From: Lentisphaeraceae bacterium | GTDB taxonomy: Bacteria > Verrucomicrobiota > Lentisphaeria > Lentisphaerales > Lentisphaeraceae | Direction: 5' to 3' | Length of the DNA stretch: 64,000 nt | NCBI GenBank assembly: GCA_021232515.1 | Contig: JAJPOQ010000041.1 | Span: forward strand, 1 to 64,000 | Part shown: in pieces, positions 1 through 64,000 of the stretch | Numbering within the stretch: the stretch's first letter is position 1 | Layout: each line of letters opens with the position of its first letter | Translations under genes and position numbers: made by a program | Notes under the pieces: generated by a model | Seen by the model: only the letters and a program-made list of their open reading frames with translations | What the model was told of the DNA's origin: nothing | Databases searched by the model: none

Positions 1-125
1 TACATTAGATGCAAAGCTATTAAAGGTTATTAGAAATTTTCGCTGCACCTAATATAGCACAAAATAATCATAAGTAACTTTTAATTAAATATTTATGCAA
101 TAATCAGCAAGCCTTAAATAAGAAA

Positions 126-143
126 GATCTTTTTGAGAAGATC
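126..143 (-). terminator. weak hairpin downstream of the SUMF1-like gene
   Basis: GATCTT (126-131) and AAGATC (138-143) form a 6-bp stem with a 6-nt loop. Read on the minus strand it lies just past the stop of the SUMF1-like gene and is followed by a T-containing stretch (TTTCTTATTT). It is AT-rich and short, so it is only a possible terminator. The rest of bases 1-159 shows nothing recognisable. Confidence 0.3.
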
Positions 144-159
144 GAGAAGTATATCTAAA

Positions 160-1233
160 TCACCACTTGGTGTGATTATCTATTACATTTTTTGTCTTTG
201 TTGTGACTTCAGCTAGAACTACACGGAAACCTACAAAGGTCCAATAAGGAATGCGAGGCCCGCCCGTTTTCCTTCTCGCCGTTCTTATGTCTAAAGGTCC
301 ATTATGAGCAGTTAAGCCCCGATAGACTCTCAGCATAAAAGGCCCCTCTAAGACAAGAGGATCAACTTGAGCTTCACGAGGAAAATCACTATGTATATCT
401 AAACACCATTCATTCACATTGCCCAGTATGTCGTAAAAACCCCATGGGTTTGGTTTTAGTTGAGCTACTTCATGAATGCGGTTTATTGAGTGAGGGTTAA
501 TCCACGCATATTGCTGAAAGTCTAGCATGGACTGTTCATCTCTAAAGCTTGGTTGCTTGCCACTAAAAACTGGTGTAGCTGTTCCAGATCGAGCAGCATA
601 CTCCCACTCAGCTTCAGTAGGTAGACGATAGTGCCAGTTTTTAGGGATAAGCTTTTTGTCTCGTTCTAATTCTGTAAGTTTTTGACAGAATTCTCTAGCC
701 TCAGACCAACGCACAAAGCACATAGGGAAATTATCACCAAATTGATGATGAGTACCAAGCTTCTTTTCTTTTTCTGAAAGTTCTTTGTTTGTCTTACTGT
801 ACTCACGAAGTTTTGTTTGAGTCACTTTTTCTTGAGCCGTTGGCTTTGGTAGCTTATGGGTCATGCTAGCTTTTTGCTTTCCAAAAGCAGCACGCTTTTT
901 CTTTAAAGCAGTTTTATCAGCTGAAGGAAGTTTTGTTTGAGCCACCTTTTCCTCGAGTCTTTTGTCTCTCAATTCTTGAGGAGTACTGTTCATGACTAGA
1001 CGCCACTGTCTTTGAGTGACTTCTGTTTGGCCCATGTAGTAGTCACGAGTCAGGGTAACTTTGTGGAGCTGTTCGTTTGAGTAGCGAGTAGTTTCGGTAC
1101 TTGGGCTACCCATCATGAAAGAGCCAGACTTTACTTTGATGAGATTCATCTTTATCGAGTTACTCTTTAAATCTTCTGCAGAGGTGTTTAGCACTAAGCA
1201 AAAAAGTAATAGAAAGTTGAGCTGTTTGTTCAT
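160..1233 (-). CDS. SUMF1/formylglycine-generating-enzyme-like secreted protein
   Basis: This 357-aa protein has an N-terminal signal peptide (about residues 1-19) and the FGE-sulfatase fold signatures: FMMGSP near residue 40, EVTQRQW near 70, RLPTEAEWEYAARSG near 205, GNVNEW near 270 and VGFRVVL near the C-terminus. Family members either oxidise a sulfatase cysteine to formylglycine or serve as lectin-like or structural modules. The two active-site cysteines expected before the C-terminal GFR motif are absent (the sequence there is RIPYWTFVGFR), so a true formylglycine-generating role is unlikely. A Lys-rich insert of about 75 residues (roughly 85-160) separates the N-terminal strand from the core and contains a diverged duplication. 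The start codon directly abuts the stop of the upstream DUF1592 gene, so it is the last gene of a three-gene operon. The family call is firm and the function is unknown. Confidence 0.85.
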   Translation of the reverse strand: MNKQLNFLLLFCLVLNTSAEDLKSNSIKMNLIKVKSGSFMMGSPSTETTRYSNEQLHKVTLTRDYYMGQTEVTQRQWRLVMNSTPQELRDKRLEEKVAQTKLPSADKTALKKKRAAFGKQKASMTHKLPKPTAQEKVTQTKLREYSKTNKELSEKEKKLGTHHQFGDNFPMCFVRWSEAREFCQKLTELERDKKLIPKNWHYRLPTEAEWEYAARSGTATPVFSGKQPSFRDEQSMLDFQQYAWINPHSINRIHEVAQLKPNPWGFYDILGNVNEWCLDIHSDFPREAQVDPLVLEGPFMLRVYRGLTAHNGPLDIRTARRKTGGPRIPYWTFVGFRVVLAEVTTKTKNVIDNHTKW

Positions 1234-3621
1234 TTACTTAATCCTAAATTCAGGTCTTGTTGCAATATCAATAATTAAATCTTGAAGTTGATAGTTTTGT
1301 TTGAGAGATGTTGCCTGTAAGTCATCAATTAAAGAAGAGTCCGCAAAGCCCACTGAACGTCCAAGAGCATACTCTAGAAATGACTCGATGAATGAGCGGC
1401 TAAACTGATGCTGGTAAGACATAAGTTTTGTTTTGTAGTCTGTGAGACTTGTGTATTTTTCGCCATTTGGTAAGTGACCTATCGTGTCTATACTTCGGCC
1501 TTTTTTCCTTTTCTTGCGAGGCGTAGTTTGAGTCGGGTGAAATATGCCGGCAGCATCGAAGTTCTCTAATCCAAAACCAAGAGGGTCTATACGTTTGTGG
1601 CATGAGCTACATTGAGGCTGAGCTTGATGAAGCTTGAGGGCGTCTCGAATTGAAAGGCTTTTAGTCTTCTTACTTTCAAGCTGTGGTACATTTGGCGGCG
1701 GTTCAGGTGAAGGAGTGCCGATGATCTTACTTAAGACAAAGGTACCTCGTAAAACTGGCGAGGTACGTTCTCCGTTACCTGTCATGATTTGAATAGCCGC
1801 CATACCAAGTAAGCCGCCACGAGGAGAGTTCTTGGGTAGCTTATACTTTTCAAACTCTTTTTGAGCTGTCAGCGGCAAGCTGTAGTAGCTTTGAAGTAGG
1901 TTATTTACGACAATGAAGTCGGAGTCTATAAAGTTTCTTAAACTTAAGTTTTTAGTCATAAGAGTATGAAAGAAGTGACTTGGTTCTTCTTTGAGAAATC
2001 GACCTACAGTGTCATTGTAAAGAGGGAACTTGCGCTTATTGACATCGACTTCATCAAATTTATCTAAATCCAACCACTGTGGTACAAAACCTTTTGCGAG
2101 AGCGATGGATTTTGGATCCTTGATCATACGAATAATTTGTGATCTTAGAGTACCCTTATCATTTAACTTATTGGCATTAGCAAGTGACTCCAATTCTTTA
2201 TCAGGAGAGCTGCTCCATAAAAGATAGGAGAGGCGATTTGCAAGTTCACGGTCCGAAATAACTGTTTTAGCTGTTGTTGATCGCTCAATTTTATACAGGA
2301 ATTTTGGTGAGCTTAGTATTATTGCCATGGAACTAATGATTGATTCTTTTACAGTTTTACCCATTTTTCGAGATTCTGTAAAGTTGTTTAGAAGCAGACT
2401 CTTAAATTCACTCGTTGATGTATGGCCATTGAGTGAATTTAGAAGAAATTTACCAAGGATGAGTTTTGCGTATTCAAGCTCAGGCATTTCTTCTTGAGCA
2501 ACTGGGAATATTTTCAGATGTGACTTGGGAGGCCATGAATCGTAGTGGGGACCAGTTACTTTGATTTTGTCGATCCAGACATAGTGCTTTTCTGCTGATT
2601 TACTCGTAATAAGAGAATCGATGACAAAGCTCTGAGCTTGGTTTAGATAAAGCGAGATTTCGATAGTTTGAGGTTTTTTAAGAGTTCCTTTAACTTCATG
2701 GTAGTCGATTATGTCTTTACTAGTTTTTTGCCGGTAGTTGAAGTCGAGGTTTAATAATGCTTTACCATCTTTCAGGTTTTCAGAAGTCGCACAAGTGATG
2801 AAAAGCTTATAAGTTCCTTTTTGAAATGATTTACTTGGGATAGCGCTAAAACCTAGAGTAGAGAAAAAGCGTTTGGAGCCACTAGAGACAAAGTTTGGAG
2901 CTACGAGGGCACCATCTTTTTGGCCTTTAGTTTTTTGGTAAGCTTTGTATGCGCGTAGATCCATTTCATCATTTCTTATTAACTTCTTTTTCGTTTCTAG
3001 TTTTTTAATTGATTTAGAAACTGATTTGTTTCTTCTGATCTCAGGCTGAAAAACCTGTGTTTTTACTTGGGGTCTTTCTTGAGGGAATGTGCCTTCCAAG
3101 AGAGCCTTTTGAGCAAGGGCTAGGTAGCTTTCAAATTGATATGGTGAAAGAGATAGGCCTTTGCCATTTGTATCGTAGTTACTTGTCTTGTTATCCAGCG
3201 GTACATCAACAGTAGAAAGCGTGACGCCTGTTAAGCTTTTTATGGTGTTGATGTATTCTCGTTGATTTAACCGACTCAAAACGACTTCAGAGTTTTTGCC
3301 TTCTAGTTTTTTCTTAGCTTTATCTATAGCAAATGTGAGAGTCTCTAAGACTTGACTTAACTCTTTTGTCGTAGGTTGAGGTTCGTCTTCTGGTGGCATG
3401 GTATTGCCATTTAGCTCATCAAGAATGTGTTGCCAATGTTCTGCTGTTTCGGCATCTTCGATTTTAGTCGATAAAGTATCGACTCTTACATCAGACTTTT
3501 GTTTTTTGGGGCCATGACAAGAAATACAGTACTTACCAAGGAAGCCATTTACTTCTTTTCCAAAATCTTCAGCAAAGCAACTAAAGCTAAAGAGTGTAAT
3601 TGTTAACCATACTTTGATCAT
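1234..3621 (-). CDS. DUF1592/DUF1588/DUF1587 planctomycete-type cytochrome c protein
   Basis: This 795-aa secreted protein has a signal peptide (about 1-17) and an N-terminal haem motif CISCH (residues 32-36) in a planctomycete cytochrome C domain. A DUF1587 segment follows (LNQREYINTIKSLTG), then a beta-sandwich or carbohydrate-binding-like stretch, DUF1592 (LANRLSYLLWSS), DUF1588 (TSPVLRGTFVLSKIIGTP, with a second CSSCH motif and RIDPLGFGLENFD) and a C-terminal DUF1585 (ALGRSVGF). The architecture is a hallmark of planctomycetes and relatives, where these proteins are thought to be periplasmic electron-transfer or oxidase-like enzymes; no reaction is established. It overlaps the upstream DUF1552 gene by 4 bp (ATGA), which implies translational coupling. 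A paralogue with the same domain order lies at 49188-51434. Confidence 0.9.
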   Translation of the reverse strand: MIKVWLTITLFSFSCFAEDFGKEVNGFLGKYCISCHGPKKQKSDVRVDTLSTKIEDAETAEHWQHILDELNGNTMPPEDEPQPTTKELSQVLETLTFAIDKAKKKLEGKNSEVVLSRLNQREYINTIKSLTGVTLSTVDVPLDNKTSNYDTNGKGLSLSPYQFESYLALAQKALLEGTFPQERPQVKTQVFQPEIRRNKSVSKSIKKLETKKKLIRNDEMDLRAYKAYQKTKGQKDGALVAPNFVSSGSKRFFSTLGFSAIPSKSFQKGTYKLFITCATSENLKDGKALLNLDFNYRQKTSKDIIDYHEVKGTLKKPQTIEISLYLNQAQSFVIDSLITSKSAEKHYVWIDKIKVTGPHYDSWPPKSHLKIFPVAQEEMPELEYAKLILGKFLLNSLNGHTSTSEFKSLLLNNFTESRKMGKTVKESIISSMAIILSSPKFLYKIERSTTAKTVISDRELANRLSYLLWSSSPDKELESLANANKLNDKGTLRSQIIRMIKDPKSIALAKGFVPQWLDLDKFDEVDVNKRKFPLYNDTVGRFLKEEPSHFFHTLMTKNLSLRNFIDSDFIVVNNLLQSYYSLPLTAQKEFEKYKLPKNSPRGGLLGMAAIQIMTGNGERTSPVLRGTFVLSKIIGTPSPEPPPNVPQLESKKTKSLSIRDALKLHQAQPQCSSCHKRIDPLGFGLENFDAAGIFHPTQTTPRKKRKKGRSIDTIGHLPNGEKYTSLTDYKTKLMSYQHQFSRSFIESFLEYALGRSVGFADSSLIDDLQATSLKQNYQLQDLIIDIATRPEFRIK

Positions 3622-4886
3622 AGTATGACCTCATTTATGAGGCTATTGCTGTCAGCAAAAGACTTAACTGGTACATTGGCCATTTTAAGTGTTGTTAGGT
3701 GAAGGTTTGAAAGTTTATTTTCTCCCTCGTTCAGTTTGAGGTATCCTGCAGCTTTTAACTTTCCTCTACCACCGCCAGTCAATATAACCGGTATATCTTT
3801 GAGCATATGACCATGACGAACACCTGATGCAAAAGTAATAATTGACGTATCAAATAAGCTTTGACCTTGAGAGTATGTAGTATTCTTCATTTTATCGATA
3901 AAGTAGGCTAGTAACTCGGTGTGCTTTTGGTCTCTTCGCATGGAGGCTTCTCGACTGCTGTCTTCCTCAATTCGGTGGTGACTTAATTGATGCGAATTGT
4001 ACTTAAAGTTAAGGTCTCTAAGTAAATTTTGAATAGGTTGTAAATAAGAAGCAACATGAGTTGAGTCGGTTTGTAAAGCGGCAACGATAAGGTCGTAATT
4101 TACTTTGATGAGTTCTTCACCTCTGAGGTTTGAAGTTGGAGACTTCAGTGGAGCTTTTGGTTTAGGGACATCAAGCCAATTTTCCATTCTACTCAGTTTG
4201 AGTTCTATCTGACGAATCGTTTGTTGGTACTCTTCTAGTTTTTGTTGATCTTGTTTACTAATTGTTCTCTTTAGAGACTCTGTTTCAGAGAGCATACCAT
4301 CTAAAATGCTTTTCTTTTGCTGAAGTTGATAACGCCTCTCGTTTGATGAGACTTTATCGTTACCAAAAAGTTGATTGAATAGTTCTACAGGATCGTTAAA
4401 TCCAGGTAAAGGTTTTCCTGCTTGGTCCCAAGCTAAAGATAGACCAGGACCAGCTCCACCTTCAGGGCCGCCTATTTCTATCGAGTTAAATCGAGTATTA
4501 CGACCTAAATGTTTCGCGGCGACTTGGTCACAAGAAATGTTGTTGTGGAAAGCTCGCCCTGGAGTTCTTCTTAAATCTGCACTTGTTAGAAGAGTAGTGC
4601 AGCTAAAGTGACTGTCTTTTGCTTTGGGATTGGAGATATTTCCAAAGATCGTCAAGTCGTTTTTATGTTGCTTCAATGGTTCCAGACCTGAGGTTAACTC
4701 AAAATCTCTTCCAAGTTTTTTTGGAAACCAATAATTGTCCTTTGTTACTCCATAGATAAAACCTAGATAAACTAGTTTGGTTTTATTTTCTTGTTTTGTG
4801 GTTTTGGAAAAGGCTTCAAAAGAGGGCAGAGCGAGTGTTGCCGCTGAGGTTTTTATAAAGTTTCTACGATTAAATTTCGTTTTCAT
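3618..4886 (-). CDS. DUF1552 family Tat-exported protein
   Basis: This 422-aa protein begins with a Tat-type leader (RRNFIKTSAATLALPSF, residues about 7-23), followed by the DUF1552 body: LVYLGFIYGV near 40, SHFSCTTLLTSAD, and a conserved C-terminal segment around TSIITFASGVRHGHMLKDIPVILTGG split over about residues 340-370. DUF1552 proteins are alkaline-phosphatase-superfamily-like secreted proteins nearly always encoded beside DUF1592 proteins, and the pair probably works together outside the cytoplasm. It is the first gene of the operon and overlaps the next gene by 4 bp. The biochemical role is unknown. Confidence 0.88.
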   Translation of the reverse strand: MKTKFNRRNFIKTSAATLALPSFEAFSKTTKQENKTKLVYLGFIYGVTKDNYWFPKKLGRDFELTSGLEPLKQHKNDLTIFGNISNPKAKDSHFSCTTLLTSADLRRTPGRAFHNNISCDQVAAKHLGRNTRFNSIEIGGPEGGAGPGLSLAWDQAGKPLPGFNDPVELFNQLFGNDKVSSNERRYQLQQKKSILDGMLSETESLKRTISKQDQQKLEEYQQTIRQIELKLSRMENWLDVPKPKAPLKSPTSNLRGEELIKVNYDLIVAALQTDSTHVASYLQPIQNLLRDLNFKYNSHQLSHHRIEEDSSREASMRRDQKHTELLAYFIDKMKNTTYSQGQSLFDTSIITFASGVRHGHMLKDIPVILTGGGRGKLKAAGYLKLNEGENKLSNLHLTTLKMANVPVKSFADSNSLINEVIL

Positions 4887-5020
4887 GCGTAAATCCTCAT
4901 TTGAGTTTCGTTTAACTTATGATTTTAGAGCACAACGTTTCTGTTTATGAGATACTTGACAGTTCGGTGATTTATTTACTGACTAAAGCAATTGAGGGCT
5001 TTTGTAAAGAATTGCTAAAA

Positions 5021-5037
5021 TTTAGAATTATTCTAAA
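5021..5037. promoter_or_regulatory. palindromic operator candidate 1 upstream of the sigma factor
   Basis: TTTAGAATTATTCTAAA is a perfect 17-bp inverted repeat around a central base. It shares its core with the second copy 50 bp downstream (centre to centre). The 7-1-7 layout TTAGAATnATTCTAA resembles Fur/PerR-family boxes. It lies in the divergent region between the DUF1552 operon and the sigma factor gene. Confidence 0.55.
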
Positions 5038-5070
5038 AAAATGAATTGAAGTTGGCTCATCTGGGGTTAT

Positions 5071-5087
5071 TTTAGAACTATTCTAAA
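5071..5087. promoter_or_regulatory. palindromic operator candidate 2 upstream of the sigma factor
   Basis: TTTAGAACTATTCTAAA has the same inverted repeat with one arm mismatch, 40 bp before the sigma factor start. With copy 1 it makes two similar sites about five helical turns apart, consistent with cooperative binding of one regulator. No convincing -35/-10 pair could be assigned around them. Confidence 0.55.
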
Positions 5088-5126
5088 AAATGAAAATCAG
5101 ATACATCAGTATCGATAGGAGGCTAT

Positions 5127-5960
5127 ATGAGAACAGAAGGTTATAACGGTGTTCATCTTTACATGAACGAGATTGAAGAAGTACCTCTCCTAAGTCGCAA
5201 AGAAGAGTACTCTCTAGGTGAGCGTGCTGTAGAAGGCGACCCTAAAGCCATCGATAAACTAATAGTGAGCAACTTGAGACTAGTTGTTAAGATCGCGAAT
5301 GACTTCAAAGGATTTGGTGTTTCTCTAAATGATTTAATTGCCGAGGGAAATCTTGGTTTGATGAGAGCTGCTAATAAGTTTGACCCAACAAAAGGCGCCA
5401 AGTTCAGTAGCTACAGTGCACTTTGGATTAAGCAATCTATAAGAAATGCTCTCGCGAAACTAGGTCGAACTGTTCGTATTCCGATTCAATCGATTTCTAA
5501 AATCAGTAAAATCCGTCAGGGTGTTAAAGACCTTAAAGAGCTACTGAAAAGAGAGCCAACGAATCAGGAAGTCGCTGATTATCTAGATTTTCCAGAGTTA
5601 ACGATTCGTCACTTGAGAAATGTAAATACTGAAAATGTATCATTGCATCAGAAGGTTTTACAGAAAGAGAACTCAGGCGAGTTACAAGACTTCGTAGAAG
5701 ATAAAAATGCTTTAGATGTAGCTCAATTACTTGATTTACAAGACTGTATGGGAGTTATGTCTAACTACATGGACCAACTTAAAGATCGTGAGCGTTTGAT
5801 TCTTACCATGAGATATGGTCTGAATGGTCAACGCATAAGAACACTTGAAGAAGTAAGCCAAGCTATAGATCTAACTCGTGAAAGAGTACGCCAGATTCAA
5901 ATAGCAGCGGTAGAAAAAATTAGAAGAGCGATGAAGCTGGACGGTATTGTCCCTTACTGA
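5127..5960 (+). CDS. RNA polymerase sigma-70 factor, RpoD/SigA-like (group 2 size)
   Basis: This 277-aa sigma factor has regions 1.2 (LYMNEIEEVPLLSRKEEYSLG), 2 (NLRLVVKIANDF, DLIAEGNLGLMRAANKFDP, FSSYSALWIKQSIRNAL), 3 (REPTNQEVADYL) and 4 (ERLILTMRYGL, TLEEVSQAIDLTRERVRQIQ). It lacks the acidic region 1.1 and the large non-conserved insert of housekeeping RpoD, and it is short, so it is more likely a group 2 alternative sigma factor than the main one. The start is fixed by an AGGAGG ribosome binding site (5117-5122) 4 nt ahead. It is monocistronic: two palindromes lie upstream and a strong terminator downstream. Confidence 0.9.
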   Translation: MRTEGYNGVHLYMNEIEEVPLLSRKEEYSLGERAVEGDPKAIDKLIVSNLRLVVKIANDFKGFGVSLNDLIAEGNLGLMRAANKFDPTKGAKFSSYSALWIKQSIRNALAKLGRTVRIPIQSISKISKIRQGVKDLKELLKREPTNQEVADYLDFPELTIRHLRNVNTENVSLHQKVLQKENSGELQDFVEDKNALDVAQLLDLQDCMGVMSNYMDQLKDRERLILTMRYGLNGQRIRTLEEVSQAIDLTRERVRQIQIAAVEKIRRAMKLDGIVPY

Positions 5961-5984
5961 TCCAGTGTCATTACTCCTAAAGTC

Positions 5985-6016
5985 AAAAAGGCGAGCTAAG
6001 ATGGCTCGCCTTTTTT
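5985..6016 (+). terminator. rho-independent terminator of the sigma factor gene
   Basis: The stem GGCGAGC (5990-5996) pairs with GCTCGCC (6004-6010). The A-run before it pairs with the T-run after it (TTTTTT, 6011-6016). The loop is 7 nt and begins 29 nt past the sigma stop codon. Confidence 0.85.
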
Positions 6017-6040
6017 ATGTTTACTCTAAGTAGTGAACAC

Positions 6041-6067
6041 AAAAAAGCCCCAGACGAGCTGAGGCTT
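6041..6067 (-). terminator. rho-independent terminator of the DUF5684-like gene
   Basis: On the minus strand AAGCC-x-CAG pairs with CTG-x-GGCTT around a 5-nt loop, followed by TTTTTT (complement of 6041-6046). It lies 28 nt past the stop of the small membrane protein gene and faces the sigma factor terminator. Confidence 0.75.
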
Positions 6068-6094
6068 ATAAAAGATAAATACTAAGGCTAAAGT

Positions 6095-6475
6095 TTAAGC
6101 TTCAGCAGGTTGGTACTGTGCCCCACCAAATCCAAGTATTGGGTACATGACAAAACCAAAAAGTGCTAGGCAAATGCCAAAGAGGGCATCTTTACCAAAG
6201 TTTTTAGCAATAGAAATACTTGTAAGTACACCAATGATGATATTAACGAATGGTACAATTAAAAGTATGATCCACCAAACTGGTTTTTTAGCAATTTTCA
6301 GCAATACAATACCATTGTAAATCGGAATGATTGAAGCCCAGCCAGGTTGGCCAGCTTTTGTGAAAGTCTTCCACAGACCAGCAATAATTGCTACTAATAC
6401 AGCAAGTTGAACTATTAGCATTACGATTCCGATACCAGCTGCGGCACCATCAGATTGAGCAAGAATAAAATTCAT
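6095..6475 (-). CDS. small DUF5684-like membrane protein
   Basis: This 126-aa protein is predicted to be almost entirely membrane-embedded, with hydrophobic spans at about 14-36, 65-88 and 95-117. The central motif GQPGWASIIPIYN followed by a hydrophobic hairpin is typical of DUF5684-type proteins, also seen fused to signal peptidase I in some Bacteroidota. It has an N-out short leader and an Ala/Gln/Pro-rich tail (GGAQYQPAEA). The gene stands alone with its own terminator. The function is unknown. Confidence 0.75.
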   Translation of the reverse strand: MNFILAQSDGAAAGIGIVMLIVQLAVLVAIIAGLWKTFTKAGQPGWASIIPIYNGIVLLKIAKKPVWWIILLIVPFVNIIIGVLTSISIAKNFGKDALFGICLALFGFVMYPILGFGGAQYQPAEA

Positions 6476-6555
6476 TTGGAGTTCCCTTTTTTTAACCCAT
6501 TTAAATGAATTATGAAAATAATTTACACTTTGATATTTGCAACTTTAAAATAAAT

Positions 6556-8514
6556 TTACTTTTCAATGATTTTAATATGACTCGGCAATGACTCTTTAAT
6601 GTTTTTGGGCATTTGCCCTTTAGAGACAGTGAGTGTTTGTAAGAATTTCAGGCTGCGTAAAACTTGCCAGTTAGTAAATGGCGCTTTGCTTATATTGAGT
6701 TTTACGAGAGGCATGTTCTCAATGAATTCGGATACATCTAGTTTAGATTTTGAAACATCTAGAGAGAGAATACGGCGTCCCTTGAGGAACTTTGGAGGGG
6801 AATTTGGCCAACCACGCAGTATTAATTCTTCGATTTGAAGTTGCGCTACAACTCTTTCCATATTTGATGATGCAGGTGTGTAACTTAGATTAAGTTTTTT
6901 TATGTAAGCGGAACCTAGCTTTTCGAGAATCCAAATTTCTTTGAGCCTTGGATTGTTTGAGAGATCAATTATCAAGCCTTCTGGAGTTTCGTTTAGGTCG
7001 ATATTTACTTTTGTTAATTTAGGGTGTTTGTACAGAAGTTCAGCGACGATAAGTTGTTTTTTTTCTTTTGTGCTGAGTAAACCTTCAAAAGCATCTATAA
7101 GTAAGTTTTTGTAGAGGATCATCTCTGTTTGTTGACGTTTTCTATCTACTTGGGAAATGAAGGAGATGAGGTCTTCAACATTAAAAGGAGTCTTCTCTTT
7201 ATAGGTTTCTACAAGACTTTTTAAGTCTCCACTTATGTATGGAAGGGCTTTGGTAAAGTCTTGTTGGGCTAGGTAGACTAAACCAATTAGTTCTTTTGCT
7301 TTTTTAGAGTCGTTATTTCGCAAGATGTGGTTTACTAAGTTTATGACAGCTCCGTAGTTGCGCTGTTCATATGCTAGGTAGGCGTTTTCCAGATATTTTG
7401 GAGCAAGTTCCTTTTCTAGTTTAACTCTTTTCTCTTCTGTATCTTGAAGAGCGGAGGCTAGTTTTGTCGCTTGTTTTTCTTTCTGTGAAAGGGATGAGAT
7501 GAAGCCAATAGTTAGCAGTGAAATGACAATTGCTGAAGCTAAAACAGATAAAGAGACAGCCTTGTTTCTGAGAGCTAAGAGTTTTAGCTGAGTTAGAAAT
7601 CCAGCTTTTTCAGCTTTGGTGGCAAAGCCGTTTCGCCATGCTTGAAGCTCTACTAAAAAGTCTTTTGCATTTTGGTAGCGGAATTCTTTGTCTGCAGATA
7701 AGGCTTTAACACAGACTGCTTGGAGAGCCTCAGGACCTTGAAGTTTGCTGAGGACTGGTTTCGGATCTGGTTTTTGCTGACTTAGAATTCTGTAAAGTAT
7801 AGCTCCTAGTGAGTAGATGTCCGCGAGGTGATCTCGATGAATGTTTTTCATGGACATTTCAGGAGCGGTATAGCCGATGGTACCCTTGAAGTAAGAATCA
7901 AGGCTTTGACTGAGATCTACTTTTTTGAGAAGCTCATCATTTAAAAGTTCATCACTACAGTTTTCGTATGCTATACCGGAAAGACCCCAATCACAAAGAA
8001 GGGCTTCGCCATATTCACTGACTTGGATGTTATCCGGTTTTAAATCGAAGTGAATTATTCCCTTGTTGTGTGAGAAGTTTATGGCATCACAAATCTTTAT
8101 AAGAATATCGATTTTACTGTTGAGGTCATGTTCTTTATTGAGATAGTGCTCAAATGTATGGCCACTTATAAGCTTCATCGTGAAGAAAGGCGCATTATCT
8201 TGATCAAGACCGGTGTCGTAGACTGGGATGATATGTGGGTGTTCTAAGTGTGCAGTAAGTCTTGCTTCTCGAATAAATTTGGCGACGTTTTCACGAGCAT
8301 TTATATCTTTGACTGTTGCATAGGCTACAACTCGACCAGTGAGTGAGTCGATACATTTAAAGATCTTTTTTTGCCCACCTTCAGCCAGAAACTCTTTTTC
8401 TATATATCTTTCATCGGGGTCGATTATGAGCTCGGATAGTTGCTCAGATGAATGGTGTGAAGTATGGGCTTCACTAAATTGTGAGTGTAGGAATTTTTGA
8501 AATTCCTCATCCAT
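6556..8514 (-). CDS. membrane Ser/Thr protein kinase with WNK-like lysine placement and Leu-rich C-terminus
   Basis: This 652-aa protein has a Hanks-type kinase domain at about residues 38-290. The alpha-C glutamate is E83, the catalytic loop is HFDLKPDN (155-162), the DFG position reads DWG (175-177) and APE is at 217-219. The beta-3 lysine is missing (VAYA, residues 63-66), while the glycine loop contains lysine (GGQKK, K49). One membrane span (about 319-341) separates the cytoplasmic kinase from an outer region with a coiled-coil/TPR-like part and a C-terminal leucine-rich stretch (LSLDVSKSKLD and similar). Its start codon overlaps the stop of the upstream ECF sigma gene by one base (TAATG), so the two are translationally coupled; the kinase probably regulates that sigma factor or a shared pathway. 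A paralogous pair lies at 24633-27190. Confidence 0.9.
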   Translation of the reverse strand: MDEEFQKFLHSQFSEAHTSHHSSEQLSELIIDPDERYIEKEFLAEGGQKKIFKCIDSLTGRVVAYATVKDINARENVAKFIREARLTAHLEHPHIIPVYDTGLDQDNAPFFTMKLISGHTFEHYLNKEHDLNSKIDILIKICDAINFSHNKGIIHFDLKPDNIQVSEYGEALLCDWGLSGIAYENCSDELLNDELLKKVDLSQSLDSYFKGTIGYTAPEMSMKNIHRDHLADIYSLGAILYRILSQQKPDPKPVLSKLQGPEALQAVCVKALSADKEFRYQNAKDFLVELQAWRNGFATKAEKAGFLTQLKLLALRNKAVSLSVLASAIVISLLTIGFISSLSQKEKQATKLASALQDTEEKRVKLEKELAPKYLENAYLAYEQRNYGAVINLVNHILRNNDSKKAKELIGLVYLAQQDFTKALPYISGDLKSLVETYKEKTPFNVEDLISFISQVDRKRQQTEMILYKNLLIDAFEGLLSTKEKKQLIVAELLYKHPKLTKVNIDLNETPEGLIIDLSNNPRLKEIWILEKLGSAYIKKLNLSYTPASSNMERVVAQLQIEELILRGWPNSPPKFLKGRRILSLDVSKSKLDVSEFIENMPLVKLNISKAPFTNWQVLRSLKFLQTLTVSKGQMPKNIKESLPSHIKIIEK

Positions 8515-9113
8515 TAATTCAGTTCCTGGTTGAGCTTAAGTATTTCTTTTTGAAGAGTGTTGAGTACGCGTTTTTTATAGACGTAGACAGAACTTTCAGA
8601 AATACCTGTTTCGTGAGCAACAGTGACGGTGTCTTCTCCAGAGGAAAGCCTTTGAAAAACATCGAGGACTTTTTCGGTAAAGCGAGGCTTTATGTTCTCC
8701 CAAGCTTTTTCTGAGATGAACTTTTCCCACTCATTGTTGATGTTATTCTCTATATCTGGAGAGGCAAGTGTGTCGAGAGACTCTTTAAGTCTTTGACTTT
8801 CTTCTTCATTGACGCTAATAAATGTCTTCTGACGCTTCTTTATAAAGTGACCACATTCTCTTCTCGTTACCGTACTAATCCAGGCACGAAAAGAACCTTT
8901 TTCAGGCTGGTAATTAAACTTTGGTAGAGACTTCCAAGAGATAAGCATGATGTTTTGGTGAAGGTCATCTCGATCGTGAGAGTTCATGTGGAGAGCTCTT
9001 AAAATTCTCATGATATATGGGCCATAAGTTTCCTGAAACTCCACCCAAGAGGCTTCGTCGTAACGATCGCGTAGTTTCTCTAGCAGTGTTTGTCTGGTTC
9101 TTGGTGTAGTCAT
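8514..9113 (-). CDS. ECF-type RNA polymerase sigma factor
   Basis: This 199-aa sigma factor has region 2 at the N-terminus (TRQTLLEKLRDRYDEASWVEFQ is spread over residues about 5-26, then DRDDLHQNIMLISWKSLPKF and FRAWISTVTRRE) and region 4 at the C-terminus (helix-turn-helix around TVTVAHETGISESSVYVYKKRV). It belongs to the PVC-type ECF factors usually encoded beside Ser/Thr kinases or cytochrome clusters. No anti-sigma factor is adjacent; the next gene is a membrane kinase overlapping by one base, suggesting control by phosphorylation. Similar in length and layout to the factor at 26573-27190. Confidence 0.88.
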   Translation of the reverse strand: MTTPRTRQTLLEKLRDRYDEASWVEFQETYGPYIMRILRALHMNSHDRDDLHQNIMLISWKSLPKFNYQPEKGSFRAWISTVTRRECGHFIKKRQKTFISVNEEESQRLKESLDTLASPDIENNINNEWEKFISEKAWENIKPRFTEKVLDVFQRLSSGEDTVTVAHETGISESSVYVYKKRVLNTLQKEILKLNQELN

Positions 9114-9199
9114 AATAAGAGAATTTTAACGTCGACAGGCGAAATATGCAATGGAATAAGCAGAAACCTTGCAGAATTGTTTGAGTTATTTTGCTTTAG

Positions 9200-9541
9200 C
9201 TAGAAGGAAATGTCGTAAATACCATCAGAATTAAGCGAGATTGGAATAACTTCACTTACGGCATTCATATTTAAAGGGCCGTATATGTGAGGATAAAGAG
9301 AACCTGCAGCAGTTTCCCACTTAACTTCAGGAGAGACAGCATTTTGTTCTACGATTATAACAAGAGGCTTAACAGTTTCTTTATAGTACTTGTTGGCGAC
9401 ACGATTTAGCTGGTCTTTTGAGGAGGCGTGAATGAAGCCTTCAAGTTTAAGTGATTCCCTAAATAGAAAACCTAGTTCTTTTGCTTCATCGTATTCTTTG
9501 TTAGATGAAAGCAGATAGATAAATTTGTCTGAAGAACTCAT
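9200..9541 (-). CDS. DUF952 family protein
   Basis: This 113-aa cytoplasmic protein matches the DUF952 pattern: FIYLLSS at the N-terminus, GFIHASSKDQL near 35-45, and VKWETA...LYPHIYGPLN near 75-95. DUF952 is a small ADP-ribosyltransferase-like fold of unknown function. It lies 55 bp downstream of the LarA-like gene with an intervening hairpin, so it may be the last gene of that transcript or have its own. The family assignment is good and the role unknown. Confidence 0.82.
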   Translation of the reverse strand: MSSSDKFIYLLSSNKEYDEAKELGFLFRESLKLEGFIHASSKDQLNRVANKYYKETVKPLVIIVEQNAVSPEVKWETAAGSLYPHIYGPLNMNAVSEVIPISLNSDGIYDISF

Positions 9542-9566
9542 TTATTATTCCTAAGTAATAATTATC

Positions 9567-9586
9567 TCCCAGACCGAAGCCTGGGA
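9567..9586 (-). terminator. hairpin between the LarA-like and DUF952 genes
   Basis: TCCCAG (9567-9572) pairs with CTGGGA (9581-9586), and flanking TTAT/ATAA can extend the stem. No uridine tract follows on the minus strand, so it may be a partial terminator or an mRNA-stability element. Confidence 0.4.
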
Positions 9587-9596
9587 ATAACTCAAT

Positions 9597-10871
9597 TTAG
9601 CCTAAGTCAGCTTGCCAAAGACCGAGAGCAGGGTTGCTAATGTAGAAGATCTCTTCACCATCAATAGTATTCCAGCCATCTTTCATTTCTTTGTAGTTGT
9701 ACTTTTTGATTGCATCGGCATACGACATGTACTTGTAGCCAACACTTTCTATTTCTTCTTGAGTTACATCTTTACCAGGGCAGTAAGTGATGTTGAAACG
9801 AGCGTCGCTTGTACCATGGATGAGGTGGGCTGCAGCGGAAAGATTGTTGGCGAGTTCTTCATTTTCTTCAACATCTTTCAGTGTTTGGTCAGTACCAAGG
9901 TAGCCATACTTACGAATGAGTCGGTCGATTTCAGGGTCTTCGCCAAATGTATGAAGGTCTGGAGCAAGGACGATCAGTTCGCCGCCATTTGCCATAGCTT
10001 TTCTAGTACGATAGATAGACTTGTTGCCTAACCATGTTGAGTTAAACTCTTCAGGGTCTAGGTAAACAACGCATTTTTGAATAGGCTTACTAACATTATC
10101 AAGATTGACTGCACGACTCAATTCACAAGCTTCAGCAAATGTTTCGTCGTCATCACCAAAGTAAACACCGCGCATAACGAGGTCTTCGTCTTCTTTGCCG
10201 ATGACTGTTAAGATGAACTGAGTGTTAGTTTTAGGTCGGACATACTTATCGAAACCTTCGTTTAAAACTGCGCGAACTGGGCTGTTTGTTTCGCCCATGA
10301 TTCTTTCCATGCCGTAAACAGCACCTAGGTAGTGAGATTTATTTATAGTATCTCCACCGCCGATACCGATCATGACATTTTTAGTATAGTTTGCCATGCC
10401 GATTACTTCATGTGGAACTATTTGACCAATTGATAAGACAAGGTCGTAGTTTCCTTCGATAAGTTCTTTATTAACTGCGACTTGCATAGTAAAGTCGAGT
10501 TTTCCTTCTGAGAGTTCTTTTATGCGGCTAGCTGGTATTTCGCCAAGTTCGATAAGTGCATTTCGCCAGTCATGTGGCATGTAAGCTTCCATAGGAATGC
10601 TGGTGCCGAACATCATGTGACATTGTTCTTCAGTCATAGGGAAGTGAGTTCCCAAAGCAGGCATGATGTTTATGGTACAAGTATCTTTAAGTTTGTTATA
10701 GATATAGGCAGTTATTTCTCCAGCACGAGAATTTAAACGAGTATGGTCTGGAGGAAGGAGTAAAAGTCTATCAAGTTTGCCTTCGTGTGAAGCAAGAAAG
10801 TTGTCGATGTGTGCTTCCAGATCAGCGCTGGATATGATGCGCTCTTTCGCGCCGTCTGTGATTTTTTTCAT
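9597..10871 (-). CDS. LarA-family nickel-pincer epimerase, probably acting on a sugar acid (mannonate/gluconate)
   Basis: This 424-aa protein is related to lactate racemase LarA (DUF2088). It retains D-x-T-R (residues 42-45), GTHFPMT with H76, and a triad H154, K164 and H180. The 10- and 16-residue spacings equal those of His174, Lys184 and His200 in Lactobacillus LarA, where the Lys carries the nickel-pincer nucleotide and a His binds nickel. So the cofactor is probably used. LarA relatives invert the alpha-hydroxy carbon of various hydroxy acids. Beside a uronate isomerase, a mannonate oxidoreductase and gluconokinase, the fitting reaction is D-mannonate to D-gluconate (C2 inversion); this is inference. 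No Shine-Dalgarno is evident before the ATG, and upstream lies a degenerate repeat tract plus a terminator, so it may be transcribed separately from the kinase gene. LarB/C/E cofactor genes are not in the window. Confidence 0.82.
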   Translation of the reverse strand: MKKITDGAKERIISSADLEAHIDNFLASHEGKLDRLLLLPPDHTRLNSRAGEITAYIYNKLKDTCTINIMPALGTHFPMTEEQCHMMFGTSIPMEAYMPHDWRNALIELGEIPASRIKELSEGKLDFTMQVAVNKELIEGNYDLVLSIGQIVPHEVIGMANYTKNVMIGIGGGDTINKSHYLGAVYGMERIMGETNSPVRAVLNEGFDKYVRPKTNTQFILTVIGKEDEDLVMRGVYFGDDDETFAEACELSRAVNLDNVSKPIQKCVVYLDPEEFNSTWLGNKSIYRTRKAMANGGELIVLAPDLHTFGEDPEIDRLIRKYGYLGTDQTLKDVEENEELANNLSAAAHLIHGTSDARFNITYCPGKDVTQEEIESVGYKYMSYADAIKKYNYKEMKDGWNTIDGEEIFYISNPALGLWQADLG

Positions 10872-10884
10872 TGTTTGGTCTGGA

Positions 10885-10998
10885 GGTGTTAGTAGTTAGG
10901 TGTTAGGGATTAGGGATTAGTAATCAGTGGTTAGGTGTTAGGGACTAGTAATCAGTAGTTAGTGATCAGTAGTTAGTGAGAAGGGACCAGTAATCAGA
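10885..10998. repeat. degenerate short-repeat tract (TTAGTAATCAG-like)
   Basis: About 114 bp are built almost entirely of variants of TTAGG, TTAGTAATCAG, TTAGTGATCAG and GTTAGGTG in one orientation. It occupies the 5' region of the LarA-like gene. It encodes no protein and does not form a regular array. Confidence 0.7.
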
Positions 10999-11030
10999 CC
11001 AATATTTAGAAAGACTAATTATTGGTTTTA

Positions 11031-11068
11031 GAAAAAGTAGGAGCCTCACATATAGGGTATGAGACTCC
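11031..11068 (-). terminator. rho-independent terminator of the PfkB kinase gene
   Basis: On the minus strand GGAG-x-CTCA pairs with TGAG-x-CTCC around an 11-nt loop (arms 11040-11048 and 11060-11068), followed shortly by a run of T (complement of AAAAA near 11032-11036). It lies 14 nt past the kinase stop and separates it from the LarA-like gene. Confidence 0.65.
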
Positions 11069-11081
11069 CCCTCAGATAAAA

Positions 11082-12155
11082 TTATCTCTTAACGCGAGCG
11101 TTACCTTTCCATACACTCCAGATCTGATCTTCGTCAGCAGGCTGAGCGTAGTCAGTGAAAAGTGTTGCAGTGAATGCACCGCTTGCCCAACCAAATTGAG
11201 CCCACTTCTCAGATTCCCAACCTTTAAGTACGCCATAAAGCATACCGCCAACGAAACCGTCTCCACCACCAATACGGTCGTAAACGCCGATATCGCGAGG
11301 TTTGATAACGTGCCAGTTAGAACCTTCGTGGACGATTGCGCCCCATTTGTGAAGGTTTGCACTTTCAACTTCACGAAGAGTCGTTGCAAATGCAGATGCG
11401 TTAGGGTAAGCAGCTTTGATACGCTCAATCATTTCTTTGAAACTGTCGATTTTGCTGTCGATACCTTGACCGCCAGCTTCAGGGCCTTCGATTCCAAGAC
11501 AAAGCTGGAAGTCTTCTTCGTTACCGATAAGTATGTCAGAAAGACTTGCGATTTCTTTGAAGCTGTTGTGTAGTTCTTCTTCACGACCAGTCCAGAAAGA
11601 AGCTCTGTGGTTTAGGTCGAAAGAAACAAGTGTACCGTTAGCTTTTGCTTTGCGAGCGATGTCTAAACAGAACTGTGTAGTTTCTTGAGAAAGTGCAGCG
11701 ATAAGACCAGAAAGGTGAACGATCTGAGCGCCTTCTTTACCGAAGATTCTATCTAGATCGAAATCTTTTACATTTAGAGCTCTACCAACTTCGCCAGCAC
11801 GGTCATTTTGAACGCGAGGACCACGTGAACCCCAACCAGAGTCAGCCATGTTGATTTGGTGGCGGTAACCCCAAGGATTGTCTTGTTCGAACTCAGGACC
11901 TTCAAAAGTCATGCCACGAGCACGTAGGTCACCTTTGATGATGTGAGAAATAGGGCTGTCTTTAACAAAGGCAGTTAAAACTTTTACGTCTAAGCCAAGG
12001 AAAGAAGATACGCTACCAACGTTCGACTCTGCACTTGTAGCTTGAATTTTGAATGTGTCACTAGTGTGAAACGGCTGATTGTTAGCAGGCGTTAGACGAA
12101 TTCCCATACTAGTAGGGATGATCATTGCGTATTTGCAATTTTGTTTCAGTTCCAT
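11082..12155 (-). CDS. kdgK: PfkB/ribokinase-family sugar kinase, probable 2-keto-3-deoxygluconate kinase
   Basis: This 357-aa kinase has the PfkB C-terminal signature as DRIGGGDGFVGGMLYG (about residues 300-315, with the catalytic base Asp in GGGD) and FDLNHRASFW in the middle. ATP-dependent phosphorylation of 2-keto-3-deoxygluconate fits the operon (uronate isomerase, mannonate oxidoreductase), but no KDG-forming dehydratase or aldolase is nearby. A related sugar or sugar-acid substrate therefore cannot be excluded. The start is supported by AGGATAT upstream. It is separated from gluconokinase by about 130 bp and ends at a terminator. Confidence 0.75.
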   Translation of the reverse strand: MELKQNCKYAMIIPTSMGIRLTPANNQPFHTSDTFKIQATSAESNVGSVSSFLGLDVKVLTAFVKDSPISHIIKGDLRARGMTFEGPEFEQDNPWGYRHQINMADSGWGSRGPRVQNDRAGEVGRALNVKDFDLDRIFGKEGAQIVHLSGLIAALSQETTQFCLDIARKAKANGTLVSFDLNHRASFWTGREEELHNSFKEIASLSDILIGNEEDFQLCLGIEGPEAGGQGIDSKIDSFKEMIERIKAAYPNASAFATTLREVESANLHKWGAIVHEGSNWHVIKPRDIGVYDRIGGGDGFVGGMLYGVLKGWESEKWAQFGWASGAFTATLFTDYAQPADEDQIWSVWKGNARVKR

Positions 12156-12287
12156 AACATATATCCTAATACTGACTTTCTTAATTTAAAAATAGTTAGC
12201 TTTCGCTTAAACTTTTGATTCAATTTTTAGGTGAACAACACACATACCTGTTGAGAATCATCCACCTATTTTAAAGTTCCTTCGTAT

Positions 12288-12785
12288 TTATGCGAGTTTG
12301 TCTGAGTCGGAAAGTTGCGAAAGTATTTCTTCCACTACTTCTTCAGGGCTTTGATCGATGCAAACATGCAATGCATCGATAGGTTCCTGAAGAGTTTCCA
12401 ACTGATCGTCAAGTAACGAAGATGGCATGAAATGGTCTCGGCCTTGCATGCGACTTAGCAAGATCTCACGACTTCCATAGAGATAAACAAACTTCACATT
12501 ATTTCTTTCGCGAAGTAAATTTCTATGAATACGTCTTAGAGAAGAACATGCTAAAACTGCGCCGCCTTGAGTATTCCATATTTTAATTTCTTTATTGAGT
12601 GTTGTTAACCAAGGTATTCTATGATCCATACAATCAAGAGCTTGACCAGACTTCATTCTTTCGATGTTTTCATCAGGATGAAAATCATCGGCATCATGAA
12701 ATGGTAAGCCTAAAGCCTTAGCTAAGTTTTTGCCGGCGGTGCTTTTTCCACAGCCGCTAACACCCATTACGATATACACATACAT
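12288..12785 (-). CDS. gntK: gluconokinase
   Basis: This 165-aa small P-loop kinase has the Walker A GVSGCGKST (residues 8-16), HDADDFHP (nucleotide/sugar-binding segment of GntK) and a C-terminal GRDHFMPSSLLDDQLETLQ motif typical of thermoresistant/GntK-type gluconokinases. It phosphorylates D-gluconate to 6-phosphogluconate. The reading frame extends 29 codons further upstream, but the chosen ATG follows a GGAG site and lies just past the stop of the SDR gene, so the longer form is unlikely. Its presence in a uronate operon implies that gluconate is an intermediate there. Confidence 0.9.
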   Translation of the reverse strand: MYVYIVMGVSGCGKSTAGKNLAKALGLPFHDADDFHPDENIERMKSGQALDCMDHRIPWLTTLNKEIKIWNTQGGAVLACSSLRRIHRNLLRERNNVKFVYLYGSREILLSRMQGRDHFMPSSLLDDQLETLQEPIDALHVCIDQSPEEVVEEILSQLSDSDKLA

Positions 12786-12792
12786 ACTAGGT

Positions 12793-13623
12793 TTAAACTC
12801 CGGAGAACGCTGAGAAGCCTCCATCAACTGGGAGTATAACTCCAGTGACGAATCTTGAGGCAGGACCAGCAAGGAATTTTATAGCGCCCTTGAGATCTTC
12901 TGGCTCACCGAACTCTCCCATTGGAGTGTTATTGATGATCTTCTGCCCTCTCGCAGTTGGAGTTTCTCCGTCTTCTTGATAAAGGAGGAACTTGTTTTGT
13001 CCAGTTACGAAGAAACCCGGAGCTAGAGCATTTACGCGGATGTTTCTTGTAGCTAGATGAACAGACAACCACTGAGTTAGGCTATCTACAGAAGCTTTTG
13101 CAGATGAGTAAGCCCCAACTTTCGTTAGTGGACGATCTGCAGACATAGATGAGATGTTGATGATGTTACCAGCACCAGAGTCAATCATGTCTTTACCGAA
13201 GATCTGACAAGGTAAAAGTGTGCCTTTGAAGTTTAGATCAAAAACAAAGCCAAATGCGTCAAGAGACATACCAAAGAAGCTGTCTTCAAGTGGCGTTTCA
13301 GGAAGCATCTGTTCAGCTTTACTTGTCGCGTCTGGGTGGTTACCACCAGCGCCGTTGACGAGTATGTCAACTTTACCCCAAGTTTCATTGATAGATGCTT
13401 TGGCTTTAAGTAAGTCTTCAGAGCTCAAAACATCTGCGGCAACAACCAAAGTTTCAGTTAAACCTTTTTTGGCTAATGCATTTTTAAGATCGACTAGTTT
13501 ACTTTCTGTTCGACCGAGAAGTGCAACTTTTGCTCCATCTTCAAGAAGTGCTTCAACCATGGCTGAGCACAAGATGCCGGCGGCACCGGTAACTACGCAA
13601 ACTTTATCTTTAATACTGGACAT
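12793..13623 (-). CDS. SDR-family D-mannonate oxidoreductase (fructuronate reductase)
   Basis: This 276-aa short-chain dehydrogenase has an N-terminal nucleotide-binding TGAAGILC motif, NGAGGNHPDATS (about residue 90, distinctive for the SDR-type mannonate oxidoreductases of Bacillus-like uronate clusters), catalytic S and YSSAK (about residues 160-176) and a C-terminal ILPVDGGFSAFSGV. It would reduce D-fructuronate to D-mannonate with NAD(P)H after uronate isomerase. It lies between uxaC and gntK in the same direction. Confidence 0.85.
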   Translation of the reverse strand: MSSIKDKVCVVTGAAGILCSAMVEALLEDGAKVALLGRTESKLVDLKNALAKKGLTETLVVAADVLSSEDLLKAKASINETWGKVDILVNGAGGNHPDATSKAEQMLPETPLEDSFFGMSLDAFGFVFDLNFKGTLLPCQIFGKDMIDSGAGNIINISSMSADRPLTKVGAYSSAKASVDSLTQWLSVHLATRNIRVNALAPGFFVTGQNKFLLYQEDGETPTARGQKIINNTPMGEFGEPEDLKGAIKFLAGPASRFVTGVILPVDGGFSAFSGV

Positions 13624-13714
13624 ATAATTTCCTCGATGTTTTTAAATTTCTATACAAGTCTTAGAACACCCTGATAATCGCTTATCCGACATCTAGACTT
13701 TTTTTGTGACACGC

Positions 13715-15124
13715 TTAGTCGTAAAAGCCAAAGAACTTTTTGGCATTGTTATAACAGATGTCTTCGATGATCCCACCAACCATTTCCATATCGTAAGGGA
13801 TTTCGCCATTTTCCATATCCTTACCAAAAAGGTTACAAAGGATACGGCGGAAGTATTCATGCCTTGGAAATGACAAGAATGAACGAGAGTCGGTAAGCAT
13901 ACCGACAAAGCGACTGATCAAACCAAGATTTGAAAGAGCAGTCATTTGTTTTTCCATACCATCTTTCTGGTCCAAGAACCACCAGCCTGAACCAAATTGA
14001 ACTTTTCCAGCAGTTGAACCGTCAGAGAAGTTACCGCACATAGTAGCTAGAGTTTCGTTGTCAGATGGATTGATGTTATAAAGTATAGTTTTTGGAAGCT
14101 CAGCAGTTATGTCGAGCATATTTAAAAATCTTGAAAGTGGCTCAGCGATAAGACGGTCACCTATAGAGTCAAAACCTGCATCTGGACCGAGTTTGTTGAA
14201 CATTCTCGTTGAGTTGTTGCGAATGGGTCCCATGTGAAGTTGCATAGTCCAACCTTTAGCGGCATTCATACGACCAAACCTAACCATGAGAGCAGTTCTC
14301 AGTTTAAGTTTCTCGCATTCTAGAATTTCTTTACCACTGCGGATTTTATCAAAAGCAACGTTCAATTCTTCTTGAGTAGAAGACTCGCCATATGGCTCAG
14401 GAAGACCGTGGTCAGACAAACGACAGCCAACTTCGTGGAAGAAGTCATGACGTTTTTGAACTGCAGAGATAAGTTCATCAAAACTATTAATGTCTTGCTC
14501 GGCAGTCGCAGCAAGTCTGTCGACGTACTCGTTCCAAAGCTTTGAATCATCAAGCGCTAGAGTCTTGTCTGGTCTAAATGTCGGAAGAACTTTTAAGTCG
14601 ATGCCTTCTTTTTTAATCGCTATGTGATGCTCAAGGTTATCTGCTGGATCATCTGTCGTACAGACAACTTCAACTTTCATTTTTGCGAGAAGACCACGAG
14701 CAGAGAAGCCTGGTTGAGCCAGCATCTCGTTACATTTCTCATAGATTGCATCAGCAGTTTTTGGGCTTAGGACGTCCGTTATGCCGAAGTATCTCTGAAG
14801 TTCTAGATGTTGCCAATGAAACAAAGGGTTTCTTAGAGTGTGTGGCATAGTGGCTGCCCATGCATCCCACTTTTCTTTGTCTGAAGCGTCGCCTGTGATT
14901 AATCGTTCATCGATACCGTTGATGCGCATAGCGCGCCATTTATAGTGGTCTCCACCTAAAGCGACTTCTGTTATAGTCTTGTAGACCTTGTCGTTTGCGA
15001 TGTCTTCAGGCGGTAAATGATTGTGATAATCGATGATTGGTTGTGGAGCTGCATACTTGTGGTAGAGCTCAGAAGCTGTCTCGTTTTCTAAAACGAAATC
15101 TTTGCACATAAATTCTTTTTTCAT
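13715..15124 (-). CDS. uxaC: uronate isomerase UxaC
   Basis: This 469-aa amidohydrolase-superfamily protein has the metal-binding YHNHLPPEDIA motif near residue 34 and a full-length glucuronate isomerase fold (LGGDHYKWRAMR, WHWQHLELQRYFG-type segment, TMQLHMGPIRNNS, GSGWWFLDQKDGM, MLTDSRSFLSFPRHEYFRR in pieces). It converts D-glucuronate to D-fructuronate and galacturonate to tagaturonate. It is the first gene of the leftward hexuronate operon. Its ribosome binding AGG overlaps one of the TTGCCTA heptamers (TAGGCAA on this strand). Confidence 0.95.
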   Translation of the reverse strand: MKKEFMCKDFVLENETASELYHKYAAPQPIIDYHNHLPPEDIANDKVYKTITEVALGGDHYKWRAMRINGIDERLITGDASDKEKWDAWAATMPHTLRNPLFHWQHLELQRYFGITDVLSPKTADAIYEKCNEMLAQPGFSARGLLAKMKVEVVCTTDDPADNLEHHIAIKKEGIDLKVLPTFRPDKTLALDDSKLWNEYVDRLAATAEQDINSFDELISAVQKRHDFFHEVGCRLSDHGLPEPYGESSTQEELNVAFDKIRSGKEILECEKLKLRTALMVRFGRMNAAKGWTMQLHMGPIRNNSTRMFNKLGPDAGFDSIGDRLIAEPLSRFLNMLDITAELPKTILYNINPSDNETLATMCGNFSDGSTAGKVQFGSGWWFLDQKDGMEKQMTALSNLGLISRFVGMLTDSRSFLSFPRHEYFRRILCNLFGKDMENGEIPYDMEMVGGIIEDICYNNAKKFFGFYD

Positions 15125-15125
15125 A

Positions 15126-15313
15126 TTGCCTAATTGCCTATATTTATTAATTTGCCTGATTTACTAGTCAAAAAATCTTATGATTAATAGATAATACTAG
15201 TTTTTGCTCTTGACAAGTGCATATAGTTAAGTTTATTGTTTCTCAATATTTGCCTGTTTGTGTGTATCTTTACTAGGCATATTTTTTTGTAGTCAATTTG
15301 TTTTATTTGCCTA
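15126..15313. promoter_or_regulatory. divergent regulatory region with six TTGCCTA-like heptamers
   Basis: Copies of TTGCCT(A/G) start at 15126, 15134, 15152, 15250 and 15307, with one inverted copy (TAGGCA) at 15274-15279. They lie between uxaC (leftward) and the DUF1080 operon (rightward). A TTGACA (15210-15215) followed 17 nt later by TTATTG could be a rightward promoter, and TTGACT on the minus strand near 15172 a leftward -35. The factor is unknown; the GntR protein at 22836 is a candidate. Confidence 0.45.
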
Positions 15314-15421
15314 CTGAAAGATAAAGTGTGAAATATTTGAAAATGTCATGAGTTATTTTTAGATACTATGAATATATTTTATTGCATGAAACAAAATAGT
15401 AAATTCAGGAGTTCCCTTATA

Positions 15422-16075
15422 ATGCGTAGATTTTTCTTTTTAGCATCCTTGTTAGTTTTCTTTTCAGCAGCCGCTGAAGAAGGCTTTGTAAATCTGTTCA
15501 ATGGTAAAGACCTAACAGGTTGGGAAAATCCATATGAATGGGGCGAGGTCTCTGTAGTAGGGGATGAAGTCCACATGAACACAAAGAAGAAAAAGTTTTT
15601 TCTCTGTACCGAAAAGAAATATAAAGACTTTATTTTTGAAGTAGAAATAAAAATGCCAGAAGGGAAATCTAACTCAGGTGTTCTTTTCAGATGTATGAAA
15701 AAGAAGAATAAGGCTTGGGGTTATCAAGCAGAGTGTGATCCTTCAAGTCGTAAGTGGAGTGGTGGTTTATACGATGAAGGTCGCCGTAAATGGATGCACC
15801 CTGACAGAGACTTCAAAGTTGGTACAGATGAATTTTTTACAAAGAACCTTAGTCCAGAATGGACCGAAGAAAAGAAAAACGCTTTCAAACGTCACGATTG
15901 GAACAAGTACAGAATCGAGTGCAAAGGTTCTGAAATAAAGATTTCTATAAACGGTGTTCTCACTACACACATATTCGACAGCAAAGACGCAGATGGTTAT
16001 ATCGGTCTTCAGCACCACGGTGAGAAAGGTAAGCTTTACAAATTCAAAAATGCAAAAATAAAAGAGTTGAAATAG
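15422..16075 (+). CDS. secreted DUF1080 (3-keto-disaccharide hydrolase-like) protein
   Basis: This 217-aa protein has a signal peptide (MRRFFFLASLLVFFSAAAEE) and a concanavalin-like DUF1080 domain: LFNGKDLTGW near residue 25, SNSGVLFRC, WGYQAECDPSSRKWSGGLY and IGLQHHGEKGKLYKFKNAKI at the end. DUF1080 proteins have been characterised as enzymes acting on 3-keto glycosides. A start at the internal ATG is preferred because AGGAG (15407-15411) precedes it and a good leader follows; the frame is open 18 codons upstream. It is the first gene of a seven-gene operon with a second DUF1080 protein. Confidence 0.85.
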   Translation: MRRFFFLASLLVFFSAAAEEGFVNLFNGKDLTGWENPYEWGEVSVVGDEVHMNTKKKKFFLCTEKKYKDFIFEVEIKMPEGKSNSGVLFRCMKKKNKAWGYQAECDPSSRKWSGGLYDEGRRKWMHPDRDFKVGTDEFFTKNLSPEWTEEKKNAFKRHDWNKYRIECKGSEIKISINGVLTTHIFDSKDADGYIGLQHHGEKGKLYKFKNAKIKELK

Positions 16076-16086
16076 GAATCATTTAA

Positions 16087-17787
16087 ATGAGCGAAAAAGC
16101 TGAATTAGAAAGACAGCAACTTGTTGCTGCAAAAGAGCAAGGCGGCCTGTCTGTTCTTAAAACCTACGTAAAGATGTCTGGCCCAGGTTGGCTACAGAGT
16201 GCGATTACACTTGGTGGTGGTTCACTTTCAGGTGCTTTATTTCTAGGTGTTATCGGTGGTTACGAGTTTATGTGGGTTCAGCTAGTAGCAATGCTTATGG
16301 GTGTAACCATGCTTTGTGCTATTGCTTATGTAACTCTATCAACAGGAGAGTCGCCGTTTAAGTCTCTTAAGACTAAAATAAACCCAGTTCTTGCTTGGGG
16401 TTGGTTGATCGCATCTTTACTTGCGAACTTAGTTTGGGTCCTTCCACAGTATTCTCTTGCATACGCCGCAGTTAGTCAAAACCTTATGCCCGAAGCTTTC
16501 GCAAATGTCGAAGGCGATACAAGTAAATATGTTGTTTCATTTATTATCTTTTTCGTTGTTACTGGCATAACTCTTTGCTACGGTAAAGAAGGTATCGGTA
16601 TTAAGATCTATGAATGGACATTGAAGCTTGTTGTAGCTGGTATCGTTCTTGCATTTATGGGTGTTGTTTTTAAACTTGCGACAACTGCAGATGACTTTAA
16701 TATGGGTGCGGTTATTTCCGGTTTTATCCCAGACTTCGGTATGTGGTTTCGTCCAGCGACTGGCTACAGTGATTTTCTAAATGCACTTGAGCCTCAGGCA
16801 AAAGAATACTGGACAAACGTCATTATATCTGAACAGCGTACTCGTCTTATCGGTGCAGCTTCTGCAGCAGTTGGTATCAACATGACTTTCTTACTTCCTT
16901 TCTCTATGCTAAATAAAGGTTGGGGTAAAGACCACCGCGGTCTTGCTATATTTGACCTTTCAACTGGTATGGTTATTCCTTTCGTTCTCGCAGTATCTTG
17001 TGTTGTTATTGCTTCAGCTCACATGTTCCACGGTAAAACTTTTGAAGGTCTTATCTCAGAAAAAGATGGCATCGTTGTTGTCGATGAAACAAACAAAGGT
17101 TTCTCAAGCTTCGAGAAGATTATCAAGAAGAGAACAGGTAGTGAATCTCTTGGTGAAGTAGCAGACGGCGAGAAAAAGATTGCTGCTCTACTTATTAATC
17201 GTGATACTGGTGCATTTGCAGACTCACTTTCAACTCTTACCTCTAACAAGAGTTTCGCGAATACAGTATTTGGTATAGGTGTACTAGCCATGGCCCTATC
17301 AACTATCTCAATGCTGATGCTTATTTCAGGATTTGTGTTTAGTGAGATGTTCGATAAACCACACGGCGGTATTTATCATAAGATCGGTATCTTATGCGGC
17401 GGTACAGGTGTTCTATGGCCAGTTTTCTGGAGTGGTGGTTCAAAAGCCTTTTTAGCCATCGTGACCTCAACCATTGGTTACATATTCTTACCTATTGCCT
17501 TCCTAGCTTTCTTCCTCATGATGAACTCTAAAAAGATTCTTGGCGATAGTCGTCCAGAAGGCGGTAAACGAGTTCTTTGGAACCTACTTATGGGTACATC
17601 TCTTTTGATTACTGGTTCTGCAGCAGCTTATACAGCTACTACTAAAAAGATGGGTGACTTCCCAATCGGAACAGTTGGTCTTATCACTTTTGTTGTCTTG
17701 GTTATCGCAGGACAAGTATACATGAATAATAAACATAAAAATGAAGATGCTTCAGCTCTGATTGATGGCGAAGAAGCAACTGATTAA
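16087..17787 (+). CDS. Nramp-family (PF01566-like) membrane transporter lacking the canonical metal motifs
   Basis: This 566-aa protein has about 11-12 predicted transmembrane helices in a LeuT-like arrangement. The N-terminal MSGPGWLQSAITLGGGSLSG aligns with the Nramp TM1 region, but the metal-coordinating DPGN reads GGGS (43-46) and the TM6 MPHN reads LPFS (in NMTFLLPFSML). A hydrophilic insert of about 70 residues (about 325-395, including GLISEKDGIVVVDE) interrupts the loop between TM7 and TM8. The tail is cytoplasmic and charged. Canonical transition-metal transport is therefore doubtful. Its place between DUF1080 and Gfo/Idh genes suggests uptake of the pathway substrate or of a metal such as magnesium for the lyase. 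The Shine-Dalgarno is AGGA. Confidence 0.8.
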   Translation: MSEKAELERQQLVAAKEQGGLSVLKTYVKMSGPGWLQSAITLGGGSLSGALFLGVIGGYEFMWVQLVAMLMGVTMLCAIAYVTLSTGESPFKSLKTKINPVLAWGWLIASLLANLVWVLPQYSLAYAAVSQNLMPEAFANVEGDTSKYVVSFIIFFVVTGITLCYGKEGIGIKIYEWTLKLVVAGIVLAFMGVVFKLATTADDFNMGAVISGFIPDFGMWFRPATGYSDFLNALEPQAKEYWTNVIISEQRTRLIGAASAAVGINMTFLLPFSMLNKGWGKDHRGLAIFDLSTGMVIPFVLAVSCVVIASAHMFHGKTFEGLISEKDGIVVVDETNKGFSSFEKIIKKRTGSESLGEVADGEKKIAALLINRDTGAFADSLSTLTSNKSFANTVFGIGVLAMALSTISMLMLISGFVFSEMFDKPHGGIYHKIGILCGGTGVLWPVFWSGGSKAFLAIVTSTIGYIFLPIAFLAFFLMMNSKKILGDSRPEGGKRVLWNLLMGTSLLITGSAAAYTATTKKMGDFPIGTVGLITFVVLVIAGQVYMNNKHKNEDASALIDGEEATD

Positions 17788-17796
17788 GGAATAATT

Positions 17797-18855
17797 ATGT
17801 CTGGTAAAATTTTTAAATTTGGCGTAGTTGGCGCCGGGATGATTTCCCAATTTCACGCAAAAGCATTTGAAGCTATGCCAAATGCAGAGCTCGTTGCTAT
17901 CTTCGATAGAAATGGCGAAAGAGCTGAAGCCTTTGCGAAAGAAAATAATTGTGCGGCTTACGCTGATATAAATGAGTTTGTAGCTCATGATATGGACTTT
18001 GTAACTATCTGTACTCCAAGTGGTGCTCACATGGATCCGGCGATAGTTGCTGCTAATGCTGGTAAGCACGTTATCGTTGAAAAACCGCTAGATGTAACGA
18101 CTGAAAAAATCGACGCTATGCTTGAAGCATGTGCAAAGAATAACGTTCAGTTGATCGGTGTACTTCCTCGTCGTTTCAATGAATCAACTAAGATTTTCAA
18201 GAAAGCTATCGAAGATGGTCGCTTTGGCAAGATCGTTTTAGCAGATGCCTATGTTAAGTGGTGGAGAACTCAAGAGTATTACGATAGTGGTGCTTGGAGA
18301 GGTACTTGGGCCCTTGACGGTGGTGGTGCTCTTATGAATCAGTCGATACACACTATTGACCTTCTTATTCACCTTATGGGTGATGTGAAGAGCGTTTGTG
18401 CTTTTGCTGGTCTTGAAGCTCACAAAGACATAGAAGTTGAAGATGTTGCGGTAGCAATAGTTGAGTTCCAAAATGGTGCTCGCGGTGTTATCCAAGGTTC
18501 AACGGCTTGTTGGTCTAAAGAAGGACACCCTGCACAAGTTCAAATCTCAGGTGATGCAGGTTCTGCATTTATGGTTGACGATAAGTTCAGCGTTTGGGAA
18601 TTTAAAGACGAGAAGCCAGAAGACGCTCAAGTACTTAAACAGTATGGCGTTGGTGCAGAAGAGGGTGGTGCAGGAGCTGCAGACCCAAGTGCTATAAGCT
18701 TTGAGTGGCACCAAAGAAACTTTGAAGAAGCAATACAAGCTGTCGAAGAAGGTCGCCCATCTATTACTGGTGGTGTTGAAGGCCGTCGTGCAGTTGAAGT
18801 TATTTGCGCAATTTATAAGTCCGCTAAAAACGGCGGCGAAAAAGTTAATCTATAG
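17797..18855 (+). CDS. Gfo/Idh/MocA-family oxidoreductase
   Basis: This 352-aa protein has an N-terminal Rossmann fold (GVVGAGMISQFHAKAF near residue 10), HVIVEKPLDVT (the EKP motif, near 92-102), and a C-terminal GGGALMNQSIHTIDLL with the conserved His (near 180-195). There is no signal peptide, so it is cytoplasmic. It probably interconverts a hydroxyl and a keto group on a sugar (3-dehydrogenation or reduction) with NAD(P). It sits in a tight operon with AAGGA upstream, 9 nt after the transporter stop. Confidence 0.9.
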   Translation: MSGKIFKFGVVGAGMISQFHAKAFEAMPNAELVAIFDRNGERAEAFAKENNCAAYADINEFVAHDMDFVTICTPSGAHMDPAIVAANAGKHVIVEKPLDVTTEKIDAMLEACAKNNVQLIGVLPRRFNESTKIFKKAIEDGRFGKIVLADAYVKWWRTQEYYDSGAWRGTWALDGGGALMNQSIHTIDLLIHLMGDVKSVCAFAGLEAHKDIEVEDVAVAIVEFQNGARGVIQGSTACWSKEGHPAQVQISGDAGSAFMVDDKFSVWEFKDEKPEDAQVLKQYGVGAEEGGAGAADPSAISFEWHQRNFEEAIQAVEEGRPSITGGVEGRRAVEVICAIYKSAKNGGEKVNL

Positions 18856-18882
18856 TTTTTATTTTTTTAGAGAGGAAGAAAA

Positions 18883-19767
18883 ATGTATTTAACAGGTTTT
18901 GCCGATGAGGCATCACAAGATTTCGATAAGCAGATTCAAGCGACTAAAGAACTTGGTTGGAACGCTATCGAGTCAAGAAACATCCAAGGTAAGAATATTC
19001 ACGACATTTCAGACGAAGAGTTTGAAGTTGTTTGCCAAAAACTAGATGCTGCAAATATTAAGATCAATTGTTTTGGTTCTGCTATCGGTAACTGGGCTAA
19101 GAATATCCTTGATCCATTTGATATAACACTTGCAGAAGTTGAGCGCGCTATTCCAAGAATGCAGCGTTTAGGAACAAAGCTTATCCGTATCATGAGCTAC
19201 TCTCGCTGTGAAGGTGAAGAGCAACATGCTGAAGAGCGTTTCAAAAGACTTACTGAAGTTGTTAGACTTTTCAAAGCTGCTGGTATTCAGCCTGTTCATG
19301 AAAACTGTATGAACTACGGTGGAATGAGCTGGAAGCACACTCTTGAGCTTATGGACAATGTTCCAGATCTAAAGCTTATCTATGATACAGGCAACAGCCC
19401 GTTCATGAAAGACTTTTCTAAAGGCGGCGACGTTTGGCAAGATAGTTGGGAGTTCTACTCTAAAATCAAACAACATATCGCTTATATTCACATCAAAGAT
19501 ACTCTGAATCCAGTTGATGGCGGTAAGGAAACTTACACTATGCCAGGTGAAGGTCAGGGCTATGTCAAAGAGATCCTTACAGATCTTAAAGCTGATGGTT
19601 ATGACGGTGGTATTTCTATTGAGCCACACTTGGCAGCGATATTCCACGATCCAGCAGCATTGAATACACCAAATGATAAAAGCTACGGTTTATATGTTGA
19701 ATATGGCCAGAAGCTTATGAAAATCTTAAAAGACCTTGATTACTCTTACGGTCTTTACGAAGGTTAA
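18883..19767 (+). CDS. TIM-barrel sugar phosphate isomerase/epimerase-family protein (xylose-isomerase-like)
   Basis: This 294-aa single-domain TIM barrel has the metal-ligand set of the family: E140 (VHENCMNYGG), D168 (IYDTGNS), H203 (YIHIKD) and E247 (ISIEPH). In 3-keto-glycoside pathways such proteins act as lyases or hydratases on keto-sugars; in other settings they are ketose epimerases. It is cytoplasmic and encoded 27 nt after the Gfo/Idh gene, with GAGAGGAAG as ribosome binding site. The specific substrate is not deducible. Confidence 0.88.
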   Translation: MYLTGFADEASQDFDKQIQATKELGWNAIESRNIQGKNIHDISDEEFEVVCQKLDAANIKINCFGSAIGNWAKNILDPFDITLAEVERAIPRMQRLGTKLIRIMSYSRCEGEEQHAEERFKRLTEVVRLFKAAGIQPVHENCMNYGGMSWKHTLELMDNVPDLKLIYDTGNSPFMKDFSKGGDVWQDSWEFYSKIKQHIAYIHIKDTLNPVDGGKETYTMPGEGQGYVKEILTDLKADGYDGGISIEPHLAAIFHDPAALNTPNDKSYGLYVEYGQKLMKILKDLDYSYGLYEG

Positions 19768-19820
19768 GTCTTAAAAGGTGTTTGTATGGTCGTGTGTGAA
19801 ATAATATTTGGAGAAGTAAA

Positions 19821-22154
19821 ATGAAAAAGTTGGCGCTTATTTCGTCTTTAATACTCGGAGCTACAGTATCCGCATCTGCTCAAAGTGGTGACCGTAAAGG
19901 TCATAACATGAAAGATGTTATCGCTCCTGAGAAAATCCCTGCAGCTCCTTTGCTGTCAGCGGAAAAAGCAATTGAGTCAGTGAAGTTGCAAGATGGTTTT
20001 GCTCTTGAAGCTGTTGCTTATGAGCCTCATGTATTCAATCCAGTAACTATGGTTTTCGATGGCGAAGGTCGTATGTGGGTTTGTGAAATGAATACATATA
20101 TGCCGAATGTAGATGGCAAGAACGAGGAAGTGAATAAGAACAGCATCTCTATTTTGGAAGATACCAATGGAGACGGCAAAGTAGATAAGCGCACTGTTTT
20201 TCTCGATGATGTTATTTTACCACGTGCTATAGCCTTTGTTAAAGGTGGAATCCTCTATGCAGATAACAATAGTTTGTTCTTTGCAGAGGTTCTTCCTGGT
20301 TTAAAAGCTGGTAAGCGTGAATTAGCTCACAAAGACTATGCTAAAGGCGGTAGTGTTGAGCATAAGCCAAATACCATGCTCTATGGTATGGATAACTGGT
20401 ACTACAATGCAAAAAGTTCGAATGCTTACAAAGCTATTCCCCTTGATGCAGCTTTGCCGGCTAACTCAAAAGAGATTTATAAAAATAAGTACTTTAAACT
20501 AGTACTTCGCAAAACAGAAAATCGCGGTCAGTGGGGATTGGCGATGGATGACTACGGTAGATTTTACCACAATGGTAATAGCTCAGTAGCTCAAGGTGAG
20601 TACCTAAGACCTGGTTCACTTCTTAGAAACCCTGGTTTTATAGTAAAGATGGGTGCTAAAGGAATTGGTGGAAATGAAGTTTACCCAATTCGTATGACTC
20701 CTGGTATTAACCGTGGATATCTACCAGGTATGCTTCACATGCCTTCTGGTAAATTGAAGAAGTTTACTGCTGCAAGCGGAAGCATGGTTTACCGTGGCGA
20801 GCAGTTTCCTAAAGAATTTTATGGTATGGTTTTAACACCTGAGCCGTCAGCAAACCTTGTTTCAGCTAGAAAGTTAGTTGAAAAAGAAGGTTCTCTATCT
20901 GGTGAAGCGATTTATCCAAAAGCAGAGATCCTTGCATCAACAGATGAAAGGTTCCGTCCAGTAAATATGTACACGGCGCCAGATGGTTCTATCTACATCT
21001 TAGATCTTTATCACGGTATTTTACAGCACCGTGTATTTGTAACTAGTTACCTAAGAAAGCAGATTCTTTCTCGTGGACTAGATAAAAATAATAATGACAA
21101 AGGCCGTATCTACAGACTTCGCTGGAAAGCGAATAAACTTGGTGCACAGCCTAAGCTTTCTAGTAAATCAGCAGCAGCTCTTGTTCCTTACCTAGCACAT
21201 GCAAACGGTTGGTACAGAGACTTTGCTCGTCAGCTCATTGTTCAGAAGAACGATCAATCTGTAGTTGCAGCAATTAAAACATTGATTGGTTCTTCTAAAG
21301 ATGATAAAGCTATTGTAAATGCACTTTGGACTCTTCAAGGCCTCGACGCTGTTAGTTTAGATGCAGTTAAGTCTGCACTTCAAAACGGTGAAACAAAAGC
21401 AAAGATAAGTGCCCTAGCAGTTGCAGAGTTCTTACCAGCAACAGAACATACAGCATTCGCCGCTGTTTTAGCTAAAGAAGCAGCTTCTGCAAACTATGAG
21501 CTAGCTTTACAGGTTGCGCTAACAGCTGGTACAATAAATGATCCTTCCTCATTTCAAACATTGAAAGTAGTTTTAGATAAATTCAAAGATAAGAAGTTTA
21601 TCAATGAAGCTGCTATAAGTGGGCTTACTGGTAAGGAAGCGGCTTTCAAACCTATCGCTGCGACTTTAAAAAGTAAGAAATTTGCTGGGATGTTATCTAG
21701 AGTTGGTCAGTCACAGAAAGTGAAGTCTAACTACAATAAACTTTCTAAGAAAAATAAAGCTATCTTTAAGAAAGGTGAAGAGCTTTTCTACGGTCATGCA
21801 AACTGTTTCGGTTGCCACGGACCAGATGCTCAAGGTTTACCAAACATGGGACCACCTCTTATTAAAAGTGAGTGGGTAACTGGTAGTAAAGAATTACTAG
21901 CTAAAGTTATGCTTCACGGCCTTTATGGACCAATCACAGTTGGTGGTAAGAAGTACAATACTCCTATGCCTATGCCAGGACTTGGTGCTAACCCTATGTT
22001 TAAAGATAAAGACCTTGCGGCCATCGCAACATTTATCAGAAATCACTTCGGAAACAAAGCTAGTGTTGTTACAGAAGCAGATTTCAAAAAAGTAAGAGCT
22101 GCAACAAAATCACAAGCTGGACCTTATAAACCAGCAACACTTGAGGGGAAATAA
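19821..22154 (+). CDS. PVC-type secreted beta-propeller/HEAT/cytochrome c dehydrogenase-like protein
   Basis: This 777-aa protein has a signal peptide (about 1-20), an N-terminal sugar-dehydrogenase-like propeller (residues about 50-430: PVTMVFDGEGRMWVCEMNTY, DTNGDGKVDKRTVFLD, ILDLYHGILQHR), HEAT-like helices (about 440-640) and a C-terminal cytochrome c domain with CFGCH (about 672-676) and GPPL plus Met-rich ligands. It is the membrane-bound dehydrogenase architecture widespread in planctomycetes. A periplasmic sugar oxidation with electrons passed to the C-terminal haem would supply the 3-keto sugars handled by its neighbours; this is inference. Confidence 0.85.
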   Translation: MKKLALISSLILGATVSASAQSGDRKGHNMKDVIAPEKIPAAPLLSAEKAIESVKLQDGFALEAVAYEPHVFNPVTMVFDGEGRMWVCEMNTYMPNVDGKNEEVNKNSISILEDTNGDGKVDKRTVFLDDVILPRAIAFVKGGILYADNNSLFFAEVLPGLKAGKRELAHKDYAKGGSVEHKPNTMLYGMDNWYYNAKSSNAYKAIPLDAALPANSKEIYKNKYFKLVLRKTENRGQWGLAMDDYGRFYHNGNSSVAQGEYLRPGSLLRNPGFIVKMGAKGIGGNEVYPIRMTPGINRGYLPGMLHMPSGKLKKFTAASGSMVYRGEQFPKEFYGMVLTPEPSANLVSARKLVEKEGSLSGEAIYPKAEILASTDERFRPVNMYTAPDGSIYILDLYHGILQHRVFVTSYLRKQILSRGLDKNNNDKGRIYRLRWKANKLGAQPKLSSKSAAALVPYLAHANGWYRDFARQLIVQKNDQSVVAAIKTLIGSSKDDKAIVNALWTLQGLDAVSLDAVKSALQNGETKAKISALAVAEFLPATEHTAFAAVLAKEAASANYELALQVALTAGTINDPSSFQTLKVVLDKFKDKKFINEAAISGLTGKEAAFKPIAATLKSKKFAGMLSRVGQSQKVKSNYNKLSKKNKAIFKKGEELFYGHANCFGCHGPDAQGLPNMGPPLIKSEWVTGSKELLAKVMLHGLYGPITVGGKKYNTPMPMPGLGANPMFKDKDLAAIATFIRNHFGNKASVVTEADFKKVRAATKSQAGPYKPATLEGK

Positions 22155-22155
22155 T

Positions 22156-22812
22156 ATGAAGAACTTACTATTGCTTTTAGCTGTAGCTTTTTTTGCAGGC
22201 TGTTCTACAACCTATGTTGATGAAGCTGGTAATACTTATGCAGATTGGAATTCTTTAGATAAGGCTGAGCTTTTTGAACAAAAGGGCGGTAAAGCTGTTT
22301 ATGAGATCAAAGATGGTGTTATCATCGGTAAAACTAGACCGAAGACAGGAAACAGTTTTCTTGCTACTAAGAAAATTTATGCAGATTTCGAAATGGAGTT
22401 TGAGTTCAAAGTTGACCCAAAACTTAACTCAGGCGTTCAGTTCCGCAGTAACCAAAAACCATCTAAAGACGGCAATGGTCGTGTTTGGGGTTATCAGTCA
22501 GAAATAGACCCATCATCTCGTGCTTGGAGTGCTGGTGTTTTTGAAGAAGCTGGTCGCGGTTGGTTGAATCCACTTAAAGATAATCCTGCAGCTCAAAAGG
22601 CATTTAGGCAAAATGAGTGGAATAAGGTTAGAATTTTAGCAATTGGTAACCATATTCGCACTTGGATTAACGGCGTGCCTGCTGCCGACCTTAAAGATGA
22701 TAAGACTACTAAAGGTTTTATAGCTTTCCAGGTTCACAGTGTTAGGTACCCAGAAGAAAGACTGGTTATGTGGCGCAATGCTCGTGTCAGAGAAATAGCG
22801 AAAGCCAAATAA
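22156..22812 (+). CDS. DUF1080 lipoprotein
   Basis: This 218-aa lipoprotein has the leader MKNLLLLLAVAFFAGC with the lipobox AGC, then a DUF1080 domain (SGVQFRSNQ, VWGYQSEIDPSSRAWSAG, WNKVRILAIGNHIRTWINGV). It shares the DPSSR-x-WS core with the DUF1080 protein at 15422. A start five codons downstream of the earliest TTG is preferred because AGGGGAA precedes it. It begins one base after the stop of the propeller-cytochrome gene, so it is coupled. It is probably anchored to the periplasmic face and works on extracellular keto-glycosides. Confidence 0.87.
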   Translation: MKNLLLLLAVAFFAGCSTTYVDEAGNTYADWNSLDKAELFEQKGGKAVYEIKDGVIIGKTRPKTGNSFLATKKIYADFEMEFEFKVDPKLNSGVQFRSNQKPSKDGNGRVWGYQSEIDPSSRAWSAGVFEEAGRGWLNPLKDNPAAQKAFRQNEWNKVRILAIGNHIRTWINGVPAADLKDDKTTKGFIAFQVHSVRYPEERLVMWRNARVREIAKAK

Positions 22813-22835
22813 CCAATTGTGAATTGAGGTGAATT

Positions 22836-23843
22836 ATGGGTGTAACTGATAGAGTTAAAAACTGGATAAGCAAAGATATCCGCGATGGTGTTTACCCGCC
22901 TGGTTCAAAACTGCCAACGCGTATGACGATGATGAACAAGTACAATATTGCTCGTGCATCTATCGACAAAGTTATCCGTCAGCTAGTTGAAGAAGGTTTA
23001 CTTTCCTCAACTCAAGGTTCAGGTACCTATGTGTTAGATACCCGTAATTCTGAACCACATCTTTACATAGTGTTAAACACAGAGAAAGAGTGTGATGAAG
23101 TAAATACTTTTCACTCAAAACTTTCTCTGATGTTGACGAATGTGTCACAGAACATGAAGCACACGATCGTCGGTAGTAAGGACTTTGAGAAAAGCTTTAG
23201 TGAAGTTTTGCAAAATGACCGCAGTCGAGTTATTTGGAGTCGTCCTTCAATAAAGTCATACGGTTATATCGCCAGTCTTTATAAGGCGGCTATCCCGCAA
23301 ATACTGATCAATCGTCCAATACCAGCCTATAACTTTGTAACAACAGACACAAATAAAGCCATTCGTTCTGTTTTTGAGCACATTAAAGCAGAAAATGACA
23401 AGGCGCGTATGGGGCTTTTAGTTCCTGAACTTGACCTAGAAGAATCCTTTCTTGCTGAACGTGAAGTTTATTTCCATCAGATGATTTATGAGTACGGTTT
23501 TTCTCTTGCCTATATGGGAAGAAGTGGCGACAAGTCTACGAAAGAAATGTTACCGCACATCCGTGCTGCTTTAGATAAGATCTCAGAGATGGATTATCTC
23601 TTTGTTCCTGACTTTTATATGGTGCCGTTCGTTATGACTTTAGCCGATGAACGCGGCATAGTTATAGGTCGTGACCTTAAGTTGATTACGATTGACTGGA
23701 ATGAAGATGAAAGAGCTTCTGGTATTATCTGTATTCGTCAAGAATGGGACGCGATGTTCCAAAAAGCTTTAAGCTGGGCTCAAGCAGAGACTGTTGATAA
23801 GATACAAGAGTTTGTGACTCCTGAAGTTCAGGTGAAGTCTTAG
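22836..23843 (+). CDS. GntR-family regulator with LacI-type ligand domain
   Basis: This 335-aa protein has an N-terminal winged helix (residues about 1-68: DIRDGVYPPGSKLPTRMTMM, VIRQLVEEGLLSSTQGSGTYV in pieces) and a C-terminal periplasmic-binding-protein-like sensor domain, the architecture of sugar-responsive GntR factors such as AraR. It is the last gene of the 3-keto-sugar operon, 23 nt after the lipoprotein gene, and is followed by a strong terminator. It probably controls this operon and perhaps the divergent uxaC operon. Confidence 0.9.
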   Translation: MGVTDRVKNWISKDIRDGVYPPGSKLPTRMTMMNKYNIARASIDKVIRQLVEEGLLSSTQGSGTYVLDTRNSEPHLYIVLNTEKECDEVNTFHSKLSLMLTNVSQNMKHTIVGSKDFEKSFSEVLQNDRSRVIWSRPSIKSYGYIASLYKAAIPQILINRPIPAYNFVTTDTNKAIRSVFEHIKAENDKARMGLLVPELDLEESFLAEREVYFHQMIYEYGFSLAYMGRSGDKSTKEMLPHIRAALDKISEMDYLFVPDFYMVPFVMTLADERGIVIGRDLKLITIDWNEDERASGIICIRQEWDAMFQKALSWAQAETVDKIQEFVTPEVQVKS

Positions 23844-23869
23844 TATTTTAAAAAATCTATAGATTATTT

Positions 23870-23898
23870 AGGCGACTTCGAAAGAGGTCGCCTTTTTA
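23870..23898 (+). terminator. rho-independent terminator of the DUF1080-GntR operon
   Basis: AGGCGAC (23870-23876) pairs with GTCGCCT (23887-23893), followed by TTTTATT. A perfect 12-bp palindrome, AATCTATAGATT (23854-23865), lies just before it and could serve the convergent prepilin gene. Confidence 0.8.
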
Positions 23899-24540
23899 TT
23901 GTTCGGGATCGAAAAATGTATGATCATCACTCCCGCCAGGAATGAGGTACTTATAGCTTCTAGCTTTACCGCTAAGATCGAGGTGAGTGACTACAGCCTT
24001 TTTTAGATGTCTAGCGATATTACTCGCAGCGTCTTCTTCAACCAACTTAGTAACTGTCAATGCAGAGCTCCAGCTAGATCGTATAGTTTTATAAGAATCC
24101 ATCAGCATCATCGTTTCCGACGCAGTTGCTTGTAAGGTATTTTTCTGTGGCCCCCAGACATCTCCAGTGATATGAGAGTTCATCGCGATTGTTGACTCCC
24201 AGTTATTTTGGACATCTTCACGAGTCGGACAGTATTGGACTTCAGCTGGTCCAAATAAATCTACGTTTCCTTGATTGAGATAGTGTGGAACTAGTCGATT
24301 ATGCCAAAAGACACGACCGCCAACACGACCTTCATACGGAATAGCATCATCTAAAGGAGCAAAGCCCTTATTGTCTTGGATATAGGAGGCAGTCGCAAAG
24401 CCTACTTGACGTTGATTGCTCAGACAGACTGTTTGTGTCGCTTTCTCGCGAGCTTGGCTGAGGGATGGCAGCAGAATACTGGCTAAAATACCTATGATAG
24501 AAATGACAACGAGCAGCTCAATCAGTGTAAATTTTTTCAT
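23896..24540 (-). CDS. type II secretion/prepilin-type (PulG/DUF1559-like) protein
   Basis: This 214-aa protein has a class III prepilin leader ([20 protein letters not shown]), with the invariant Glu five residues after the cleavage site, followed by [12 protein letters not shown] typical of Lentisphaerota/planctomycete pseudopilin-like proteins, a disulphide-capable globular part and a C-terminal THLDLSG segment like the H-x-DG motif. The internal ATG is chosen because GGATG precedes it at good spacing. These proteins occur in large families in the phylum and are of unknown function. It is followed upstream (on its strand) by a kinase/ECF pair, a recurrent arrangement that may reflect common regulation. 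Confidence 0.85.
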
Positions 24541-24632
24541 AAATAGCATCCGTAATTGATATAGATTTACCTAAACACTCCCATAGTTTTGAAAACCTAA
24601 CATGTTTTATGAGCGTTTATCTAAAAATAATT

Positions 24633-26564
24633 TTAGATACGAATGATTTGTAGAGATGAGTCTTTCGGTGGTTTTGCTTTTGGCCACTTTTTCTTATTGA
24701 TATAAAGCCTTTTTAAAGTGGGGATTTTAAGTATGTCTTTTATGCTTTGAATCTTGGTATTTACCATTCGTAGTTCGATAAGAGGCATCTCTTCAAACAT
24801 CCAACTTTGCCAGATGTCAGTATTTGAAATATTTAAGTGATTTATTGGTATGTCACGAACACAGCCAGTATGAGCAAGGAATCTATTTTTCGATAGGTCT
24901 AAGTAAGCCGCGTCATCAGTTTGAGTGAAATTCAAATTCCACTTTTTGTTTTGTGGGTTGTGATACTTCAGCATGAAGAAGCATGTTTTCATGTGGTCAT
25001 CTAATGACTTGTAATTTGCAATGCAGAAGCGATAGATTTTGAAGATGTGATTGGTTCTGTTAAACTTTTTGAGAAGTGGTATGACTTTGCTGCTCGGTAG
25101 CATTTCATCATCGGCTTTAGTCTTGCTTAAATCTTGTGCGATAAGGACGAACTTTTTATAGTTTTTTTTGTATTTTCCACTTTGATTGAACGCTGCTAGT
25201 GACTGATTGAACTCTTGGCGATAGAAGTGAATAACTCCTTTTAAAGCGTAGGCAACTTGGTTCACAGGATCGCGATCAATTGATTGGTCAATAAACTGTA
25301 TGGCTTCGTCGTACTCAAAAGAGTTTAGTGCTTGTTTTGCCATATAGACAAGACGTGGAGATGCTTCTTTGCCGATGATCTCCGTTTGACGTTTTTCCTC
25401 TTCATAAAGCATAAGAGCATTTGTCGCTTCTCGCTCTTTATGGCTGATGGTGACCATTGAGAGGATGAGCGAGGCAACGATGAACACAAGTAGTGATGCA
25501 ACCGCTTTATGACGCTTCAATAATAAAATAGCAGACTTGAGGAATCCGGCATTTTCTGCAGATGTAGCAAAGCCTCCTAGCCACTTGTGAATGTCATTCC
25601 TCAAGAGAATAACGCTTTTGTAACGTTTAGAAGAGTCTTTGTCTAAAGCCTTCATGGCGACGGCTTCTAGGCTTAAAGGAACATTGAAAGGTAAGCTTAG
25701 CTCGGATGGCGTTGGTACCTCTCCAGCAACTGTTGCATCGAGAACTTCTTGAACATTATCCTTTTTTATAGGCGGCCTAAGTGTCAACAGCGTATAAAGG
25801 ATTCCCCCGAGAGCATATATGTCAGTTTGTTTAGTTTTATCACCAAGCTTAGAGTCGATTTGTTCTGGAGCCATAAAGCCAGGTGTACCTTTAATGATGC
25901 CATCGAGAGTTATGTCGTTATAAAAACATGGATCGAGCTCACCGTCGATAGTTTCGTCGGGTGCATCAGTTACTTTAGCTAAACCCCAGTCACAAACGAG
26001 AACCTCGCCATATTCACCTATTTGTATATTCGACGGCTTTAGGTCTAAGTGGAGGATACCTTTGGAGTGTGCATAGGAAATGGCATCGCAGATCTTGATG
26101 AATATATCGAGCAAGTTTTGTAGTGAAACTTTAGAAGTACCTTCTCCGAGTTCTTTTAAAATCTTTGAGAGACTTTTGCCGCCGATGAGTTTCATCGTGA
26201 AAAATGGGTCTGAACTGTCAGTTAAGCCTATATCGTAGACAGGAATGATGTTTGGATGTTCTAGTGTTGCCGTAAGTCGCGCTTCTCGTAGGAAGCGTTC
26301 TACCTTTTGAGGATCGTCAGGCTTTAATAAAGTTGCCATGGCAACAGGGCGGCCAGTTAAAGTATCCGTTGTCTGGAGGATTTTCTTCATCCCTCCCTGA
26401 TTGATGAGAACTCCTTGGTCATAGCGCTTTTCATTTGCGGCTATTTCATCAAAAATAGGTTGAGGTGTACTTACGTCTTCCGAGGCAAGGTTGAAGTATT
26501 GGTGAAGAGAGGGATTGATCGTTTTGAAAATATTTTCAGATGACTCAGTATTTTCCTGGCTCAT
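24633..26564 (-). CDS. membrane Ser/Thr protein kinase with WNK-like lysine placement and Leu-rich C-terminus
   Basis: This 643-aa paralogue of the kinase at 6556 has its kinase domain at about residues 48-330: E94 in alpha-C, HLDLKPSN (172-179), DWG (192-194), APEQ near 232. The glycine loop is QGGMKKIL with K60 and the beta-3 segment is VAMA (74-77), so the usual lysine is absent and K60 lies 17 residues before that position. One membrane span (about 354-373) is followed by a TPR-like region and a leucine-rich tail (LDLSKNRF, LKRLYINKK). It lies 8 nt after the ECF sigma gene in the same direction. Confidence 0.9.
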   Translation of the reverse strand: MSQENTESSENIFKTINPSLHQYFNLASEDVSTPQPIFDEIAANEKRYDQGVLINQGGMKKILQTTDTLTGRPVAMATLLKPDDPQKVERFLREARLTATLEHPNIIPVYDIGLTDSSDPFFTMKLIGGKSLSKILKELGEGTSKVSLQNLLDIFIKICDAISYAHSKGILHLDLKPSNIQIGEYGEVLVCDWGLAKVTDAPDETIDGELDPCFYNDITLDGIIKGTPGFMAPEQIDSKLGDKTKQTDIYALGGILYTLLTLRPPIKKDNVQEVLDATVAGEVPTPSELSLPFNVPLSLEAVAMKALDKDSSKRYKSVILLRNDIHKWLGGFATSAENAGFLKSAILLLKRHKAVASLLVFIVASLILSMVTISHKEREATNALMLYEEEKRQTEIIGKEASPRLVYMAKQALNSFEYDEAIQFIDQSIDRDPVNQVAYALKGVIHFYRQEFNQSLAAFNQSGKYKKNYKKFVLIAQDLSKTKADDEMLPSSKVIPLLKKFNRTNHIFKIYRFCIANYKSLDDHMKTCFFMLKYHNPQNKKWNLNFTQTDDAAYLDLSKNRFLAHTGCVRDIPINHLNISNTDIWQSWMFEEMPLIELRMVNTKIQSIKDILKIPTLKRLYINKKKWPKAKPPKDSSLQIIRI

Positions 26565-26572
26565 AGCAGCGT

Positions 26573-27190
26573 TTAACCAAGTTCGATGTTTAAACGACGT
26601 ATTTCTTCACAGAGTTTTGCAGTCACTCGTTTTTTGTAGACACTCACAGTATTTGCAGGTATTTCGCGTTCTTCGCCAATTTCCTTTGGGGACTTACCAG
26701 CACTCAGTTCGATAAAGACTTCTATGACTTTATCTGAAAACTTTGGGCGAATGTTATTTAAAGCCATATTGGCAATATAGGTTTCCCATTCTTTCTCAGC
26801 TATCTCGGTTATATCCGGCATGGAGACTTTATCCATAGGATTATAACTTTCGTCTTGAGATGCTTTATCTATCTTGGTCGCCTGGCGTTTTTGTTGGCGA
26901 TATAGATCTTTGACGCAGTTACCAGTCACTTGGCAGAGCCAACCTCTAAAGCGTCTACGTTTATCGTACTCAAAGCCAGGAAGAGTATTCCACACCTTAA
27001 CGAGAACTTTTTGGACAACTTCTTCAGAGTCGTGATGATTTAAATTCATACGTCGACAGATGATGTATATGAAGTGTTTATAGTAGAAAACGAAGTCCTC
27101 CCACGACTTGTCATCGTGCTGGTTTCGAATTTTCTCTAGGAGAGTTTCTCTTGTATGGTAGTTTTCTTGATCAGTTTCACTCATGCCCAT
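26573..27190 (-). CDS. ECF-type RNA polymerase sigma factor
   Basis: This 205-aa sigma factor has the PVC-type region 2 (TRETLLEKIRNQHDDKSWEDF, HHDSEEVVQKVLVKVWNTLPGF, FRGWLCQVTGNCV in pieces) and the region 4 helix-turn-helix (KSPKEIGEEREIPANTVSVYKKRV). It is closest in layout to the factor at 8514-9113 and likewise precedes a membrane kinase. A 21-bp interrupted palindrome lies 38 bp upstream of the start. Confidence 0.88.
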   Translation of the reverse strand: MGMSETDQENYHTRETLLEKIRNQHDDKSWEDFVFYYKHFIYIICRRMNLNHHDSEEVVQKVLVKVWNTLPGFEYDKRRRFRGWLCQVTGNCVKDLYRQQKRQATKIDKASQDESYNPMDKVSMPDITEIAEKEWETYIANMALNNIRPKFSDKVIEVFIELSAGKSPKEIGEEREIPANTVSVYKKRVTAKLCEEIRRLNIELG

Positions 27191-27227
27191 AAAGTACCCA
27201 AAAAGCTAAAAAAATACAAAGAGGTTT

Positions 27228-27248
27228 CCAATTCTTTGTTAGAATTGG
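27228..27248. promoter_or_regulatory. interrupted palindrome between the ECF sigma and hydrolase genes
   Basis: CCAATTCT (27228-27235) and AGAATTGG (27241-27248) form a perfect 8-bp inverted repeat with a 5-nt spacer. It lies in the divergent promoter region, 38 bp before the sigma start and 110 bp before the hydrolase start. It is not followed by a T-tract on either side that would make it a terminator, so an operator is more likely. Confidence 0.4.
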
Positions 27249-27357
27249 GGTGTTTATGCATTCTAAAATTGCGCAAATTAACTTATCATTACGTATTACA
27301 CCTTAAATATGACCTTATGAAAGAGGTTAGGTTTATCATAAATAATTTGGTGAATAT

Positions 27358-28401
27358 ATGATGATTCGATTGATTATCTTTATGAGTTTTTCTTTGTGTT
27401 TGTTGGGTAGTGAAAAGTCAGCACCCAAACCTTGGCCTGCAGAAGTCAAAGAGATCACTTATAAATCAAGTATCGATAAGACTCAACAACCAACTTTGAT
27501 TTATACCGCTGAATCAAAGGAGAAGCGACCATTGCTTGTAGGCTTGCATACTTGGTCGAGTAAATATACTTCAGCAGGCGGTGATTTATTATATGCTAAG
27601 TGGTGTATAGAAAACGATTGGCACTTTGTACATCCTCATTTTCGTGGACCTAACTGGACTCCCAAAGCGATGGGCTCTGATTATGTCGTGGCGGATATAG
27701 AATCGATAGTCGATTACATGAAGAAAAACTATAATGTCGATGAAGACCGAATTTACTTGATCGGTGGCTCTGGTGGCGGCTATGCTTCGTTGCTCATGGC
27801 TGGTAGGAAACCTGAAATATGGGCAGGAGTTTCAGCATGGGTTCCTATAAGTGATATAAGAGCTTGGTGGGAACAGAAAGATAAGCAGAAAAAAAGAGAT
27901 AGTAAATATGCTCGAAATATCGAAGACGCCGTTGGTGGTCGTCCAGATATAGTCCCTAAAGCAGCAGAGGAGTGTATCAAAAGATCTGCAGTGACTTATT
28001 TAGAAAATGCTAAAGGTGTGAATTTGGATATAAATCATGGCATCTTAGATGGCCGTAAGGGAAGTGTGCCTTTTACTCATTCATTATATGCCTTCAATAA
28101 AGTGGCGACGCTTAAAGACCGTTTAAGTGAAGATGAAATAAAAACCTACTATAAAAATATGAAGTTGCCTCAGACTTTAAAGCCTGCTTTAAAAGATGAA
28201 CTTTATGGAGAGAGTAAGACTTTATTTCGTCGCGTTTCAAATAATGCACGAGTGACGATCTTTCAGGGCGGACATGAGATAATCCAAAGCGCTGCGTTGA
28301 ATTGGTTAGCGAATCAGCGCAAAAGTAAGCCAGCAGTCTGGAAGTTGTCAGAGATAAAAACTTTAGATGTCGAAAAAGGCAAAAAAGAAGTTAGTAGATA
28401 A
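27358..28401 (+). CDS. secreted alpha/beta hydrolase, S9 prolyl-oligopeptidase-like
   Basis: This 347-aa protein has a hydrophobic leader (residues about 3-17). It shows the nucleophile elbow GGSGGG with S138, an oxyanion segment FRGPNW near 95-100, an acidic residue in the NHGILDGRKG region and a C-terminal catalytic-type His in FQGGHE. The leader and PVC context suggest a periplasmic esterase or peptidase; such hydrolases often deacetylate or cleave oligosaccharides in these bacteria. It stands alone, divergent from the sigma gene. The substrate is unknown. Confidence 0.78.
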   Translation: MMIRLIIFMSFSLCLLGSEKSAPKPWPAEVKEITYKSSIDKTQQPTLIYTAESKEKRPLLVGLHTWSSKYTSAGGDLLYAKWCIENDWHFVHPHFRGPNWTPKAMGSDYVVADIESIVDYMKKNYNVDEDRIYLIGGSGGGYASLLMAGRKPEIWAGVSAWVPISDIRAWWEQKDKQKKRDSKYARNIEDAVGGRPDIVPKAAEECIKRSAVTYLENAKGVNLDINHGILDGRKGSVPFTHSLYAFNKVATLKDRLSEDEIKTYYKNMKLPQTLKPALKDELYGESKTLFRRVSNNARVTIFQGGHEIIQSAALNWLANQRKSKPAVWKLSEIKTLDVEKGKKEVSR

Positions 28402-28452
28402 AAACTTTAGACCGCAGCTTGCCGCATTCACTTTGTCACATAGAATACGGGC

Positions 28453-29982
28453 ATGGCTACACTAAATAACATAAAGCTCCGCCTTGGAGAGGACCTTCTT
28501 AAGAAGGTTCAGAAGATGGATCCAACGTGCAAATCTTATCGCATTTTGAAAAAGTCTTTGGACGCTCGAAATAAGCGTAACTTGCACCACGTATACTCTG
28601 TTGAAACATTTACGACAGAGACACCTCCGCCTTTAGAGTTTGAAGAATTAGATAAAGCCCAGGGTAAGAAGTTGCCTATAACGGGAATTATCGGTGCAGG
28701 TCCAGCCGGAATTTTTGCAGCCTTGCGTTTACTTGAACGCGGTATGCCATGTTTTATTCTTGAGCGCGGTCGACCAATCATGGAGCGTATGCGCGATATT
28801 TCGAAGCATTGGAAAAAAGGTATAGTTCACCCAGACTCAAACGTTTGTTTTGGCGAAGGCGGTGCCGGTACATTTTCAGATGGTAAACTGATTACCAGAA
28901 TTAAGTCACCGTTGATTCGTTATACTATGGAACAATTTGTTCGTTTTGGTGCTCCAGAAGAGATCCTTTACTTAGCTAACCCGCATGTTGGTAGTAATAA
29001 GATCCGTAAAATTATTAATAAACTTTCCTTATATTTAAATGAAAATGGTTGCCCAGTTCATTTCAATACTCGTGCTGAGAAATTCAATTGGAGTGAAGAT
29101 AAGCTTCTATCCGTTCAAGATTGTGATGGTACAGAGTTTAAGGCAGATCGGTGGATTTTAGCAACAGGTCACTCAGCGCATGATATTTATGAAAAGATTA
29201 TTGATGCAGGAGTCCCTTGCGAAGCGAAGTCCATGGCTATGGGTTTCCGAGTTGAACATCCACAAGTCTGGGTAAATGAAGCTCAGTATGGCGAGCGTTG
29301 GGAACATGAAGAACTGCCAGTAGCGAACTATAAGCTGACTTGCCATGATAAAGACAGCGGCATAGGTGTTTACTCTTTTTGTATGTGTCCTGGAGGTTTC
29401 GTTTTGCCTTCAAGTGCTCAACCAGACCGCATGGTGGTGAATGGTATGTCGAATTACAATCATGGTTCCCCATTTGCGAACTCAGGTATAGTGATCAGTA
29501 TCGATAAAGATAAGTGGTACCCAGGTGGTCCTCTAGATGCATTAAAGTTTCAAGATAAGATTGAGCGTAAAACTCAAGAGAAGGTAAAAGAAGCTGGCGG
29601 TACTATCGAGGTTCCAGCACAGAGAGTTATCGACTTCTTGAAAAATCAGGTAGGCGAACTTGGTAAGTCATCTTGCCCAAGTGGAATCATTCCAGTGAAT
29701 TTGCGTGACATCTACCCCGAAGAGTTAACTCAAGCGTTTCATAAAGCTATGAAGAACTTCAATCGTAAGATGCCTGGCTTTATAGCCGATCAAGCAATTC
29801 TTCATGGCGTTGAAAGTCGAACCTCTTCTCCAATCAGAGTATTAAGGGATAATATCGAACTTAATTCTCCCAAGTTTAAGAACTTATATCCTTCTGGTGA
29901 AGGAGCTGGTTTTGCAGGTGGTATAACATCTGCAGCAGTAGACGGCATTAAGATCGCAGAGTCAATCTTCGAGTCTCTTTAG
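28453..29982 (+). CDS. FAD-dependent dehydrogenase (COG2509-like)
   Basis: This 509-aa protein has an N-terminal extension of about 75 residues before the dinucleotide-binding motif IIGAGPAGIFAALRLLERG (about 77-96) with ERG at the second strand. Further conserved blocks are CFGEGGAGTFSDGKL (about 136-150), ATGHSAHDIYE (about 236), CMCPGGFVLPSS and a C-terminal YPSGEGAGFAGGITSAAVDG flavin-binding segment. This matches the uncharacterised FAD-dependent dehydrogenases of COG2509. It is a cytoplasmic oxidoreductase of unknown substrate and lies 51 bp after the hydrolase gene. Confidence 0.85.
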   Translation: MATLNNIKLRLGEDLLKKVQKMDPTCKSYRILKKSLDARNKRNLHHVYSVETFTTETPPPLEFEELDKAQGKKLPITGIIGAGPAGIFAALRLLERGMPCFILERGRPIMERMRDISKHWKKGIVHPDSNVCFGEGGAGTFSDGKLITRIKSPLIRYTMEQFVRFGAPEEILYLANPHVGSNKIRKIINKLSLYLNENGCPVHFNTRAEKFNWSEDKLLSVQDCDGTEFKADRWILATGHSAHDIYEKIIDAGVPCEAKSMAMGFRVEHPQVWVNEAQYGERWEHEELPVANYKLTCHDKDSGIGVYSFCMCPGGFVLPSSAQPDRMVVNGMSNYNHGSPFANSGIVISIDKDKWYPGGPLDALKFQDKIERKTQEKVKEAGGTIEVPAQRVIDFLKNQVGELGKSSCPSGIIPVNLRDIYPEELTQAFHKAMKNFNRKMPGFIADQAILHGVESRTSSPIRVLRDNIELNSPKFKNLYPSGEGAGFAGGITSAAVDGIKIAESIFESL

Positions 29983-29989
29983 GGCTTTT

Positions 29990-30012
29990 GCGGGCTGGTA
30001 GCCCGCGCTCCC
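29990..30012 (+). repeat. REP-like palindrome copy 1
   Basis: GCGGGCTGGTAGCCCGC (29990-30006) followed by GCTCC; the stem is GCGGGCT/AGCCCGC with a 3-nt loop. It lies just past the FAD gene stop and matches copies at 30913, 30983 and 31050. Confidence 0.8.
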
Positions 30013-30041
30013 TCTTAACTTTTATTAGCGCTATATTCTTG

Positions 30042-30303
30042 GAGCGCGGCCAGCTTGTCCGCATAATTGTTCAACATTGATTTCCTTGGAGCGCGGCCAG
30101 CTTGTCCGCATAAGTATGTAATTTCGTTTTGCCTTGAGCGCGGCCAGCTTGTCCGCATAAGTATGTAATTTCGTTTTGCCTTGAGCGCGGCCAGTCTGTC
30201 CGCATAAGTATGTAGTTTCGTTTTGCCTGGAGCGCGGCCAGTCTGTCCGCATAAGTATGTAGTTTCGTTTTGCCTTGAGCGCGGCCAGCTTGTCCGCATA
30301 AGT
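30042..30303 (-). repeat. 47-bp tandem array, six copies, at the 3' end of the transposase gene
   Basis: The motif GAGCGCGGCCAG begins at 30042, 30089, 30136, 30183, 30230 and 30277, an exact 47-bp period. Each unit holds GCGGCCAG....GTCCGC, a diverged REP palindrome (minus-strand orientation), followed by a conserved AT-rich spacer containing ATAAGTATGTA and TTCGTTTTGCC. Copies 4 and 5 carry GTCT instead of GCTT in the loop. The first copy has a diverged spacer. Confidence 0.92.
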
Positions 30304-30304
30304 C

Positions 30305-30883
30305 CTACTCATTCTTATAAGGTCCAAAATACCAAGGGTAGTCTGAAATATTATTCACTAGGCCAGCTTTGATTGGGTTATCAGCAATATAAGCCAAGAC
30401 TTTATTTAAATGAGCTTCATCTCGAATGAAGGTGTCCCAATACTCTTCTTGCCAAATATTTTTAGAAATAGTATGAATGTCAAAAGTGCTTTCTTGGAGT
30501 TTTTGATAAATCTTTTTAGATGTATACGACTTCCAACTATGAAGGATTTTTGTAAGTGGAGCTTTTTGCGTTTTGATAAGCATATGTACGTGATTCGGCA
30601 TTATAACGTAGCTGAGTATATCATACTCTTTTTGATTGAAGTGCAACCAGTTTTCTTTGATGATTAAAGCAATGTCAGGATACTGTAGTAGACAAGATCC
30701 TAAGTTCTGGTCGAGTGTAGTATCAATTGTTTGGAAAGTTAAATTTGATTCTTCTGAATTTATATGGTGGGGTAGTGAATCCGCAAGTCTGTATGTTATA
30801 AATTGAAGTGTATGATTTGCATCGTAGTGAGGTAAGTAACCTCGATTGTACCAATTTTCTTTGTCGTTGAATTGATCGATCAT
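30305..30883 (-). mobile_element. REP-associated tyrosine transposase (RAYT), Y1/HUH family
   Basis: This 192-aa single-strand-type transposase has the RAYT N-terminal RGYLPHYDANHTLQFITYRLADSLP-type region (residues about 14-38), the HUH metal motif HVH (98-100 in MPNHVHML), the catalytic tyrosine Y148 in EEYWDTFIRD and IADNPIKAGL near 166-175. RAYTs nick and join at REP palindromes and are usually single-copy, chromosomal and domesticated. It is flanked by REP-like palindromes on both sides and ends 2 bp from the tandem array. All catalytic residues are present, so it is probably active. Confidence 0.9.
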
Positions 30884-30912
30884 TAGTTGCCCTTAATGAT
30901 TGTGTTTTTTTT

Positions 30913-30935
30913 GCGGGCTGGTAGCCCGCGCTCCC
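30913..30935 (+). repeat. REP-like palindrome copy 2
   Basis: GCGGGCTGGTAGCCCGC followed by GCTCCC, preceded by a T-run. Identical in stem and loop to the copy at 29990. It lies 30 bp upstream of the transposase start. Confidence 0.8.
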
Positions 30936-30982
30936 TTAATTCTTCGTTGACTCTATTAGTCTGTGCGGCTTAACTTTTTTTT

Positions 30983-31004
30983 GCGGACGAGCCGTCCGCG
31001 CTCC
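30983..31004 (+). repeat. REP-like palindrome copy 3 (variant)
   Basis: GCGGACGAGCCGTCCGC followed by GCTCC; the stem is GCGGACG/CGTCCGC with loop AGC. The stem bases are changed on both sides relative to copies 1 and 2 (compensatory), so base pairing is kept. A T-run precedes it. Confidence 0.8.
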
Positions 31005-31049
31005 TTAGACTTTCTTTTGTGTTGTTAGCTCACGTTTTTTAACTTTTTT

Positions 31050-31072
31050 GCGGGCTGGCAGCCCGCGCTCCC
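31050..31072 (+). repeat. REP-like palindrome copy 4
   Basis: GCGGGCTGGCAGCCCGC followed by GCTCCC, directly abutting the stop codon of the glycosyltransferase gene at 31073. Stem as in copy 1, loop GGC. Confidence 0.8.
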
Positions 31073-32224
31073 TTATTGTTTTAAAAGCTTTGAGTAAACA
31101 TCTTCTAAGTCGTCTACCATTTTTTGCCAAGCAAATTTTGCTTTGACTAGTTCTCTGCCATTTTTGCCTAGCTTGTCTCTGATTTCTTGGGACTCGACAA
31201 GTTTGATGAGTGAATCTTGAACTTCTGTAACTGTTTCAGGTGGACAGATAAAGCCTGTTTTTTCATTGAAGACTACTTCTGGAGCTCCATCAAGATTGTA
31301 TGTTACAACTGGTTTCTCAGCAGCTAATCCTTGGACAACTGCTCGTGGTAAGCCTTCTCGGAGAGAAAGGTGACAGACTATGTCCATGGCATCGACATAC
31401 TTTGGAACGTCGTATGGAGGGATGAGGCCAGGCATATGAAAATGGTTGGATAAACCCAGCTCGGCGATTTCTTTAACGAGTTCATCTTTTAAAAGCCCGT
31501 CACCAACAAAGAGGAAGTGAACTTTAGGGTTTTGTTCAACTATCTTTTTTGCTGCTTTTATTAGGAATTCGTGACCTTTGAGTTCAAATAGACGCGCAAT
31601 CTTACCTATAACTATGGCGTCTTTAGGAATGCCCAGCTCTTGACGCACACTGCTTTTACCAGAAAGGCTTAGATAATCTTCGAGATTCATACCGCTATAC
31701 ACGGTTCGATACATATCGGCTGTGGATATACCCGCATCGAGAAATTGTTTTGTCATAGCATCGGCAACACAAAGAATTTTATGGCAGCGTTTTGCAGCAA
31801 ATTTTTCAGCAGAGATATAGACCTTGTTTTTCCAAGCTTTTTCATAGCGATGAAAAGCGGGACCATGAACAGTATGGACTACTGCAGGGATGCCAACGGC
31901 CCAAGCAGCAGCTCTACCGATTATGCCGGCTTTTGAAGCGTGAGTATGAACGACGTCAAATTGATTTTCTTTAAAGTATTTCTTGAGGTCAAAATATACT
32001 TTGATATCTTTTACTGGGTTTAGCTCTCGCACCATATTTGGCAAAATGTCGACTTTTAAGCCAGGAACTTTTTGATTATCTAAAAGTTTGCCTTCAGGTC
32101 CAGTTGTTGGTCCAGTTGCAAGAGTGACGTCATGACCATTCTCTATTTGACCTTGGCAGGAGTAAAGAGTGTTCTCTTGAGCTCCGCCAATAATCATGCG
32201 TGTTATAAGGTGACAAATCTTCAT
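31073..32224 (-). CDS. glycosyltransferase family 4 (GT-B)
   Basis: This 383-aa cytoplasmic glycosyltransferase has an N-terminal acceptor lobe (MIIGGAQENTLYSCQGQIENGH near residue 10-31) and a C-terminal nucleotide-sugar lobe with VIGKIARLFELKGHEFLI (about 205-222), FLFVGDGLLKDEL and the EX7E-type LREGLPRAVVQGLAAEKPVV (about 288-308). It resembles cell-wall or exopolysaccharide glycosyltransferases. No other polysaccharide genes are adjacent. Substrate not deducible. Confidence 0.9.
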   Translation of the reverse strand: MKICHLITRMIIGGAQENTLYSCQGQIENGHDVTLATGPTTGPEGKLLDNQKVPGLKVDILPNMVRELNPVKDIKVYFDLKKYFKENQFDVVHTHASKAGIIGRAAAWAVGIPAVVHTVHGPAFHRYEKAWKNKVYISAEKFAAKRCHKILCVADAMTKQFLDAGISTADMYRTVYSGMNLEDYLSLSGKSSVRQELGIPKDAIVIGKIARLFELKGHEFLIKAAKKIVEQNPKVHFLFVGDGLLKDELVKEIAELGLSNHFHMPGLIPPYDVPKYVDAMDIVCHLSLREGLPRAVVQGLAAEKPVVTYNLDGAPEVVFNEKTGFICPPETVTEVQDSLIKLVESQEIRDKLGKNGRELVKAKFAWQKMVDDLEDVYSKLLKQ

Positions 32225-32302
32225 TTTGTAAGCGATATATCTTCTTTAATTGTTGATCACATCTTACAATTTTGAACTGTCTATGCCAAGCCTGAACTAA
32301 GC

Positions 32303-33814
32303 TTATTTAAATGAAGCTTGTGGTAATTCTTCTAAAAACCTAGCTTTTGTGCGCTTCAGTTCACTTTTCATAGTTTGTTGATACTTTTTTATGATGGCTT
32401 GGTACTCAGGGTTAAGAGCTAAGTTATTGAGCTCTTCAGGGTCTTTTTCTAAGTCGTAGAGTTCAGCCCGTTCATTTTCTATGAAATAGTGAATGTATTT
32501 ATAACGACCATGTGTAATAGAACTCCACCATGGAACTCCAGTTTTGTGAATCAAGAGGTCATCATCCTCCGGAATAGCGTAAGTCTCTTCACCATATGAG
32601 TGTTTTGTATAGGTCATGAGCACCGGATGCTTCCATTCGATATTTGGATTTTTTAGGAGGGGACTTAAGTCTTTTCCTATAAACTCTGATTTGGGCTTTA
32701 TACCTGCCATAGCATGAATGGTTGGGGCTATGTCAGCACCGCTGATATGAGCTTTACAGGCTTGGCCTTTAGCAAATTTCTTTGGGTAGCTAATTATCAA
32801 TGGTGATTTGATCGTGGCATCGTAAGGAGCAAACTTATACTTGTAGCCGTGCTGACCCCAAGCCTGTCCTTGGTCGGATGAAAAGATGATGATGGTATTT
32901 TCATATTGCCCCGTTTCTTTAAGTGACTTGATCAATTGACCAACGCCTTCATCAATGGAACTTACGGCTTGATTGTACTGGCGAACCCAATCACTGAGGG
33001 TATTTCCATGTAAGCCTTTACCACTATCTTTATCTTTCTTGACGATTTCAGGCTCGCCGTTGTTATTTTTGATGAAGTCATTTCTGTTTATAACGTGACT
33101 TGGCTTTCCATGTCGTGGACTATAAATGTCTCTTGGAGCGTCAACTTTTACATTTGGGTATTGTGCTTTGTGGCGATCTGCAGGAGTGAAAGGGCCATGA
33201 GTTCCAGCATAGCAAAGCCACATAAACCATGGCTTATCGTCCTTTCTGTTGCGAATGTAGGTATCAGCCCATTTTGTATAGTTGTCGGTGCTATAGCCTT
33301 TTACTTTGCCTATGTGTTGGCCATTTATCTCTATTTCCTGATTATTATAGTAAGCCCCTGAGTTTTTTGGGTACTTTGGTCTATTCCAAACAATTTGGTG
33401 ATCCCAGTCTCGGCCGTAACCTGCATCTATACCAGTATGCCATTTACCGATATGTGCTGTTTGGTAGCCATTTTTTCTAAAGTGTGCTGGCCAGAAAGGA
33501 ATTTTTTGAGGATCGTAAGTACTTGAAGGGTACGCTCCAGTCATAGTAACTGAGCTCATGTCATGCTGAAGTCGGCCGGTAAGCATAGTTAAACGTGAAG
33601 CCATACACCAAGTGCCAATATAGGCAGAATCAAAACGTATGCCTGACTTTGCTAAACTATCTAAGTTTGGAGTTTTGACCCAATCATAGGCTTCGTCGTA
33701 GCAGCTAAGTGTTCTGTGACTCTGATCGTCGGTAAAGATGAAAAGTATATTTGGCTTTCCTGTAGCGGTAAGACTGCATATGAATATAAGAAATATAGGA
33801 AGGTATTTGAGCAT
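32303..33814 (-). CDS. secreted type I sulfatase (S1 family)
   Basis: This 503-aa protein has a signal peptide (about 1-18) and the sulfatase signatures: metal-binding FTDDQ (D29, D30), the formylglycine motif CMASRLTMLTG with C70, WLCYAGTHGPF and SDQGQAWGQHGYKYK. The third position of the C-x-P-S-R core is Ala (CMASR); CxAxR is accepted by some anaerobic maturases and less well by oxygen-dependent FGE. Sulfatases are amplified in Lentisphaera-like bacteria for degrading sulfated algal polysaccharides. It is monocistronic. The FGE-like protein at 160 lacks catalytic cysteines, so maturation needs another enzyme. Confidence 0.9.
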   Translation of the reverse strand: MLKYLPIFLIFICSLTATGKPNILFIFTDDQSHRTLSCYDEAYDWVKTPNLDSLAKSGIRFDSAYIGTWCMASRLTMLTGRLQHDMSSVTMTGAYPSSTYDPQKIPFWPAHFRKNGYQTAHIGKWHTGIDAGYGRDWDHQIVWNRPKYPKNSGAYYNNQEIEINGQHIGKVKGYSTDNYTKWADTYIRNRKDDKPWFMWLCYAGTHGPFTPADRHKAQYPNVKVDAPRDIYSPRHGKPSHVINRNDFIKNNNGEPEIVKKDKDSGKGLHGNTLSDWVRQYNQAVSSIDEGVGQLIKSLKETGQYENTIIIFSSDQGQAWGQHGYKYKFAPYDATIKSPLIISYPKKFAKGQACKAHISGADIAPTIHAMAGIKPKSEFIGKDLSPLLKNPNIEWKHPVLMTYTKHSYGEETYAIPEDDDLLIHKTGVPWWSSITHGRYKYIHYFIENERAELYDLEKDPEELNNLALNPEYQAIIKKYQQTMKSELKRTKARFLEELPQASFK

Positions 33815-33876
33815 TTAGGGTCCTTGAAGTTTATAAGCCTTTACGGTGAAAAACTCTAGAAGTGGACGTCTATATA

Positions 33877-33905
33877 CAAAAAAAGAGCTCCCGAAGGAGC
33901 TCTTT
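33877..33905 (-). terminator. rho-independent terminator of nirBD
   Basis: On the minus strand AAAGAGCTCC pairs with GGAGCTCTTT (arms 33882-33891 and 33896-33905, 4-nt CGAA/TTCG loop) followed by a T-run. It lies 25 nt past the nirD stop. Confidence 0.85.
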
Positions 33906-33930
33906 CATTTTTTGGGGGTGGAGATCTGGT

Positions 33931-34266
33931 TTACACCATCTGTAAGTAGATAGTGCCTTCCTCAACTTTTACTGGGTATGTTGTTAGATCGTCAACATCA
34001 CCTTCACTGACATGCTCGCCAGTTTTGAGGTCAAAATTGTGTTTATGGAGTGGGCAAGCTACTTTTGGAGTACCACTTGCATCACCGATTAAACCACGAG
34101 AGAGAACCATACGGTTGTCATGTGGACAAAGGTTTTGCACTGCGTACCACTCAGACTTTTCTTTGACATTGAAAACAGCTATCTGTTTTCCGTCAACCTT
34201 AACACAACCGCCAAGGTCTTTACAAAAGTCTTCTACTTTACCTACTGAAATCCATTCATTACTCAT
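33931..34266 (-). CDS. nirD: nitrite reductase (NADH) small subunit NirD
   Basis: This 111-aa Rieske-like protein has CPH (in NLCPHDNRM) and CPLHKH as candidate cluster ligands plus GVIGDASGT-type loop residues, length as expected for NirD. It is the small subunit of the cytoplasmic NADH-dependent assimilatory/detoxifying nitrite reductase. The ATG at 34266 is preferred to a TTG two codons upstream. It follows nirB by 20 nt. Confidence 0.9.
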   Translation of the reverse strand: MSNEWISVGKVEDFCKDLGGCVKVDGKQIAVFNVKEKSEWYAVQNLCPHDNRMVLSRGLIGDASGTPKVACPLHKHNFDLKTGEHVSEGDVDDLTTYPVKVEEGTIYLQMV

Positions 34267-34286
34267 AATCAAAATTCCTTAAAAAC

Positions 34287-36800
34287 TTAAACTTCTACTA
34301 ATTGTTTTTTCTCTTCGTGTGATGCTGGACGGATCTGACCGCGCTCATCAACGAACTCGATAGTTTCATCAGTATCCTCGCAATTAACAAAATGCTTGAA
34401 ACGTTTAAGTTTTTCTGGATCATTTATCGCGTTTTTCCACTCACACTCATAAGTATTAACTAGGTGTTCCATCTGAGCTTCAAGTTCAGCATTGATTCCA
34501 AGAGAATCATTGATGACAACATCTTTAAGATGCTCGATACCACCTTCAAGTTGATCCATCCAAGTAGATGTTCTCATGAGTTTGTCAGCAGTTTTTATGT
34601 AGTACATCAAGAAACGGTCGATGTACTTGATAAGAGTTTCTTCGTCAAGGTCAACAGCAAGAAGGTCTGTGTGACGTGGCTTCATACCACCATTACCACA
34701 AACGTAGAGGTTCCAACCGTGTTCTGTTGCGATGATACCAAAGTCTTTACTTTGAGCTTCAGCACATTCACGAGTACAACCACTAACGGCAGACTTAAGT
34801 TTGTGAGGTGAACGAATACCGCGGTAACGGTTTTCGACACGTATAGCAAGACCAACAGCATCACCAACACCATAGCGACACCAGGTAGAACCAACACAAG
34901 ACTTAACAGTTCTTAAAGATTTGGCATAGGCGTGACCTGACTCGAAGCCGGCATCTACAAGAATCTTCCAGATCTCTGGTAGCTCGTGAAGCTTAGCACC
35001 GAACATGTCGATACGCTGACCGCCAGTAATTTTCATATAAAGACCGAATTGCTTAGAAACTTCTCCGATGATGATAAGCATATCAGGAGTGATCTCACCA
35101 CCAGGTATACGTGGGATAACAGAGTAAGTTCCGTCTTGCTGCATGTTAGCAAGGAAAGCATCGTTTGTATCATTTAAGCTTGGTTGTTCAAGGATAGGAA
35201 CATTCCAGGTTGAAGCGAAGATAGAAGCAGCAGCAGGCTTACAAGTTTCACAACCAGTTCCTTTGCCGTGTTTCTCTAGTAATTCATCAAATGTCTTAAT
35301 GCCAGTGGCACGGACAGTTTGGTACATTTCTTGACGAGTCATGTCAAAGTGTTCGCAAAGAGCGTTACTTACTTCAACGCCAGACTCTTTCATCTTAGCT
35401 TTGAAAAGGTCTGTAACAAGTGGCATACAACCACCGCAACCAGTACCAGCTTTTGTACATTTCTTTATGTCAGAGATAGAGCATGCGCCATCTTCAATAG
35501 CACTGCAGATATCGCCTTTTGACACGCTTTCGCATGAACAGATCTGTGCTGAATCTGGTAGGTCGCTTACCCCGGCACCGCCAGGTGCGCTTCCGTCTGA
35601 TGCGGGCAGTATTAACTGCATAGGATCTTCAGGCAATACCATTTCATTTTGGTATAGCTGTAGAAGATTACCGTATGCATCTGCGTCGCCAACGAGAATG
35701 CCGCCGAGGAGCGTCTTACCATCTTCAGTGACTACTAACTTCTTATAAATCGCCGAGTGAGGGTCGTTTATAACAAGTTCTTTAAATGGGACTTGTGGTT
35801 CGATGTTACCAAAGCTGGCTACATCTGTACCGATAAGTTTAAGTTTTGTTGACATGTCAGCACCTTCAAAAGAGGCATCGCGACCAACTAACTGTTCTGC
35901 AACAGCGTCTGCCATTTGATAACCTGGAGCGACAAGTCCGTAAATCATTCCTTCATAAAGTGCACATTCGCCGATAGCGAAGATGTCTGGATCGCTAGTT
36001 AGAAGGCTGTCGTTTACTAAGATACCGCCGCGAGGTCCAAGAGTAAGACCAGCTTCTCTTGCAACTTCATCTCTAGGGCGAATACCAGCAGAAACGATGA
36101 TCATATCTACTTCAAGAATAGTGTCATCGGCAAATTCCATAGCAGTGACTTTGCCGTCACCTGCGATGTTCTTTGTGCTTTTGTTAAGGTGAACTTTTAT
36201 GCCTCTAGATTCGATGATGTCCTTAAGTAGAGTACCACCAGCTTCATCGAGCTGTCTTGGCATAAGTCTTGGAGCAAACTCAACACAGTGAGTTTCTAGG
36301 TCTAAGTCTTGAGCTGCTTTTGCTGCTTCAAGCCCTAGTAGACCGCCACCGATAACTGCACAAGTTTTACAGTCTTTGGCATATTCCATCATATCATCAA
36401 GGTCTTCAATTGTACGATAGACAAATACACCAGACTTATCAACACCAGGAACTGGTGGGACGAACGCAGATGAACCAGTTGCGAAAACTAATTTATCATA
36501 TTCTAAAGTAAGACCTTTTTCAGAGGTAACAGTTTTTGCTACACGATCAACAGATGACGCTTTGTCACCGATATGTATTTCGATGTCATTTTCTTTGTAC
36601 CATTCAAGTTTTGCCATTGATAGATCTTCAGCAGACTTGCCAGCAAAGTATTCAGAGAGGTGAACTCGATCGTAAGCAGGACGTGGCTCTTCACAAAATG
36701 TGATGATTTGATACTGGTTGTCAGTATCTTTTTCTTTAAGTCGTTCACAAAACTTGTAACCGACCATGCCATTACCAATGACTATTATTTTCTTTTTCAT
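34287..36800 (-). CDS. nirB: nitrite reductase (NADH) large subunit NirB
   Basis: This 837-aa protein has an FAD/NAD(P) domain (VIGNGMVGYKFCERL near residue 5, VIGGGLLGLEAAKAA near 150), a BFD-like [2Fe-2S] domain (CSCESVSKGDIC and CTKAGTGCGGC, about 422-460), a ferredoxin half-domain, and a C-terminal sirohaem/[4Fe-4S] reductase region (CVGSTWC...SGCTREC, about 634-680). It reduces nitrite to ammonium with NADH. It is first gene of a nirBD operon with a leader region that holds a mini-ORF and alternative hairpins. A GGGGA ribosome binding site precedes the ATG. Confidence 0.95.
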   Translation of the reverse strand: MKKKIIVIGNGMVGYKFCERLKEKDTDNQYQIITFCEEPRPAYDRVHLSEYFAGKSAEDLSMAKLEWYKENDIEIHIGDKASSVDRVAKTVTSEKGLTLEYDKLVFATGSSAFVPPVPGVDKSGVFVYRTIEDLDDMMEYAKDCKTCAVIGGGLLGLEAAKAAQDLDLETHCVEFAPRLMPRQLDEAGGTLLKDIIESRGIKVHLNKSTKNIAGDGKVTAMEFADDTILEVDMIIVSAGIRPRDEVAREAGLTLGPRGGILVNDSLLTSDPDIFAIGECALYEGMIYGLVAPGYQMADAVAEQLVGRDASFEGADMSTKLKLIGTDVASFGNIEPQVPFKELVINDPHSAIYKKLVVTEDGKTLLGGILVGDADAYGNLLQLYQNEMVLPEDPMQLILPASDGSAPGGAGVSDLPDSAQICSCESVSKGDICSAIEDGACSISDIKKCTKAGTGCGGCMPLVTDLFKAKMKESGVEVSNALCEHFDMTRQEMYQTVRATGIKTFDELLEKHGKGTGCETCKPAAASIFASTWNVPILEQPSLNDTNDAFLANMQQDGTYSVIPRIPGGEITPDMLIIIGEVSKQFGLYMKITGGQRIDMFGAKLHELPEIWKILVDAGFESGHAYAKSLRTVKSCVGSTWCRYGVGDAVGLAIRVENRYRGIRSPHKLKSAVSGCTRECAEAQSKDFGIIATEHGWNLYVCGNGGMKPRHTDLLAVDLDEETLIKYIDRFLMYYIKTADKLMRTSTWMDQLEGGIEHLKDVVINDSLGINAELEAQMEHLVNTYECEWKNAINDPEKLKRFKHFVNCEDTDETIEFVDERGQIRPASHEEKKQLVEV

Positions 36801-36841
36801 GTGTAATCCCCAAAAAATTTAATTGCATATTTGTAATATAT

Positions 36842-36896
36842 GGTTAATATATTTACATTTTCATCTCATATCTCATCATTTTAACCTCCTTGGTTA
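36842..36896 (-). promoter_or_regulatory. nirB leader with mutually exclusive stems
   Basis: Reading on the minus strand, segment 1 TAACC (36896-36892), segment 2 GGTTAA (36886-36881, overlapping the mini-ORF ribosome binding site) and segment 3 TTAACC (36847-36842) are complementary in alternative ways: 2 pairs with 1 or with 3. The latter encloses the mini-ORF. The helices are short (5-6 bp), so their stability is uncertain. Confidence 0.35.
36853..36879 (-). CDS. candidate leader peptide upstream of nirB (8 codons)
   Basis: The sequence AAGGAGG stands 5 nt before ATG (36879), giving an ideal ribosome binding site. The ORF reads MMRYEMKM and stops at 36853, 52 bp before nirB. Such strong initiation signals are rare outside real starts in this window. 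There is no obvious regulatory amino acid run, so its role would be structural (ribosome position) if any. Confidence 0.4.
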   Translation of the reverse strand: MMRYEMKM

Positions 36897-37110
36897 TTTA
36901 GTCAAGCCTAAAGGTGTTCTTAAAATATAAATAAATACAATATTGTTAACTTTAAGTGATATTTTACAATTTGGTAAATATATAGGTGGTCGTTAAGTAG
37001 TGCTGAGAAAATTTAACTACTATTTTAAATTCTTGACTTCTACTGTTGTATTCTTAATCAAAATCTACTAAAATATTAACGTAACCTTAACATAACAAAT
37101 GGAGCTAATT

Positions 37111-37662
37111 ATGAGATTAGTCTTAGTATCTCTCCTTTTCCTAGTAGTTACGTCTTGTGGTACATCTGTTGTCAAAATGACAGATAAATTCGAAGGCAAA
37201 GCGTATATAGAGGTTCCTTATCAGGTAAATGCTATTGAAGTAAATGGACGCCTAGTCAAATCATCACTTGTTCATGACGCCTTTACAATTGAGATTCCTG
37301 TTGGACGTACAGAGTTCGTTTTTCGTTATCACAACATCTTTTTTGATAACACTGACAACGATCACGAAGGTGTACAATCAGATAAAATGACAGCAGTATT
37401 TGTGGCAGAAGAAGGACAGCATTACAGTGTAATTTGCCCTAATCCATTAATGCTAGATGAGGCTAAAGCTTTGATGCCAAATCTGACGTCTCATCTTTTA
37501 CACAAAGAAACAGGTGAGGTAATCAAAGCAGTGAATGGTCACATTCCAGAGCGCTTCCATGGTGTCAAAAGTGCAATGCCTTATGAAGAGTTGAAGCATT
37601 GGTGGGTTAAATCTACCAATGAAGAAAAAAACAGCTTCCTTAAGTGGAGTGAAGCTCAATAG
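37111..37662 (+). CDS. hypothetical lipoprotein (DUF2057-like)
   Basis: This 183-aa lipoprotein has the leader MRLVLVSLLFLVVTSC with lipobox TSC. The body resembles DUF2057/YccT-type proteins in pattern (a short N-terminal beta segment AIEVNGRLV followed by IPVGRTEFVFRYHNIF), but the match is weak. The ATG at 37111 is chosen because GGAG (37101-37104) precedes it; an earlier in-frame ATG four codons upstream lies over that site. It is monocistronic with its own terminator and divergent from nirB. Function unknown. Confidence 0.65.
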   Translation: MRLVLVSLLFLVVTSCGTSVVKMTDKFEGKAYIEVPYQVNAIEVNGRLVKSSLVHDAFTIEIPVGRTEFVFRYHNIFFDNTDNDHEGVQSDKMTAVFVAEEGQHYSVICPNPLMLDEAKALMPNLTSHLLHKETGEVIKAVNGHIPERFHGVKSAMPYEELKHWWVKSTNEEKNSFLKWSEAQ

Positions 37663-37686
37663 TTCTAGAATCACAGTAGTTGTATA

Positions 37687-37726
37687 AAGCTTCGATTAAT
37701 GGTTTTCATTAGTTGAAGCTTTTTTT
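37687..37726 (+). terminator. rho-independent terminator of the lipoprotein gene
   Basis: AAGCTTC...TTAATG pairs with CATTA...GAAGCTT around a short loop, followed by TTTTTT. It starts 25 nt past the stop codon. Confidence 0.75.
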
Positions 37727-38414
37727 ATAGCTCTTAATTTAAGATAGTTTCTAGAAATGCTTTTATGAAGACTACTACCAAGGATTAGAAGTTAATTCTA
37801 TCGTACCATCATAATAGCTCTGCTCTAACTGCAAAGAATCCTCTTTGATATTTCATTTTTCTTGCTAATATTTGCCCTTATTCAAAATCTTCTAATTGAA
37901 CATATTATAGACACTGTTCTTCTGAACTCATCTCAGTGTATGTTATCTATAAAATACAATTTTAAGGTTCCTTTTGAGCATCTACGATAAATGACCAAAC
38001 TACTTCTGTTTTCACTCTAACACTTCATCTTGTGATAATAAGTCTGGCAGGTCATTTTCTGAATTCTTTACTTTCATCCAATACTATGCAGCATATGTAG
38101 ACAATGACGCTGGTATAGGCCTCTCAAGGTGAGTCGCTTGGCTAAATTAGTTATAACTATTGTTTCTGTTTGACTGTCTAATGATTAAGATTTAGCAATA
38201 ATGTATGTCTTACCCATCATTACTAATTAATAATGATTCCTATTTTTCAGGCCAATGATTGACTTACTATTCTCTTCAAATTCAACCTTACTGATTAGTT
38301 AATAGTTCCACTTATAGGGTTAATATTGGACTTTCACCACAATTAATCAGGACTACTTCACTATTTGAATAGGAGTAATGCATTAAAGTATCATGCGCCA
38401 TACTCGATGCTTCA
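37727..38414. other. 690-bp region without recognisable genes
   Basis: No reading frame with a start and coding character, no tRNA and no clear repeat was seen on either strand. Base composition is like other intergenic DNA here. A minus-strand GTGGTGAAAGTCC near 38336-38348 superficially recalls group II intron RNA but nothing else supports that. It may hold a small RNA or a long regulatory region upstream of nothing obvious, since it lies between two 3' ends. Confidence 0.5.
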
Positions 38415-38445
38415 AATAAAAAAGGCGAAGCTCGAAAGCTTCGCC
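38415..38445 (-). terminator. rho-independent terminator of the coaE-rho operon
   Basis: On the minus strand GGCGAAGCT pairs with AGCTTCGCC (38424-38432 and 38437-38445) around a tetraloop, followed by TTTTTT (complement of 38418-38423). It lies 25 nt past the rho stop. Confidence 0.88.
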
Positions 38446-38469
38446 TGTAAACTGGAGTCCTATAAGGAA

Positions 38470-40206
38470 CTAGATCTGCATGGTCATTAAGAATTCTATG
38501 TTACTCTTAGTCTTCTTAACGCCTTGTTTAAGCAGTTGCATAGACTCGTGTGGTGGTGCACCTGTCATAGCACGACGCAGTTTCCACATTCTATCTTTTT
38601 CGTCTGGGTGAAGAAGAAGTTCTTCTTTACGAGTACCAGACTTTTCGATATTGATTGCAGGGAATATACGCTTATCGACAAGTGCTCTGTCGAGGTGAAC
38701 TTCCATGTTACCAGTACCTTTAAATTCTTCGAAGATAACTTCATCCATTTTACTACCAGTATCAACTAGAGCAGTTGCAAGGATAGTTAAGCTACCACCT
38801 TCTTGAACGTTACGTGCCGCACCGAAGAAACGTTTAGGCTTGTGAAGTGCATTGGCATCAACACCACCAGAAAGAATCTTACCTGAGTGAGGTTGAACTG
38901 AGTTGTAGGCACGAGCTAGACGAGTGATAGAGTCAAGTAAGATAACAACGTCTTTACCGTGCTCAACCATACGTTTTGCTTTTTCAATGACCATTTCAGC
39001 AACTTGAGTGTGACGGTGTTGAGGTTCGTCAAAAGTAGAACTTACGACTTCGCCTTTAACTTCACGCTTCATGTCTGTTACTTCTTCCGGACGTTCATCG
39101 ATAAGAAGAACGATAAGGTGTACTTCAGGATTGTTTGCTGAGATAGAGTTGGCGATGTCCTGCATAATAACAGTCTTACCTGTTCTTGGCGGTGCCACGA
39201 TAACTCCACGTTGTCCCATACCAATTGGCGTAACAAGGTCAAGAATACGCATGGACATATTTCCAGAAACAGGATCTTCCATGATTAGACGCTTGTTTGG
39301 GAAATCTGGCGTTAAGTTCTCAAAAGGAATCTTTTGTTTTTTAACAGAAGGGTGTTCGTCGTTTATGGCATCAACTTTAAGCATCGCAAAGAAACGTTCT
39401 TTTTCGCGAGGAGAGCGAATCTGACCGATGACTTGGTCACCAGTCCTTAAAGAGAAACGTTTAATTTGTGAAGGGCTTAGGTAGATGTCTTCCGGAGATG
39501 GCTGGTAGTTATACTCAGGGGAACGAAGGAAACCAAATCCATCTTGTAGTATTTCAAGGATACCACCACCATATAGAATACCACGCTCACTAGCACGGCT
39601 TCTCATGATTGCAAAAACAAGATCTTGCTTGCTAAGTGCACCAACACCTTCGATTTCAAACTCAAGGCCTATTTCAGAAAGTTCCATCATGGACTTCTGT
39701 TGAAGCTCTTGAAGATTCATGCCAGGTTCATCATTTGGAACAACGTCATCTCTTTTAAAGTTTCTTTTGTTCTTGTGATTCTTGTTGTTGTGGCGATTGT
39801 TCTTGTTTTTGTGATTTTTATTATTGTGGTGATGCTGTTTTTTATCTGAGTTTTGATCAGAACCTTCAGCTTTCTCTTCAGGAGCAGTTTTTTCAGCAGG
39901 TGCATCAGTACTTGGAGCTTCAGCTTTCTCTTCAGACTTAGGAGCTGCTTTTGCTTCAGGAGCAGTTTTTTCAGCAGGTGCATCAGTACTTGGAGCTTTA
40001 GCTTTCTCTACAGACTTAGGGGCTGCTTTTGCTGCAGGAGCTTTTTTCGCAGCGGGCTTTTTTGCAGGAGCTGCTTTAGCTGCTTCTTTACCAGCTAGTT
40101 CTTTCTCACTAAAAAGTTCAGGCTCAGCAGCTTTTTTTACTGCGGGCTTTCGGCCTCTTTTTTTAGGAGCTTCTTCTACGGGTTTTGTTTCCTCAGAATT
40201 TGCCAT
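38470..40206 (-). CDS. rho: transcription termination factor Rho with a long low-complexity N-terminal extension
   Basis: This 578-aa protein has the Rho core from about residue 165: RNA-binding OSB fold ([18 protein letters not shown]), Walker A ([15 protein letters not shown], about 330-345), Walker B ([15 protein letters not shown]), Q-loop/R-loop [38 protein letters not shown] in pieces. The N-terminal 160 residues are Ala/Lys/Pro/Glu-rich with a 26-residue tandem duplication (60-85 and 86-111) and an Asn/His/Lys run (124-149). Such insertions occur in Rho of other phyla and can promote condensate-like behaviour. It begins 2 nt after coaE stops, without a good ribosome binding site, so it is translationally coupled. 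Confidence 0.95.
39880..40035. repeat. 78-bp tandem duplication within rho
   Basis: Two nearly identical 78-bp units (39880-39957 and 39958-40035) encode the repeated KAAPKS[19 protein letters not shown] segment of Rho. Units start with AGGAGCAGTTTTTTCAGC. Length is a multiple of three, so gain or loss keeps the frame. Confidence 0.85.
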
Positions 40207-40208
40207 AG

Positions 40209-40787
40209 TTACGTGGGTCCTTTGTCTTGTAATAACTTATAAATTCTTTGACATTGGTTATTTAGAAAATCTATTGACCAATTATTAATAATCCCAAAGT
40301 CGGATCTTGTTAACTTTTCATCCTGATGGAGTTGTGCAGATAGTCGCGCACTAACTTCATCTTGTTTCCATCCTCTGGCTAGCAGTCTTTCATTTTGAAT
40401 ATCTTTATCACACCAAACAGAGATGGTCTTTTGAAATTCACTTTGCCAGTTGATTTCATATAGAAGAGGAACAGCAATGAGGTGTAAGCCAGTAGTATCT
40501 AAAGACTGTATTACATTTTTGACAAGAGGGTGCATAACACTATTTAGCCACTCAAGTTCTTGCTTGTTTTTGAAAACTATTTCAGCGATTGCTGGTCTGT
40601 GAGGGAGAGAGTCTTTGAAAACCTTTTGTCCCCACCGATCTAACAAGACCGCATGAAGTTGTTTATCCTCTTCGTAAATTTTATGTACTATTGAATCTGT
40701 ATCAGCTACTTGAGCACCAAGAGATTCGAAAATTTTTAAGACAGTACTCTTACCAGCTCCTATGCCGCCTGTTAAAGCTACTAGCAT
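40209..40787 (-). CDS. coaE: dephospho-CoA kinase
   Basis: This 192-aa P-loop kinase has Walker [11 protein letters not shown] (residues 6-15), the [10 protein letters not shown] segment (about 34-43) typical of Coa[14 protein letters not shown] and a C-terminal RSDFGIINN region. It phosphorylates the 3'-OH of dephospho-CoA in the last CoA step. It is encoded directly before rho. Confidence 0.93.
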
Positions 40788-40919
40788 GTTGGAAGTATCC
40801 AGAGGTTTCGCAAAGATTTACAAAGGTAAAAAAACATATTGAAATGAATTTAGGAAAGGTCTCTAGAAAGTGATTAAATTTTTGGTAAGACAAATACTGA
40901 ATCGTTTATAAGACCAACC

Positions 40920-40954
40920 TAAAGCTTCGTTGGTGGTTAGTCAACAAAGCTTTA
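40920..40954 (-). terminator. strong inverted repeat downstream of tyrS
   Basis: TAAAGCTTcGTTG (40920-40932) pairs with CAACaAAGCTTTA (40942-40954) around a 9-nt loop: 12 pairs with one mismatch. No T-tract follows on the minus strand, so termination may be imperfect or Rho-dependent. Confidence 0.45.
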
Positions 40955-40984
40955 TGAAAAAAAGTGAAGAAAATGTCGTTTTGG

Positions 40985-42259
40985 TCAGTTTGAGAATTTT
41001 ATAACCTTGAACTTCTTACCTTTTTTAAGGAGTAAGTAGTTGCCAAGAAGTAGGTTTTCTTGACTTGGCTTAAAAGTCTCTTCGTTAATTTTTACGTTAT
41101 TTACTGCAACAGCATTACTTTTGATCATCTGCCTTGCTTCACGACCAGATTGAGTTAGGCCATTGTCGACAAGTAGGGCAATAAGGCCTTCTGTGTCATC
41201 TAGAGAATCGTAAGTTTTGCCTTCAGTAGCTGTAACGAGCGCTTCAAGGGTTGGAGCATCCATTGCGCTTATGTCACCTTTGCCGAAAAGAACTAGAGAA
41301 GCATTTAGTGCTTTTGCAGTCTCTTCTTCGCCATGAATCATGTTCGTCATCTCGGCAGCAAGTGTTTTCTGAGCAGTATTTGGATACTGTTTAGTTTCTT
41401 CTTCAAGAGCGTCGATTTCTTCTTTAGGTAAGAAGGTGAAGTACTTTAAGAATTTAATGACATCTGCATCTGGAGTGCTGTACCAGTATTGGTAGAACTC
41501 ATATGGACAAGTTTGCTTTGGATCGAGCCAAACTGAACCACCAGCCGTTTTACCAAACTTAGTGCCGTCAGATTTTGTAATAAGCGGCACAGTTAGGCAA
41601 AAACCTTTACTGTCTGTACAGCGACGGATGAGATCCATGCCTGCAGTCATGTTTCCCCATTGGTCACTTCCACCGATTTGAAGAGTACAATCGAATTCGC
41701 GATTGAGGTGAAGGAAGTCATAACCTTGGAGGATCATGTAACTAAATTCAGTATAAGAGATACCAGCATCAGTTCCCTGTAAACGAGTCTTTACAGAGTC
41801 TTTTTGCATCATGACATTTACAGAAAAGTTTTTACCAACGTCACGAAGGAATTCGATAACGTTCATATTTGACACCCAGTCATAGTTATTGACTAGGGTG
41901 GCTTGGTCGCCGCTGAAATCGACTATCGACTTCAGCTGCTCTTTGATACAATCAACATTGTGACGAACCATATCGTCAGTCAAAAGGTTTCTTTCTTGAC
42001 TTTTACCACTAGGATCACCAATCATACCAGTCGCGCCACCAGCAAGTGGTAGAGCATTGTGACCGTATTCTTGGAAACGTCTGAGGGTAATTAACGGTAC
42101 TAAGCTACCGATGTGTAGGCTGTCACCAGTTGGATCAAAACCACAGTAAAGAGTAACTTTGTTTTCGCTTAGGTAGCCTTTTAGTTCATCCTGTCCAGAT
42201 TCCTGGTGGATAAGACCACGCCATGCTAGTTCGTCATAAATGTTGTCAGGTTTTGCCAT
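40985..42259 (-). CDS. tyrS: tyrosyl-tRNA synthetase
   Basis: This 424-aa class I synthetase has the tyrosine-binding YCGFDPTGDSLHIGSL region (HIGH-like HIGS, about residue 47), KFGKTAGG as the KMSKS-equivalent (about 233-240) and a C-terminal S4 RNA-binding domain (LTQSGREARQMIKSNAVAVNN). It charges tRNA-Tyr. It follows asd by 2 nt and is the last gene of fabI-asd-tyrS. Confidence 0.96.
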   Translation of the reverse strand: MAKPDNIYDELAWRGLIHQESGQDELKGYLSENKVTLYCGFDPTGDSLHIGSLVPLITLRRFQEYGHNALPLAGGATGMIGDPSGKSQERNLLTDDMVRHNVDCIKEQLKSIVDFSGDQATLVNNYDWVSNMNVIEFLRDVGKNFSVNVMMQKDSVKTRLQGTDAGISYTEFSYMILQGYDFLHLNREFDCTLQIGGSDQWGNMTAGMDLIRRCTDSKGFCLTVPLITKSDGTKFGKTAGGSVWLDPKQTCPYEFYQYWYSTPDADVIKFLKYFTFLPKEEIDALEEETKQYPNTAQKTLAAEMTNMIHGEEETAKALNASLVLFGKGDISAMDAPTLEALVTATEGKTYDSLDDTEGLIALLVDNGLTQSGREARQMIKSNAVAVNNVKINEETFKPSQENLLLGNYLLLKKGKKFKVIKFSN

Positions 42260-42261
42260 TC

Positions 42262-43260
42262 TTAATACTCTAGCTTCTCAGCTATCTGGATAGCGTTAAG
42301 TGCAGCACCTTTTCTAACTTGGTCGCCAACAACCCAAAGCTCTAGACCATTTTCACAAGAAAGGTCACGACGTATACGGCCAACATAAACTGGGTCTTTG
42401 CCAGAAGCCATGAGAGGAGTCGCCCAAAGGTTATTCTCTCTGTCTTCGTAGACTTCAACGCCTTCAGCATTTTTAAGTAGCTCGTAAGCTTCTTCGATAG
42501 TGAATGGCTTCTCAAACTCAAGATTGATAGACTCAGAGTGTGCTCTCATGATTGGAACACGGATACAAGTAGCAGTTACTTTGAAGTCTGGGTCTTGGAA
42601 AATCTTCTTAGTTTCGTTAACCATTTTCATTTCTTCTTCAACATAACCGTTGTCTAGCATCGGGCTGTTGTGAGGGAAAAGGTTAAATGCATATGGCTGA
42701 TTGATAACTGTATTTTCGTAAGCTTCGCCTTTAAGGTGAGCTTCAGTTTCTTCTTTCAGTTCTTCCATAGCTTTTGCACCAGCACCCGAAGCTGCTTGGT
42801 AAGTAGAAACTACGCAACGTTTGATTCCAAATGCTTTGTGAAGTGGAGCCAAAGGAAGAGCCATGATGATAGTAGAACAGTTAGGATTCGCAATGATTCC
42901 TTTATGTTCTTTGATCGCTTCAGGGTTCACTTCAGGTACGACAAGAGGAACACCTTCAGTCATTCTGAAGAAAGAAGTGTTATCCACAACAATAGCACCA
43001 GCTTTAACAGCAGATGGGGCATATTCTTTAGAAAGAGATCCACCAGCAGAAGCTAGTACTAAGTCGATACCCTCGAAACTGTCGTGAGTTAGTTCTTCAA
43101 CAGTAAGAGTTTCGCCTTTAAATTCTATTTTCTTGCCAGCACTGCGAGCAGATGCCAAAAGTTTTAGAGAGTTGAGAGGAAAGTTTCTCTCATCTAGTAA
43201 TTCAAGTAATTCAGCGCCGACTGCACCAGTCGCGCCCATAATTGCAACATTAGGTTTCAC
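42262..43260 (-). CDS. asd: aspartate-semialdehyde dehydrogenase
   Basis: This 332-aa dehydrogenase has GATGAVGAELLELL (NADP-binding, about residue 9-22), the catalytic cysteine in NPNCSTIIM (about 128) and TYQAASGAGAKAMEEL. It reduces aspartyl phosphate to aspartate semialdehyde for lysine/diaminopimelate, threonine and methionine synthesis. It is encoded between fabI and tyrS. Confidence 0.96.
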   Translation of the reverse strand: MKPNVAIMGATGAVGAELLELLDERNFPLNSLKLLASARSAGKKIEFKGETLTVEELTHDSFEGIDLVLASAGGSLSKEYAPSAVKAGAIVVDNTSFFRMTEGVPLVVPEVNPEAIKEHKGIIANPNCSTIIMALPLAPLHKAFGIKRCVVSTYQAASGAGAKAMEELKEETEAHLKGEAYENTVINQPYAFNLFPHNSPMLDNGYVEEEMKMVNETKKIFQDPDFKVTATCIRVPIMRAHSESINLEFEKPFTIEEAYELLKNAEGVEVYEDRENNLWATPLMASGKDPVYVGRIRRDLSCENGLELWVVGDQVRKGAALNAIQIAEKLEY

Positions 43261-43267
43261 AATATTC

Positions 43268-44059
43268 CTAGTCTAAGTTGTATGCGTTAACAGGACCTAG
43301 GCCAACAGCGTTAAAGCCGCCATCGACATACATAGTTTCGGCTGAGATACCACGAGATAGGTCACTGCAGAGGAACATGGCTACATCGCCAACTTCATCA
43401 ATAGTATTTGCTCTTTTTAGTGGAGCTACTTTTTCTTGGATTTTCAGCATGTTACTGAAGTTTGAAATACCACGAGCAGCCAATGTTTTGATTGGACCAG
43501 CAGAGATGGCATTTACACGTATACCTTTAACACCAAGATCATTTGCAAGGTAACGGACACTACATTCTAGAGCAGCTTTAGCGACGCCCATAACGTTGTA
43601 GTTAGTAACGATCTTCTCAGCACCAAGATAAGTTAGAGCAACGATACTACCAGACTCAGACATGATTGGCTCTGCAGCTTTAGATAAAGATACTAGAGAG
43701 TATGCGCTGATGTCGTTGGCAAGGTTGAAACCGTCTAGAGAAGTGTTGATGAAACCGCCATCTAGGTCAGACTTGTCAGCAAATGCAAGACAGTGAACTA
43801 GGAAGTCGATTTGACCATATTTTTCTTCAAGGCCTTTGAATGTAGATTCGATGGTTTCTGGTTTGGTAACATCACATTCGAAAATTGGAACTTCAGGGTG
43901 ATCAACCAGCAATTTCTCAAGAGTTTGCTTGTTCTTTTCGTTAAGACAGGTGACTGCAACGTCAGCGCCTTGTGCAAGTAAAGATTGTGTGATACCCCAA
44001 GCAATGCTGCGTTGATTGGCTACGCCGAGAACAACGCCTCTTTTTCCTTTCATAATCAT
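43268..44059 (-). CDS. fabI: enoyl-[acyl-carrier-protein] reductase FabI
   Basis: This 263-aa SDR-type protein has GVANQRSIAWGI (nucleotide-binding, about 12-23), the Y-x6-K catalytic pair (LTYLGAEKIVTNYNVMGVAKAALE) and the C-terminal ISAGPIKTLAARGI typical of FabI. It performs the last reduction in fatty acid elongation. It begins the operon fabI-asd-tyrS. Confidence 0.95.
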   Translation of the reverse strand: MIMKGKRGVVLGVANQRSIAWGITQSLLAQGADVAVTCLNEKNKQTLEKLLVDHPEVPIFECDVTKPETIESTFKGLEEKYGQIDFLVHCLAFADKSDLDGGFINTSLDGFNLANDISAYSLVSLSKAAEPIMSESGSIVALTYLGAEKIVTNYNVMGVAKAALECSVRYLANDLGVKGIRVNAISAGPIKTLAARGISNFSNMLKIQEKVAPLKRANTIDEVGDVAMFLCSDLSRGISAETMYVDGGFNAVGLGPVNAYNLD

Positions 44060-44368
44060 AATTCAGTAAACCTGTTGTAAACTTTAAATTGGCTTCATTT
44101 TCTAAGAAGTTAGAGAAACTAGCACAAAGTTATTTTTTTAAAATTTGTTGACTTAAAAATAATAGCTTTTTTGAGACGCTTATACTCGTTGTCATTACTT
44201 TTAGTTCAAATGAAGCCTATCTGTCATATTGTCATAAGTGCGTTTTGAGCAAGAAGTAGCTTAGAAAATAAAAACTGATTGTCTTTTATGGATTTTAATT
44301 GGGTATATCGCTGGTCAACGATATATTGCCGTTCATTTTTACGATTTTATTTATATTTGGATTTTACA
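44060..44368. other. divergent intergenic region fabI/hisH
   Basis: About 309 bp with no gene. The open frame upstream of hisH continues but its 30 codons encode no HisH-like sequence. There is a TTGACT (44148-44153) without a good -10 at 16-18 nt and a direct repeat TGTCATA/TTGTCATAA near 44222-44235. No His-rich leader peptide was found. Confidence 0.5.
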
Positions 44369-44992
44369 ATGATTGCGGTAGTTGACTATAAAGCAGGAAA
44401 TCTGCGAAGCGTACAAAGAGCGTTAGAGAAAATTGAAGTTGAGTCGGTTGTGACTCACGACCCTGAAACGATCCTTGCGGCAGATCATGTAATTTTCCCT
44501 GGTGTCGGTGCTGCTGGCACTGCAATGAAAAGTTTACTTGAGTCAGGTATTGGCGAAGTTTTGAAAAAGTGTATCGATGCCGGCAAGCCAGTTCTCGGTA
44601 TATGCTTAGGTACGCAGATCATCATGGATCACTCAGAAGAAGACGGTGGTGTTGATTGCCTTGGAATTATCAAAGGAAATACTATTCGCTTTCAGTTTGA
44701 TGACCCAAATGTAACGGTTCCTGAAATGGGCTGGAATCAGGTCAACTTCAGTAAAGAGCATCCTATTTTTAAAGGAATAGAGAGTGGAACAAACTTTTAT
44801 TTTGTTCATTCTTACTATCCTTCGCCAGCTAGCGAAGAAAGTGCTTTAACAGAAACAGAGTATGCTGGATTGACATTTACTTCTGCATTGACAGCCGGAA
44901 ACCTAGTTGCAACTCAGTTTCACCCAGAAAAAAGCGGTAGACACGGTTTGAAGTTACTTAAGAATTTTGCTGATTGGGACGGGAGACTGTAA
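44369..44992 (+). CDS. hisH: imidazole glycerol phosphate synthase subunit HisH
   Basis: This 207-aa class I glutamine amidotransferase begins MIAVVDYKAGNLRSV. The catalytic Cys is in GICLGTQIIMD (about 80) and the His-x-Glu in TQFHPEKSG (near 190). It supplies ammonia to HisF in histidine biosynthesis. The frame extends 30 codons upstream without homology, so the ATG at 44369 is chosen. It directly abuts hisF. Confidence 0.95.
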   Translation: MIAVVDYKAGNLRSVQRALEKIEVESVVTHDPETILAADHVIFPGVGAAGTAMKSLLESGIGEVLKKCIDAGKPVLGICLGTQIIMDHSEEDGGVDCLGIIKGNTIRFQFDDPNVTVPEMGWNQVNFSKEHPIFKGIESGTNFYFVHSYYPSPASEESALTETEYAGLTFTSALTAGNLVATQFHPEKSGRHGLKLLKNFADWDGRL

Positions 44993-45772
44993 ATGCTTAA
45001 TAAAAGATTGATTGTATGTCTCGACGTTAGAGATAAGAAAGTTACTAAAGGCATAAAGTTTAAAGGTAATGTTGATATAGGCGATCCAGTAGAAATGGGT
45101 AGCCGTTACTCTGCTGAAGGCGTCGATGAACTAGTTTTTTACGATATAACAGCATCCGCAGAAGGTCGTCCTATAGATTTAGATATGGTGCGTGAAGTTG
45201 CATCTGAAGTTTTCATCCCATTCTCAGTTGGTGGTGGTATTCGAAATGTTCAAGATATGCGAAATGTATTACTGGCTGGTGCAGAAAAGGTTAGTGTAAA
45301 TTCGCTTGCTGTCAGAACTCCACACATCATCACAGAAGGTGCCGAGCTTTTTGGACGTCAATGTGTTGTCGTTGGTATGGATGTTCAGCATGTGGGTATA
45401 TCTAAAGAGTATCCGAGTGGTTATCAAGTGGTTATTCACGGTGGTCGAACTGCTGTAGAGAAAGACGCGGTAGAGTGGGCTCTTGAAGTTGAAAAGCTTG
45501 GAGCCGGTGAGATCTGCGTAAACTCGATTGATGCAGACGGCATGAAAACTGGTTATGAATTAACGATTACTGGTATGATCGCCGACGCTGTAACTATCCC
45601 AGTTATTGCTAGTGGTGGTGGTGGTGTTCCTCAGCACCTTACAGATGTTCTGACCAAGACAAATGCAGAAGCCGCTTTGGTCGCAAGTATGGTTCACTAT
45701 GGAACTTACACTTGTCCGCAAATCAAAGAAGAAATGCACAGTCATGGTGTCCAACTTAGAATGGACTGGTAA
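44993..45772 (+). CDS. hisF: imidazole glycerol phosphate synthase subunit HisF
   Basis: This 259-aa TIM barrel has [18 protein letters not shown] with the catalytic Asp near residue 11, [39 protein letters not shown] (second catalytic Asp region) and [12 protein letters not shown]. It makes imidazole glycerol phosphate and AICAR with HisH. Start immediately follows the hisH stop. Confidence 0.96.
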
Positions 45773-45786
45773 GTCTTAGGGTTACT

Positions 45787-46725
45787 ATGAAATTTCGCAC
45801 TGAGCTAACTGTAAATAAAGAGTTGAATCTTTTGCCTACAGATGGCTTAGTGGCTTTAGGCTCATGTTTTGCTGACCGCTTATCTAGTCACCTCAAACAC
45901 ATAGGGTTGGCTGCTGACGTCAATCCGTTTGGTGTTATTTACAATCCAGTCTCTATTGCCCAGCTTTTTTCTGCTTCTTTGAACTTAGAAAGTATAGGCT
46001 CTTGGGAAAAGCATAATGACTTGTATGTAAATACGATGTGGCATGGTCAGTTTAATTCGTCCTTCATGGATGAGTCAAAGGAGAAGGTTCAGTCAGTTGT
46101 AAAGTCGACAAATGATAAGTTGAAATTAGCCAAGACTTTGGTATTAACTTTTGGGACATCATATGCTTATGTCGACAAAGAATCTAAACGTGTAGTCACT
46201 AACTGCCATCGATTACCGGCAGATCGTTTTGAGAGGCGTTTGTTGACATTAGCAGAAATGAAAGAGTCTTTAATTGGTTCTATAGAACTGCTAAAGATTC
46301 AAAATCAAAACCTTCAGATTTTATTGACTGTAAGCCCAGTTCGTCATGTTAGAGATAGCCTAGTTCAAAACCAAAGAAGTAAGTCTCAGCTCATAAGCCT
46401 TGTCCACGATTTAGTTGATTCACAAGAAAATGTATTTTATTTTCCTTCATATGAAATAATGATGGATGACCTGCGCGACTATAGGTTCTACCAAGAGGAT
46501 TTGGTGCAGCCAAATAATCAAGGCGTCACTTACATACTCGAAAAATTTCGTGAGTTTGCTTACTCGACAGAGTTAATAGACTATGAAAAGCAAGCTTTGA
46601 AGTTAGTTCAGAGATTGAGCCATCGACCAAAGAACGAAACCAGTCAAACAGAAGACTTCGAAGAAAAAACACAGACGGTTTTAGCCGATTTTAAAGCTAA
46701 ATACCCATTTACATCCCTGAAGTAA
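45787..46725 (+). CDS. GSCFA domain protein
   Basis: This 312-aa protein carries the eponymous GSCFADRLSSHL (about residues 26-37) and matches the GSCFA family (SGNH/GDSL-hydrolase-like) including FGTSYAYVDKES and VSPVRHVRDSL. No leader peptide is seen. The GSCFA family is of unknown function, mostly in Bacteroidota and relatives. It lies 14 nt after hisF but no link to histidine synthesis is known. Confidence 0.85.
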   Translation: MKFRTELTVNKELNLLPTDGLVALGSCFADRLSSHLKHIGLAADVNPFGVIYNPVSIAQLFSASLNLESIGSWEKHNDLYVNTMWHGQFNSSFMDESKEKVQSVVKSTNDKLKLAKTLVLTFGTSYAYVDKESKRVVTNCHRLPADRFERRLLTLAEMKESLIGSIELLKIQNQNLQILLTVSPVRHVRDSLVQNQRSKSQLISLVHDLVDSQENVFYFPSYEIMMDDLRDYRFYQEDLVQPNNQGVTYILEKFREFAYSTELIDYEKQALKLVQRLSHRPKNETSQTEDFEEKTQTVLADFKAKYPFTSLK

Positions 46726-46726
46726 A

Positions 46727-46746
46727 CTAAAATCGCGCAATTTTAG
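46727..46746 (+). terminator. weak hairpin after the GSCFA gene
   Basis: CTAAAAT (46727-46733) pairs with ATTTTAG (46740-46746), AT-rich, followed after 11 nt by TTTTTT. Possibly a poor terminator ahead of the ribBA-like pair. Confidence 0.3.
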
Positions 46747-46827
46747 CATTCATTACTTTTTTGAGCTATTGTCTTTATGGCAGTTGGTTCTAATTTAGGG
46801 CCACTTTTTTGAAACGCAGAGAGTTAA

Positions 46828-47937
46828 ATGAGTCACATTTCTACAGAAGCAGCTATAAGTCAATTAAAAGAAGGCCGCATGCTAATCCTCCAGGATAGCT
46901 CAGGCGCCAATCCTCGTGGTTGTTTCGTTTTGCCAGCAGACTTTTCGACTCCCGATGAGATCAATAAAATGATTGTCTACGGTCGCGGTCAAATTAGCCT
47001 TGTTATGGGGAAAACTAAATACAAAGATTTAGACCTCCCACTCAATTCCGAAGATCAAGTTTCTTTTGACGCCAAAGACGTTATGGGAACAGGTATTTCT
47101 GCACTTGATAGAAATACAACAATCAAAGTTGCGTCAGCAGCTCATGCTCAGTTAGATGACATAAAGAGACCTGGTCATATATTTTCTATAGAAGCTGAAG
47201 AGGGTGGTTGTTTAGTTCGACCTACAGTAGCCGATGCAGCTTTTGATTTAATTCGCCTCGGTAAGATTGGCGAATGTGCGGTTGTCTGTGACATACTGAA
47301 TCAAAACGGTGACTATGCTTCACTTGATGAGTTGGAGAAGCTTTCTAAAGAGTTAAGTCTGCCAACTTGTTCAGTACATGAGATAGTTGAGTACCGTGTG
47401 CAAAATGAACCACTCGTAGAGAATATAAATATAGTCGACATGCCAACAGAGTATGGCAACTTCCGTCTTCATGTTTATAAGTCAAAGTTTGATAAGAACA
47501 GAGGCGTAGACTTAGCCTTAACTTTTGGTGCAGATAGATTTTCAGAAGATGACATTCCACTCGTAAGAGTCCACAGCGAATGGTCGATAGCAAATATCGT
47601 GAACCGCTTAAGTAATGATCATGGCTCTTATTTAAACCTAGCTATGAAAACAGTAGCAGATGCTGGTGGTGTTGGTGCGATAGTATTTTTAAGGAATACT
47701 CCAGAGCAGCACACAAATTCTTTATTTAATAATGATAAGAGACCAACTGACATTTGGAAAGAAGATGGCAAAATAAGAACACTTAGCCCGATGGGGAAAA
47801 GTATGTCTTATGGGTTTGGCGCTCAGATTTTACGAGATCTTGGAGTTCGTAAGATGAAACTTTTAGCAAATAAAGATGTGTCTTTAAGTGGCTTAGATAA
47901 ATACGGTTTAGAAATAGTAGAACAGGTGAGGTTTTAA
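46828..47937 (+). CDS. RibBA-like protein with both active sites degenerate
   Basis: This 369-aa protein keeps the RibB/RibA fold cues (TGISALDRNTTIK, KRPGHIFSIEAEEGG, VRVHSE) but has lost the chemistry. The acidic loop of DHBP synthase (D-D-E-D-R-E-N-E-G-D) reads D-S-S-G-A-N-P-R-G-C at 23-32, the GHTEA histidine is replaced (RPTVADA at 131-137), and the three zinc cysteines of GTP cyclohydrolase II are W252, N263 and H265. The RQEGRG motif is also gone. A pseudoenzyme or regulatory partner of the next gene is likely. One base separates them. Confidence 0.82.
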   Translation: MSHISTEAAISQLKEGRMLILQDSSGANPRGCFVLPADFSTPDEINKMIVYGRGQISLVMGKTKYKDLDLPLNSEDQVSFDAKDVMGTGISALDRNTTIKVASAAHAQLDDIKRPGHIFSIEAEEGGCLVRPTVADAAFDLIRLGKIGECAVVCDILNQNGDYASLDELEKLSKELSLPTCSVHEIVEYRVQNEPLVENINIVDMPTEYGNFRLHVYKSKFDKNRGVDLALTFGADRFSEDDIPLVRVHSEWSIANIVNRLSNDHGSYLNLAMKTVADAGGVGAIVFLRNTPEQHTNSLFNNDKRPTDIWKEDGKIRTLSPMGKSMSYGFGAQILRDLGVRKMKLLANKDVSLSGLDKYGLEIVEQVRF

Positions 47938-47938
47938 G

Positions 47939-49078
47939 ATGAATGACTTAAAATTACAGCTTGTTGAAAAAATAGACCATCTCAAAAATGGTTTGCCTCT
48001 CATTTATCAGCATGAGCATGAATCTTCGAAAAGAAGTTATCTTGTTATGTCTGCTGAAAATTTAAACGACAGTACAATTCGTTCATTGATTGGTAACTGC
48101 TGCAATATTTCAGTTTTAGTAAGTGACTACTACTTAAGTCAAAAGAGTAAGTATAGAAACTTATCTTCAAACGAACTGACCTTACAGTGTGACTTCTCTG
48201 TCGAAGGCATTAAAAAGCTTCTTTCTGGTTTGAATAATGATGAATCACTCGAAGGTCCAGACTCTATTATTCTACGCACATTAAAGTCAGATGCGATACT
48301 TACAGATGCGTCTCCAGAAGCGAGAATTCTTGAATTCATGTCTAACGTTGTTGAGTCCGATGGTGTTTTACTCTATGGCTTATTGATCGATAAGGAAGAG
48401 TCTGCTCCAGTTGAGAAATTAGAGTCTATTTCTGGCGTCGACGCTAAAATTATCTCAACAGATGAAATAGTCGTGTCGCGCTTTTTTAATCCAAATTTAC
48501 TTGAGTTTACAGGTGTTACTGATGTTGATCTTCAGCAAGGCCCATTTAAGCTTCATTCATATTATTCAGCGATAGATCGTCGTTATCATTGGGCTTTTGT
48601 CGCGGATGATGGTTCTGACAAAACTCCTCTAGTTCGTGTTGAGTCAGAGTGTTTAACAGGTCATGTTTTTGGCTCACTTCTTTGTGATTGTGGTGACCAA
48701 CTTAGTCAAGGCTTAGAGCAGATCGAAAAGTATGGCAAAGGAGCTTTGGTTTATCTGCGTCAGGAAGGTCGTGGTATAGGACTTCAAGCAAAGCTTCAAG
48801 CTTACTATCTTCAGCAAGTTCACGGTATGGATACAGTTGATGCAAATTTAGCTGTTGGTATGCCGGAGGATGCTCGAGACTATGTTATCGGTGCTCAGAT
48901 TTTAAATCATCTTAGTTTTGACTCAATTAAGCTTATGACGAATAACCCGGCTAAAATTGACGGTTTACATCGCTATGGTCTTAAAGTCGATACTCAAGTT
49001 TCTCATATCATCCCACCATCAGAGCACAATCGTCGTTATTTAGAGACGAAAAAGACTCGTATGGGTCATAAAATTTAG
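47939..49078 (+). CDS. ribA: GTP cyclohydrolase II (RibA) with a highly diverged N-terminal domain
   Basis: This 379-aa protein has an intact C-terminal GTP cyclohydrolase II domain: VRVESECLTGHVFGS (C238), CDCG (C249, C251), YLRQEGRGIGL (272-282) and LMTNNPAKIDGL near 345-356. It opens the GTP ring in riboflavin and deazaflavin synthesis. The N-terminal ~190 residues align only in position with a DHBP synthase domain; the usual motifs are missing. So this locus encodes cyclohydrolase activity but no visible DHBP synthase. Confidence 0.9.
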   Translation: MNDLKLQLVEKIDHLKNGLPLIYQHEHESSKRSYLVMSAENLNDSTIRSLIGNCCNISVLVSDYYLSQKSKYRNLSSNELTLQCDFSVEGIKKLLSGLNNDESLEGPDSIILRTLKSDAILTDASPEARILEFMSNVVESDGVLLYGLLIDKEESAPVEKLESISGVDAKIISTDEIVVSRFFNPNLLEFTGVTDVDLQQGPFKLHSYYSAIDRRYHWAFVADDGSDKTPLVRVESECLTGHVFGSLLCDCGDQLSQGLEQIEKYGKGALVYLRQEGRGIGLQAKLQAYYLQQVHGMDTVDANLAVGMPEDARDYVIGAQILNHLSFDSIKLMTNNPAKIDGLHRYGLKVDTQVSHIIPPSEHNRRYLETKKTRMGHKI

Positions 49079-49187
49079 TCTTTTTGTCATATTACACGAG
49101 AGTAAGTACTAGTCATTGCCGATAATTAATAGTTGTGTGAAAACTGTGTTAATTACTGTGTGTGAATTTAATGTGATGTATTTACCT

Positions 49188-51434
49188 ATGAAGAAGACCT
49201 TTTTACTGGCTTTCTTTTTAGTACTTTTATTTGCGAATGCTGATAACGAAAAGTACTTCCAAGAAAAAGTCCGGCCTTTGCTCGACAAGTATTGTTTTGA
49301 TTGTCACGACCCAGAAGACGAAGATAGCGAATCTCCCTTCTTGGAAGACAAAAACGCTAAAGACATAACTCACAATCGTCATATCTGGAAAAGTGTTGCA
49401 GCTCAGATTCGCAACAGAACTATGCCTCCGAAGCGTAAAAAGAAGCAACCTACAGAATTTGAAAGAGTAGAGTTGGCAACTTGGATAGATACTTACCTAA
49501 GAAGTTCAGCACTGGAAATGCCAGAGTATGCAGGTGCTGTTTTGACTCGCCGTCTCAATCGAGATGAATATGATAATACCATAAGAGACTTAGTTGGCCT
49601 TGATCTTGGTTTCTCTCACTCTTTCCCAATGGATGGCGGTGGTGGTGAAGGCTTTGATAATAATGGCGAAACTTTATTTCTACCTCCTTTATTGCTAGAA
49701 CGTTATTTGGAATCGGCTCAATTAATTTTAGATAAAGCGATAATTACACCGCGACTCATGCTTAACTTTGATGGTAGTGAAATGCTCCCAGCAAACTCAG
49801 ATACTCCAGAAAGACACTTACCAACTAAGTCTGTCGCGAGAAAAGTATTTAATTCATACCTTAAAGGTGAGTATGAGTTGAAAGTAAATATCACTGCAGT
49901 CGAAGGAAACCCTAAAATAAAGCTTTTAGTTGACGGTATAGTGGCTGAAACTTTTAAGCTTAGCTCACCAAAGGTTTTAAAGACAAATGTGATTCTTCAG
50001 CGTGGTATACACTCATTGGCTATTCAAAATGGTAAGTCAGAAGGTGAGATTAGCTTTGATAATGTGAAAATCCGTTCTTTGCAAAAAGGCGATGATAAGA
50101 AGAAGTCTTCTCATCAAAAAATATTTAAATTTTCAGCAGGGGATACAAAAGAAAGTCAGAGGCTAGCAGCTCAGAAAAATGTTACGGACTTTATGTATAG
50201 AGCTTTTAGACGGCCTGTTAGTAGTGATGAAATTTCTAAATATATGGCATTGTATGATCGAGCTATAAATAGAGATGATCCATATGAAGAGGGTGTGAAA
50301 TTAGCTCTAAAAGCAGTTTTGGTTTCTCCGCATTTCCTATTTATGATGGAAAAACAAGCAGCTAGTAAGAAGATTCAGGATCTTTCCCAATTTGAGTTGG
50401 CCTCCCGCTTATCGTATTTTTTATGGGCATCTATGCCAGATACCACTTTATTTGATTTAGCTCAAAAAGGGAAGCTTAACGATAAGTCAGTCTTGAGACA
50501 ACAAGTAAAAAGAATGCTTGCAGATGAAAAGTCTTTTAGCTTTTTTACAAAGTTTACAGGTCAATGGTTAGGGACAAAAGATGTTGGGGGTAAAGTTGCA
50601 CCACTTGGTCGTGGTACCGATATAGGTTACACTCCTGCGCTCGGTATAGCGTTGAGAGAAGAGCCCATTCACTTATTGAATTATGTTTTTCAGACCAATA
50701 AGAGTTTGTTAGATCTAATTGAGTCTGACTACATGGTAATAAATAAAGAACTTGCAAAGCACTATGATGTTAAAGGCATAAAACATGATGACTTTAAAAT
50801 TATAAAAACGCCAAATAAGCAACGAGGTGGTGTTCTTGGATTGGGCGGTGTTCATATGGTGACGTCTTTTCCTCAGAGAACTAGCCCTGTTTTACGAGGA
50901 GCTTGGGTTATAGAAACTATACTTGGGACTCCAGTTCCGCCGCCACCGGACAATGTTCCGGAATTGCCTGTGAAGAAAAATAAAAAGAAGAAGATAACGA
51001 TTCGACAAATGTTTGAGCAACACAGAAATAACGATGTCTGTTCTGCTTGTCACAACTTGATTGACCCAATTGGTTTTGGTTTGGAAAATTACGATTTGTT
51101 AGGACGTTGGCGTACAGAGGAGAAAGGGATTCCAGTAGATGCATCTGGAGTTATGCCATCTGGTGAAAAGTTTAATGGCCCAACAGAATTAAAGCAGATT
51201 ATACTTAAACAAAAAGATGAGTTTGGTCGTCACTTAGTTTCTAAAGTTTTGGGTTATGGCTTAGGACGAAGTTTATTAGATGAAGATGCTGGCACAATAG
51301 AGCGCATACTAAATAACCTTAAAGAAAATGGTTTTAAGTCTCAGAATTTGATTGAGTCAGTAGTTTTGAGTACACCATTTAGAAAGATACAGCTCATATC
51401 ACGAGCTGCAAAAGCAAAAAAGCCGAAGCACTGA
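49188..51434 (+). CDS. DUF1592/DUF1588/DUF1587 planctomycete-type cytochrome c protein (second copy)
   Basis: This 748-aa secreted protein (signal peptide MKKTFLLAFFLVLLFANA) has haem motif CFDCH (36-40), LNRDEYDNTIRDLVGLDL (DUF1587), a carbohydrate-binding-like domain, LASRLSYFLWASMPD (DUF1592), SPVLRGAWVIETILGTPVPPP with CSACH (DUF1588) and ALGYGLGRSLLDED-type DUF1585. Domain order equals the protein at 1234. The ATG at 49188 is chosen because it starts a proper leader; an upstream in-frame ATG would mask it. It precedes a DUF1552 gene by 10 nt. Confidence 0.9.
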   Translation: MKKTFLLAFFLVLLFANADNEKYFQEKVRPLLDKYCFDCHDPEDEDSESPFLEDKNAKDITHNRHIWKSVAAQIRNRTMPPKRKKKQPTEFERVELATWIDTYLRSSALEMPEYAGAVLTRRLNRDEYDNTIRDLVGLDLGFSHSFPMDGGGGEGFDNNGETLFLPPLLLERYLESAQLILDKAIITPRLMLNFDGSEMLPANSDTPERHLPTKSVARKVFNSYLKGEYELKVNITAVEGNPKIKLLVDGIVAETFKLSSPKVLKTNVILQRGIHSLAIQNGKSEGEISFDNVKIRSLQKGDDKKKSSHQKIFKFSAGDTKESQRLAAQKNVTDFMYRAFRRPVSSDEISKYMALYDRAINRDDPYEEGVKLALKAVLVSPHFLFMMEKQAASKKIQDLSQFELASRLSYFLWASMPDTTLFDLAQKGKLNDKSVLRQQVKRMLADEKSFSFFTKFTGQWLGTKDVGGKVAPLGRGTDIGYTPALGIALREEPIHLLNYVFQTNKSLLDLIESDYMVINKELAKHYDVKGIKHDDFKIIKTPNKQRGGVLGLGGVHMVTSFPQRTSPVLRGAWVIETILGTPVPPPPDNVPELPVKKNKKKKITIRQMFEQHRNNDVCSACHNLIDPIGFGLENYDLLGRWRTEEKGIPVDASGVMPSGEKFNGPTELKQIILKQKDEFGRHLVSKVLGYGLGRSLLDEDAGTIERILNNLKENGFKSQNLIESVVLSTPFRKIQLISRAAKAKKPKH

Positions 51435-51444
51435 GGAGTTAATT

Positions 51445-52812
51445 ATGTTTAAACCAATTTCGAGACGAACTGTTTTGAGGGGCTTAGGAACATCTATGGC
51501 TCTTCCATGGCTAGAAAGCATGAGTTCTGTATATGGCGCAGATAAGCTCTCTAAACCACCAGTAAGAACAGCATTTATGTTTATGCCAAATGGCGTTTGG
51601 CCAAAAGATTGGACCCCAAAAGGTTCAGGCGAGAAGTATAACGTAAATACACCGTTTTTGTCCCATCTGAGAAATGTCAAAGACGATTTTATTCTCATGG
51701 AAAACCTATGGAATAAAAAGACAGTAGGACGTAATGGGCATTGGCCAAAGGTTCCTGCATTTCTTGGTGGTGGATTTGTGGTCAGGACGACTGGTCGAAA
51801 TATGGATGTAGGACAAGCATCTCTAGACCAGGAACTCGCTAAGCATATTGGTCATAAGACGCCACTTCCATCACTAGAGTTGAGTGTCGATGAGCCTCGT
51901 ACAGGGATAGATAATGCAGGTGGTGGTTTTGCTCGTATCTATGGTAATCACATTTCTTGGCGAGATACACATACTCCAGTTGCCAGTGAGCGGATTCCAC
52001 TTATGGCGTTTAATCGATTATTTAAATCTGGCCCTATGCCTCAGATTCCAGGTATGAAGCCAAATAGCCCTGCCATGAAAAGATCGATGGCATACGATGA
52101 TTCGAGCATTTTAGATCTTGTCAGAGATGACGCAAAAAGCCTTCAGCGTAAAATTAGTATCAACGATAGAGAAAAGGTTGATGAATACTTTGAGTCTGTT
52201 AGGGCGGTTGAACGACAGATACAGAACTCCATGACTCCTCAAAAGCGTTGGGTAAATGAAGGTAGGTTTGAATTAACTAAGCCAGAAGCAGGTATTCCCA
52301 AGGATCATGAGACTCACCTTAGGTTGATGCTAGACATCATGCTATTAGCCTTTTGGACGGATAGTACGCGTATTTCTTCATTTATGTTTGGTAACGCACA
52401 GTCTGGCAAAAACTATTCTTTCCTTCCGGGAGTTAAAGGCTCATTTCATGGTCTATCGCACCATCGTGAAGATCCTAAAGTTTTAAAGCAGTATAATCAA
52501 ATAATCCATTTCCACATGAAACAAGTAGCTTACGTACTTGAGAAGATGAAGAGCATGAATGAAGGCGGTTCTTCGTTATTAGATAACTCAATGGTTTTAT
52601 TTGGCTCTACAATTAAGGATGGTAATAAGCATCACGAGCGTGACTTGCCAATCATCCTTGCAGGTAAAGGTGGAGGTGCAATTCGCTCTGGCAGAAGGAT
52701 CACTTCAGCAAAGGAAACACCTCTTTGTAATCTTTACATGAGTATGTCGGATATAATGGGTGTCAAACAAAAAGCTTTCGGTGACAGTACCGGTAAGATT
52801 GACCTTACTTAA
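51445..52812 (+). CDS. DUF1552 family Tat-exported protein (second copy)
   Basis: This 455-aa protein has the twin-arginine leader SRRTVLRGLGTSMALPWLE (about residues 5-23) and DUF1552 body (FMFMPNGVWPKDWTPKG, SLELSVDEPRTGIDNAGGG, MVLFGSTIKDGNKHHERDLPIILAG in pieces). It is the downstream partner of the preceding DUF1592 gene. In the other locus (160-4886) the order is reversed and a SUMF1-like gene is added. The 3' end overlaps the convergent methyltransferase gene by 8 bp. Confidence 0.9.
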   Translation: MFKPISRRTVLRGLGTSMALPWLESMSSVYGADKLSKPPVRTAFMFMPNGVWPKDWTPKGSGEKYNVNTPFLSHLRNVKDDFILMENLWNKKTVGRNGHWPKVPAFLGGGFVVRTTGRNMDVGQASLDQELAKHIGHKTPLPSLELSVDEPRTGIDNAGGGFARIYGNHISWRDTHTPVASERIPLMAFNRLFKSGPMPQIPGMKPNSPAMKRSMAYDDSSILDLVRDDAKSLQRKISINDREKVDEYFESVRAVERQIQNSMTPQKRWVNEGRFELTKPEAGIPKDHETHLRLMLDIMLLAFWTDSTRISSFMFGNAQSGKNYSFLPGVKGSFHGLSHHREDPKVLKQYNQIIHFHMKQVAYVLEKMKSMNEGGSSLLDNSMVLFGSTIKDGNKHHERDLPIILAGKGGGAIRSGRRITSAKETPLCNLYMSMSDIMGVKQKAFGDSTGKIDLT

Positions 52813-53623
52813 AAAGAACTCTTACACAGGCTCCACTTGGGATAGCTCTTCTAGAAGATTCTTCTGGAATGAGCATCTCAAAGCTTTCCATTTCAACTTT
52901 TTCGCCCCAAAGAGAGACTACTAGGTTTTCAAGAACTTTGGCAGAAAAGTGTGGAGAGTGGCAGCTCAGAAGAAGGAATTTAGGTTCTTTCATCAAAGCT
53001 TTACATGATTTTAGTAGTGGAACTAGATCAGTCTCAATTTTCCAGATTTCACCTTTACTACCACGACCATAACTTGGTGGGTCAAGAACAATGCCGTGGT
53101 AAGACTTCTCACGTCGCTGTTCACGTTCAAGGAACTTTTGAGCATCGTCAACAATCCAACGTATGCCTTCAAGTTGGTTTAGCTCAGCATTTTCACGAGC
53201 CCACTCAACTATGCCTTTTGCTGCATCGCAGTGTGTCGGGAAAGAACCACCACGGCGCATAGCCAAAGTAGAACAACCTGTGTAGGCGAATAAGTTCAGA
53301 GTGTTCATGCCTTCTTTTGCAACAGACTCCAACCATTTCCAGTTTTCGAGCTGTTCAGCAAAGATACCAAGGTGACCAAAGTTTGTTGGTTTGATAAGGA
53401 GCTTATTGCCGCCGAAGTCTACGTTCCATCTTTCAGGAAGAGTATTTTTTTGCCATTTACCACCGCCAGCAGAAGATCTTAGGTAGGTGTCGTCGACTTG
53501 ACTCCATTCTTTTTTACCTAGTCTTGGTTCCCAAACAGCTTGAGGGCAGGGGCGTACCATGTGATACTTGCCGATAACTTCTAATTTACGAAAATTACCG
53601 GAATCTAGAAGCTTAAATGACAT
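52805..53623 (-). CDS. class I SAM-dependent methyltransferase (RlmI/COG1092-like)
   Basis: This 272-aa protein has SAM-binding TLNLFAYTGCSTLAMRRGG (about 123-141), DAAKGIVEWARENAELN and the NPPY-like VLDPPSYGRGSKGE (about 184-197). There is no recognisable PUA domain, unlike full-length RlmI. It probably methylates 23S rRNA cytosine or another nucleic acid. The start with AAGGAAA upstream is chosen; it avoids overlap with the upstream gene. Confidence 0.85.
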   Translation of the reverse strand: MSFKLLDSGNFRKLEVIGKYHMVRPCPQAVWEPRLGKKEWSQVDDTYLRSSAGGGKWQKNTLPERWNVDFGGNKLLIKPTNFGHLGIFAEQLENWKWLESVAKEGMNTLNLFAYTGCSTLAMRRGGSFPTHCDAAKGIVEWARENAELNQLEGIRWIVDDAQKFLEREQRREKSYHGIVLDPPSYGRGSKGEIWKIETDLVPLLKSCKALMKEPKFLLLSCHSPHFSAKVLENLVVSLWGEKVEMESFEMLIPEESSRRAIPSGACVRVLFK

Positions 53624-53645
53624 CAAATTTTCCTTAAAAATTATA

Positions 53646-56225
53646 TTAGTTACTTTCAACAGCTTTGCGGAACTTTTTCACGCGGTCGCGAAAGAAAGGC
53701 TCAAGTTTATCTAGGCTGGCCGCTTTTTCAATACTTTCTAAAGCTTCTTTGTAAAGTTTTAGGCGATACTGAACTTCAGCTCTTGTATCAAAATTGGCGG
53801 CACTTGGTTCTAGATCTATAGCTTTATTTACCATTTTTAAGCAGGCATCAAGCTCATGTTCGTTTAACGCGCCTAGCCAAGCAACAGAGTTTAAAAGTAT
53901 GGCGTTATGCGGCAGTTCTTTAATAGATTTTAGCATGTGCTGCCATTGCTTGTTAAAGTATTTTTTATAAAGATCTTTAGCAGTCGCATCATTGCTCTCC
54001 CTAAGTAAAATAGGAACTTCTATGTTATTTAAAAAGAGAGAGTCGCAAACTTGCGCATAGTGTTCCATGGCGTCACTATCTTTCTTTTTCGTTGCTTCAC
54101 GAAGTTTATATTCATTGAATTGGTAGCCTAAGCGCATTGCTTCACCAAGACCACCTTGGATTAAAGATAAGTCTGAAGATGCGAGCTTATAGTAAGCCAT
54201 GAAGAAAGGCTTTGCCTTTTCATGCTCAAGATTATGGATGTGACTAGAACTTAGTTTCTGGTAAGATCGAACTCGAAATGCAGACATAGATCCACCGACA
54301 CGACAAAGCTTTTCGGCCGTTTCTAGGAAGAACTCATAGTGACCATTTTCATAAAGGTACTGACTCGTCATCGATATAACGTTTTCGCGGCCCATGTCAT
54401 AGGAACGTGCAAACTCTAAAGCTTTTTGTTGTTTCTCCATCTCTTTGTTAAGCGTGTAAGCTTGAGCTACGAGATAGTAGGGAAGTGAGATCTTTGGAGT
54501 TCCAACAGGACCAAGTAGGTTGTGTACTGCTTTGGTGTATTCTTTGTTGCGAATTCTTGCTTCACTTTCCATTAGAGAATTGAAAAGTCCTCTTTGAGCA
54601 GGCTCTAAAAAAGCCATGATCGCCGCAGCAGATGCATACCATTCTTTATCCAAGCAGTAGTTACCTAGAATGCTGGTTATTTGGCGCATGTCGCGACTGT
54701 AGCCTTCAAACTTTTCTTCAAGCATCTTTACATACTCGACAAAAGAGTCAGAATCGTCTGTTAAGCTAAGCAGGTTGATGAGCTCTATAGCGTCTTTTGG
54801 GTTTTTAGCTTTACTCTTATCTCTAAGAACCATATACAGCTCTGCAAGGTTACGACTTTCTGTTAAGGCCCAAGCAGCTCTGAGTGCATCGTTATCAGAG
54901 AGGGTTAAGTCTGTCATGTAAGCTTCTAAGTACTTTTGAGCGTCTTTTTTGAATCCAGCTTCAGCTAAGTAGACTATGGCGGTTAATTTTTGAGACTTGT
55001 CTTCTCTCGCCTCAATGACGTCGATAAACTGTTTTTTATCGATCTTTTCTTTTTTGTTCTTAATTCTGAAGGCAAGTAGTTCGAGTTTAGAGTCTTCATC
55101 TTTTTCGGCAGCTCTCTCCAACCATTTCTCAAAACTTAAGTAGTCTAACTTTCCTCTAGACAGATCTGCGAGGGCTTGATAATCTTCATGTTTCTTGAGA
55201 AGACTTTCAGCAGCTTCTACATCTGAGCTAAGTAATAGAACTGTAGTAAGGGTGATGTAGTCATTTTTATTATCCATCAGTTTGAAGATTTCTTGTTTAG
55301 TCTCTTCATACTTACCGAGTTTGTCTTGAATCTTTTGTAGCCAGAGAATATTCCAAAGTCTGTTTTTTTGAGGAATATCTAAACTTGTCTTTTCCCAGAA
55401 TTGCTCAAGATATGCGTATTTTCCTGCAAGTAAGTGACTATCAACGAAAATAGGTTTGCTGAGTGCTTTTAAAGTATCTGAGTCTTCTTGGAAGGCAATC
55501 TTGTAGAGCTTTTGACTTTCAGTTGCAGCTTCTTCGAACTTACCTAAAGATCTGTAGACTACAGATTTAGTATGATAGATGGCAGCAAGTATTTTGAATT
55601 TTTCAGAGGGGACGAGTTTTTCTAAAGCGGTAAACCTGTCTAGAAGGTCGTTTTGAGAACTTCTTTCATCGACAAAAGCAGCAAGGTTATTTATCCAATC
55701 AGGTTGATCACTAAAAATAACAGCAAGCTCAAATATTGCTCCGGCATCCTTATGGCGACCAGCATCTCGTAGTGTCAGCACAACATTTGAATCTACTTGT
55801 GGCATGATTATGTCCGCGAGTTCTTGATTGAAGTCCTTATAAAGTAGAGTGCGGATAGTTAACCAGCCACCTTCTTCTCTAGTGAGCTCAATGAGCATTT
55901 GTCCTTTTTGCTGATCATCACCCTCATAAAACTTCTGAAGAGTTTCGATAAGTTCTTTGGGAGTGTCAGGAGTTATACCCAGTTCGATTTTGTTTATTAG
56001 TGCTTTAGCTCGATCCTGTATTTCTGGATCACTTGACTTGAGTGCTTTTCGTAGTTCGTCGAGTGAAGCTTTACCTTGTTCCCAAAGTTTTTGAGAAGCA
56101 TTTTCTCTGTCTTGATAACTTTCGGCTCCCAGTTGTTGAACGAGGGACTTAAGGTCTTGGTCTTCAGCGACTAGATGGTTTGAAGTAAGTAAGAGAAGGA
56201 ATATAGAGATACAAAAGAATTTCAT
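53646..56225 (-). CDS. large secreted TPR/HEAT-repeat protein
   Basis: This 859-aa protein has a signal peptide (MKFFCISIFLLLLTSNHLVAED) followed by helical repeats: a HEAT-like N-terminal part (LGAESYQDRENASQKLWEQG), TPR-like repeats in the middle and a TPR pair near the C-terminus (HELDACLKMVNKAIDLEPSAANFDTRAEVQY). No catalytic motif is visible. It may be a periplasmic scaffold. AAGGATCAC precedes the chosen ATG; a longer frame upstream lacks a leader. Unrecognised function. Confidence 0.75.
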   Translation of the reverse strand: MKFFCISIFLLLLTSNHLVAEDQDLKSLVQQLGAESYQDRENASQKLWEQGKASLDELRKALKSSDPEIQDRAKALINKIELGITPDTPKELIETLQKFYEGDDQQKGQMLIELTREEGGWLTIRTLLYKDFNQELADIIMPQVDSNVVLTLRDAGRHKDAGAIFELAVIFSDQPDWINNLAAFVDERSSQNDLLDRFTALEKLVPSEKFKILAAIYHTKSVVYRSLGKFEEAATESQKLYKIAFQEDSDTLKALSKPIFVDSHLLAGKYAYLEQFWEKTSLDIPQKNRLWNILWLQKIQDKLGKYEETKQEIFKLMDNKNDYITLTTVLLLSSDVEAAESLLKKHEDYQALADLSRGKLDYLSFEKWLERAAEKDEDSKLELLAFRIKNKKEKIDKKQFIDVIEAREDKSQKLTAIVYLAEAGFKKDAQKYLEAYMTDLTLSDNDALRAAWALTESRNLAELYMVLRDKSKAKNPKDAIELINLLSLTDDSDSFVEYVKMLEEKFEGYSRDMRQITSILGNYCLDKEWYASAAAIMAFLEPAQRGLFNSLMESEARIRNKEYTKAVHNLLGPVGTPKISLPYYLVAQAYTLNKEMEKQQKALEFARSYDMGRENVISMTSQYLYENGHYEFFLETAEKLCRVGGSMSAFRVRSYQKLSSSHIHNLEHEKAKPFFMAYYKLASSDLSLIQGGLGEAMRLGYQFNEYKLREATKKKDSDAMEHYAQVCDSLFLNNIEVPILLRESNDATAKDLYKKYFNKQWQHMLKSIKELPHNAILLNSVAWLGALNEHELDACLKMVNKAIDLEPSAANFDTRAEVQYRLKLYKEALESIEKAASLDKLEPFFRDRVKKFRKAVESN

Positions 56226-56340
56226 CGTGATCCTTATTTGACATTTCGCTTTATAAACCGATACTGTGCAGTCTTTTTTAGAATATAGACAATCTGGTGT
56301 CAAATGCACGGGATTTCTTATAATTACACTTGGATTTGAG

Positions 56341-57564
56341 ATGATTTATAAAGTTGGTCGGGAATTAGAAGTCAAAGTAGAAGATGTTGCCTTTGGTGGT
56401 AACGGAGTAGCACGCTTGGATGGGCTTGTTTGTTTTATTCCTTTCTCAATACCAGGTGAGACTGTTAAAATAAGAATTACCTCTGTAAAGAAAAGATTTC
56501 TTGAAGCTGAAATAGTTGAAGTTATTGAACAATCCGAAAATCGAGTTGAACCTAAGTGTGAGCTTTACGGTGAGTGCGGTGGTTGTCAGTATCAGCATAT
56601 TGATTATAAAACTCAATTATCGCTCAAGGAGTCGCAACTCAAACAAGTTCTTTCACGTATTGGTAGTTTGAGTGAATTGCCAGAAATTGAAAAAATTGTT
56701 CCTTCTCCAAAAGAATTTCATTATAGAAATAGAATTACTTTAAATGCTAAGAAACAGGATGATAATTTTATTGTCTATGGTTATAAGCACTTAAATAATC
56801 AGGATACCCTCGAGATACAAAACTGCCCTATAGCTCAGTATGAGGTCAGTGATTTAACTAGAGTTCTTAAGAGAACGCCTTGGGGACATAAAAATTTAAA
56901 CAGACAACGTCCAAAGCCAGCAACGTTAAGATGTTCGGGTGGAGATGATCCGGTTATTTACTACGGAAAAGCTCCCAAAGGCATGCCTTGGCGTACAGAG
57001 AAACTTGCAGGTAGAGACTTTAGGGTTCCACTTGGAGCTTTTTATCAGGTAAACCCAGAAGTTGCTGAAGAGTTGTTTTCAATTACTACTGAGTGGTTGA
57101 ATGAACTTCCACAGCCTAAAGTCATCGACGCTTTTTGTGGCGCAGGCTTTTTATCGATGGGCTTAGAAGATAAGCATGTTGTTGGTATAGAAGAAAACGA
57201 GGCAAGTATCGAGGCTGCTGAGTATAATGCTCTTCAGTGGGGTATAAAATCGTTTAACTACATTGCAGGCGATGCCAATAAGCTAATTAATAAGCACTTG
57301 CGCAATAAAGGCGACTCAACCATTCTTATCTTAGATCCACCACGTAAAGGTTGTGGCGAGAGTACGCTTGAGTCTATCCGCAAACATAAGCCGTCACACA
57401 TTCTCTATGTCTCATGTGACCCAGCTACATTGGCTCGAGACTTGAAAGGCATATGTGGAGAATCTAACTATAAAGTCTCTAAATTAGCTTTATTGGATAT
57501 GTTCCCGCAGACTTCACACTTTGAAACTATGGTTCTTCTTAAAAAAGGCGATGCAGATGTTTGA
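56341..57564 (+). CDS. rlmD: 23S rRNA (uracil-5-)-methyltransferase RlmD/TrmA-like
   Basis: This 407-aa RumA/TrmA-type enzyme has a TRAM domain (about 1-62), a four-cysteine iron-sulphur motif (C73, C79, C82 and the Cys of NCPIAQ), SAM motif VIDAFCGAGFLSMGLE, and the catalytic VSCDPATLARDL cysteine near 365. It methylates uridine C5 in 23S rRNA. Its start is the ATG after GGATTTGAG. It overlaps era by 8 bp. Confidence 0.9.
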   Translation: MIYKVGRELEVKVEDVAFGGNGVARLDGLVCFIPFSIPGETVKIRITSVKKRFLEAEIVEVIEQSENRVEPKCELYGECGGCQYQHIDYKTQLSLKESQLKQVLSRIGSLSELPEIEKIVPSPKEFHYRNRITLNAKKQDDNFIVYGYKHLNNQDTLEIQNCPIAQYEVSDLTRVLKRTPWGHKNLNRQRPKPATLRCSGGDDPVIYYGKAPKGMPWRTEKLAGRDFRVPLGAFYQVNPEVAEELFSITTEWLNELPQPKVIDAFCGAGFLSMGLEDKHVVGIEENEASIEAAEYNALQWGIKSFNYIAGDANKLINKHLRNKGDSTILILDPPRKGCGESTLESIRKHKPSHILYVSCDPATLARDLKGICGESNYKVSKLALLDMFPQTSHFETMVLLKKGDADV

Positions 57565-58477
57565 TATAAATGACGGCGATTGGCCGTGTGGTTCAGTTGG
57601 TTATGTAACAATTGTTGGTCGTCCAAACGTTGGTAAGTCGACATTTTTAAATCAGGTTTTGGGTTATCACCTAGCTGCGGTTTCAATAAGGCCAAATACG
57701 ACGAGAAAAAGATGGCTCGGTATACTTAGTGATGACAACTCACAAATAATTTTTGCTGATACTCCAGGAATGCACGAGTGTAAAAATAAGATGCACGAAG
57801 CAATGGAAAAGACCATCAAGACAAGCATAAGCAAGAATGATCTTGTTCTCTGTATATGTGACTCTTATCGCGAGTTTGGAGAAGAAGACGAAATGGTTGC
57901 TTCTTCACTAGCAGATTGCGGTAAGCCTGTTGTTTTGGCTGTGAATAAGACAGATATTGCGAAAAAAGCTGATGTTGCAGAAATAAAGAAGAAATACTTA
58001 GAGCATTTGGGCGATGTGCCTGTTTTTGAGATATCTGCCATAAAGGGTGAAAATACAGAAGCTCTTTTAAAGCAAATTTCTGACCTTCTTCCACAGGGGC
58101 CTTTTATGTACCCTAAAGATCAAGTCGCTGATGCATTTATGCGAGATATAGCAGAAGAGATTATCCGTGAAGCGGCAAATGAATTAATCTTCGATGAGAT
58201 CCCACATGCACTTGCTGTGAAGATTGATAAGTGGCAAGAAGGGCCAAAGAAGCTTAAAATCCACGCGACAATTTATGTTGAGCGTGAAACTCAGAAAGCT
58301 ATTGTTATCGGTGTCCAAGGTGGCATGGTTAACAAAATCAAAAAGAGTGCTTGTGAAAAGCTTCGTGAAGATATTGAGAAGTTTATTGATCTTAAATTAT
58401 ATGTTAAGACTGCACCAGACTGGCAAAATAAAGGCGGTTTCCTGAAGGATTTGGGAGTTGTTGATGATGAAGGATAA
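57557..58477 (+). CDS. era: GTPase Era
   Basis: This 306-aa GTPase has G1 GRPNVGKST (21-29), G3 DTPGMHE, G4 NKTD and a C-terminal KH domain (IRSEANELIFDEIPHAL-type to KRESACEKLREDIEKF). It binds 16S rRNA in 30S assembly. The ATG overlapping the rlmD stop is chosen; two codons upstream is another in-frame ATG. An N-terminal extension of about 15 residues before the G domain is unusual but short. Confidence 0.94.
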   Translation: MFDINDGDWPCGSVGYVTIVGRPNVGKSTFLNQVLGYHLAAVSIRPNTTRKRWLGILSDDNSQIIFADTPGMHECKNKMHEAMEKTIKTSISKNDLVLCICDSYREFGEEDEMVASSLADCGKPVVLAVNKTDIAKKADVAEIKKKYLEHLGDVPVFEISAIKGENTEALLKQISDLLPQGPFMYPKDQVADAFMRDIAEEIIREAANELIFDEIPHALAVKIDKWQEGPKKLKIHATIYVERETQKAIVIGVQGGMVNKIKKSACEKLREDIEKFIDLKLYVKTAPDWQNKGGFLKDLGVVDDEG

Positions 58478-58820
58478 GATCTACATTCGCAACCTTTCTC
58501 AAGAAATCTTGATTGGAATCAATCCTGAAGAACGCATAAACAAACAACAAGTGTTAGTGAATGTGACTTTAGAAGTCGACTGTACAAAGCCTTGTAAGTC
58601 TGATGACATAAATGATGCAGTAGATTACTCAGTCATACACGATGAAATAGTTAGTTTGATGAATGACACACACTTTGATTTGATTGAAACTTTAGCAGAG
58701 CAAGTTTCTCAGCTTTGTTTAAGAAAGTCAGGTGTTGACTCAGCTTTGGTTTGTATTGATAAACCAGAAGCCTTAAAGTACGCCGAAAGTGTAGCTGTAG
58801 AGATATTTAGGAAGAAGTAA
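58467..58820 (+). CDS. folB: dihydroneopterin aldolase
   Basis: This 117-aa protein has IYIRNLSQEILIGINPEER (N-terminal) with the catalytic region, DYSVIHDEIVSLM and FDLIETLAEQVSQL, plus a C-terminal KPEALKYAESVAVEI. It cleaves dihydroneopterin in folate synthesis. It overlaps era by 11 bp and precedes folK. Confidence 0.94.
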   Translation: MKDKIYIRNLSQEILIGINPEERINKQQVLVNVTLEVDCTKPCKSDDINDAVDYSVIHDEIVSLMNDTHFDLIETLAEQVSQLCLRKSGVDSALVCIDKPEALKYAESVAVEIFRKK

Positions 58821-58823
58821 AAG

Positions 58824-59306
58824 ATGAGTGAATTAGTTTACATAGGCGTTGGTTCAAATATTGATCCAGAATCACATATACCTATGGCAATTGATCGCTT
58901 AAGACAACAGTTAGATGTAAAAGCTATATCTCCTTTTTATAAGTTTCCTGCCATGGGGACAGCTGTAGGCCAAGACGATTTTATAAATGGTATGGTCCTT
59001 GTCGAAACTGACTTAACTCCAGAGTTTCTTAAGTTTAATGTTCTTCGTGAGATAGAGTACGAGTTAGGTCGCAATAAAGATATATCTAAGTACTCTGCGA
59101 GAAAGATGGATTTAGATCTGATCCTTTTTGGTGATCAAACTATTACTTCACTTAACGTCCCTGAACCAGAAATAAGAACTCGACCTTATATCTACATACC
59201 ATTATTAGATTTATCTCCTGAGATAGTTTTGCCAAGGGAGCATGTGATGCTAGCGAATCAGGTAGAAGAGATGGCTTTAAACCCAAATATGGTTGAGTTG
59301 AAGTAA
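58824..59306 (+). CDS. folK: 2-amino-4-hydroxy-6-hydroxymethyldihydropteridine pyrophosphokinase
   Basis: This 160-aa kinase has YIGVGSNIDPESHIPMAI (N-terminal), FINGMVLVETDLTP, REIEYELGRNKD and KMDLDLILFGD followed by RPYIYIPLLDL. It pyrophosphorylates the pterin in folate synthesis, following FolB. It ends 2 bp from the convergent FHA-cyclase gene. Confidence 0.95.
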   Translation: MSELVYIGVGSNIDPESHIPMAIDRLRQQLDVKAISPFYKFPAMGTAVGQDDFINGMVLVETDLTPEFLKFNVLREIEYELGRNKDISKYSARKMDLDLILFGDQTITSLNVPEPEIRTRPYIYIPLLDLSPEIVLPREHVMLANQVEEMALNPNMVELK

Positions 59307-59308
59307 CT

Positions 59309-60271
59309 TTAAAGGTTATAGACTTCAGCATTTTGCTGAATGAACTCTGCGAGATCATCAAAGCCAAGTGTCGTGACCTTTAGAAGCTCTGTCTTACCTT
59401 TTACCTCAAGCTCTTGAGTCTCTGAGATAGGTACATTTGAAGGTAGGTCGTTATAGAAACTTGAGTTCATGACTATATCAGACTCGAGCTGTTTACTTGC
59501 GGTTTCAAGACGGAATGCAGTATTTACGACATCGCCCATAATTGTATTTTCCGCACCTATGCCAAAAGCAGCATCGCCTTTATTTAGACCTACGCCTATT
59601 TGTAAAGGTCGGCCAATTTCAGGAAATTTTTTACCGAGTCGGTCGGTTATTTTGTGTAAATTTAAAGCCGTGTTTAAGGCTTGTACCAAACTTTGTTTAT
59701 CGTCTTTTTCTACTTCCCACTTAGCTAGTACACAATCACCAATAAATTTGTCAACTATACCATTATTGTCTTCAACTAGGTTTTGGACTTCTTGAAACCA
59801 AAATGACATGAGTTTTGTAAGTGACTCGATGGGGAGCGATTCTGAAATAGATGTAAACCCTCTTATATCAGAAACTAAGACTATGACGGCGCGTATATCT
59901 GCTTTGACATAGTGCATGGTTTCGGCAAAGTCAGGCGCTGTATTTTCAAGAGTATCTTCGAGAGATGCATTTTCGATATATTCTTGATTAAAGTTTATGA
60001 TAGTATCGCCAATGGTGAGGTTGTCTCCATCTTTTAAAAGCATAGGAGCGCTGATGCGGCGATTATTTAGGTATATGCCGTTTCTAGAGCCTGTATCAAG
60101 TAAATAGTATTGATCTTTACCGACAGCACGAATAACCCCATGGTTTCGAGAAGCCATCGGATCTTTTAGATGTACTGTGCTAGATTTATCTCTACCCAAA
60201 GTCATAATATTTAGGCAGTCGATTTCTTCGACACGGTTATTCTTGTGCAATATTTTAATTAATGCAGGCAT
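59309..60271 (-). CDS. FHA-class III adenylate/guanylate cyclase
   Basis: This 320-aa cytoplasmic protein has an FHA domain (about 15-95: GRDKSSTVH with R27, SRNH at 41-44, GSRNG) and a class III cyclase domain (about 125-290). Metal-binding D135 (VSDIRGF) and D179 (FIGDC), the substrate-specifying K175, and transition-state N250 and R254 (DVVNTAFRLE) are all present. So it is likely catalytically active. FHA recognises phospho-threonine, linking the cyclase to Ser/Thr kinases such as those at 6556 and 24633. It follows the cyclic-nucleotide-domain gene by 6 nt. Confidence 0.9.
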   Translation of the reverse strand: MPALIKILHKNNRVEEIDCLNIMTLGRDKSSTVHLKDPMASRNHGVIRAVGKDQYYLLDTGSRNGIYLNNRRISAPMLLKDGDNLTIGDTIINFNQEYIENASLEDTLENTAPDFAETMHYVKADIRAVIVLVSDIRGFTSISESLPIESLTKLMSFWFQEVQNLVEDNNGIVDKFIGDCVLAKWEVEKDDKQSLVQALNTALNLHKITDRLGKKFPEIGRPLQIGVGLNKGDAAFGIGAENTIMGDVVNTAFRLETASKQLESDIVMNSSFYNDLPSNVPISETQELEVKGKTELLKVTTLGFDDLAEFIQQNAEVYNL

Positions 60272-60277
60272 ATAGGG

Positions 60278-60778
60278 TTATGCAGTCTCTTCTTCGCTCT
60301 CAGATTCTTTTTTAGCTTCGTGGAAAGGGTGCATCATATCGCGATCAAAGAAGCTGTTTGTCGCTAGCATCCAAGTATTCAGCTTGCCAAATAGTTTATT
60401 CTTTGTTGTGTTTTGACGCATGTCAACGAAAGTTTTGTTCATGTAGGTAAGTCGACTAGCGAGTATTTGAGCAATACCAAAAATAAGCTCAGGCTCATTT
60501 TTTAGAAAGTTTGGAGCATCTTCAATAACAAGAAACGAGGCATCTTCGGTGACTTCAACCTTCGCGGTTGTTTCAATGTCTAAAAGTACAGAAACATCGC
60601 CAAATACAGCGCCTTTAACGTCAACAGTACAAAGTTCTTCTTTGTTCGCTATTACTTTAACGGTTCCGGTTTGTAAGATGTAGATTTTTGAACTTTTAAC
60701 ACCTTCTTCGATTATGGTGTCTCTGGCTTCAAACTTTACTTCTGGAAGATTTAAATCTTCTACATGGTTGATGCTCAT
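60278..60778 (-). CDS. cyclic-nucleotide-binding-domain protein without DNA-binding domain
   Basis: This 166-aa protein has a CAP-like beta-roll (IIEEGVKSSKIYILQTGTVKV) and an altered phosphate-binding cassette: FGD-V-S-V-L-L at 59-66 and TTAKV at 70-74 in place of the usual R-x-A. The conserved Arg that binds cyclic phosphate is T70. A helical tail of about 60 residues replaces the winged helix. It is encoded directly before the FHA-cyclase in one operon, which suggests a sensor/effector pair even though cNMP binding may be lost or altered. Confidence 0.8.
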   Translation of the reverse strand: MSINHVEDLNLPEVKFEARDTIIEEGVKSSKIYILQTGTVKVIANKEELCTVDVKGAVFGDVSVLLDIETTAKVEVTEDASFLVIEDAPNFLKNEPELIFGIAQILASRLTYMNKTFVDMRQNTTKNKLFGKLNTWMLATNSFFDRDMMHPFHEAKKESESEEETA

Positions 60779-60907
60779 TGCTAATCCTTCCTCATAGTTC
60801 CCTAAAATTCATATTGACTAAGCCAACTCAATTATAATATAAGCTGGCTGTTCAATTCAAGATTTAATTCATCTTGGATACTAATTAAATTTTCGCAAGA
60901 AATAAGC

Positions 60908-62014
60908 CTATTTTGAGCGAAAGGAGTCTTTTGAGTAAAGTCTATTTTTTTCTAGAGTGCTATCAATAAAAGCAATACTACCAGTTTCGGCTTTTATGAA
61001 AGCTCTGTTTGAGTCACTTTTTACTTTCTTATTGAGGACTACTTCTCTGACGATACTTCCATTGCAAAGGTAGCGAATTGCGCTTCCTTTAGCCTTACGA
61101 GTGGAGGATAATAGCCGCCAAGTCTTTGTGGAGTTATCTATTTTTTCTTGTGAAAAAAGGAACGCGGAGAAGTGATGTTTATGATTCTTTCTTCCTGCAG
61201 CGGTTGACATCTTTTGCATAAAAGGAAGCAAAAATCTATTCACATTAAAATGACACCAATTATTTTTATCAATAGGGCATTTGTGACTTGTCGTGCAAGG
61301 AAAATGTATGTTGTAGTTTTTTTCGACAAGTTTATCTCTTACGGAACGCAGCCTTTGAAAGTGCTTGTTTGTACCGGGTTCTAGTATGAGTAAATGACTA
61401 AAGTCGACATCGAGAATAAGATCGATATTTGCACTGCTTTCGATGAGAGAGTTGCCAAAGATCGCTAAGGTTGGATCATCTTCTAAATAGGGTAGGGCTT
61501 TTATATCGTCCTCCCATAAAGAGACTACAAAGTCTGCTTTGATGTGGCTAAACTCAGGATGCTTTTGTAATTCTGAAAATAGTTTTTTGGCAATTGCTAT
61601 ATTTGTTTCCGAATGATCTACACCACGAATGTTTTTGACTTCTTTGAGTGCATCAGGCTTACATTGATAAAGGTAGAATAAGTATGCCCAAAGAAATGTT
61701 CCAGGACCACAGCCAAATTCAACGATGTTCTGAAGTTTCGATAAGTGACCTAGGTCTGAACTATGATTAAAGGTGAACCACAGTTTAGGAATGTTGGCAG
61801 TCATGTAGTAGAGCGCATAAGATGTTGCTACATCTAGGTCATCCCAGCCATAGTCATCTTGTTCATACTTTTCCTGAAGCCAATTATTATTTAAGGCAAT
61901 GAGTGGCTTAAGATATTTTTCTTGGCAAATGTCATCTGCATTGACATCTAAACTGCTAAAAAGCCAGTTTTCGTACCAGTCAGGGAATAAATTTAATTTT
62001 TGTGTAGTTCCCAT
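60908..62014 (-). CDS. Rsm22-like SAM-dependent methyltransferase
   Basis: This 368-aa protein matches the Rsm22 (small ribosomal subunit) family: SAM motif NIVEFGCGPGTFLWAYLFY (about 95-113), RGVDHSETNIAIAKKLF, and the cysteine cluster FPCTTSHKCPIDKNNWCHF (about 240-258), which in relatives binds an iron-sulphur cluster. It may assist ribosome assembly. It overlaps the upstream epimerase gene by 22 bp. Confidence 0.82.
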   Translation of the reverse strand: MGTTQKLNLFPDWYENWLFSSLDVNADDICQEKYLKPLIALNNNWLQEKYEQDDYGWDDLDVATSYALYYMTANIPKLWFTFNHSSDLGHLSKLQNIVEFGCGPGTFLWAYLFYLYQCKPDALKEVKNIRGVDHSETNIAIAKKLFSELQKHPEFSHIKADFVVSLWEDDIKALPYLEDDPTLAIFGNSLIESSANIDLILDVDFSHLLILEPGTNKHFQRLRSVRDKLVEKNYNIHFPCTTSHKCPIDKNNWCHFNVNRFLLPFMQKMSTAAGRKNHKHHFSAFLFSQEKIDNSTKTWRLLSSTRKAKGSAIRYLCNGSIVREVVLNKKVKSDSNRAFIKAETGSIAFIDSTLEKNRLYSKDSFRSK

Positions 62015-62709
62015 GAAGTATACAAATCTCTAAATTGGTAGTTTTCTGGAAGTATGGATTTTATCTTATCATTGCTGATGATCTTACTGAGTTCTCTTTC
62101 ACCCGGCATACGAAAGTGGAAATCAGCCTTTTCACCTATTTCCTGCCAGCTTTTCGCCTCGCCATCTGCGAGGTTGTAAATTTCGTTTGGCTTAGGGTTT
62201 TTAATTAAAACCTTAATGATATTTACTATATCATCTAAATGAATGAGATTGAGCATTTTTTTAGGGTTGCGAATAAGTCCTTTAGTGAGCCAGCTATAAG
62301 GGTCTCTGTTTGGACCATATATACCAGCAAGTGCAAGTATTGTTGCTCCTTGAGACTTTAGATACTCTTCGCCTTTAACTCTTATCAGAGTTTTATCGAT
62401 ATCTGTATTTTCATCAATTCTTTGTTTCTGTCTCTTAACGACATAACGAGAAGTACTGGCAAGTACAATAAGGTTCTTACAGGAAAGAAGCTTTTCATTA
62501 TAAAACTTCTCTACTTTTTCGACAGGGCAGGCCGGGAAGGTCCATATAATTGTTTCAGCACTTGGTATATTTTTCCAAGTTATTTCATTCTCAAGATCAA
62601 ATGAAGGTGTTTGTGGATTAGTTACTTTTCTTCTTGTACCTGTTGCTTCGGGAAATTCTTCACATAAAGCTTTGCCGACATAACCTTTACCAAGTATTAA
62701 AATGCTCAT
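61993..62709 (-). CDS. NAD-dependent epimerase/dehydratase-like protein
   Basis: This 238-aa protein has the Rossmann motif ILGKGYVGKAL (about 4-14), LASTSRYV and LALAGIYGPNRDPYSWLTKGL, then HLDDIVNIIKVL. It is an SDR of the YeeZ-like extended type; the usual Y-x3-K catalytic pair is not evident. It overlaps the downstream Rsm22-like gene by 22 bp, suggesting co-regulation. Confidence 0.78.
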   Translation of the reverse strand: MSILILGKGYVGKALCEEFPEATGTRRKVTNPQTPSFDLENEITWKNIPSAETIIWTFPACPVEKVEKFYNEKLLSCKNLIVLASTSRYVVKRQKQRIDENTDIDKTLIRVKGEEYLKSQGATILALAGIYGPNRDPYSWLTKGLIRNPKKMLNLIHLDDIVNIIKVLIKNPKPNEIYNLADGEAKSWQEIGEKADFHFRMPGERELSKIISNDKIKSILPENYQFRDLYTSWELHKN

Positions 62710-62737
62710 GTTTTTCCAGTAGTGATTGTTTACCGGA

Positions 62738-63628
62738 CTATATTATGCTCAGTGAATTTTCCAATGAGTTATTGGCTATACTTTGTATTTCTTCCTCACT
62801 TATTCCATCTAAACCATATTTTTGGAATACTTCAGGGAAGTACTTTAGGCTATCTGTGGTAAATACAGATTCATTTATTGTTTGATGTAGAGCTATATAT
62901 TTTGACATATATATAAGCTCACAAAGAGACCGGGCATCTTCCGGAGCTTCTTGAGGAGTGAGGTGCCAACGTACAGCGAGTTTGATTAGCTCTGGCATTT
63001 GCCAATAATCACAAAGTATTTCTCCGCACTCTGGATTGGATATACCGATTAATTGCATCTCGGTTTCATATAGGGGCAGGCCTTCGTCTTTCATATATTG
63101 GACGATGTTTGCAGTAGATTTGGAGAAGCCAAGTTGTAAAACAAGCATACCTACACCATGGATTAAAGATGCAGTAAAGCACTCCAAACCTTTAGGTAAG
63201 TAGTAGTTTGGATTCTCTTTAAGACGTTTTATAAGTGTCTCGGATACACAGGCCGTACACAAGCTATGTTCCCAGAAACTGCGCGAGTCATATCCAGATT
63301 TGCTCTCTGGAAAAAGGTTCATTACACTGTCAACTAAGGCTAATTGACGGAGCATTTTCACTCCCAACCGGCCAGCAGCAACTTCAAGAGCCGTAACTTT
63401 CATAGTTCCACCAAACTTAGCAGAGTTTGCTACTTTCAGTATTCTCATTGTCAGAGAAGGGTCTCTCTTGATAACACCAACTGCTTCATTTAAACCTGTT
63501 GTCTCGTCCTGAAGGACTTTCATGATGCTCATCGAGACTTCTGGGAACGCTGGTAGGTTTTCTAAATTTTTTACATATTCTAAAATTATGTTTTTCACGA
63601 TTATCTCAATAATGGATTTTATATACAT
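62738..63628 (-). CDS. HDOD-domain signalling protein
   Basis: This 296-aa protein is mainly an HDOD domain: LPAFPEVSMSIMKVLQDE (about 24-41), IKRDPSLTMRILKVANSA, GRLGVKMLRQLALVDSV and SLIHGVGMLVLQLGFS. HDOD proteins are non-hydrolytic HD relatives in signalling. The N-terminal start is not certain: the first ATG has no clear ribosome binding site, and a GTG ten codons downstream is an alternative. It precedes the epimerase gene by 28 nt. Confidence 0.85.
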   Translation of the reverse strand: MYIKSIIEIIVKNIILEYVKNLENLPAFPEVSMSIMKVLQDETTGLNEAVGVIKRDPSLTMRILKVANSAKFGGTMKVTALEVAAGRLGVKMLRQLALVDSVMNLFPESKSGYDSRSFWEHSLCTACVSETLIKRLKENPNYYLPKGLECFTASLIHGVGMLVLQLGFSKSTANIVQYMKDEGLPLYETEMQLIGISNPECGEILCDYWQMPELIKLAVRWHLTPQEAPEDARSLCELIYMSKYIALHQTINESVFTTDSLKYFPEVFQKYGLDGISEEEIQSIANNSLENSLSII

Positions 63629-63727
63629 AAATAATAATGATTCTAAATACAGCTTGCAATTATTGTGGTGAATTGTTTGCCTGTATCGATAGGAAAAAAA
63701 GTCTCTTTTTACCTAAAAGGGAAATTA

Positions 63728-63757
63728 TTGCCTAGCGTTTCATGACCATTTTATAAT
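63728..63757 (+). promoter_or_regulatory. candidate sigma-70 promoter upstream of the partial gene
   Basis: TTGCCT (63728-63733), an 18-nt spacer and TATAAT (63752-63757). A second possible pair begins with TTGACT at 63766. The start codon at 63901 is about 140 bp downstream, so a long leader would follow. Confidence 0.45.
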
Positions 63758-63855
63758 GTTGGTAGTTGACTTAAAATTATGTAAATTGTTTATTTTAAGT
63801 AGTTTGTGAATATTGTAATATCTTGGCATTAACGTTGGCATATTCGGTGCATTAA

Positions 63856-63888
63856 CTAAAAGCAGAAAATTTAACGAATCGCTTTTAG
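63856..63888 (+). promoter_or_regulatory. leader hairpin next to the ribosome binding site of the partial gene
   Basis: CTAAAAGC (63856-63863) pairs perfectly with GCTTTTAG (63881-63888). The right arm runs into the Shine-Dalgarno AGAAGGA. Formation of the stem could modulate ribosome access. Confidence 0.35.
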
Positions 63889-63900
63889 AAGGAATGCAAA

Positions 63901-64000
63901 ATGAATATAACACAGACAAAGTCCACAACGTTGATGCTCAGTGCATGTCATCAATACAGTGACTTCGGCAATAAATTGGATGTTACTCTGGAGTCAGAAA
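63901..64000 (+). CDS. start of an unidentified gene (truncated by the window)
   Basis: An ATG at 63901 follows AGAAGGA with 7-nt spacing and opens a frame that runs off the end. The first 33 residues begin MNITQTKSTTLMLSAC and are not recognisable. A promoter-like sequence and a hairpin lie upstream. Family cannot be assigned. Confidence 0.6.
   Translation, partial: MNITQTKSTTLMLSACHQYSDFGNKLDVTLESE

Follow-up and report, generated by a model that had tools for sequence, protein, structure and literature searches.

Can a protein kinase whose beta-3 lysine has been replaced be active by means of a lysine in its glycine loop? The question is raised by two membrane kinases encoded in the window (the whole stretch of 64,000 nucleotides analysed here, from a Lentisphaeraceae bacterium). 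The beta-3 lysine serves as a marker for judging kinase activity, and mutating it is the usual way to obtain a kinase-dead control. Both kinase open reading frames lie on the minus strand, a detail left unstated in an earlier sequence-only reading of this DNA, and both adjoin genes for ECF-type sigma factors. The features concerned are:

6556..8514, minus strand: kinase 1 (P0001), 652 amino acids, from the open reading frame and its translation; PF00069
About residues 37–303 of kinase 1: cytoplasmic Hanks-type kinase domain, followed by one transmembrane helix
C-terminal region of kinase 1: helical TPR-like and LRR-like parts, from the full-length AF2 model
8368..8370, minus strand: K49 of kinase 1, glycine-loop lysine at the position of PKA G55 and WNK1 K233, residue 1 of beta-2
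8317..8319, minus strand: A66 of kinase 1, in beta-3 at the position of PKA K72 and WNK1 C250 (translation, WNK1 alignment, AF2)
8266..8268, minus strand: E83 of kinase 1, alpha-C glutamate (PKA E91), from alignments and in the alpha-C helix of the model
8029..8052, minus strand: catalytic loop HFDLKPDN of kinase 1, residues 155–162 (translation)
7984..7992, minus strand: DWG metal-binding motif of kinase 1, residues 175–177 (translation)
7489..7545, minus strand: predicted transmembrane segment of kinase 1, VLASAIVISLLTIGFISSL (hydropathy; long helix 318–383 in the AF2 model)
8514..9113, minus strand: ECF-type sigma factor of kinase 1, 199 amino acids (Sigma70_r2; TIGR02937 sigma70-ECF), directly upstream of the kinase gene with a 1-base overlap
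24633..26564, minus strand: kinase 2 (P0002), 643 amino acids, architecture as in kinase 1
26385..26387, minus strand: K60 of kinase 2, glycine-loop lysine at the G55/K233 position, residue 1 of beta-2
26334..26336, minus strand: A77 of kinase 2, in beta-3 at the K72/C250 position (alignments, AF2)
26283..26285, minus strand: E94 of kinase 2, alpha-C glutamate (E91; alignment, AF2)
26028..26051, minus strand: catalytic loop HLDLKPSN of kinase 2 (translation, alignment)
25983..25991, minus strand: DWG motif of kinase 2 (translation, alignment)
25446..25502, minus strand: predicted transmembrane segment of kinase 2, VASLLVFIVASLILSMVTI (hydropathy)
26573..27190, minus strand: ECF-type sigma factor of kinase 2, 205 amino acids (Sigma70_r2; TIGR02937), 8 nt upstream of the kinase gene

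Both proteins match the Pkinase family PF00069 (104.3 bits for P0001 and 118.7 bits for P0002, with a gathering score of 31.7 as cut-off), and their translations read EGGQKKIF, VAYA (63–66), HFDLKPDN and DWG in P0001 and QGGMKKIL, VAMA (74–77), HLDLKPSN and DWG in P0002. The sequence-only reading had located both genes and had proposed that each carries alanine at the beta-3 lysine site (PKA K72) and lysine at the third glycine of the loop (PKA G55), 17 residues apart as in WNK1. All of this was borne out, the same spacing being found in each of the 166 ORF records of the family. When WNK1, its sequence checked letter for letter against 5w7t/6cn9, was aligned to the family profile, K233 fell on K49/K60, C250 on the alanine and E268 on the alpha-C glutamate, again with a spacing of 17. 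Of the residues that characterize Hanks-type kinases, E91, the HxD aspartate, Asn171 and the DxG aspartate are present in both proteins and invariant or nearly so across the family, and the beta-3 lysine is absent; because alanine replaces K72, the kinases of this type (the K55 family) are a non-canonical variant of the Hanks type. As for neighbouring genes, an RpoD/RpoS-like sigma factor of 277 amino acids (5127–5960, plus strand) is encoded near kinase 1, a DUF5684 protein of unknown function (6095–6475, minus strand) directly downstream of it, and a 113-amino-acid ORF with no NCBIfam match (9200–9541, minus strand) just upstream of its sigma gene. Directly downstream of kinase 2 lies a pseudopilin-like protein (23896–24549, minus strand) whose N-terminal methylation motif scores just below the Pfam cut-off.

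The K55 family is larger than the two window kinases, with 39 paralogues in this one Lentisphaeraceae genome (5.26 Mb in 177 contigs, 87% complete). Among its 95 Pkinase matches, 39 aligned kinases had lysine at the G55 position together with alanine (37), threonine (one) or glycine (one) at position 72, and 44 others had K72 with glycine, serine or alanine at position 55 in the first alignment. A profile alignment of the distinct kinases gave 39 with K55 and no K72, 46 with K72 and no K55, three with neither and none with both. One of these three, L049, does contain K72 (AVKVL), offset by the alignment, so that only L085 (5146–6678, plus strand) and L086 (1–3573, minus strand) lack both lysines. 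These also lack E91 and the HRD/HxD motif, i.e. they are degraded, apparent pseudokinases that offer a useful contrast. A third kinase with K55 and Ala72 was seen on the window's own contig just beyond the window (76839–77624, locus L045 of contig C56), and a canonical K72 kinase (L033, 1894–3078, minus strand) combines HLD and DWG, the motif context of the K55 family without the swap.

Residue constraint was assessed over 156 distinct members from Lentisphaerota, Kiritimatiellota, Verrucomicrobiota and Planctomycetota. Position 55 was lysine and position 52 glycine in 156 of 156, and position 72 was never lysine (Ala 154, Thr 1, Gly 1), counts to be read with the facts that many members were retrieved through a pattern requiring K55, Ala72 and E91 (the 39 from the window's genome were retrieved without it) and that paralogues are non-independent observations of a swap that probably occurred once. 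The remaining catalytic residues were kept throughout (E91 in 155/155, D166 in 151/151, N171 in 149/149 and D184 in 149/149), as was Trp185 of the DWG motif (149/149); HLD or HFD was found in 143 of 151 members and HRD in four. In the alignment of the 39 kinases of the window's genome, K55 is one of 21 invariant columns, and in a column-wise comparison of the family with canonical kinases, columns 55 and 72 were the most diagnostic two of the whole domain, with no other newly conserved basic residue. The GG-x-KK signature suggested from the two window kinases thus survives in its first lysine, conserved in all 156, and fails in its second, position 56 being scattered over many residues, which rules out this second lysine as the catalytic one. 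Likewise, HFD or HLD and DWG are indeed present in both kinases, but DWG is not peculiar to the swap: because nine canonical kinases combine it with K72, its tryptophan is not tied to the relocation, and DWG was discarded as a component of it.

The distribution of the swap was surveyed at the DNA level. The sequence-only reading had proposed that PVC genomes be searched for the signature; a pattern for M-K-x13-VAxA...F[LI]xEA, which itself requires K55 and Ala72, matched 73 of the 388 genomes of the same GTDB phylum, its reversed control giving 0 matches. Genomes of the same family contained 2 to 20 matches each, and most other genomes of the class had at most one. Scanning some 85,000 genomes gave at least 110 loci; among the matches listed there were 97 K55 kinases (Lentisphaerota 59, Verrucomicrobiota 16, Kiritimatiellota 13, Planctomycetota 8) and 13 loci without a K55 kinase. 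Named sources of the K55 kinases among these matches belong to the PVC group throughout, and the planctomycete isolates include Rhodopirellula sallentina, R. rubra, R. maiorica and strain CA13. Because the swap pattern itself demands K55 and Ala72, the 388 genomes were also surveyed with a neutral pattern that allowed any combination of lysine and glycine at both positions. By eye, the in-frame kinases among the matches listed were solely K55 with Ala72 or Gly/Ser55 with K72, and the reversed control gave none. Kinases with both lysines were found neither among the distinct kinases of the window's genome nor among the listed matches of this survey. The combination of K55 with Ala72 is not due to chance. 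Three candidate exceptions to the neutral survey (G280:C3, G336:C25 and G000:C70:6663) were dismissed, there being no kinase in the frame concerned: one contains a stop codon, one codes for something other than a kinase, and one overlaps the L064 kinase out of frame.

Structural models, computed free of ATP, agree with the alignments. In the AF2 model of the kinase domain of P0002 (mean pLDDT 89.0), K55 is residue 1 of beta-2, E91 lies in alpha-C and Ala72 occupies beta-3. The full-length model of P0001 (mean pLDDT 82.6, pTM 0.46) runs from the kinase through a long helix with the transmembrane segment to a TPR-like helical part and, at the C-terminus, an LRR-like one. A transmembrane-like segment follows the kinase in 122 of the 124 family records long enough to judge, and K55-family kinases are predicted to be transmembrane receptors.

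We consider it quite likely that these proteins form a PVC subfamily of PknB-like receptor Ser/Thr kinases of single origin, in which the ATP-anchoring lysine moved from K72 to K55, and which are active and regulate the adjacently encoded ECF sigma factor. In the proposed mechanism, the lysine would have passed from beta-3 to the end of the glycine loop and start of beta-2, leaving alanine at position 72; K55 would reach the alpha and beta phosphates of ATP, paired with the alpha-C glutamate E91, and so fill the role of K233 in WNK1, the precedent for a glycine-loop lysine replacing that of beta-3 (PMC4718504). If K55 does the job of K233, the kinases would by analogy be catalytically active. 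The C-terminal (TPR/LRR-like) region would sense signals and control the cytoplasmic kinase, which in turn may regulate its sigma factor, probably by phosphorylation. We infer the role of K55 in catalysis, the kinase activity and the sigma factor as target, active kinases that use K55 for K72 and control their paired sigma factors being the most likely reading of the sequences.

Two other readings deny K55 this role. The kinases might be pseudokinases that simply lost the beta-3 lysine and whose domain works as an ATP-binding switch or a scaffold. According to a 2025 review (PMC12599244), pseudokinases are usually recognized by the missing VAIK lysine. In most members of the K55 family, moreover, the HRD arginine is leucine. 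By a definition based on loss of the beta-3 lysine, the HRD aspartate or the DFG aspartate, the family would formally qualify through K72, but K55 has been gained and the rest kept. The other catalytic residues, including both aspartates, the asparagine and E91, are essentially invariant over 156 divergent members, whereas the two truly degraded kinases of the window's genome have lost them together, and relaxed selection leaves unexplained an invariant K55 next to a free position 56. On this residue constraint we reject the pseudokinase reading as unlikely. Alternatively, the lysine might be replaced by a different basic side chain, either R67 ahead of beta-3 or the residue that follows E91, with K55 purely structural. 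Arginine does occupy position 67 (alignment column 37) in 153 of the 156 members, but canonical kinases are basic there too (54 Arg and 6 Lys of 72); because it is so common in them, R67 was not gained when K72 was lost, as only K55 was, and this substitute was rejected as extremely improbable.

Whether the swap was inherited from WNK or arose independently was addressed with trees of K55 and canonical bacterial kinases, WNK1 being outside the tree. A maximum-likelihood tree computed without columns 55 and 72 separated a superclade with all K55 rows from the canonical bulk (SH-aLRT 100), with two state changes; when long branches were omitted as well, the K55 rows formed one side of a branch (SH-aLRT 91), with one change. 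These trees are consistent with a single origin of the swap among PknB-like kinases, which they fit without proving it. That a WNK homologue was acquired from eukaryotes, or that a WNK-type kinase was ancestral to both, would account for the same two positions and the same 17-residue spacing as in WNK1. Against such ancestry, the family profile scores 207.7 bits with PknB and 107.7 bits with WNK1, the closest folds are those of mycobacterial PknA/PknB with no WNK among the best 50, trees and column comparison nest the swap among bacterial DWG kinases that keep K72, and the lysine was replaced by alanine, not cysteine; we regard it as next to inconceivable. Since the swap sits among PknB-like kinases, with PknB, PknA and StkP also the closest solved structures by sequence, the resemblance to WNK appears to be convergent. 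The independent WNK-like relocation in PVC bacteria postulated at the outset is thus upheld by residue conservation, by trees compatible with a single origin and by the lack of any alternative conserved lysine in the family, which together indicate that a catalytic residue has genuinely changed place, convergently with WNK, in a large family of bacterial receptor kinases.

The further suggestion of ion sensitivity as in WNKs was not supported. In WNK1, chloride is contacted by the amides of G370/L371 and by F283, L299, L369 and L371 (PMC7606576; see also PMC13397483), and the L369F mutant loses chloride inhibition (PMC7606576). Aligned to WNK1, the K55 family has V/I/L, F, W and L at positions 283, 299, 369 and 371, the tryptophan at the L369 position being present in 149 of 149 members. 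WNK-type chloride sensing is unlikely in this family because the bulky tryptophan resembles the insensitive L369F mutant. In WNKs, the site for chloride may coincide in part with that of the canonical lysine, whose move may permit the ion to bind (PMC7606576), and several members are marine (Lentisphaera, Rhodopirellula); yet with these pocket residues, and with regulation through the transmembrane sensor region more plausible, it is very improbable that relocation turned the K55 kinases into chloride or osmotic sensors. A decidedly speculative and rather improbable variant is that the beta-3 pocket left empty by the lysine, next to the invariant tryptophan of DWG, acts as a built-in ligand or ion switch of another kind than that of WNK, in which case this kinase–sigma receptor class might respond to intracellular solutes as well as through its outer sensor.

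In the window's genome, an ECF-type sigma gene was found within 300 nt of 28 of the 40 K55 records against 2 of 50 canonical ones (Fisher p = 1e-11), in most cases upstream in the same orientation and frequently with an overlap; no adjacent sigma gene was detected for 12 of the 40. In other genomes, with limited flanks, the counts were 57 of 126 and 1 of 27, and in Rhodopirellula, too, K55 kinases adjoin ECF genes. The K55 class probably governs a large number of ECF sigma factors across Lentisphaerae and related groups. Groups ECF59, ECF61, ECF62 and ECF217 have been published as kinase-linked, with references for ECF62 and ECF217 from Rhodopirellula (PMC8999054). At least three acidic residues were present in the DAED-type motif of 74 of 83 partner sigmas (DRDD and DSEE in those of the window), so that the ECF43 pattern, a phosphorylatable threonine in place of an acidic DAED motif, was not found in them. 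Because the motif is kept, the best-proven kinase-to-sigma mechanism, that of EcfP/PknT, is inapplicable as such, and phosphorylation of the motif in the EcfP manner was rejected; its retention fits the reviewers' remark that a DAED-like motif persists in ECF groups besides ECF43 and that these groups may operate in another way (PMC8999054). The partner sigmas (e.g. 8514–9113 and 26573–27190) also share a near-invariant N-terminal T-R-x-[TS]-L, with threonine in 81 sequences, a possible phosphosite or regulatory contact.

We found no description of such a bacterial kinase family in the literature open to searching (subscription papers being outside its scope). A 2007 survey named WNK as the only functional eukaryotic-protein-kinase family without the beta-3 lysine (PMC1821047), and the accessible part of the 2025 review of bacterial pseudokinase families covers neither planctomycetes nor Verrucomicrobia/Lentisphaerae, nor any such family (PMC12599244). 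Here a large, widely expanded bacterial family appears to have made the same move as WNK and to have retained it in all members examined. This family would offer a second natural experiment in catalytic-residue migration, in which the 39 paralogues of a single genome can be set against canonical sisters, and rule-based pipelines would mislabel this whole class of receptor kinases as pseudokinases.

Among known systems, the nearest by sequence and fold are the Hanks kinases PknB, PknA and StkP, which share the PF00069 domain. PknB and StkP have a single transmembrane helix and a C-terminal sensor region, as do the K55 kinases. They differ in their canonical Gly55 and Lys72 and in the sensor region, which is TPR/LRR-like in the K55 family, and within the window's genome linkage to ECF sigma genes is specific to the K55 group as against canonical kinases. 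A Ser/Thr kinase encoded beside an ECF sigma factor is also the arrangement of EcfP/PknT, of EcfK/PknS (ECF43) and of the predicted ECF59/61/62/217 systems; unlike in ECF43, the partner sigmas retain the acidic motif, and they are placed here by motif and gene context, not by ECF group. The positive charge has apparently shifted from position 72 to 55, as arginine, in the CAK-chloro subfamily, and the 2007 kinome survey noted the same charge shift in WNK and CAK-chloro (PMC1821047), although CAK-chloro is choline/aminoglycoside-kinase-like, with phenylalanine for E91 and methionine at 72. A glycine-loop lysine likewise stands in for that of beta-3 in POMK (protein O-mannose kinase), which differs as a eukaryotic sugar kinase that lacks the alpha-C glutamate and has its partner acid in a DLD motif (PMC12599244). 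With WNK (K233/C250) the K55 family shares lysine at 55, none at 72 and E91 retained, which we read as the same functional substitution; unlike WNK, it is bacterial and PknB-like, has alanine for cysteine at 72, HLD and DWG for HRD and DLG and different chloride-pocket residues, and combines the swap with a transmembrane receptor architecture and linkage to ECF sigma factors.
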